A stretch of DNA of 27,218 nucleotides, taken from a virus. Position 1 is the first letter of the stretch. The number at the start of each line of letters is the position of its first letter. Location of the stretch: IMG/VR virus record IMGVR_UViG_3300034061_001833, positions 1-27,218 of that record. One strand, 5' to 3'. Of the stretch, positions 1 through 27,218 are shown piece after piece. The position numbers and the translations under genes were made by a program. Under the pieces are notes generated by a model that was given only the letters and a program-made list of their open reading frames with translations, did no database searches and was not told the DNA's origin.

Positions 1-180
1 GCAGGCATGAGCACCAAGTATGCAGGCAGGCAGGGCACTGTAGAAAAACGCCAAAAAGTTTGCAGTGCGCAGCGCAAAGGCACACCCCCACCCCTTGCCG
101 AGGGGGGTGCTTCCGCAGGGGGGTCGGTTGGCGCACAATGCAGTAGAACCCTAACAGTCAGCATATCTAATAAAAAGTTG
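1..180. other. GC-rich non-coding block at the window edge
   Basis: This stretch is far richer in G and C than the rest of the window. It has repeated gcaggc units at 1-36 and homopolymer runs at 85-89 (C5), 102-107 (G6) and 118-123 (G6). Bases 83-89 (CACCCCC) can pair with 103-109 (GGGGGTG), giving a strong hairpin, but no T-tract follows, so it is not a standard intrinsic terminator. A frame is open from base 7 into the next gene, but its conceptual protein here is low-complexity and lies upstream of a good promoter, so I do not call it coding. It may be the tail of something that begins outside the window. Confidence 0.5.
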
Positions 181-188
181 TACCTTTG
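181..188 (+). promoter_or_regulatory. Bacteroidota-type -7 promoter element for the 214-408 gene
   Basis: TACCTTTG matches the TAnnTTTG -7 consensus of Bacteroidota primary sigma factor promoters. Transcription would begin near 195, just ahead of the ATG at 214. I do not see a clear TTG about 20 bases upstream, so only the -7 half is supported. Confidence 0.6.
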
Positions 189-213
189 TTATATGAAAAA
201 GGGAATTGGAAAG

Positions 214-408
214 ATGAGCATAATAGGTCAGCCGGGGTTGACGGTAAAGAATGGTCGATTGATTAACAATCTTCCTGATGGCACGATGGGTATTCAAGCA
301 GCAGCAGATGCGAGGAAGTTGAGGAAGAGAGAGGAGAAGATTGAGATGATGGTTGAGGCTGATGTACGTGCGAGTATGCGAGAGAAGTTGCTTGGGTTGG
401 AAAGTTAA
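214..408 (+). CDS. small charged protein of unknown function (64 aa)
   Basis: I do not recognise this protein. The N-terminal half (MSIIGQPGLTV...LINNLPDGTMG) is mildly hydrophobic. The second half (about residues 28-64) is a charged helix rich in R, K, E and A, probably a short coiled coil or a nucleic-acid or protein contact surface. The frame is open from base 7, but a promoter at 181-188 predicts a transcript starting near 195. That favours the ATG at 214, which is preceded by a GGAAAG-like purine stretch; the ATG at 193 would sit on or before the transcript start. The gene stands alone, with its own promoter and a terminator 33 bases after its stop. It is probably real but of unknown role. 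Confidence 0.6.
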   Translation: MSIIGQPGLTVKNGRLINNLPDGTMGIQAAADARKLRKREEKIEMMVEADVRASMREKLLGLES

Positions 409-440
409 CCCGCTTCATATATTTTGTTGTTTGTTACGAG

Positions 441-467
441 GAGGGTAGAGATACCCTCTTTTTTTTT
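441..467 (+). terminator. Rho-independent terminator after the 214-408 gene
   Basis: A perfect 7-bp stem, GAGGGTA at 441-447 with TACCCTC at 452-458, encloses a GAGA tetraloop and is followed directly by nine Ts (459-467). This ends the first transcription unit. Confidence 0.9.
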
Positions 468-555
468 GTGTCGTTTTAAAAATTCTTTTATTAATGGTTG
501 GGTATTAGATTGGTCTTTCTAAGAGTTTTGAGATTTATATTATTAGTATCTATAA

Positions 556-615
556 ATATCTATTGATATTATTTTGTCATTAGAATGACTATTTTAATGT
601 CAATAATAAATAGAT
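556..615. repeat. nested inverted repeat (possible cruciform or structured RNA)
   Basis: TATCTATT at 556-563 pairs perfectly with AATAGATA at 608-615. After a 2-base bulge (564-565), TATTATT at 566-572 pairs with AATAATA at 601-607, so the outer stem totals 15 bp. Inside it sits a second dyad, GTCATT at 575-580 with AATGAC at 583-588. No T-tract follows on either strand, so it is not a terminator. Confidence 0.7.
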
Positions 616-691
616 AAGTTATTGATTAATAATAGTTCTGTCGAAAATGTTAAAAATAAGAGAAGTTTCTAACTATAAAAAAAAATAATAT

Positions 692-713
692 AAAGGAGGA
701 GAGAGAGAGAGAA
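692..713 (+). repeat. purine tract with GA dinucleotide repeats
   Basis: All bases from 692 to 713 are A or G: AAAGGAGG followed by repeated GA. A further G5 run follows at 716-720. Its role is unknown; it may affect groEL promoter geometry or mRNA stability. Confidence 0.5.
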
Positions 714-736
714 TAGGGGGAGATAAAAATCACACA

Positions 737-768
737 TTGCATATTTGGTGTTAAAGGATATATCTTTG
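737..768 (+). promoter_or_regulatory. groEL-groES promoter
   Basis: TTG at 737-739 and TATCTTTG at 761-768 are separated by 21 bases, which fits the Bacteroidota -33/-7 arrangement. The groEL ATG lies 22 bases after the -7 element. No CIRCE-type heat-shock operator is visible nearby. Confidence 0.75.
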
Positions 769-790
769 CCACAATCAAATTAAATCAATC

Positions 791-2410
791 ATGATAGACA
801 ATGGCATGGGGTATTCCCCGAAGGACCTTCAGTTTGGAGAAGAGGGTCGTAAGAAACTAATCAGTGGTATTTCAAAAATTGCAACTGCAGTCAAGAGCAC
901 ATTAGGACCGAGGGGTAACACTGTGTTGATTGAGTCGCCATCACACACGAGCAGTATAACTGTGACCAAGGATGGTGTGACGGTAGCCAAGTCAATTGAC
1001 TTGATGGACCCTGTAGAGAACCTTGCGGTAAGGATGATGAAAGAGGCAGCAGACAAGACTGCCAACTCAGCGGGTGATGGTACGACAACTGCCATTGTGT
1101 TGACTGAGGCTATTGTCAAAGCGGGTGACGAGTTGATGGACAGTGACACGAACAGGACGCTTGTGTTGCGAGAGATTGTGGAGATGGGCAACAAGATAGT
1201 GGAGAAGCTTGCGCAAAAGAACGTGAAGCTAACCGAGGACACCTTGTTGGATGTAGCTAAAATCTCTGCGAACAATGACAAGACTATTGGTGAGACCATT
1301 GCCAAGGTATACAAAGAGATTGGTGAGAATGGTATTGTGACAGTAGAGAAGTCGCAGACCACTGAGACATATGCTGAGTCAACGCACGGGTTCAAGGTAC
1401 AGAGAGGGTATTACTCACCGCTGTTCATCAATGACCAAAAGAAGGACGAGTGCATCTATGAGGATGTGATGGTGCTAATCAGTGACGCTGAGATACACAA
1501 CTTGCTGCAGATTGAGCCGGTGCTGAAACCAATTATCCAAGAGGGTAAGAAGCTTCTGATTATTGCTCCGTGCTCAGTAAACGTGGTGAACACATTGGCT
1601 GCGAATGTGGTCAAGAACAATCTGAAGGTATGTGCTATTGAGCCACCATCATTTGGGTATAAGAAGCATGAGCTGATGCAAGACATTGCGTTGGCTGTGG
1701 GTGCTAAGTATTTCTCAGAGAAGACAGGTGACGACTTGAGCCTAATCTCATATGCTGACCTTGGTCATGCTGCAAAGATTATCATTGACTCGAAGAGCAC
1801 TGTGATAATCAACTCTGAGTTCAGAACAGACTTTGAGGAGATTGAGAACAGAGTTGCTCAGTTGTGGGAGGCGCATAAGGCTGCCAACAAGAAGCACGAG
1901 AAGGAGTTCATCCTCTCAAGGATAGCATCACTGACAGGTGGCGTGGGTGTCATCTACGTAGGTGGTACAACTGACATAGAGCAGAAGGAGCTGTATGACC
2001 GTGTCGATGACGCAGTGTGTGCAGTACGTTCAGCATTAGAGGAGGGCATCCTTCCCGGTGCAGGCAAAGCGTTATTCGAGGAGGCACTTGCTATTGTTGA
2101 CGAGGCTAATGACAGCAAGGAGAGAACTATTGCCAAGAAGATTCTTCACACCGCACTGCAGATACCGTTGATGCAGATACTGCTGAACGCAGGCATGAAC
2201 GGGCATGATGTGTATGCTGACAGATATATGCGTCAGTCAGGTCGTGGGTACAATGTGGTAACAGGGACCTATGGTGACCTGATTGAGATGGGTGTGATTG
2301 ACCCGGTGAAGGTGACAAGGTCAGCCCTGCAGAACGCAATAAGTGTGGCAACAACAATCCTATCAACCAATGCCATCATCACAATGGCGAGAACCTACGA
2401 TACGAAATGA
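791..2410 (+). CDS. groEL: chaperonin GroEL (60 kDa)
   Basis: A phage-encoded ATP-dependent folding chamber subunit, acting in the host cytoplasm, probably on virion proteins. At 539 aa it is nearly the bacterial length (about 548). Family marks run in order: VKSTLGPRGNTVLIE near residues 34-48; the ATP/magnesium loop GDGTTTA with Asp96 (equivalent to E. coli Asp87); an apical domain including RGYYSPLFIN; GGVGVIYVGGTTD; the hydrolysis Asp407 in DRVDDAV (equivalent to Asp398); and the closing IDPVKVTRSALQNA motif. The catalytic positions look intact. The C-terminus stops at ...MARTYDTK and lacks the usual Gly-Gly-Met tail. The gene comes before groES, the reverse of the common bacterial order, and overlaps it by ATGA. 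The ATG at 791 sits 22 bases past a promoter. The identification is secure. Confidence 0.97.
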   Translation: MIDNGMGYSPKDLQFGEEGRKKLISGISKIATAVKSTLGPRGNTVLIESPSHTSSITVTKDGVTVAKSIDLMDPVENLAVRMMKEAADKTANSAGDGTTTAIVLTEAIVKAGDELMDSDTNRTLVLREIVEMGNKIVEKLAQKNVKLTEDTLLDVAKISANNDKTIGETIAKVYKEIGENGIVTVEKSQTTETYAESTHGFKVQRGYYSPLFINDQKKDECIYEDVMVLISDAEIHNLLQIEPVLKPIIQEGKKLLIIAPCSVNVVNTLAANVVKNNLKVCAIEPPSFGYKKHELMQDIALAVGAKYFSEKTGDDLSLISYADLGHAAKIIIDSKSTVIINSEFRTDFEEIENRVAQLWEAHKAANKKHEKEFILSRIASLTGGVGVIYVGGTTDIEQKELYDRVDDAVCAVRSALEEGILPGAGKALFEEALAIVDEANDSKERTIAKKILHTALQIPLMQILLNAGMNGHDVYADRYMRQSGRGYNVVTGTYGDLIEMGVIDPVKVTRSALQNAISVATTILSTNAIITMARTYDTK

Positions 2411-2682
2411 TAGCAATAGGTAAAAACATAATTGTCAACGACATTGACGAGGAGATTAAAACTGAGTCAGGGTTGTTGCTATCCGCAGAGGATGCACGTG
2501 GGTTCAGATACAAGAAGGCAACTGTCGTTGTTCCGGGTACTGAGGTGTCTGTGATAAACGCAGGCGATGAGATATACTACGACAAGTCGCACTCCTACAC
2601 AATGGTGATAGGCGATAAGCCATACACGATTATTCAGGAACGTGATGTCGTTGTTGTTTCAGATAGGCATTCATCTCTTTGA
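2407..2682 (+). CDS. groES: co-chaperonin GroES (10 kDa)
   Basis: The lid of the GroEL chamber, 91 aa, against 95-100 in bacteria and about 110 for T4 gp31. It begins with GKNIIVND (matching HDRVIVKR). It then has a mobile-loop region around residues 17-32 with a hydrophobic LLL in place of the IVL that docks on GroEL. A VVPGTE turn, the NAGDEIYYD motif (matching KVGDIVIF) and a closing IIQERDVVVV strand follow. The start codon overlaps the groEL stop (ATGA), so the two are translationally coupled in a groEL-groES order. Its 3' end overlaps the end of the convergent minus-strand regulator gene by 53 bp, and transcription is expected to stop at a hairpin inside that gene. Confidence 0.93.
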   Translation: MIAIGKNIIVNDIDEEIKTESGLLLSAEDARGFRYKKATVVVPGTEVSVINAGDEIYYDKSHSYTMVIGDKPYTIIQERDVVVVSDRHSSL

Positions 2683-3091
2683 TGAACTCTCTGTAACGCT
2701 TATCCATGTAAGATACATTCTTTGCGAAGATTGGATTATTTGACTGACTAACGGGGATTTCTTCCCCGTTTAGTTTTTTATACATGGATGAGATTACACG
2801 CTTACCCTTGTATGAGATTTCATACAGAGCCTTCTGCTTCTTCTTTTGGTCATAGTCCCTGAACTTTGAAATCCAACCATCTCTCAGAAGTTTATCGAAT
2901 CGGTTCTCATCCCAAGACATGAGCTTATTGAACTCATCGAACTTCTCCTTCGGAAAGTATTTCTCTGAGTAGAGGAACAGCAGCATATCAAGTTCGCACT
3001 GAGTTAAGCCATACTTGGCTTTCATGAAATACCTGATGACTCTCCAAAACTTTAGGTAGTCGCTTGTGGGGGTGTATCCGTTATATGACAT
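2630..3091 (-). CDS. winged-helix DNA-binding protein, probable transcription regulator
   Basis: This is the only minus-strand gene in the window (153 aa). The pattern fits a MarR-like winged helix: a helix LTQCELDMLLFLYSEKYF around residues 29-46, a recognition-helix-like NRFDKLLRDGWISKFRDY around 67-84, then a wing strand ALYEISYKGKRVISSMYKKL. I call the family by pattern, not by a specific match. The frame extends to 3223, but I choose the ATG at 3091 because a minus-strand promoter element lies at 3116-3123, about 20 bases upstream, and the residues before it do not belong to the fold. It is transcribed away from the 3129 gene through an overlapping promoter, which suggests that it may control that gene, itself, or both. 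Confidence 0.75.
   Translation of the reverse strand: MSYNGYTPTSDYLKFWRVIRYFMKAKYGLTQCELDMLLFLYSEKYFPKEKFDEFNKLMSWDENRFDKLLRDGWISKFRDYDQKKKQKALYEISYKGKRVISSMYKKLNGEEIPVSQSNNPIFAKNVSYMDKRYREFIKEMNAYLKQQRHHVPE
2748..2779 (+). terminator. groEL-groES terminator, embedded antisense in the regulator gene
   Basis: ACGGGGA at 2751-2757 pairs with TCCCCGT at 2763-2769 around a TTTCT loop. The stem is extended by CTA/TAG past a one-base bulge and followed by six Ts at 2774-2779. The T-tract exists only on the plus strand, so it would stop groEL-groES transcription but not the minus-strand gene that encodes it. Confidence 0.8.
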
Positions 3092-3105
3092 TAGATTTAA
3101 TTTAT

Positions 3106-3113
3106 TACTTTTG
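3106..3113 (+). promoter_or_regulatory. -7 promoter element for the 3129-3386 gene
   Basis: TACTTTTG fits TAnnTTTG. Transcription would start near 3120, leaving a leader of only about 9 bases before the ATG at 3129. It overlaps the minus-strand promoter described next. Confidence 0.6.
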
Positions 3114-3115
3114 TA

Positions 3116-3123
3116 CAAAGTTA
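3116..3123 (-). promoter_or_regulatory. -7 promoter element for the minus-strand winged-helix gene
   Basis: CAAAGTTA on the plus strand reads TAACTTTG on the minus strand, the same form found ahead of the scaffold and 4697 genes. It lies about 20 bases upstream of the regulator ATG (3089-3091). The two opposite -7 boxes are only 2 bp apart, within a near-dyad centred on TGTACA. Confidence 0.65.
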
Positions 3124-3128
3124 CTGAA

Positions 3129-3386
3129 ATGTCAGGTGCAAAAACGTATTTGGCTGATGGTTTCGATGAAGCAATCATTGGTATGGAATGCACGGGTGCT
3201 ATACCACGTGTAGTGTATAGCATAAAGTTAATGGTTCACATTCTGTGCAATCGTGACGGTATGACTGAGGATGAGGCTATTGAGTTCTTGGATTATAACG
3301 TCATTGGCAGTTATATGGGTGAGGGCACTCCACTGTATGTTGACGAGATGAGTGTAGAGGACATCAGGAACTACGAGTTCGATTAA
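3129..3386 (+). CDS. conserved small phage protein of unknown function (85 aa)
   Basis: It has an acidic character. The order DGFDEAIIGME ... VVYSIKLMVHILCNRDGMTEDEAIEFLDYNVIGSYMGEGTPLYVDEM matches a short protein I have often seen in unrelated phages, with 'RDGM..EEA.E....NV.GAY.GE.TP' as its core. No biochemical role is known to me. I start at the ATG at 3129 because the promoter at 3106-3113 would start the transcript near 3120, and the residues encoded further upstream (from 3066) do not fit the family. The gene sits back to back with the winged-helix regulator and leads the following run of small genes. Confidence 0.75.
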   Translation: MSGAKTYLADGFDEAIIGMECTGAIPRVVYSIKLMVHILCNRDGMTEDEAIEFLDYNVIGSYMGEGTPLYVDEMSVEDIRNYEFD

Positions 3387-3391
3387 TTTAT

Positions 3392-3511
3392 ATGACAATG
3401 GCAGAGAAAAACGAACAACAGAAACAAACCAAACTGTTGGTCAGCGCAAAGGTAAAATGGTCCCCAAGCAAAACTGCTTCTCCAAGTAAAAAATGGAAGA
3501 AGGGAAGTTAA
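3392..3511 (+). CDS. very small lysine-rich protein (39 aa)
   Basis: The ATG at 3392 opens a frame of 39 codons that closes with TAA at 3509-3511. A second in-frame ATG at 3398 is an alternative start. The product is strongly basic, with repeated K, a KVKWSPSKTASPSKKWKKGS C-terminus and two tryptophans, resembling other tiny basic proteins in this cluster. It starts 5 bases after the previous stop, so the two are probably co-transcribed. I recognise no family. A DNA- or RNA-binding role is inference from charge alone. Confidence 0.5.
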   Translation: MTMAEKNEQQKQTKLLVSAKVKWSPSKTASPSKKWKKGS

Positions 3512-3544
3512 AAAATAACCATATTTGAAAAAAGAAAAAATAAT

Positions 3545-3552
3545 TATATTTG
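3545..3552 (+). promoter_or_regulatory. possible -7 promoter element before the 3557 gene
   Basis: TATATTTG fits TAnnTTTG and lies in a 45-base gap. Its position is awkward: transcription would begin at or just after the ATG at 3557, implying a leaderless mRNA or use of the ATG at 3569 or 3578. A related ATATTTGAAA copy precedes it at 3521-3530. Confidence 0.3.
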
Positions 3553-3556
3553 AAAC

Positions 3557-3952
3557 ATGAAAAAGACAATGAAATCGATGTCTTCTACCCCTCCGAAGCA
3601 AACGAGGAAACAGAAGAAAACGGAGTTCGATAATAACTTGAGCTCAGGTGTATACACGAAGTATAAGAAATCCGTTCCTGCCGTAAGCAAAGATAATACT
3701 CTCGTGTATAAACAAGGACCCAAAGTTAATTATGGTGGAACAATCCGTTCTGCTGTAGAGGCATCTCCTTACGGAAGAGCAAAGACTGTACGCAAAGTTG
3801 CAGAAGCTACCGGTAAAACAAAAAAATATGTAAGAGACACTGTTCCTACTAAGGGCAGAACATTTGTTAAAAAGGTGGGAGGAGCTCTCAAAAGTGGGAA
3901 CCAAGGTTCAGGAAGTTTCCCGGGGTGGAGGGCGAGCAAGTGCAAGAACTAA
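3557..3952 (+). CDS. basic protein of unknown function (131 aa)
   Basis: The protein is highly basic and largely disordered-looking. The N-terminus is K/S/T/P-rich (residues 1-25). The middle section contains VRKVAEATGKTKKYVRDTVPTKGRTFVKKVGGAL, which could form amphipathic helices. No catalytic motif is visible. ATGs at 3569 and 3578 are possible starts if the promoter at 3545-3552 is real. Residues 113-122 (SGNQGSGSFP) are encoded by a 31-base segment identical to one in the 1549-residue muzzle gene far downstream, so the C-terminus may be partly borrowed sequence. Its place among small basic proteins suggests a virion or DNA-binding role, which is inference. Confidence 0.6.
   Translation: MKKTMKSMSSTPPKQTRKQKKTEFDNNLSSGVYTKYKKSVPAVSKDNTLVYKQGPKVNYGGTIRSAVEASPYGRAKTVRKVAEATGKTKKYVRDTVPTKGRTFVKKVGGALKSGNQGSGSFPGWRASKCKN
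3892..3922 (+). repeat. 31-bp exact direct repeat, copy 1
   Basis: Identical to 25735-25765 over all 31 bases; the flanking bases differ on both sides. It contains nested dyads: GAACC/GGTTC at 3898-3909 with a 2-base spacer, and GGGAA/TTCCC at the edges. It encodes SGNQGSGSFP here. Confidence 0.95.
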
Positions 3953-4004
3953 GAAGAAGTGAGTGACCAACATTGCCAAGTGGATACACTAAAAGGGGCA
4001 GGTA

Positions 4005-4295
4005 ATGGCAGACAAAAGCAAAATGAAGTGTAACGTGCCTCGTACTTCTGACCGTGCGGGTAAGAAGATGATGGTAAAGGGGTGTCAAGGTGGCAAAGAG
4101 AAGCTACTTCATTTCGGAGCCAAGGGTTATGGTCACAATTATTCCACTGCTGCACGTAAAAGTTTCAAGGCTCGTCACAGTTGTGACACCGCAACCGATA
4201 AATTGACCCCAAGATATTGGTCTTGCAAGAAATTATGGGCAGGTCCGGGTGGTTCAACACAGTCATCACCAAAAAGTAGGAGGGGAAAGTACTGA
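4005..4295 (+). CDS. small cysteine-containing basic protein with the virus-associated ARH-CD...YWSC motif (96 aa)
   Basis: The C-terminal half carries SFKARHSCDTATDKLTPRYWSCKKLW (shown in pieces: FKARHSCD, then LTPRYWSCKKLW, about residues 53-80). I know this pattern from memory as a recurring short motif in marine phages and large eukaryotic viruses, preceded, as here, by a VKGCQGGKEKL...FGAKGYG stretch. Two Cys and a His in it could bind metal. The C-terminal tail is S/R/K-rich. The stop (4293-4295) overlaps the next ATG (4295) as TGATG, so translation of the two is coupled. The function is not established. The neighbour also belongs to a virus-wide family, which argues that the pair works together. 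Confidence 0.7.
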   Translation: MADKSKMKCNVPRTSDRAGKKMMVKGCQGGKEKLLHFGAKGYGHNYSTAARKSFKARHSCDTATDKLTPRYWSCKKLWAGPGGSTQSSPKSRRGKY

Positions 4296-4648
4296 TGAAG
4301 GATGCCTGCTACAAAAAAGTAAAAGCACAGTACAATGTATTCCCATCTGCACGTGCATCACAGGCAATTGCCAAGTGTCGCAAGGAATCGGGCGGTGTTC
4401 GCAAGGGCGAGGCAGGCTCATCACTGAAAAGATGGCAGAATGAGAAGTGGGTTGACACTAAATCAGGCAAACCATGTGGGGCAGGTGGCAAGAATGAGTA
4501 CTGTCGTCCATCAAAGAGAGTGTCTTCAAAGACACCCGTGACGAAATCGGAGCTGAGTCCGTCAAAGCTTGCAGCAAAGAAGGCAGAGAAGTCAAGAGTG
4601 GGTATGGGAAAACGTGTCTCAAACATTAATCAAAAAAAAAATAGATAA
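4295..4648 (+). CDS. DUF5872-like virus protein (117 aa)
   Basis: The conserved order is visible: CYKKVKAQYNVFPSARASQAIAKCRK at residues 5-30, LKRWQNEKWVD around 44-54, then KPCGAGG...YCRPSKRVSSKTP around 59-81. This is the family I know as DUF5872, common in phages and in giant DNA viruses; the name is from memory and not checked. Four cysteines in C-x(n)-C pairs suggest a small metal-bound or disulphide-stabilised fold. The C-terminal third is lysine-rich and probably disordered. It is coupled to the previous gene by TGATG. Its TAA forms the first bases of the next promoter's TAACTTTG. The molecular role is unknown. Confidence 0.75.
   Translation: MKDACYKKVKAQYNVFPSARASQAIAKCRKESGGVRKGEAGSSLKRWQNEKWVDTKSGKPCGAGGKNEYCRPSKRVSSKTPVTKSELSPSKLAAKKAEKSRVGMGKRVSNINQKKNR
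4520..4535 (+). repeat. 16-bp dyad repeat, copy 1
   Basis: GTGTCTTCAAAGACAC: 7-bp arms GTGTCTT/AAGACAC around CA. Exact copies occur at 11786-11801 and 18895-18910 in the same orientation. This copy lies inside the DUF5872-like gene. Confidence 0.95.
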
Positions 4649-4653
4649 CTTTG
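4646..4653 (+). promoter_or_regulatory. -7 promoter element for the 4697 gene
   Basis: TAACTTTG fits TAnnTTTG. Its first three bases are the stop codon of the preceding gene. It leaves about 37 bases of leader before the ATG at 4697. Confidence 0.6.
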
Positions 4654-4696
4654 CACTTGAAGAATCGTACAATTAAAAACTAAAACAATAAACAAT

Positions 4697-4852
4697 ATGA
4701 AAAAGATGATGACTCCCGGTGTTATGAACTCAATTAGCAACCCAAAGAAAGCAGTTGCTAAGAAAGTTGTTAAAGGTGCTGCTAAGAAAGCAGTAGGCAA
4801 AGCAGTTGCTAAGAAAGCAATGGGCAAAGCTGCAGCTAAGAAGATGTATTAA
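4697..4852 (+). CDS. histone-H1-like lysine/alanine repeat protein (51 aa)
   Basis: After a short MKKMMTPGVMNSISNP leader, the rest is built of AKKxV/AxKxA units (AVAKKVVKGAAKK, AVGKAVAKKAMGK, AAAKKMY). This is the composition of bacterial histone-H1-like DNA-condensing proteins such as those of Chlamydia and Bordetella. The coding DNA contains a 19-base exact internal repeat at 4748-4766 and 4799-4817, one 51-base (17-residue) period. The ATG at 4697 is the first after the promoter at 4646. It probably binds DNA by charge. Whether it compacts packaged DNA, affects the host chromosome, or is a membrane-active peptide cannot be told from the sequence. It is too short for a globular domain. Confidence 0.6.
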   Translation: MKKMMTPGVMNSISNPKKAVAKKVVKGAAKKAVGKAVAKKAMGKAAAKKMY

Positions 4853-4868
4853 TCCTAAATCATTAGAG

Positions 4869-5054
4869 ATGATGAAGGTTAATGGCATTGGCGTAACGCT
4901 TAGCAAGGACATTGCTAAGAACAAGTCAAACGTGATGAATAAGATGGGTAATAAGAAAGCCCTGATGAAGCGTTCAGAGTGCAAAGGGTTGAACGACCCA
5001 TGCATCATGAACGGAACTGTAGGAAAGCAGTTGAGCAAACTAATTTCTAAGTAA
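4869..5054 (+). CDS. small basic protein with a Cys pair (61 aa)
   Basis: Translation probably starts at the ATG pair at 4869/4872, 16 bases after the previous stop. Upstream codons of the same frame lie inside the lysine/alanine gene and are not used. The product runs MMKVNGIGVTLSKDIAKNKSN and then a basic C-terminal half with two cysteines, at SECKGLNDPC. I do not recognise a family. The C-terminal LNDPCIMNGTVGKQLSKLISK is mildly amphipathic. It belongs to the run of small basic genes transcribed from 4646. Confidence 0.5.
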   Translation: MMKVNGIGVTLSKDIAKNKSNVMNKMGNKKALMKRSECKGLNDPCIMNGTVGKQLSKLISK

Positions 5055-5061
5055 ACAAAGC

Positions 5062-5232
5062 ATGAAGCTAAGCGAGGAAAGCCAAGGTCTTGGAGATACC
5101 ATTGAGAAGATTACCACTGTAACAGGGGTAAAGAAAGTCGTTGACACTGTATCGAGTGCAGTGAAGAAGGACTGTGGTTGCAAAGCAAGAAAGGATGCGC
5201 TTAATCGTATGTTTCCGTATCAGAAAAAATAA
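5062..5232 (+). CDS. small conserved phage protein with C-terminal DCGCKARKDALNRMFPY motif (56 aa)
   Basis: The ATG at 5062 lies 7 bases after the previous stop; TAA is at 5230-5232. The N-terminal 35 residues form one or two amphipathic helices (EESQGLGDTIEKITTVTGVKKVVDTVSSAVKK). The C-terminus has a CGC triplet followed by a K/R-rich stretch and MFPYQKK. Short phage proteins ending in 'CGC.KRK..LN..FPY' are familiar to me from Bacteroidota phages, without a known function. The Cys pair might bind metal. Confidence 0.6.
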   Translation: MKLSEESQGLGDTIEKITTVTGVKKVVDTVSSAVKKDCGCKARKDALNRMFPYQKK

Positions 5233-5246
5233 AACAAACAAAAGCA

Positions 5247-5513
5247 ATGGCGTATCAAAAACTTCAGGCGTATAGAGCTGCAGCAGTAACACCGAGCAAC
5301 ACGAATGACATACCGAGTGTTTCCAACCAAGATGGTACGGGGAACAATGGATGTGTTATTTATATTGGCGGTGCAGGTAACCTTGATGTTACAACTGCAG
5401 GTGGTGACCGTGTGACATTCACAGGGTTGTTAGCCGGTCAATTCTTGCCTGTTCAAGTTGTAAGAGTTTGGGCATCAGGAACAACAGCAACAAACATATT
5501 AGCCCTTTGGTAA
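5247..5513 (+). CDS. head-spike base protein, gene-transfer-agent Rcc01079 type (88 aa)
   Basis: The order AVTPSNTNDIP ... GCVIYIGGAGNLDVTTAGGDRVTFTGLLAGQFLPVQVVRVWASGTTATNILALW (about residues 13-88) closely follows the short protein that forms the base of the head spike in the Rhodobacter gene transfer agent (Rcc01079 family). The match is from memory but the pattern is distinctive: a Gly-rich first half, VTFTG, LP.QV.RV and a TATNILALW ending. It would sit on the capsid or at an appendage base. The long fibre gene at 5680 is the natural partner. A 50-residue gene separates the two, and start and stop spacing indicates one operon. Confidence 0.8.
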   Translation: MAYQKLQAYRAAAVTPSNTNDIPSVSNQDGTGNNGCVIYIGGAGNLDVTTAGGDRVTFTGLLAGQFLPVQVVRVWASGTTATNILALW

Positions 5514-5514
5514 G

Positions 5515-5667
5515 ATGTCAGGATTGATTATAGCTATAGGTAACTTTATAAGCGGTGGGACCACAAGTGGTGGTGCTCCTGCTATTACTTTTTACCTGCT
5601 TTGGAAATCATCAACCGACAGAATGTTGGTTAGTGCATCAAGCTCAGACAAACTTGTTTGGAAATAA
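5515..5667 (+). CDS. small protein between spike base and fibre (50 aa)
   Basis: The ATG at 5515 overlaps no other gene and follows the preceding stop by one base; TAA is at 5665-5667. The N-terminus is hydrophobic and Gly-rich (GLIIAIGNFISGG), followed by PAITFYLLWKSS and a polar C-terminus ending KLVWK. Its aromatic C-terminus and its position between two virion appendage genes suggest another small structural part, but I recognise no family. It could also be a short membrane peptide. Confidence 0.5.
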   Translation: MSGLIIAIGNFISGGTTSGGAPAITFYLLWKSSTDRMLVSASSSDKLVWK

Positions 5668-5679
5668 AAATAAAAAAGA

Positions 5680-6834
5680 ATGGCAGATTTAACCATATTT
5701 CAACTCACGCAAATCCTTCCCGGTGCTGTAGACAGTACCGCTGACTTAATTCCACTGTGGGATAATAGTGCGACTGAGACGAAGAAGATAACAGTAGCTG
5801 ACTTAAAGACTGTGCTTGGCGGTGCAGTCAATTGGTCTGAGACATTTGCTTCAGGCACACAGGCTTCATCACAATGGACACCGAACAATGCAGTAGCTAA
5901 CGTAAATGCTGTCATAACTCCAAAGGGTACAGGTGCATTATCATCTGACCTTCCTGACGGAACTATTGTGGGTGGAAATTCTCGTGGTAGTTATGCAGTT
6001 GACCTACAACACTCAAGAAGTGCTGCATCTCAAGTAGCAGGTGGTGGGTATTCAGTTATTGGAGGAGGACAAGATAATCAAGCAGGAGGTGGTTGGTCGT
6101 TTATTGGTGGTGGATTTTCTAATTACGGCTTTAATAACTACTTCGTTATTTGTGGTGGATTCGATAACACTAACGGTGGTGCTTCTGCTTTTGTTGGTGG
6201 TGGTCAATCAAACAACTTATCTTCAGGGTCTTATTCAGTATTAGTTGGTGGTGATTCAAACTATATTAGCGGGAATTGGGGTACAATTGGAGGTGGTTAT
6301 CAAAACCAAGTAAACGAACAATTTACATCTATACTTGGTGGAAGACAGGCGAATGCTACCTTGTATGGTATGCAAGCATATTCAGCAGGTCAATTCTCTG
6401 CACTTGCTGATGCGCAGATGGGTATTATTCAAATGCGTAGAGCAATTACAGGTACGGCTATTGCTGATTTGTTTCTTGATGGTTCAAGTGTACAAGCAAT
6501 TCTTCCTGCAACAAATGCAGTATGGATGGCAAGAATTCAACTTGTTGCTGTATGTACTGCAGCAGGAAACGGAACAGTTGTTACAGGTGCAGCATATGTT
6601 ACTGAAAGAACTGTAGGAATAAAAAGATTGAACACTACAACAACGCTTGTTGGAAGTGCTCAAACAATTGGAACTGCTCAAGCTGATACATCTATGAGTA
6701 CAAATGTTGTTACAATTACTGCTGATGATACAAACGAAGCATTAAGGGTACAATACACCCCACCGACAACTGCGGGAACCACAAGCACATTTAGAGTTGT
6801 CGCAACTATTCAACTAACACAAGTTAAATACTAA
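5680..6834 (+). CDS. fibre/adhesin with YadA-like head repeats (384 aa)
   Basis: Residues 1-50 (TIFQLTQILPGAVDSTADLIPLWDNSATETKKITVADLK) resemble the N-terminal attachment region of many phage fibres. Residues about 95-115 carry NSRGSYAVDLQHSRSAASQVA, which commonly precedes repeat regions. Then several 'GGGxxNxxxxxxSxIGGG' units, spaced roughly 14-16 residues (about 120-230), match the trimeric left-handed coil of YadA-type adhesins. The last 130 residues form a beta-rich cap (MRRAITGTAIADLFLDG..., ending VRVVATIQLTQ-like strands). The protein is therefore probably a homotrimer. It follows the spike-base gene, so it may be the spike or fibre that touches the host surface. Confidence 0.8.
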   Translation: MADLTIFQLTQILPGAVDSTADLIPLWDNSATETKKITVADLKTVLGGAVNWSETFASGTQASSQWTPNNAVANVNAVITPKGTGALSSDLPDGTIVGGNSRGSYAVDLQHSRSAASQVAGGGYSVIGGGQDNQAGGGWSFIGGGFSNYGFNNYFVICGGFDNTNGGASAFVGGGQSNNLSSGSYSVLVGGDSNYISGNWGTIGGGYQNQVNEQFTSILGGRQANATLYGMQAYSAGQFSALADAQMGIIQMRRAITGTAIADLFLDGSSVQAILPATNAVWMARIQLVAVCTAAGNGTVVTGAAYVTERTVGIKRLNTTTTLVGSAQTIGTAQADTSMSTNVVTITADDTNEALRVQYTPPTTAGTTSTFRVVATIQLTQVKY

Positions 6835-6838
6835 GAAA

Positions 6839-7147
6839 ATGGCTATTCAAATTAATACCAATGTAGAAACCACTGATGGTTTTACAGTTCAACCATTCTG
6901 CTATCTCCTGATTCAGATATCTTCACCTAATGTATCAAGCTCTGTTCTTCAGTATTATAAGTCTGAGCAAGATTTCATTGATGGTAAGTCACCTATTACC
7001 ATTCAAACATTGCCGTCTTTTGTGAATTTGCAATTGACAGGTTCTGAGTTTTGGGGTCCTGATTTAGCAACACTAATTCACAACAAATGCATAGCTGCTA
7101 TTGAAGAAGTAACAGGTGCAGATACTTGTGATATAGTTACTCTTTAA
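6839..7147 (+). CDS. unknown protein, probably structural (102 aa)
   Basis: It starts 4 bases after the fibre stop. The sequence is beta-strand-rich (FTVQPFCYLLIQISSPN, ITIQTLPSFVNLQL), with an alpha-helical C-terminus (DLATLIHNKCIAAIEEV). There are no transmembrane segments, signal peptide or catalytic motif. I do not recognise the family. Position suggests a partner of the fibre, for example a tip or chaperone. Two C-terminal Cys are not arranged as a known motif. Confidence 0.6.
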   Translation: MAIQINTNVETTDGFTVQPFCYLLIQISSPNVSSSVLQYYKSEQDFIDGKSPITIQTLPSFVNLQLTGSEFWGPDLATLIHNKCIAAIEEVTGADTCDIVTL

Positions 7148-7151
7148 TGAG

Positions 7152-7457
7152 ATGAAAGAGTTTCTGATTAGCATAGGTTTAAACGTAGGATTGGCAGTAA
7201 GCGGATTCTTTGGCTCCCTACTTCTTGTAGGCAAGCAAAAGAACCACAGCTTGCGTGAGCAGATATTCTCCGTGATTGGTGGTACGATGAGTGCCAACTA
7301 TCTTACTCCTGTTGTTGTCGATATTATTGGCGTAAAGGAAGAGTCTCTGAGATATGGGTTTGCTTTCGTCATAGGCTTTGGAGGGCTGAAGATAGTTGAG
7401 GTGCTTTACGAAAAGTATATCTCTAAATTAAAATCAGGCAAAAATGGTAATCCTTAA
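7152..7457 (+). CDS. probable holin (101 aa, three membrane segments)
   Basis: Three hydrophobic stretches are visible at about residues 5-27, 40-62 and 67-86, with a short charged loop (GKQKNHSLREQ) after the first and a basic tail (KLKSGKNGNP). Size, topology and the GGTMSANYLTPVVVDIIG stretch resemble holins of Gram-negative phages; in Bacteroidota phages a 'GGTLSANYLTP' form is usual. It would make inner-membrane holes for the amidase. The gene's end overlaps the next membrane-protein gene by 14 bases, and the amidase gene follows about 0.4 kb downstream. The holin call rests on topology, short motif and context. Confidence 0.7.
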   Translation: MKEFLISIGLNVGLAVSGFFGSLLLVGKQKNHSLREQIFSVIGGTMSANYLTPVVVDIIGVKEESLRYGFAFVIGFGGLKIVEVLYEKYISKLKSGKNGNP

Positions 7458-7734
7458 TCTGATAGCTAATATCATACTGACATTGTCCGGTATGATTTTT
7501 CTTCTGCAGTTGTATGGAAGAGAATCTTCAGTAGTCCATAAGTGGAGTTTAGTTTCACATTGGAGCCTGAAGTTTGGCTTGGCTGCTTTAGTAGCCGGGT
7601 CTTTATTCAATGCGTTAACATTTGCAAGTCCATCATTTGCACAGGTACTATCTAATCTTGGGCTTGCTGCTATCTTCTCATGGGCAGTAATGTTTCACCA
7701 TAAGATATTCTCAAGTCATGACAAAGAAGAGTAA
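7444..7734 (+). CDS. small membrane protein, possible second holin or antiholin (96 aa)
   Basis: Three hydrophobic segments at about residues 3-23, 42-62 and 68-84 are separated by short loops containing YGRESSVVHKWS and SPSFAQ. The C-terminus is charged (FSSHDKEE). It begins inside the holin gene (14-base overlap in another frame) and ends past the start of the next small gene, so the three are coupled. Paired small membrane proteins in a lysis cassette are commonly holin and antiholin, but nothing in the sequence shows which role this one has. Confidence 0.65.
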   Translation: MVILNLIANIILTLSGMIFLLQLYGRESSVVHKWSLVSHWSLKFGLAALVAGSLFNALTFASPSFAQVLSNLGLAAIFSWAVMFHHKIFSSHDKEE

Positions 7735-7864
7735 GGTATCTGATATTAGTTCTTTCAAGGCAAAGCCTAAAAAGAGTCGCAAGGGCGTTCACGCAAAAAC
7801 AAAAACAAGCAAAACAAAAGGTAGTGACAACTACAAGAAACCTTATAACAAGCAAGGAAAATGA
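7718..7864 (+). CDS. tiny basic protein between membrane proteins and amidase (48 aa)
   Basis: The ATG at 7718 overlaps the previous gene by 17 bases. The TGA at 7862-7864 overlaps the amidase ATG at 7861 (ATGA). The protein is nearly all polar and basic: KPKKSRKGVHAKTKTSKTKGSDNYKKPYNKQGK. Short proteins with KSRKGVHAK and a KYKKPYxxQGx ending are very common in Bacteroidota phages in my experience, with no known function. It is located inside a lysis cassette, but its composition would equally suit nucleic-acid binding. Confidence 0.6.
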   Translation: MTKKSKVSDISSFKAKPKKSRKGVHAKTKTSKTKGSDNYKKPYNKQGK

Positions 7865-8589
7865 AAATTAAACAAGTAAGCTTCGGTGCTGCTCACTATT
7901 TCAATCAAGAGAAACCGAAAAGACAAATCTATTTGCACCACACTGCAGGCAATGACAATGCAGAGGGTGTGTTTAAATATTGGGAACAGACAACTGACCG
8001 TGTTGCAACTTGTGTTGTGATAGGCTCTAACGGAGAAATCGTTCAGGGATTCCCATCAAACAAGTGGGCTTACCACTTGGGTCTAAATGTAAAGACCTTC
8101 AATGCTCATGGCTTGAAGTATCAGCCTTTGGACGAGATGTCAATCGGTATTGAGCTTTGCAATTGGGGAGCTTTGACTGAGGTTGTTGATGGCGATGATG
8201 TGAAGTATATGAACTACGTAGGGCGTGAAGTTCCATTGGACCAAGTGATAAAGTTGGATACCCCATACAAGAACTATCAGTTTTGGCACAGCTACACTGA
8301 TGCTCAGATTGAAGCAGTAAAAGAACTATTACTACTTTGGAATGACAAATATCAAATCCCCTTGGAATATAACGATGACATATGGTCAGTATGCTCTCGT
8401 GCCCTATCTGCACATCCCGGTGTGTATACTCATAATTCCGTTAGGAAAGACAAGACTGATGTATATCCTCATCCCAAGTTGATTGAGATGTTGAAGTCAT
8501 TGACTGCAAAGGAGCCTATTGTAGTTGGAGAGAAGAAGTCTCCTGCAAAGGAAACAAAGCCTAAGAGCAGTGAGAAAGCCAAAAAATAG
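7861..8589 (+). CDS. N-acetylmuramoyl-L-alanine amidase (endolysin)
   Basis: A zinc amidase of the Amidase_2/PGRP fold, which cuts the lactoyl-amide bond joining the peptidoglycan peptide to muramic acid. Residues 22-30 QIYLHHTAG supply His26/His27, with one a zinc ligand. Residues 70-74 (AYHLG) and 94-101 (SIGIELCN) are the standard middle motifs. THNSVRKDKTDVYP at 190-203 supplies His191, Lys198 and Asp200 as the second and third zinc ligands and a catalytic lysine (compare GHRDVAPGRKTDPGP). The region 205-242 is a lysine-rich tail (KKSPAKETKPKSSEKAKK) that could bind the wall or membrane. There is no signal peptide, so it depends on the upstream holin. The start is fixed by the ATGA overlap. 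Confidence 0.9.
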   Translation: MKIKQVSFGAAHYFNQEKPKRQIYLHHTAGNDNAEGVFKYWEQTTDRVATCVVIGSNGEIVQGFPSNKWAYHLGLNVKTFNAHGLKYQPLDEMSIGIELCNWGALTEVVDGDDVKYMNYVGREVPLDQVIKLDTPYKNYQFWHSYTDAQIEAVKELLLLWNDKYQIPLEYNDDIWSVCSRALSAHPGVYTHNSVRKDKTDVYPHPKLIEMLKSLTAKEPIVVGEKKSPAKETKPKSSEKAKK

Positions 8590-9142
8590 ATTACTGTTTT
8601 TTCTCATCGGTTCGATTGTAACATGGTTCCTATTAAGGCAGTGTTCATCTCCTGTCCCCCCAACAGTTAAGTATGTTACGGGGGACTTGGTCCCATATGC
8701 TGTATTCAAAGGGGTTCCTACTCCTTATGCGGTTTACCATACAGACACGATACCACCATATGATACTGTTTGGCAGGCAGGTGATACGCAGTATGTCTTA
8801 ATGCCTATTGACACTATGGCTATCTTGAGAGACTATTACTCCAAGGTGAAGTATATTGATACGGTGAAGAATGACAGCAGCGCATTGATTGTGCTTAACG
8901 AGACCATCTTCAAGAATAGAATATCAAACCGAGAGGTTATCTTTCAGAACAGAGTACGAACCGCAATCACAGAACAACGAACTAAAGCTGTGGTGTTAGG
9001 GATAGGTGGAACAGTCAATGGATTGGATGCATCGATAGGATACAGGCAAGATAGAAACGTATTCAACCTGACCTATTCAAGTCTTGGATTCGGTGTCAGA
9101 TACCAACGAGAGATAGGTTGGAATAAATCATCAGAAAAATAA
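8570..9142 (+). CDS. membrane-anchored periplasmic protein, spanin candidate
   Basis: No ATG exists near the start of this frame. A GTG at 8570 (preceded by AAGAG) gives 190 aa beginning MRKPKNRLLFFLIGSIVTWFLL: a basic head and a single transmembrane anchor. A TTG at 8525 behind AAGGAG is the alternative. Either start overlaps the amidase gene. After the anchor come a Pro-rich linker, DTVW/DTQYVLM/DTMAIL repeats, a helical stretch (ETIFKNRISNREVIFQNRVRTAITEQR) and a C-terminal glycine/tyrosine beta-hairpin region (GIGGTVNGLDASIGYRQDR). It has the topology of an inner-membrane spanin partner and lies directly after the endolysin, but no standard lipobox is present. The function is inferred from position. 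Confidence 0.6.
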   Translation: MRKPKNRLLFFLIGSIVTWFLLRQCSSPVPPTVKYVTGDLVPYAVFKGVPTPYAVYHTDTIPPYDTVWQAGDTQYVLMPIDTMAILRDYYSKVKYIDTVKNDSSALIVLNETIFKNRISNREVIFQNRVRTAITEQRTKAVVLGIGGTVNGLDASIGYRQDRNVFNLTYSSLGFGVRYQREIGWNKSSEK

Positions 9143-9143
9143 T

Positions 9144-9151
9144 TACCTTTG
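9144..9151 (+). promoter_or_regulatory. -7 promoter element for the 9176 gene
   Basis: TACCTTTG fits TAnnTTTG, directly after the previous stop and 25 bases upstream of the ATG. TTG at 9118-9120 is a possible -33 element with a rather long 23-base spacer. Confidence 0.65.
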
Positions 9152-9175
9152 TAACACACATAATAATTAAATTGA

Positions 9176-9442
9176 ATGAAAACAGTAGAAATGTTTCCGG
9201 GAGAAAAAGAGTTTTTGGAACAAGAAGAGTTGACTAAGACTCAAGAAATGCACAATGAGTTCAACAAGTTGAAGGCTCATCTTGCTGATGTATCTTTACA
9301 GAAGCACGGTATCCTAAAGCAGATTGATATGTTGCGTGACAGTTTTGCTGCATACGAGAACGGTCTAATATCCAAGTATGGTGTTGATGCTATCATCAAT
9401 GTCCAAACAGGAGAGATAACAAGAAAACAAAAAGATGGCTAA
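9176..9442 (+). CDS. small coiled-coil protein (88 aa)
   Basis: Residues 8-65 are a long charged helix with regular leucine/isoleucine spacing (FLEQEELTKTQEMHNEFNKLKAHLADVSLQKHGILKQIDMLRDSF), a likely coiled coil. They are followed by AAYENGLISKYGVDAIINVQTGEITRK. Short proteins ending in 'KYG...I....GEI' after such a coil recur in Bacteroidota phages. They have no known function, though they may be cargo or neck proteins. The gene is first after a promoter, and its end overlaps the next ATG by 8 bases. Confidence 0.7.
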   Translation: MKTVEMFPGEKEFLEQEELTKTQEMHNEFNKLKAHLADVSLQKHGILKQIDMLRDSFAAYENGLISKYGVDAIINVQTGEITRKQKDG

Positions 9443-10040
9443 GATTAGTACATACCCAAATGATACCAATGTCACCCTAAGCGATAGGCTGATTGGTACT
9501 GATAATGAGAATAACAATGAAACCAAGAACTTTACCATTGGTTCATTAGCTACTCTTATATTGTCTCAGCTTGAGGCGACATTGGTCTTGAATGCTCAGT
9601 CAACTATAGCACAGGTTCCCTCTGCATTAGACACTCCGCTTCAAGTTTCTTTTGGAGCTGCACAGGGTAGTCCTTCTACTGCTGTAGAGATTGATGCATT
9701 GGGCAATATCACATTCAATCAGGCGGGTATGTATATTCTGAATGCTTATGGTTCAGTTGAACGACAAGGTTCTTCAGGTGGAACTGCAATTCTTTTGTTC
9801 AGAGGTCTTTTGAATGGCACTCAGGCAACAAGTACAAAAGCGTTCCATATTGCTACAACAAACGATGCAATACCATATGAGGTTACTGTTCCGTTTCAAG
9901 TTGAAGCCGGTGATGTTCTCTCATTCGAGATAATGCGTGACTCATCAGGTGTGAACTTTGGCGGTGTTTACCCTCATACCGTATTGGGTGGTTGGAGCAA
10001 TGTCCCATCAGCAGAAGTACTGATATGGAAAATAAGCTAA
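9435..10040 (+). CDS. small fibre protein with a beta-sandwich C-terminus (201 aa)
   Basis: The first 45 residues (AKISTYPNDTNVTLSDRLIGTDNENNNETKNFTIGSLATLI) match the N-terminal anchor found on phage fibres and spikes. The following 150 residues are strand-rich: SALDTPLQVSFG, GNITFNQAGMYILNAYGSVERQG, ILLFRGLLNG, VPFQVEAGDVLSFEIMRDSSG and VLIWKI. That order resembles a TNF/C1q-like jelly roll, which forms trimeric tips. The call is by pattern. It overlaps the previous gene by 8 bases. It is probably an alternative or accessory fibre that can bind the same anchor as the longer 5680 fibre, since both N-termini are alike. Confidence 0.7.
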   Translation: MAKISTYPNDTNVTLSDRLIGTDNENNNETKNFTIGSLATLILSQLEATLVLNAQSTIAQVPSALDTPLQVSFGAAQGSPSTAVEIDALGNITFNQAGMYILNAYGSVERQGSSGGTAILLFRGLLNGTQATSTKAFHIATTNDAIPYEVTVPFQVEAGDVLSFEIMRDSSGVNFGGVYPHTVLGGWSNVPSAEVLIWKIS

Positions 10041-10055
10041 TCAAATCAAATTTAC

Positions 10056-10283
10056 ATGGACATCAGAAAGATTTCCGTTGGTCCCGACTACAAGAACGGG
10101 GCAATGCACTATATAGTAGGTCAGAAGGTTCTTAACGAAACTCAAGAGATACATCTTATCAAGTATGATGATGTCAAGAAGTCTATCAAGATTTACATCA
10201 TCAACGAAAAAGATGAGGTTGTTCTTTGGAAAGAGTTCAATGATACTGTTCCAATCTCTATTGAGTACAATATCAATATCTAA
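10056..10283 (+). CDS. conserved phage protein of unknown function (75 aa)
   Basis: The text DIRKISVGPDYKNGAMHYIVGQKV...IHLIKYDDVKKSIKIYIINEKDEVVLWKEFNDTVPISIEYNINI is one I recognise as a strongly conserved small protein in Bacteroidota phages, consistently near fibre and GroES-like genes, but with no known function. It looks like an all-beta fold with a short N-terminal helix. Its stop overlaps the next start as TAATG, so the two are probably coupled. Confidence 0.75.
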   Translation: MDIRKISVGPDYKNGAMHYIVGQKVLNETQEIHLIKYDDVKKSIKIYIINEKDEVVLWKEFNDTVPISIEYNINI

Positions 10284-10846
10284 TGCAGTCTCCGTTCTAC
10301 TTTATAGCAAGACCAATTGACGGCAAGAGATACGACAACACCAAGAAGATAGAAGGTATTGACATCATATTCAATACATCTGAAGAAGACCATCGTTTCT
10401 CGAACCGAAAGGCAGAGGTAATTGAATTGCCATTGGGGTATAGTGGTCCCATTGAAAAGGGAGATACTCTTCTTGTGCACCACAATACATTCAAGTTTTA
10501 CAACGACATCAAGGGCAGGCGCAAGAGTGGTAAGAGCTTCTTCAAGGAAGACTTATTCTTTATTGAGGCTGACCAATTCTTTTTGTACAACAAGGGTGGT
10601 AATTGGAATGCATATGACAGGTACTGCTTTGTGAAGCCTATCCCACCTGAAGAGTCATACGTAAAGAAGCCAACTACTCATGAGCCACTCATGGGTATTA
10701 TGGTGTATCCAAATGAAAAGCTATTGTCGTATGGAGTAAACCCCGGAGACAAAGTGTGCTTTCAGCCTGAAAGCGAATATGAGTTTTATGTCGATGGAGA
10801 GAAGCTCTATCGTATGTTCGACCACCAAATAACAATCAAATTATGA
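10283..10846 (+). CDS. tandem GroES-like protein (187 aa), possible second co-chaperonin
   Basis: Two Cpn10-like halves are visible. In the first (residues 5-115), RKAEVIELPLGYSG...IEKGDTLLVHHNTFKFYN follows the 'RGEVLAVG...VKVGDIVIFND' order of GroES, and FFIEADQFFLY matches the closing 'VLIMSESDILAI'. In the second (about 120-187), CFVKPIPPEE...GIMVYPNEKLLSYGVNPGDKVCFQPESEYEFY...YRMFDHQITI repeats it. A KGRRKSGKSFFKED insertion lies between strands of the first half. The halves are diverged, and the LLL/IVL docking tripeptide is not obvious. So it may cap GroEL differently from GroES, or be a structural adaptation of the fold. The start is fixed by TAATG and the end overlaps the next ATG. 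Confidence 0.6.
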   Translation: MQSPFYFIARPIDGKRYDNTKKIEGIDIIFNTSEEDHRFSNRKAEVIELPLGYSGPIEKGDTLLVHHNTFKFYNDIKGRRKSGKSFFKEDLFFIEADQFFLYNKGGNWNAYDRYCFVKPIPPEESYVKKPTTHEPLMGIMVYPNEKLLSYGVNPGDKVCFQPESEYEFYVDGEKLYRMFDHQITIKL

Positions 10847-11340
10847 ATCTAATCGTATTGGACAATGTGTTGATAGACCCGTCAGGGTACGTGCGTGATG
10901 CATTGTCTTATGGCTTTGAAGAGGTCTTTGATTCCGACAAAGTATTCAAAGGCATACAGCCAAGGAGTGATGATGAGTTTCAGCACTTCATTGAAAACTA
11001 CTTTTCGTTTAAGTACGAGACAGTTTACAATTTCATCAGGCAGTCTCCTGAGAAACAGGACGAGCCAAACTTCGTGCACACTGATGAGAACATGGGTGAC
11101 TTGCTTGCGCTATTGTATCTAAATGAATCCCATCCTGATACTGACGGGACTATCATCTATGACAACGATGGTGGCAAGATGTGCTCAGTGCATATGAAAT
11201 TCAATCGAGCAGTTATCTTTGGAACCCGGTTCCCACATTCTCGTGCGCTGTTTGAGAACTTTGGGAATGGTGATGACTCACGACTTGTTCAAGTTTTATT
11301 CTTAAAAGTTCGCAAAGATGGACCCGAAGGAACTGCGTGA
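10843..11340 (+). CDS. 2-oxoglutarate/Fe(II) oxygenase-like protein (165 aa)
   Basis: The sequence order fits the double-stranded beta-helix of the non-haem iron oxygenases, close to the DUF6445 group. FVHTDENMGDLLALLYLN gives the His79-x-Asp81 iron motif. TIIYDNDGG and RAVIFGTRFPHSR follow, with distal His132. ENFGNGDDSRLVQVLFL then gives Arg147, the residue expected to hold 2-oxoglutarate. The first 60 residues (NVLIDPSGYVRDALSYGFEEVF) are a helical N-terminal domain. All four key residues are present, so activity is plausible; the substrate (protein, DNA base or metabolite) is unknown. The start overlaps the previous stop by 4 bases and the end overlaps the small-terminase candidate by 23. 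Confidence 0.7.
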   Translation: MNLIVLDNVLIDPSGYVRDALSYGFEEVFDSDKVFKGIQPRSDDEFQHFIENYFSFKYETVYNFIRQSPEKQDEPNFVHTDENMGDLLALLYLNESHPDTDGTIIYDNDGGKMCSVHMKFNRAVIFGTRFPHSRALFENFGNGDDSRLVQVLFLKVRKDGPEGTA

Positions 11341-11602
11341 GAAGATTATTGCTGCGGGATACGTGGCTGTTGAGCAACTGATAAAGGTTGCAAAGGAAGA
11401 CATCATTAAAGGCGACTTAGATGAAGACATAGCTGCAGACAGATTGAAGAATGCTGCTGCAACAAAAAGGTTAGCTATCTTTGATGCTTTCGAGATTCTT
11501 ACACGAATAGAAAACGAGAAGAATATTTTAGAAGGGAATGACGATGGAGATGGAAAGCCTCAACCAAAACAAGGGTTTGCAGAACGAAGGTCAAGAAAAT
11601 AG
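11318..11602 (+). CDS. probable terminase small subunit (94 aa)
   Basis: An almost entirely helical protein: ELREKIIAAGYVAVEQLIKVAKEDI, then AADRLKNAAATKRLAIFDAFEILTRIENEKNIL, then a basic, disordered tail (KPQPKQGFAERRSRK). No helix-turn-helix is clear. The reason for the name is its position directly ahead of, and overlapping by 65 bases, the terminase large subunit. Proteins with the AAATK+LAIFDAFEIL core hold that place in related Bacteroidota phages as I recall them. It would recognise phage DNA to start packaging. Confidence 0.5.
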   Translation: MDPKELREKIIAAGYVAVEQLIKVAKEDIIKGDLDEDIAADRLKNAAATKRLAIFDAFEILTRIENEKNILEGNDDGDGKPQPKQGFAERRSRK

Positions 11603-13826
11603 TCTTTACTATGTAGTTGAGGACTATATTCCTAAGAAAACAATTTCGACTAAGAACCGCAATCGTAGTTGGGTATATGGATATGACCCACAGCACGATG
11701 TTGTCGTTATATCTAAGACAGGTCAGATTGGAGATGTTCTCAATATCAGGGGTCTTCACATAGCATTGCCTGCTGTACCGGAACAGTGTCTTCAAAGACA
11801 CACTAAAGCATCTGAGCAATATTGGGAAAGAGAAGAACTTCCTGTTCCTCTATCCAAAATCAATTCAATCTTTCAGTGGAATGAGATGCCCAATCAGTTT
11901 AAGAATAGTTGGGTGGATTACATTGAGGAACAGTTTGACAGAAGAGAGCAAGGGCTATGGTTCATGAACAATGGACAGCCCACTTATATCACGGGAGCAC
12001 ACTATATGTATCTGCAGTGGTCCAAGATTGATATAGGATACCCTGACTTCAGGGAAGCAAATAGAATACTGTACATCTTTTGGGAAGCCTGTAAGGCTGA
12101 CATTCGTTCTTTCGGAATGATATATCTCAAGATAAGGCGTTCAGGATTCTCCTTCATGTCATCATCTGAATGCGTAAACATTGCAACCCTTGCAAGAGAT
12201 GCTCGCATAGGTATATTGTCTAAGACGGGAGCAGACGCTAAGAAGATGTTTACCGACAAGGTGGTCCCTATCAGCACGAACCTTCCATTCTTTTTCAAGC
12301 CTGTGCAAGATGGTATGGATAAGCCAAAGACAGAGTTGGCATATCGTGTACCTGCTTCTAAGATTACCAAGAAGAATATGTCCGAGACATCGAATGATGA
12401 GATGGATGGCTTGGATACCACAATCGATTGGAAGAACACAGAGGAAAACTCATATGATGGTGAGAAGCTACTGTTCTTAGCGCATGATGAAAGCGGGAAG
12501 TGGGTGAAGCCCGTAAACATCCTGAACAATTGGCGTGTTACTAAAACGTGTCTGCGTCTTGGTAGCAAGATTATTGGTAAGTGCATGATGGGTTCAACAT
12601 CAAACGCATTGTCAAAGGGTGGTGACAACTTCAAGAAGATGTATGAGGACTCACGTGTGTCCTCAAGAAATGCCAACGGTCAAACAAAGTCAGGTCTATA
12701 CGCACTGTTCATTCCTATGGAGTGGAACATGGAAGGCTTCATAGATAGGTATGGTATGCCTGTGCTACGTAAGCCGACTCAACCTGTTCGTGGAGTTGAC
12801 GACAATTGGATTATGAACGGGGCTATTGACTATTGGGAAGCTGAAGTAGAATCTCTGAAGTCTGATGCAGATGCATTGAACGAATTCTATCGTCAGTTTC
12901 CAAGAACAGAGTCCCATGCTTTCAGAGATGAGAGCAAAGCTGCACTATTCAATCTAACCAAGATTTATCAGCAGATAGATTACAATGACTCGTTAATTCA
13001 AGAGCACCACATGACTCGTGGTTCTTTCCATTGGAAAGATGGGATAAAAGACTCAAAGGTTATATGGTCCCCTGACTCACGTGGCAGGTTCTTGGTGTCT
13101 TGGATACCCGGAAAGAATTATCAAAACAGAGTTATTGACCGCAATGGAATGAAGTTTCCCGGCAATGACCACATGGGCGCATTCGGTTGTGACTCATATG
13201 ACATATCAGGTGTTGTTGTTGGCAAAGGTTCCAATGGTGCATTGCATGGATTGACAGGATACCATGTTGATGAGGGACCTATAAATACTTTCTTCCTTGA
13301 ATACATTGCTCGTCCACAGACTGCAGAGATATTCTTTGAAGAGGTGTTGATGGCAATAGCATTTTATGGAATGCCTATCTTGGTGGAGAATAACAAGCCA
13401 AGACTTTTGTACCATTTAAAGAACAGAGGATACAGAGGGTTCTGTCTCAATCGTCCTGACAAGCCATACACAAAGCTGTCTAAGACTGAACGTGAGCTTG
13501 GTGGTATACCGAACTCATCAGAAGATGTTAAGCAGGCACACGCAGCAGCGATTGAGTCTTACATTGAGAAGCATATCGGTCTTGACTTAGAAGGAAAGTA
13601 TAGGGACCCTGAAGAGATGGGCACTATGCCATTCGTGCGCACATTGGAAGATTGGGCTAAATTTGACATAAACAATCGTACAATGTTTGACGCATCTATC
13701 AGTTCGGGATTGGCAATTATGGCAACTCAAAAACATCTGTATCAACCTGAGAAAACACAATCAAAAATTAGCATTAACTTTGCTACATATAACAACAAGG
13801 GGACTATAAGCCAAATCAATAGATGA
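11538..13826 (+). CDS. terL: terminase large subunit (TerL)
   Basis: This is the DNA-packaging motor ATPase and headful or end nuclease (762 aa). The ATPase has a deviant Walker A at residues 198-205 (KIRRSGFS, lacking the classic GK[ST]), Walker B with Asp317-Glu318 after LLFLAH, and a coupling motif GSTS at 352-355. The RNase-H-like nuclease shows Asp552 (FGCDSYD), Glu617 (ILVENNK) and Asp718 (TMFDASISSG). The N-terminal WVYGYDPQHDVVVISKTGQIGDVLNIRGLHI section is typical of crAss-like and related Bacteroidota phages, from memory. Starts at 11538, 11544 and 11550 are all possible; 11538 has GAAGGG just upstream. It overlaps the small-terminase candidate by 65 bases and the portal gene by ATGA. 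Confidence 0.92.
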   Translation: MTMEMESLNQNKGLQNEGQENSLYYVVEDYIPKKTISTKNRNRSWVYGYDPQHDVVVISKTGQIGDVLNIRGLHIALPAVPEQCLQRHTKASEQYWEREELPVPLSKINSIFQWNEMPNQFKNSWVDYIEEQFDRREQGLWFMNNGQPTYITGAHYMYLQWSKIDIGYPDFREANRILYIFWEACKADIRSFGMIYLKIRRSGFSFMSSSECVNIATLARDARIGILSKTGADAKKMFTDKVVPISTNLPFFFKPVQDGMDKPKTELAYRVPASKITKKNMSETSNDEMDGLDTTIDWKNTEENSYDGEKLLFLAHDESGKWVKPVNILNNWRVTKTCLRLGSKIIGKCMMGSTSNALSKGGDNFKKMYEDSRVSSRNANGQTKSGLYALFIPMEWNMEGFIDRYGMPVLRKPTQPVRGVDDNWIMNGAIDYWEAEVESLKSDADALNEFYRQFPRTESHAFRDESKAALFNLTKIYQQIDYNDSLIQEHHMTRGSFHWKDGIKDSKVIWSPDSRGRFLVSWIPGKNYQNRVIDRNGMKFPGNDHMGAFGCDSYDISGVVVGKGSNGALHGLTGYHVDEGPINTFFLEYIARPQTAEIFFEEVLMAIAFYGMPILVENNKPRLLYHLKNRGYRGFCLNRPDKPYTKLSKTERELGGIPNSSEDVKQAHAAAIESYIEKHIGLDLEGKYRDPEEMGTMPFVRTLEDWAKFDINNRTMFDASISSGLAIMATQKHLYQPEKTQSKISINFATYNNKGTISQINR
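11786..11801 (+). repeat. 16-bp dyad repeat, copy 2
   Basis: The same 16 bases as 4520-4535 and 18895-18910, in the same orientation, here inside terL (codons near residue 85). The flanks give an extended AGTGTC...GACACaCT dyad. Confidence 0.95.
13775..13782 (+). promoter_or_regulatory. possible -7 promoter element inside the end of terL, for the portal gene
   Basis: TAACTTTG followed by C, the same nonamer found before the scaffold gene and the 4697 gene. It lies 41 bases before the portal ATG but within terL coding sequence, so chance occurrence is possible. Confidence 0.4.
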
Positions 13827-16258
13827 AAGATGTCAAGATAGGTATATCGTCTGTAGGATTCCCAAGTCAATTCGTGTCCGATGCCGAGAAGAACACGGAG
13901 CAATTCGGGCTACAGATAGGACAAGCCATTCAATATGAGTGGTTTCGTAAAGATGGGAATCAATGCAGGTATTATAGTCAGTGGAGAGATTTCCATAGGC
14001 TACGTTTGTACGCACGAGGCGAGCAACCAACTCAGAAGTACAAGGATGAGCTTGCAATAAACGGAGACCTTTCGTATCTAAACTTGGATTGGACACCTGT
14101 TCCTATCATACCCAAGTTCGTTGACATTGTGGTAAACGGTATGACTGACCGCTTGTTCAAGGTGAAGGCATATGCTCAAGATGCTATGTCTCAAGCTAAG
14201 AGAAGCAAGTATCAGGATATGGTAGAGGGACAGATGGTTGCCAAGGACCTTCTTCAAAACATTCAGGAGCAGACGGGTGTGAATCCATTCACAATGAATC
14301 CTGATGAGCTACCAACTTCGGATGAAGAGTTGTCATTGTATATGCAGCTCAATTATAAACCGGCAATTGAGATAGCAGAAGAGGAAGCAATCAATACCAT
14401 TCTTGATGAGAATAACTATGAGTACACCAAGCAGCAGTCAAACTATGACTTGATGACCATAGGTATATCTGTTCAGAAGCATGAGTTTCTTCCCGGTGCA
14501 GGCGTTCAAATATCATACGTTGACCCTGCCAATGTTGTATACAGTTACACAGAAGACCCTTACTTCAGAGACTGTTTCTATTGGGGTGAGATTAAGACAT
14601 TGCCAATAACTGAGCTTATGAAGATTGACCAATCTCTTACTAAAGAGGACTTGGAAGAAATCTCTAAGTACAGTCAGAGTTGGTATGATTACTACAATGT
14701 AGCTCAATACTATGAGAATAGCATTTTTTATCGTGATACTTGTACTCTCCTTTACTTTAACTATAAGACTACAAAGAAGATTGTCTACAAGAAGAAGATT
14801 TTAGACAATGGCGCAACTCGCATGGTGGAGAAAGATGATACCTTTAATCCACCTGTAGAGATGATGGAAGATGGTCGCTTTGAGAAAGTAGAGAAGACTA
14901 TTGATGTATGGTACAATGGTATTATGGTTATGGGAACCAATATCCTATTGAAGTGGGAGTTGGCTGAGAACATGGTTCGTCCTAAGTCAGCATCACAACA
15001 CGCATTGCCAAACTATGTAGCTGTGGCTCCAAGGATGTACAAGGGTGTGATTGAGTCATTGGTTAGAAGGATGATTCCTTTTGCTGACTTGATTCAGATG
15101 ACCCACTTGAAACTGCAGCAGGTTATTGCAAGAGTTGTTCCTGATGGTGTATTCATCGATGCAGATGGTCTTAATGAGGTTGACTTGGGAACAGGCAACG
15201 CATACAACCCTGAAGATGCATTGAGGTTGTACTTCCAAACAGGTAGTGTTATTGGTAGGTCATATACTCAGGACGGTGAGTTCAACAATGCCCGTGTTCC
15301 AATCACGGAGTTGAACAGTAGCTCAGGAGCATCTAAAGCACAAATGCTTATCAGCAACTACAACCATTACATGGATATGATTCGTTCCGTTACAGGATTG
15401 AATGAAGCTCGTGATGGTTCTGACCCGGACCCGCATTCTTTGGTTGGTGTTCAGAAGTTGGCTGCACTTAACTCTAATACCGCTACACGCCACATCCTTG
15501 ATGGAAGTCTATTCCTGTATAAGTCAATTGCAGAGGCATTGACATACAGAGTATCTGACATCCTTGAGTATGCTGACTTCAAAGATGACTTTGCCAATAA
15601 GATAGGCAAGTACAATGTGAGCATCTTGAATGACATAAAGGACTTGTACATCTATGACTTCGGAATCTTTATCGATATATCTCCTGATGAAGAGCAGAAG
15701 GCACAGCTTGAGCAGAACATTCAGATGGCTTTGCAGAAGGGCGACATCAATCTTGAGGATGCAATTGACATACGTGAGTTGAAAAACATGAAGCTCGCTA
15801 ATCAGTTGCTCAAGTTGAAGCGTGTCAAGAAGCAGGAACGTGAGGAGAAGATGATGATGCAGAAGCAAGCTATGACTGCTCAACAACAATTGAAGTCTCA
15901 AGAGATGGCTGCTCAATTGGCTGTTCAGAAAATCGAAATGGAGACCCGTCAGAAGATGCAGTTGAAGCAAGCAGAGATTGCATTCGAGATGGAGAAGATG
16001 AACAACGAAGCCAATCTGAAGAGCAAGCTTATGTCTGAGGAGTTCAACTACAACATTCAGTTAGCTAAGATGAATGGTGGCGAGTTGTCAAGAAGAGAGA
16101 TGGCGAAAGAAGAAGCTAAATCAAAACGCATAAGCCAACAAAACACTGAGCAGTCACAGTTGATTAATCAGCGCAAGTTGAATTTACCACCACAGAATTT
16201 CGAATCAAACGAGGATTCACTTGATGGTTTTGACTTGGCTGAATTCTCTCCTCGATAA
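13823..16258 (+). CDS. portal protein (811 aa)
   Basis: The dodecameric portal sits at one capsid vertex, docks the terminase and conducts DNA. The N-terminal 120 residues (YYSQWRDFHRLRLYARGEQ..., DWTPVPIIPKFVDIVVNGMTDRLFKVK) are characteristic of portals of crAss-like and related podoviruses as I know them. The middle region carries SYVDPANVVYSYTEDPYFRDCFYWGE and a stem/wing zone near SLVRRMIPFADLIQMTHLKLQQ. Residues about 620-770 form a long glutamine- and lysine-rich coiled coil that would build the barrel inside the head. The C-terminus is acidic (EDSLDGFDLAEFSPR). The length fits large portals with a barrel. The start overlaps the terL stop by ATGA. The identification rests on pattern and gene order. 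Confidence 0.88.
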   Translation: MKDVKIGISSVGFPSQFVSDAEKNTEQFGLQIGQAIQYEWFRKDGNQCRYYSQWRDFHRLRLYARGEQPTQKYKDELAINGDLSYLNLDWTPVPIIPKFVDIVVNGMTDRLFKVKAYAQDAMSQAKRSKYQDMVEGQMVAKDLLQNIQEQTGVNPFTMNPDELPTSDEELSLYMQLNYKPAIEIAEEEAINTILDENNYEYTKQQSNYDLMTIGISVQKHEFLPGAGVQISYVDPANVVYSYTEDPYFRDCFYWGEIKTLPITELMKIDQSLTKEDLEEISKYSQSWYDYYNVAQYYENSIFYRDTCTLLYFNYKTTKKIVYKKKILDNGATRMVEKDDTFNPPVEMMEDGRFEKVEKTIDVWYNGIMVMGTNILLKWELAENMVRPKSASQHALPNYVAVAPRMYKGVIESLVRRMIPFADLIQMTHLKLQQVIARVVPDGVFIDADGLNEVDLGTGNAYNPEDALRLYFQTGSVIGRSYTQDGEFNNARVPITELNSSSGASKAQMLISNYNHYMDMIRSVTGLNEARDGSDPDPHSLVGVQKLAALNSNTATRHILDGSLFLYKSIAEALTYRVSDILEYADFKDDFANKIGKYNVSILNDIKDLYIYDFGIFIDISPDEEQKAQLEQNIQMALQKGDINLEDAIDIRELKNMKLANQLLKLKRVKKQEREEKMMMQKQAMTAQQQLKSQEMAAQLAVQKIEMETRQKMQLKQAEIAFEMEKMNNEANLKSKLMSEEFNYNIQLAKMNGGELSRREMAKEEAKSKRISQQNTEQSQLINQRKLNLPPQNFESNEDSLDGFDLAEFSPR

Positions 16259-16277
16259 GTATAAAAAATTTTTCTAT

Positions 16278-16285
16278 TAACTTTG
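16278..16285 (+). promoter_or_regulatory. -7 promoter element for scaffold and capsid genes
   Basis: TAACTTTG lies in the 44-base gap after the portal gene, 17 bases upstream of the ATG at 16303. It would drive the scaffold-like and major capsid genes at high level. Confidence 0.7.
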
Positions 16286-16302
16286 CATAAAAATCATATC
16301 AA

Positions 16303-17400
16303 ATGGAATTTAAAGTAAGAGAAGTAACCGGAGAAGAAAAGGGCATTGCTGAAAAAGAACAAGAGTTGCTCGACAAGCACGAGCAGAACTTGAACGGTGA
16401 TGAAGGTAAAGCAGAAGGAGATGGTATTCAAGTTGAATTGCCACCCGCTGCAGAAACCGAAAAGCCTGCAAGCCTAAAGGAAGAGGACGTTCTTTCATAT
16501 ATTAAAGAAAGGTACAACAAGGACATCAGCTCATTCGATGAGTTGATTGCTGCACGTAACAGCAACGAAGAGTTGCCTGAAGATGTGTCAGCATTCTTGA
16601 AGTACAAAAAAGAAACGGGTCGTGGAATCCAAGACTTCTTGAAATTGCAAGAGGACTTCGATACTATGGACCCTGACCAAATGCTAAAGCAGTATTTCTT
16701 GGCAACTGAGGATGGTCTTGATGAAGATGACATTGAGGCTATGATGGAAGACTTCAGCTACAATGAAGACTTGGATGACGAGTCAGATGTCAAGAGAGCT
16801 AAATTGGCGAAGAAAAAAGCTATTGCTAAGGCTAAGACTTATTTCACGGAGCAACAGGAAAAGTACAAACAACCCCTTGAGTCAAGAACGGTTGGTATCC
16901 CTGAAGCCGAGAAGGAAGAGTATGAGGCTTACAAGCAATATTTAAAACAGGCTAACACTGCAGGTGAGGAGCAAGAGAGGAAACGTGAGTGGTTCCAACA
17001 GAAAACTGACGAAGTATTCAGTCAAGAGTTCAAAGGTTTTGAGTTCGATGTAAATGACAGAAAACTTGTTTTTGCTCCCGGTGATGCCACTGAGTTGAAG
17101 AAGGTCCAATCAACCCCAATGAACTTTATCAATAAGTACTTGGATGAGAGTGGTCTGATGAAAGACGCAGTAGGTTATCATAAGTCGTTAGCCATCGCAA
17201 TGAACCCCGAAAAATTTGCCAAGTTCTTTTATGAGCAGGGCATGGCAGATGCCACAGAAGATGTGACACGTAAGATAAAGAATGTTAATATGTCGGAACG
17301 TAAAGCACCGGAAGCGGTAAATAAGGGGGGAGTGCAAATACGAGAAGTAAACGCAGGCTCAGGTCGTGGGTTGAAAATCAAAAGTGCAAAAAGAATATAA
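16303..17400 (+). CDS. probable scaffolding protein (365 aa)
   Basis: It has the features expected of a head scaffold: it lies directly between portal and major capsid genes, is highly charged, mostly helical, and has a basic C-terminus (KNVNMSERKAPEAVN...GRGLKIKSAKRI). Residues 1-60 are glutamate-rich and disordered-looking. KEEDVLSYIKERYNKDISSFDELI and DFDTMDPDQMLKQYFLA are short helical modules. KRAKLAKKKAIAKAKTYFTEQQEKYKQ is a long basic helix. No protease motif is seen. Proteins with 'LKEEDVLSYIKER...IDSFDEL' hold this place in related phages. The promoter at 16278 precedes it, and the capsid gene follows after 23 bases. Confidence 0.75.
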   Translation: MEFKVREVTGEEKGIAEKEQELLDKHEQNLNGDEGKAEGDGIQVELPPAAETEKPASLKEEDVLSYIKERYNKDISSFDELIAARNSNEELPEDVSAFLKYKKETGRGIQDFLKLQEDFDTMDPDQMLKQYFLATEDGLDEDDIEAMMEDFSYNEDLDDESDVKRAKLAKKKAIAKAKTYFTEQQEKYKQPLESRTVGIPEAEKEEYEAYKQYLKQANTAGEEQERKREWFQQKTDEVFSQEFKGFEFDVNDRKLVFAPGDATELKKVQSTPMNFINKYLDESGLMKDAVGYHKSLAIAMNPEKFAKFFYEQGMADATEDVTRKIKNVNMSERKAPEAVNKGGVQIREVNAGSGRGLKIKSAKRI

Positions 17401-17423
17401 ACCCTTAAAATAAACAAAAAACA

Positions 17424-18872
17424 ATGGCAGTTCTATCAACTCCCGGATTTCAGTTGCAGCCCTCAGCAGAGCAGGTTGCCTTGTCCACCAACTACATTAC
17501 CAACTTCAACTTCTTGAATCAGTATCTTCCTGATACTTATGAGAAAGAATTTGAACGCTATGGTAACCGCACCGTAGCATCCTTCCTTCGTATGGTAGGT
17601 GCTGAGATGCCTTCTAACTCTGACCAAATAAAATGGGCAGAACAAGGTCGTCTTCACACCAAGTACGTGGATGTTACCACTACTGTTTTGACCACCGCAG
17701 ACAGTGCCACTTTCACAGTCAATGACTTGAACGTATCAGGCATCGCAATTCGTCCCGGTCAGACCGTTATGATTACCCCTAACGTAGCAGGTCCTACTCA
17801 AAACAAAGGTATCGTTACCGCAGTTAACACTACGGCTGCTACCTTTACTGTAGCCTTCTACGAAGCAAGTGGTATCACCAACGCTTCAGCAGCAAACAAA
17901 TTCACCGTATTCGTTTACGGTTCTGAATTCAAAAAAGGTACTTCAGGAATGGTTGGCTCTTTGGAAGCAGAAGACGAAATCTTCAGCAACTCTCCAATCA
18001 TCATCAAAGACAAGTATGCCGTATCAGGTTCTGACATGGCTCAGATTGGATGGATTGAAGTAACCACCGAGAATGGTGCTACAGGTTACCTGTGGTACTT
18101 GAAGTCAGAGCACGAGACTCGTCTTCGTTTCGAAGATTACCTTGAGACCGCTATGTTGGAAGCTGTTCCTGCAGAAACAGGTTCAGGTGTTGCTAACGCA
18201 TCACTCAACCCAACCTATGGTAACAAAGGTTCTGAGGGCGTATTCTACGTGGTAAACTCACGTGGTAACGTATGGGGTGCAGGTGCTCCAACCACCTTGG
18301 CTGACTTTGATACTATCGTTACTCGTCTTGACAAGCAGGGTTCTATCGAAGAGAATGTTCTTTTCGTTAACCGTGAGTTCTCTTTCGACATTGACGATAT
18401 GTTGGCTACCCTTAACGGTTTCAACGGAACAGGTGTTGCTAACTCAGCTTCATTCGGTTTGTTCGACAACGATACCGACATGGCTTTGAATCTTGGCTTC
18501 AGCGGATTCCGCAGAGGTTATGACTTCTACAAGTCTGATTGGAAGTATCTGAATGACCCAAGCTTGCGGGGTGGTTTGACCTTGTCTACTTCAGGTGCTA
18601 CTACCGCAAACGTAATTACCGGTATGCTTGTTCCTGCAGGTTCAACTACTGTGTATGACCAAATCCTTGGTAAAAATGCGAAGCGTCCTTTCCTTCACGT
18701 GCGTTACCGTGCGTCTGAAACTGAGGACCGCAGATACAAAACTTGGATTACGGGTTCTGCCGGTGGTGCTCAGACAAGCGACCTTGATGCAATGGAAGTT
18801 CACTTCCTCTCTGAACGTGCCGTGTGCACATTGGGAGCTAACAACTTCTTCTTGTTCCGCTACGGAGCATAA
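17424..18872 (+). CDS. major capsid protein (HK97-type fold), 482 aa
   Basis: The N-terminal segment ALSTNYITNFNFLNQYLPDTYEKEFERYGNRTVASFLRMVGAEMPSNSDQIKWAEQGR (about residues 19-74) is the opening of the crAss-like/related podovirus capsid protein as I recall it. A strand-rich insert at about 82-165 (VTTTVLTTADSATFTVND...GQTVMI...AATFTVAF) looks like an added beta-sandwich domain. The core resumes with KKGTSGMVGSLEAEDEIFSNSPIIIKDKYAVSGSDMAQIGW and runs through REFSFDIDDML to DLDAMEVHFLSERAVCTLGANNFFLFRY. Codons ending in C (ACC, TTC, AAC, GGT/CGT) are commoner than in neighbours, as in highly expressed genes. A strong terminator follows. The capsid assignment is firm; the exact lineage is provisional. 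Confidence 0.93.
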   Translation: MAVLSTPGFQLQPSAEQVALSTNYITNFNFLNQYLPDTYEKEFERYGNRTVASFLRMVGAEMPSNSDQIKWAEQGRLHTKYVDVTTTVLTTADSATFTVNDLNVSGIAIRPGQTVMITPNVAGPTQNKGIVTAVNTTAATFTVAFYEASGITNASAANKFTVFVYGSEFKKGTSGMVGSLEAEDEIFSNSPIIIKDKYAVSGSDMAQIGWIEVTTENGATGYLWYLKSEHETRLRFEDYLETAMLEAVPAETGSGVANASLNPTYGNKGSEGVFYVVNSRGNVWGAGAPTTLADFDTIVTRLDKQGSIEENVLFVNREFSFDIDDMLATLNGFNGTGVANSASFGLFDNDTDMALNLGFSGFRRGYDFYKSDWKYLNDPSLRGGLTLSTSGATTANVITGMLVPAGSTTVYDQILGKNAKRPFLHVRYRASETEDRRYKTWITGSAGGAQTSDLDAMEVHFLSERAVCTLGANNFFLFRYGA

Positions 18873-18889
18873 TCGTAAAAAACTAAATT

Positions 18890-18920
18890 GGGGGGTGTCT
18901 TCAAAGACACTCCCCTATTT
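18890..18920 (+). terminator. hairpin terminator after the major capsid gene
   Basis: GGGGGGTGTC at 18890-18899 pairs with GACACTCCCC at 18906-18915 (one G-T wobble) around TTCAAA, then TATTTTAAATT. The T-tract is weak, so it may act as a partial terminator or as a 3' stabiliser of the abundant capsid mRNA. Confidence 0.7.
18895..18910 (+). repeat. 16-bp dyad repeat, copy 3
   Basis: The same 16 bases as copies 1 and 2. Here the dyad forms the top of the capsid-gene terminator hairpin, in non-coding DNA. Confidence 0.95.
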
Positions 18921-18946
18921 TAAATTCAAATTATATCTTATCAAAA

Positions 18947-19702
18947 ATGAAAAAAGTAAAATTAGAAGCAAAGGACAGGTACTACCGCCTTCGCAACGAA
19001 CTCGCACCGCTATCCTACACGATTGCTACACGCAATTCCCGTAGATACCCTCTCCTTTGGTATGATGAAGAGAAGAACCAAAACCGTCCTCTTCGTTATG
19101 CAATTAACCAAAAGTCCCCATTCGAGGACGAGCAGGATGGTAACGCCATCATTGAGCCAATCACATTTGAGGGAGGCTTCCTATTTGTTCCAAGAACCAA
19201 CCCTGTACTTCAAGAGTTCCTGTATTACCATCCTCAATCAAATGTAATATTTGAAGAGGTTGACAGTGAACGTGACGCACAGCAAGTTGTTGAGGAGCTT
19301 ACTGCAGAAGTAGATGCATTGATTGCTGCACGTGAGATGACCATTGAGCAACTTGAGACAGTTGGTCGTGTGCTCTTCCAACGTGACACCACCAAGGTAA
19401 CTACTGCTGAGTTGAAGCGTGACATCTTGGTGTATGCTCGCAACTATCCTAAGCAGTTCATTGATGCTCTTGAGGACCCAATGCTGAAGCTTCAATCAAG
19501 TGTCCATATCTTCTTTGATAATGGCTTGTTGGGATTCCGCAATGGCAACAAAGAGGTGTGGTACAACACTCCAACCAACAAGAAGAAGATGCTTACCGTA
19601 CCATATGGCGAAGACGCATATGTATTGGTAGCACTCTACTTGAAGTCTGATGAGGGAATCGAAGCTCTGAAGATGTTGGAATTCCACCTGAACGGAGAGT
19701 AA
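18947..19702 (+). CDS. unknown protein downstream of the capsid gene, probable head/neck protein (251 aa)
   Basis: The first 100 residues are strand-rich and aromatic (YYRLRNELAPLSYTIATRNSRRYPLLWYDEEK, EPITFEGGFLFVPRTNPVLQEFLYYHP). A central helical segment (AEVDALIAAREMTIEQLETVGRVLFQRDTTKVTTAELKRDILVYARNYPKQFIDAL, about 118-175) has the look of a small HeH/LEM-like helical module. The C-terminal part (SSVHIFFDNGLLGFRNGNKEVWYNT) is followed by a short helix. No known fold is certain. The 74-base gap after the capsid gene contains a terminator, so this gene probably lies in the read-through part of the capsid transcript. Position suggests a head or connector part. Confidence 0.65.
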   Translation: MKKVKLEAKDRYYRLRNELAPLSYTIATRNSRRYPLLWYDEEKNQNRPLRYAINQKSPFEDEQDGNAIIEPITFEGGFLFVPRTNPVLQEFLYYHPQSNVIFEEVDSERDAQQVVEELTAEVDALIAAREMTIEQLETVGRVLFQRDTTKVTTAELKRDILVYARNYPKQFIDALEDPMLKLQSSVHIFFDNGLLGFRNGNKEVWYNTPTNKKKMLTVPYGEDAYVLVALYLKSDEGIEALKMLEFHLNGE

Positions 19703-19721
19703 CCATAAACCATGTTAAATA

Positions 19722-19750
19722 AGAGAGGGGATTTACCCCTCTTTTTTTTT
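19722..19750 (+). terminator. Rho-independent terminator after the head genes
   Basis: AGAGGGG at 19724-19730 pairs with CCCCTCT at 19736-19742 around an ATTTA loop, extended by a G-T and A-T pairs, and embedded in an unbroken T-run to 19750. The next promoter's -7 element begins 4 bases later. Confidence 0.9.
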
Positions 19751-19753
19751 ACG

Positions 19754-19761
19754 TATCTTTG
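19754..19761 (+). promoter_or_regulatory. -7 promoter element for the neck/tail genes
   Basis: TATCTTTG fits TAnnTTTG. It follows the T-run of the preceding terminator directly and is 15 bases from the ATG at 19777, giving a leader of about 9 bases. Confidence 0.7.
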
Positions 19762-19776
19762 TAGAAAGAGAAAAGG

Positions 19777-20715
19777 ATGATTAATTCAGTTAGAAATACT
19801 GTGCTTTCCGTAGTTAACAAGAATAACTTCGGGTATATATCTCCTTCAGATTTCAATCTGTACGCACAGCAGGCGCAGATGGAATTGTTCGAGGGGTACT
19901 TTGAGGAGTATAATACGCTTGTCAATAAAGAGAATGCAAGAGTTTCAGGAACCGGCTATGCTGATTTAAAGCAAGCTGTAGAAGAGATGATTGATGTATT
20001 CTCTGTGACAAACTTCCTAAAACACAACGCATCAAATACATATTTCCTTCCATCATTGACAACTACAGGTGATGATTACTTCTTGATTAATAAGCTATTG
20101 TGCTATCCTGTGATACTTGCTCAGGGGCAAAGTACAAATAACTTGTTGTCTGCATTGGAAGATTCAACTGCAAACTTCATTGCTGATGGTGTAGCTGTTG
20201 GTGACATAGTTGCCAATACTTCTACAGAAACGCAAGCTACTGTTGTTACAGTGGTATCTGCTACAGTGTTGCTCTTGTCTTCAAACATATTCACTGCATT
20301 CCCTGAAGACTATGCGGTGTATGACAAGAGTATAGTAAATCAAGTTGAGAAAGTAAGCCATAGCAAAATCACTTTGCTGAACAATTCATTGCTTACTGCT
20401 CCATCAAATACTTATCCTGCATACACTCAAGACGGGTTATCTCTTACGATATATCCTGAGACTGTTGCAAAGCAGGGTCAGATATTGAGCCAATACATAC
20501 GCTACCCTAAATCTCCGAAGTGGACATATGTTACACTTACCAATGGTGAGCCATCATTTGACCAATCACAACTTGACTACCAAGACTTCGAGCTTCCACT
20601 TGAGGATGAGTTCAAGTTGGTGCACAAGATTCTTCAGTACGCAGGTATATCTATCCGTGAGACAGAGGTATATCAGTTTGCTAAGGTTGAGGAAAGAGGG
20701 ATGCCACAACAATAA
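19777..20715 (+). CDS. ring/neck protein (312 aa)
   Basis: The N-terminus SVRNTVLSVVNKNNFGYISPSDFNLYAQQAQMELFEGYF (about residues 4-42) is a strongly conserved opening of a structural protein in Bacteroidota podophages that I associate with neck ring proteins. A strand-rich insert occupies about 120-195 (STANFIADGVAVGDIVANTSTETQATVVTVVSATVLLLSS...EDYAVYD). The C-terminal LPLEDEFKLVHKILQYAGISIRETEVYQFAKVEE is helical. It is the first gene after the promoter at 19754 and is followed at 12 bases by the gp4-like protein, so the two would form successive rings below the portal. Confidence 0.75.
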   Translation: MINSVRNTVLSVVNKNNFGYISPSDFNLYAQQAQMELFEGYFEEYNTLVNKENARVSGTGYADLKQAVEEMIDVFSVTNFLKHNASNTYFLPSLTTTGDDYFLINKLLCYPVILAQGQSTNNLLSALEDSTANFIADGVAVGDIVANTSTETQATVVTVVSATVLLLSSNIFTAFPEDYAVYDKSIVNQVEKVSHSKITLLNNSLLTAPSNTYPAYTQDGLSLTIYPETVAKQGQILSQYIRYPKSPKWTYVTLTNGEPSFDQSQLDYQDFELPLEDEFKLVHKILQYAGISIRETEVYQFAKVEERGMPQQ

Positions 20716-20727
20716 TAATAGACAACT

Positions 20728-21633
20728 ATGGCTTATATCTCACAGTTCGACTATTATGACAACCAAGATAATTGGGGGTCATATCAATACGTTAGCCTAT
20801 ATGACATCGTCAACAATTTCATGTTGATGTATGCCGGTAATCATTCTTTGATTAATAACGAGGAACGCTTCAAGATTTTATTCCATGCCAAGAGAGCTGT
20901 GCAGGAATTGAACTATGACGCATTCAAAGAAGTTAAGATTTTAGAGTTGTCAGTTACTGACAGCCTGAGATTCATTCTTCCATCTGACTATGTGAATTGG
21001 GTTCGCATATCCTTGTATAAGGATGGATACTTGCGTCCTCTTACTGAGAACATTCAGACACTATCCTCAGATGCATATCTTCAAGACAACAATGGTAACA
21101 TTCTGTTTGACCAAAACGGCAATGTCCTGAAGCCACAGTATTCTGAGATTGACTATGACCGCATCAAAGGGACCAAGAAGAGCATCTACCTGAACCAAGG
21201 TAATCAGTATCATGGGCAGATGGGTTGGAATGTTGATGGGATGTGGTACTTCGACTATGCCATCGGTGCACGTTTTGGTTTGAACACTGAGACTGCAAAC
21301 TTCAATCCTACTTTTAACATTGATAAAAAAGCAGGAGTGATTAACTTTGACTCGTCAATGTCAGGAGAGCTGTGCATACTTGAGTACATATCTGATGGTA
21401 TGGAGAATGGTGATGACTCTCGCATTTCTGTAAACAAGCTATTCGAGAAGTACGTGTATGCGTATATTGAATATGAAATCATTAGCCATAAGCTTGGAGT
21501 TCAGGAATACATTGTTGCTCGTGCAAGAAAAGAAAAGACAGCGTTGTTACGCAATGCAAAAATTCGTTTGAGTAATATTCACCCCGGACGATTGTTGATG
21601 AATCTTCGTGGTAGAGATAAGTGGATAAAGTAA
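20728..21633 (+). CDS. neck protein like the P22 tail accessory factor gp4 (301 aa)
   Basis: The pattern DIVNNFMLMYAGNHSLINNEERFKILFHAKRAVQELNYDAFKEVKILELSVTDSLRFILPSDYVNWVRISLY (about 25-95) is the mainly helical connector core of gp4-like adaptors. It is followed by the loop with DNNGNILFDQNGNVL, a beta segment (GVINFDSSMSGELCILEYISDG), and a long C-terminal helix pair (EKYVYAYIEYEIISHKLGVQEYIVARARKEKTALLRNAKIRLSNI). Such proteins bind under the portal and carry the next tail part. The start is 12 bases after the previous stop, and the stop lies one base ahead of the muzzle gene. The family assignment is from pattern and order. Confidence 0.78.
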   Translation: MAYISQFDYYDNQDNWGSYQYVSLYDIVNNFMLMYAGNHSLINNEERFKILFHAKRAVQELNYDAFKEVKILELSVTDSLRFILPSDYVNWVRISLYKDGYLRPLTENIQTLSSDAYLQDNNGNILFDQNGNVLKPQYSEIDYDRIKGTKKSIYLNQGNQYHGQMGWNVDGMWYFDYAIGARFGLNTETANFNPTFNIDKKAGVINFDSSMSGELCILEYISDGMENGDDSRISVNKLFEKYVYAYIEYEIISHKLGVQEYIVARARKEKTALLRNAKIRLSNIHPGRLLMNLRGRDKWIK

Positions 21634-21634
21634 T

Positions 21635-24600
21635 ATGGCAAATATCTCAAGAAACTTTGTAGCAGGTAAAATGAATAAGGCTGTCGATGAACGCCTTATT
21701 CCTAATGGAGAATATATCGATGCGCTTAACTGCAGATTGGGTTCAAGTGAAGAGTCTGAGATTGGTGCTATAGAGAATTCAAAGGGTAATCTTCCTTTGA
21801 CATCTCTGTTGTATCCACCAACCGGAACACTTCTTAGTGCAAGTGCTAAGTGTATTGGTGCTTATCAGGATGGAGCTAATGAGACTCTTTATTGGTTTGT
21901 GCATGACCCTAACTTCTCTGAAGGTGCTACAGGTAAGCTTGACTTGATTGTCTCTTTCAATACTGAGACAAATACATTGACATACCATGTCGTTAGTATA
22001 GATGATTTAAGTGGTGTAAATACTACTTTGAACTTTAATCCTCAATATTTGATAACAGGTGTTAACCTTGTTGATTCAAATGAAGAGGGGTTATTGTTTT
22101 GGACTGATGACTATAATCAGCCAAGATGTATAAACACAAGAAGAACATATGCTCAGCCATCAGGATTTATAGATGGATTTTTTAATGAAGATATATTGGT
22201 AATTAAAAGACCGCCTATTGAGCCAATTTTAGTTCAGCCATTGACTACGGGTGGTCAACAAAACTTTTTAGAAGAAAGATTTCTTTGCTTTGCGTATCGC
22301 TATCGTTATGCTGATGGTGAATACTCTGCTACTTCTCAGTTCACTGCTCCTGTATTTATACCAAACCCATTTGAGTTTAGCATTAATAGCTTTTTAAATG
22401 AGGGTATGGTCAACTTGGCTAACTCTGTTCAGCTATCATTTTGGACAGGTGGTTCACTTGTAAAAGGAATTGACTTGCTATTCAAAGAGGCAGGTAGCAA
22501 TACCATAAAGGTAATTGAGAAAATAAACAAGGCTACATCAAGCGTACCTGATAATACATATTATCCATATACGTTTACGAATAGCAAAATATTCACCGTG
22601 CTTCCTGAAGCTGAGTTGCTTCGTCTATATGACAATGTACCGTTGCTTGCTAAGGCGCAGACCATTATGGGTAATCGTCTTGTGTATGGAAACTATGTAG
22701 AGGGATATGACTTGATTGACAAGTTTAATAATCCACTTAGTCTTACATATGTTTCATCATTGGTATCAAATGAAATAAATAATGACCAATTGATAGATGA
22801 TACCGATAGTGGTATTTATACAATAAATGGTTCTCAAACCATACCTCAAGCAACATTTACTGTTGACCTTGACTCTGTAGCAGGAGAGTTAAATGCAGGA
22901 GCACAATTAAACATAGCTATACGTGTAACACACGCATTGTTTACAGGCAGTACTCCTGTGCCAACAGAACAGACTCAGAGTGTTCAAATTGATTGGTCAT
23001 TTACTTTGCTGAACAGCTATGCATCTGTATATGAGATGGCTACAAGCAATGAATTTGAGGAGGCTGTTGGTGTTGGTACATTGTATCCTGTATACGACCC
23101 AACACCGGGCAATCCAACTTCTTGTGATGGGTTTACTCTTACAGATATATTTAACTGTGCACTTCCAAATACCTTAAATGGTTCTACACCTGTTACGAAA
23201 TATGCAAGTGGTATATCAGCTCCGGGTCAACCATTTGTAATAGTAACAAGTCCTTCAAGTAATGTAATTGGATTCCAAGTCCCTGCAATGAACTATGTAG
23301 GTGACTTAAACAATCCTACTACTTTTAGTGTTTATGAATACTACAACGTATCATATGGAGAGGCGTTTTGGTCAGGCATAGCAACTCCAAAAAGCTTGCA
23401 CAGTAACAGAGGTTATGAGGTTGGAATCGTGTATATGGATGAGTACTTACGTGCATCAACAGCATTGGTTAGTACTGACAACGCAGTACACGTTCCATGT
23501 GAGTATTGTGATAGACAGAACCAAATTCGCATAACAATACCTACTACTCAACGTGCTCCGTATTGGGCTACAAGCTATAAGTTTGTAATTAAAGCGGATA
23601 GAGAGAACTACGAGACTGTATACGCAAGTATATTCTTCAGGGACCCTAACACCAATAATGTCTATATCCTATTGGAAGGGGAGAACTCTCGTAAGGTTGA
23701 GACGGGTGATAGATTGATTGTTAAGGCAGATACTGCAGGTCCTGCTAAAAATTGTTTATACACTACAGTCCTTGAGAAAGAATCAAAGCAACGTGGCTTC
23801 TTAGAGATACCAAGTTCATTGGACCCTAATGTAAACTTAGAGGTTCCTTCAGGGGTGTACATGAAAATAAACCCAAGCAACTTGACATTGGTTCAAGATG
23901 AGTTGTCATATATAACTGCTTCAGACGAGGATATTGCAAGTGGAGCAGGCTCTTATCCTAAAGCATCTGTTCTTGTTAATAGATATGATACAGCCACAAG
24001 TGCATATGTTGATTACGATATACCCGCAGGTAGTAGAATAATATTTAACTTTGAATTTGAGAGAAGGGGTAGTGGTGACGGCAACAATGCTTGCGAAAAG
24101 CGTATCTATACATTAAATAAAACTCTTATTGCATCTGCCAATTACAATAACTTCAAAGATTGGTTTGATGGTGACAATGTAGAAATTGTATTGAACCAAG
24201 GTATACAAGATGTAGGAGCAGGTGGATGTGATATTGGAAATGTATATTTCCCATCATTGGCTACAGCATATCCTGCTATAAGTGGGGATTATTGTGACAA
24301 TAGATATAGATTTTTAAGGTCAACAAATAATTCATTATATCTTGTTGCTACAGGAACAAGAGCTTGTGGTACTTCTCAGAACAAGAAATCTAAAGTATCA
24401 TTAAAGATAGAAGTATTCCGTGCAGAAAACACATTGATATTTGAGACTGAGCCACAGGATACACTTCCTGATGTTTTCTATGAAAACAATTTATTCTTGT
24501 CTATAGGTCCTGATGGTGAGCACTATGGTAACATACAGAATCAAGACTTTGCATTAAACCAATCTGCAATAATAGACACTGAGTTTTTCAACTGCTTTGC

Positions 24601-26284
24601 ATATGGTAATGGAGCTGAGTCATATAAGATTAGAGACTCTATTGTTGGAAAGTCATTTAACTTGGGGAACCGGGTTACATCAGTTTCTACTCAAGACTAT
24701 ACTCAGGCTGATAGGTTTGGTGACCTTACCTATAGTGGTATCTATAATGATGAGAGCAATCTGAATAGGCTCAATGAGTTCAACCTTGGTCTGCTCAACT
24801 TCAAACAGCTTGAAGATTCATTCGGTCCAATCACTTTGATTGATGGTCGTGAGACTGACATACTTGTTCTACAAGAGGATAAAATATCATATGTATTGGC
24901 AGGCAAGAATCTTTTGTCAGATTCCGCTGCAGGTGGTGCTATCACATCTGTGCCTGAAGTATTGGGTACTCAGATTGCACGTATTGAAAACTTTGGTAAC
25001 AGCTTTCATCCTGAGAGTTATGCTAAGTGGGGTGAGGACAAGTTCTTTACCGATGCAAAGCGTGGTGCTGTTATCCAATTAAAAGGTGACTCATATAGCA
25101 ATGAAAGATTAGGTGTTATATCTGAAGCAGGGATGCGTCCTTGGTTCAGGGACCTATTCATAGAGTCTTTAACTACTCAGAAGCTTGGTGGGTATGACCC
25201 ATACATGACTGAGTACGTTCTAACTAACAATGACATTCCAATTCCAATGCCTGAAGAATGTATTGGTTGTGGAATACAGCAGACATTTACATTTACAGCA
25301 GTAACACCAATCACATATTGTATTGATGTAGGGACCTTGGTCGGACCATTTGATGTAATATGGAACCCTGAGTCTATCAATCCGGGAGATGGATTTATTG
25401 TTCAGGTAACATATGATGGGTCTACAACTTCTTCAGGAGTTGAATCAACAGCAGGAAGTTTAACAATACAAAAGAACTCTATAAGCCCAACCATAGCTTA
25501 TATTGAATTAATACCTATTGGTACTGAAATTACTCTTAGAGTTGAAGTTGCTTGTCCTGTTCCAAGTCCATTGACAATAGTAGAGATTGTTATAAGCAAT
25601 GATGCTGATGGTGGTAAGTATACACACGCTGAGTATAAGTATACAGATACCCCATACATAAGTCCAACTACATCAAGATTGGTGCAGCTATCTTCAGGAA
25701 CAGCCAATCCATTGGTATCATTCTACAATGAAGTAAGTGGGAACCAAGGTTCAGGAAGTTTCCCGTTGAATGGGACTACTGTATCAATGATTTCAAATAA
25801 GATAGGGTTTGATGACTTTGACTTTGACCCTGCATTCAATAAGTTTATGTGGTTTAGGAGTGATAACTACTATGATAGTGACCCACCGAACATAGCAACA
25901 TTGCTATCACTTGCTAATACCGCAACACCAATACTTGGTGCATCTCCAACATACATGGCAGATTTCACAATGCCAACATCAAGCGAACAGTATTTATACT
26001 TGATATGGAATCTTAGAAAGCCTGTTGAAACTGAGCTATGCTATTCTGATGTTGATGTGTTTGATGCTTGCTGCGGATGTGAGCAGTGTGCAGAGCTATG
26101 CTCTTACTATGACATATACTCTTCCACCGGTGGTTCTTATCAATATACCGACTGCTTCTCTTCAGAGATTGTTGAGACAGATATTGGGATAGATGAGTCA
26201 ATAAGCGTGTGCTCATCAACCATTCCTATTGTTTTGACAGGCACTGTTGATGTTACATTTAATCAGTGCGGATGCCCAACATAA
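21635..26284 (+). CDS. tail 'muzzle' / P22 gp10-like stabilisation protein (1549 aa)
   Basis: The opening ISRNFVAGKMNKAVDERLIPNGEYIDALNCRLGSSEESEIGAIENSKGN (about 3-52) is the signature of the gp10-like tail stabilisation proteins that form the muzzle in crAss-like phages. A long run of strand-rich blade-like repeats follows to about residue 1200 (NSEG/LYWFVHD, NRLVYGNYVEGY, VSFYNE), including TYVLTNN. Around 1230-1330 an Ig-like insert appears (CIDVGTLVGPFDVIWNPESINPGDGFIVQVTYDG). The C-terminus is cysteine-rich, with Cys at 1479, 1480, 1482, 1485 and 1489. Residues 1368-1377 are encoded by copy 2 of the 31-bp repeat. Codon use is more AT-rich than in the capsid gene. Size is in the range for muzzle proteins carrying receptor-facing domains. 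Confidence 0.82.
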   Translation: MANISRNFVAGKMNKAVDERLIPNGEYIDALNCRLGSSEESEIGAIENSKGNLPLTSLLYPPTGTLLSASAKCIGAYQDGANETLYWFVHDPNFSEGATGKLDLIVSFNTETNTLTYHVVSIDDLSGVNTTLNFNPQYLITGVNLVDSNEEGLLFWTDDYNQPRCINTRRTYAQPSGFIDGFFNEDILVIKRPPIEPILVQPLTTGGQQNFLEERFLCFAYRYRYADGEYSATSQFTAPVFIPNPFEFSINSFLNEGMVNLANSVQLSFWTGGSLVKGIDLLFKEAGSNTIKVIEKINKATSSVPDNTYYPYTFTNSKIFTVLPEAELLRLYDNVPLLAKAQTIMGNRLVYGNYVEGYDLIDKFNNPLSLTYVSSLVSNEINNDQLIDDTDSGIYTINGSQTIPQATFTVDLDSVAGELNAGAQLNIAIRVTHALFTGSTPVPTEQTQSVQIDWSFTLLNSYASVYEMATSNEFEEAVGVGTLYPVYDPTPGNPTSCDGFTLTDIFNCALPNTLNGSTPVTKYASGISAPGQPFVIVTSPSSNVIGFQVPAMNYVGDLNNPTTFSVYEYYNVSYGEAFWSGIATPKSLHSNRGYEVGIVYMDEYLRASTALVSTDNAVHVPCEYCDRQNQIRITIPTTQRAPYWATSYKFVIKADRENYETVYASIFFRDPNTNNVYILLEGENSRKVETGDRLIVKADTAGPAKNCLYTTVLEKESKQRGFLEIPSSLDPNVNLEVPSGVYMKINPSNLTLVQDELSYITASDEDIASGAGSYPKASVLVNRYDTATSAYVDYDIPAGSRIIFNFEFERRGSGDGNNACEKRIYTLNKTLIASANYNNFKDWFDGDNVEIVLNQGIQDVGAGGCDIGNVYFPSLATAYPAISGDYCDNRYRFLRSTNNSLYLVATGTRACGTSQNKKSKVSLKIEVFRAENTLIFETEPQDTLPDVFYENNLFLSIGPDGEHYGNIQNQDFALNQSAIIDTEFFNCFAYGNGAESYKIRDSIVGKSFNLGNRVTSVSTQDYTQADRFGDLTYSGIYNDESNLNRLNEFNLGLLNFKQLEDSFGPITLIDGRETDILVLQEDKISYVLAGKNLLSDSAAGGAITSVPEVLGTQIARIENFGNSFHPESYAKWGEDKFFTDAKRGAVIQLKGDSYSNERLGVISEAGMRPWFRDLFIESLTTQKLGGYDPYMTEYVLTNNDIPIPMPEECIGCGIQQTFTFTAVTPITYCIDVGTLVGPFDVIWNPESINPGDGFIVQVTYDGSTTSSGVESTAGSLTIQKNSISPTIAYIELIPIGTEITLRVEVACPVPSPLTIVEIVISNDADGGKYTHAEYKYTDTPYISPTTSRLVQLSSGTANPLVSFYNEVSGNQGSGSFPLNGTTVSMISNKIGFDDFDFDPAFNKFMWFRSDNYYDSDPPNIATLLSLANTATPILGASPTYMADFTMPTSSEQYLYLIWNLRKPVETELCYSDVDVFDACCGCEQCAELCSYYDIYSSTGGSYQYTDCFSSEIVETDIGIDESISVCSSTIPIVLTGTVDVTFNQCGCPT
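25735..25765 (+). repeat. 31-bp exact direct repeat, copy 2
   Basis: Identical to 3892-3922 and read in the same frame (SGNQGSGSFP), here inside the muzzle gene at residues 1368-1377. The copies are 21.8 kb apart. Confidence 0.95.
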
Positions 26285-26292
26285 TATAAACT

Positions 26293-27218
26293 ATGGCTAC
26301 AAGCGGAACATATTACTTAAACGGTCCTACACTATCAAGCTCGACAGCAGTATTCACTGATGATACATTGAGCACTTGTGCTCCTGATGGATTTTATTCT
26401 GAAGGCTCAATAGTTAGAGAGCAGGTAGACTGCGTACTATTGCCACCTGTTGTTTGTCCATCATGCGCTGCTCCTTGTAATACTCCAATATCAGGTACGG
26501 GCGGTCCGGGATTGTATTATGTAGATACCAATACCGGTACAGCTACAGGTGCTATCATAGTTAAGTTCAATGCCTTCTCAGTACCTGACGGGATATTAGC
26601 TCAGCTCGGTCCAAACCTATACAACGGTATGTCTTCTCAATATTTTGGTTGGCTTCAGGGAACTGCAGGTTTACCAACGTATGTTGGAGAAGCAGCAAGT
26701 GATTGTGGATTGGTAGCAGGTTCTCCATATTCAGGAGTTATTGAGTATGAATACCAAAGTGGTGCTTTTGTCGATAGTGGTAATACAGTAGGCGTTACAG
26801 TTGTATCAGGTCAATTAGATTTGACTACATCAAATGCAGGCGTGTGTACTATGGTGATACCAAAAACATCAAATGCATACAGCGTTCTGAGCACACAGAT
26901 ATTTAGTCTTTGCCCTGCTACAAGCTTTAGCATTGAGATAGAATGTCCTGAAGAACTTAGCACATGGACAGGAAGTGCATTGGCTGCTTCAGGCTCAGGA
27001 GCCTGCGTATTGAATGCAGCTACTACATACTACTACGTTCATGTGAATGGGGTAGGTGGAGTTCTTGGACTATACGACATGGTGTTCTCAGATGCAAATG
27101 GCGAGTTTCCGTTGGCAGCAGGATACTACAACACAGGTTCAATGAGTCCATCTTATGATTGGATTCAAGTAGATGCCAATGGTGTTGTTATAAGCTTTGG
27201 TGTTTGTACGGCTCCAAT
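26293..27218 (+). CDS. tail fibre/adhesin with repeated beta domains, cut by the window end
   Basis: The ATG at 26293 follows the muzzle stop by 8 bases, and the frame stays open to the last base (308 codons plus two bases). Residues 5-50 (TYYLNGPTLSSSTAVFTDDTLSTCAPDGFYSEGSIVR) form a short module with a Cys cluster after it (VDC...VCPSCAAPC). A similar module appears near residues 246-290 (TYYYVHVNGVGGVLGLYDMVFSDANGEFPLAAGYYNTGSM), so the protein is built from repeats. Between them lies a strand-rich block (GAIIVKFNAFSVPDGILAQLGPNLYNGMSSQYFG...SDCGLVAGSPYSGVIEYEY). It is typical of receptor-binding fibres of Bacteroidota phages in my recollection. The true C-terminus is not in this window. 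Confidence 0.75.
   Translation, partial: MATSGTYYLNGPTLSSSTAVFTDDTLSTCAPDGFYSEGSIVREQVDCVLLPPVVCPSCAAPCNTPISGTGGPGLYYVDTNTGTATGAIIVKFNAFSVPDGILAQLGPNLYNGMSSQYFGWLQGTAGLPTYVGEAASDCGLVAGSPYSGVIEYEYQSGAFVDSGNTVGVTVVSGQLDLTTSNAGVCTMVIPKTSNAYSVLSTQIFSLCPATSFSIEIECPEELSTWTGSALAASGSGACVLNAATTYYYVHVNGVGGVLGLYDMVFSDANGEFPLAAGYYNTGSMSPSYDWIQVDANGVVISFGVCTAP

Follow-up and report, generated by a model that had tools for sequence, protein, structure and literature searches.

Facing Bacteroidota-type -7 boxes at a conserved tailed-phage junction: a probable bidirectional promoter between a MarR-like regulator gene and the virion arm

The DNA stretch analyzed here (henceforth the window; 27,218 nucleotides of IMG/VR record IMGVR_UViG_3300034061_001833) is part of a tailed-phage genome and encodes groEL, groES, an amidase, a terminase, a portal protein and a virion structural protein. 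All of its convincing genes are read rightward except the one at 2630-3091 (-), here termed rep; the other long minus-strand open reading frames sit inside plus-strand genes, and the reading-frame map bears out the initial observation that transcription changes direction nowhere else in the window. A gap of 37 bases separates the start of rep (3091) from the first rightward gene, which starts at 3129, and holds both of the promoter elements considered in this work (Table 1). Nucleotide searches against phages returned one distant record only, and the MAG bins of relatives were assigned to Bacteroidetes, Cytophagales, Aureispira and Lacinutrix, among others. Elsewhere in the window, the protein encoded at 10843-11340 (+) is weakly similar to 2OG-Fe(II) oxygenases (E 0.001, below the cut-off), and TATATTTG at 3545-3552 (+), with a TTTG 17 bp upstream and directly before the gene at 3557, constitutes the best single Bacteroidota-type promoter.

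Table 1. Genes and predicted regulatory elements around the divergent junction
Feature	Position	Strand	Basis or remark
groEL	791..2410	+	PHROG 5725, E 4e-132
groES	2407..2682	+	Pfam Cpn10, E 1e-8; convergent 53 bp overlap with 3' end of rep
rep, winged-helix (MarR-like) regulator, 153 aa	2630..3091	-	homologues, predicted fold, PHROG match
intrinsic terminator of groEL-groES (predicted), CTAACGGGGATTTCTTCCCCGTTTAGTTTTTT	2748..2779	+	antisense in rep, codons of KKLNGEEIPV
-7 box of rightward promoter, TACTTTTG	3106..3113	+	matches TAnnTTTG; predicted TSS near 3118; leader ~11 nt
-7 box of leftward promoter, TAACTTTG	3116..3123	-	matches TAnnTTTG; predicted TSS near 3111; leader ~20 nt
first rightward gene, 85 aa	3129..3386	+	PHROG 13182; same first gene in L006/L007, others elsewhere
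37-aa reading frame (MAEKNEQQKQTK...)	3398..3511	+	start equals L002's first rightward gene

The identification of rep as a winged-helix regulator, already put forward in the original prediction, is well supported by structure modeling and homology. The best AlphaFold2 model (pLDDT 82.5; 58-64 for the other four of five) has the topology H-H-H-H-E-E-H-H, in which a two-strand wing is preceded by four helices and followed by two, yielding a predicted MarR-like winged-helix fold with flanking, putative dimer helices. The best PDB matches obtained with Foldseek are MarR-type, with probability 1.00 but an E-value of ~1e-3 and a TM-score of ~0.44. The protein also matches PHROG 12817, a transcriptional regulator family (E 0.002), and the profile of its own family weakly matches a MarR-family chain when compared to PDB sequences (E 0.034). 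No Pfam family, MarR included, matches the window protein at cut-off, and its relation to MarR is best described as a likeness, not an established membership. The homologue in MW202828, 46% identical to rep, is annotated as 'repressor protein'. An in-frame ATG upstream, at 3223, was discarded as the start of rep, a stop codon intervening in most relatives.

Both boxes in the intergenic region are exact instances of the Bacteroidota -7 box, TAnnTTTG, and stand face to face within 18 bp. Their coordinates are exactly those first proposed, 2 bp apart, with the leftward box reading from 3123 to 3116. Single instances of TAnnTTTG are no more frequent in the window than chance predicts (30 on the two strands together, where a first-order Markov model gives 23.5 +/- 4.6) and are uninformative; facing pairs with 0-6 bp between boxes are expected 0.08 times per window. 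The main argument for a promoter pair is its conservation. The transcription start sites (TSS) in Table 1 were predicted from the location of the box at -12 to -5 in the TSS map of F. psychrophilum (PMC9723704). They are 7 bp apart here and 5-14 bp apart across the relatives with facing boxes, and each predicted TSS falls within the -7 box of the opposite promoter. This geometry supports the proposal that a polymerase at one promoter would block the other.

The accompanying expectation that each -33 region lies inside the start of the opposite gene was borne out in part: the positions do fall there, but no TTTG is found at the right distance. In the window, none occurs on the plus strand with the spacer of ~20 bp, and the one on the minus strand has a spacer of 15. 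Nor was a conserved -33 column found in 18 aligned representatives with strict facing pairs. The -33 motif was not identifiable in F. johnsoniae (PMC7366714), and it may therefore not be a defining element in that organism.

To assess conservation, we collected relatives through a protein search with the minus-strand protein, which yielded 29 viral loci and 9 genome-contig loci, and added MW202828. Grouping at 90% identity resulted in 27 lineages, including that of the window. A strict facing pair (0-9 bp between boxes) is present in 19 of the 27 lineages, and a facing pair with one base of one box changed in 5 more, for a total of 24; in the remaining three (MW202828, L030 and L040) the boxes are arranged back to back, with 2-3 bp between them. 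The pair is also specific to this location. Of the 26 facing pairs with spacings of 0-6 bp that occur in 331 kb of sequence (the window, the MW202828 stretch and the 29 viral loci), 25 sit at this junction. A set of 549 gene starts, taken from the window, L001 and six near-complete relatives, contains no strict facing pair outside this junction, and none was found at the other divergent junctions of the near-complete relatives, some of which are short. The overlapping divergent promoters postulated from the window alone are hence supported, as a prediction, by exact facing boxes and by their persistence among relatives.

The same arrangement exists in host genomes, where it is rare. In ~65 Mb of genomes related to the Lacinutrix MAG, pairs of facing boxes with a spacing of 2 occur at ~0.9 per Mb (59, versus 34 in the reversed control); 13 of 19 examined non-viral pairs in host-family genomes lie between divergent ORFs, and none of 41 divergent gene pairs in a 400-kb sample contains a facing pair with a spacing of 0-6. 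The idea that host genomes abound in facing pairs was accordingly rejected.

Conservation of the junction does not extend to the gene on its right. The first plus-strand gene falls into ~20 families across relatives, according to a liberal BLAST grouping, and the one in the window has no regulator match in PHROGs or Pfam. The window, L002 and L003/L004 carry identical regulators and different first rightward genes. The cargo next to the promoter thus changes while the regulator remains identical, which identifies the promoter as the fixed edge of a module of exchangeable cargo. The small cargo genes at 3129-4004 are absent from L003/L004, where the gene found at 4005 in the window (MADKSKM...) directly adjoins the promoter. 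In MW202828 the regulator gene alone opposes an arm that starts with its divergent neighbor (~40.2 kb), includes the terminase, portal and structural genes and ends at 0.7 kb.

It could be argued that the overlap reflects mere compaction, with two ordinary promoters squeezed into a short gap, no regulatory meaning and no autoregulation. In most lineages only 37-44 bp separate rep from the first rightward gene, a space too short for two promoters with leaders of 11-20 nt to stay apart. Against this, strict overlap is kept in lineages with larger gaps of 50-88 bp (L013, 88 bp; L024, 70; L034, 57), it persists with one base off in L028, where the gap reaches 141 bp, and the other divergent junctions of these phages show no overlap even though some are short. 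On a contig of Lacinutrix (L039/L047), moreover, the overlap survives a small gene inserted between promoter and regulator. We consequently regard compaction as a rather unlikely explanation.

A second alternative, to which we assign a somewhat lower probability still, is that the pair serves mainly as a palindromic operator for a MarR-like dimer and resembles -7 boxes only secondarily. Dyads within their own divergent promoter are common binding sites of MarR-type regulators, a dyad is indeed present at the divergent promoter of rep, and in two lineages, L005 (TAACTTTGCACAAAGTTA) and L010 (TATCTTTGCTACAAAGATA), it approaches a perfect palindrome. However, the spacing of the boxes takes values of 0, 2, 3, 5, 6 or 9 bp across lineages, the letters at the n-n positions seldom agree between halves and show no covariation, the letters that are shared are exactly those of TAnnTTTG, and three lineages have the boxes back to back. 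The leftward box reads TA..TTTG in 18 of 18 aligned strict representatives, which were chosen with this pattern, so that its fixed letters are invariant by construction; outside the boxes, these representatives conserve little except an A+T-rich leader. Variable spacing and the lack of covariation at n-n favor, from sequence comparison, two independent promoters over one rigid repressor dyad. The TGTACA at 3112-3117, which the original prediction took for the center of the arrangement, is present in the window but not conserved, the spacer being variable in both length (0-9 bp) and letters, and it was for this reason rejected as an operator core.

Two further operator candidates were discarded. 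An AAATTwAAT box before the ATG initially seemed specific to rep and groEL in 14 loci, suggesting a shared operator, but it proved to be a general leader, because in the near-complete genomes (L088-L105) AATYWAAT is found before 60 of 518 starts, belonging to genes of every kind, as compared to 0.5% of random 25-mers. The ends of an inverted repeat at 3086-3103/3117-3134 are the ATGTCA start regions of the two genes, alike by coincidence, both proteins beginning with MS. No operator for the regulator was identifiable, the sole conserved leader motif being a general one. AATYWAAT probably serves these phages as a translation leader; like their presumed hosts, they may be devoid of Shine-Dalgarno sites.

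On its other side, the regulator gene converges with groEL-groES (791-2682), and groEL stays beside the regulator in most of the relatives that hold this stretch. A predicted intrinsic terminator starts 66 bp beyond the groES stop codon, antisense to the conserved rep peptide KKLNGEEIP. The hairpin in the window is stronger than those of all 60 synonymous-codon shuffles of rep. Ten lineages have a hairpin stronger than at least 59 of 60 such shuffles of the same gene, and the other lineages have no hairpin; L016/L018 use an alternative 5' arm, and L032 shows changed pairs. As judged from its sequence, this terminator should stop groEL-groES transcription that would otherwise run through rep and the junction.

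Taken together, the evidence leads us to propose, with moderate confidence, that the two host-type -7 boxes form a bidirectional promoter, mutually exclusive in use, limited by the regulator and insulated by the terminator, between the regulator gene and the head of the virion arm. Two face-to-face Bacteroidota sigma-A -7 boxes within 18 bp would constitute a single promoter region, from which one polymerase would transcribe leftward into the gene of the MarR-like regulator and another rightward into the head of the virion-gene arm. Because each start lies inside the opposite -7 box, the two open complexes would be mutually exclusive. The most likely binding site of the regulator is this short region or the DNA next to it, from where it would limit both its own synthesis and rightward transcription; such self-limiting repression, already suspected in the original prediction, is likely in view of the position of the gene and the fold of its product. 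The antisense terminator within rep would halt groEL-groES transcription before the junction, and rightward transcription would as a result depend on this promoter and later ones.

A variant of this proposal, which we consider doubtful, dispenses with a classical operator. Exclusion itself would then be the conserved device: a host-sigma bidirectional promoter, as a fixed port of the virion arm, would hold the regulator and virion transcripts in exclusive proportion whatever the cargo, and a terminator placed in the coding sequence of the regulator would shield it from the chaperonin operon.

A bistable lysogeny-type switch akin to lambda CI/Cro, the two-state layout initially envisaged, is highly unlikely: overlapping divergent promoters do adjoin a regulator, and the MW202828 annotation would fit, but on the plus side no second regulator was recognised, as judged by the first gene of the window, and that first gene is freely exchanged among relatives, no repeated operators were seen, and neither a tyrosine integrase (PF00589) nor a serine resolvase (PF00239) was found in any of 12 relatives, some of whose records may be incomplete. 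The junction more plausibly acts as a gate where the virion arm begins.

In lambda, PRM and PR are promoters with interfering polymerases beside a repressor gene, accompanied by a second repressor, a tripartite operator and an integrase. The phage junction resembles them in that two promoters, whose polymerases would interfere, adjoin a regulator gene, and differs in having no second repressor, tripartite operator or integrase and in that its boxes face each other. With respect to MarR autoregulators, such as CrtR (PMC7432914), rep shares the predicted winged-helix topology and a gene beside a divergent transcript, but lacks a Pfam MarR match. Relative to Bacteroidota sigma-A promoters (-7 TAnnTTTG, -33 TTTG), the -7 boxes are exact on both strands, and the pair lacks a -33 TTTG at the right distance.

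Among known systems the bidirectional promoters of E. coli come closest, and the phage pair is best read as their Bacteroidota counterpart. In E. coli such promoters commonly have start sites separated by 10, 18 or 23 bp (Warman et al., PMC12825309), and when one direction is strongly activated, competition between polymerases can repress the opposite one; at basal activity transcription is too low, and no competition takes place (PMC12825309). As in the structural definition of Warman/Grainger, the phage junction presents pseudo-symmetric elements on opposite strands with predicted starts within ~25 bp, and it shares with E. coli cases such as acrR/acrA the closely spaced divergent starts and the pairing of a regulator gene with a neighbor. 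By geometry, the 10-bp TSS class corresponds to two facing -10 elements ~3 bp apart, and the phage layout would express this in another sigma dialect. Unlike the E. coli promoters, the phage pair has TAnnTTTG boxes and a predicted TSS distance of 7 bp, and is conserved through exchange of the neighboring gene.

Most work on bidirectional promoters concerns E. coli and sigma-70, and text searches of open papers found no description of them in Bacteroidota or their phages. The 27 phage lineages, with their swapped neighbor, provide natural variants (spacings of 0-9 bp, facing or back to back) on which the relation between promoter overlap and transcript ratio can be tested, and the conserved junction offers a rule for locating regulators in these uncultured phages. 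For the phages themselves, this packing should prevent the regulator gene and the virion arm from switching on simultaneously from one piece of DNA.
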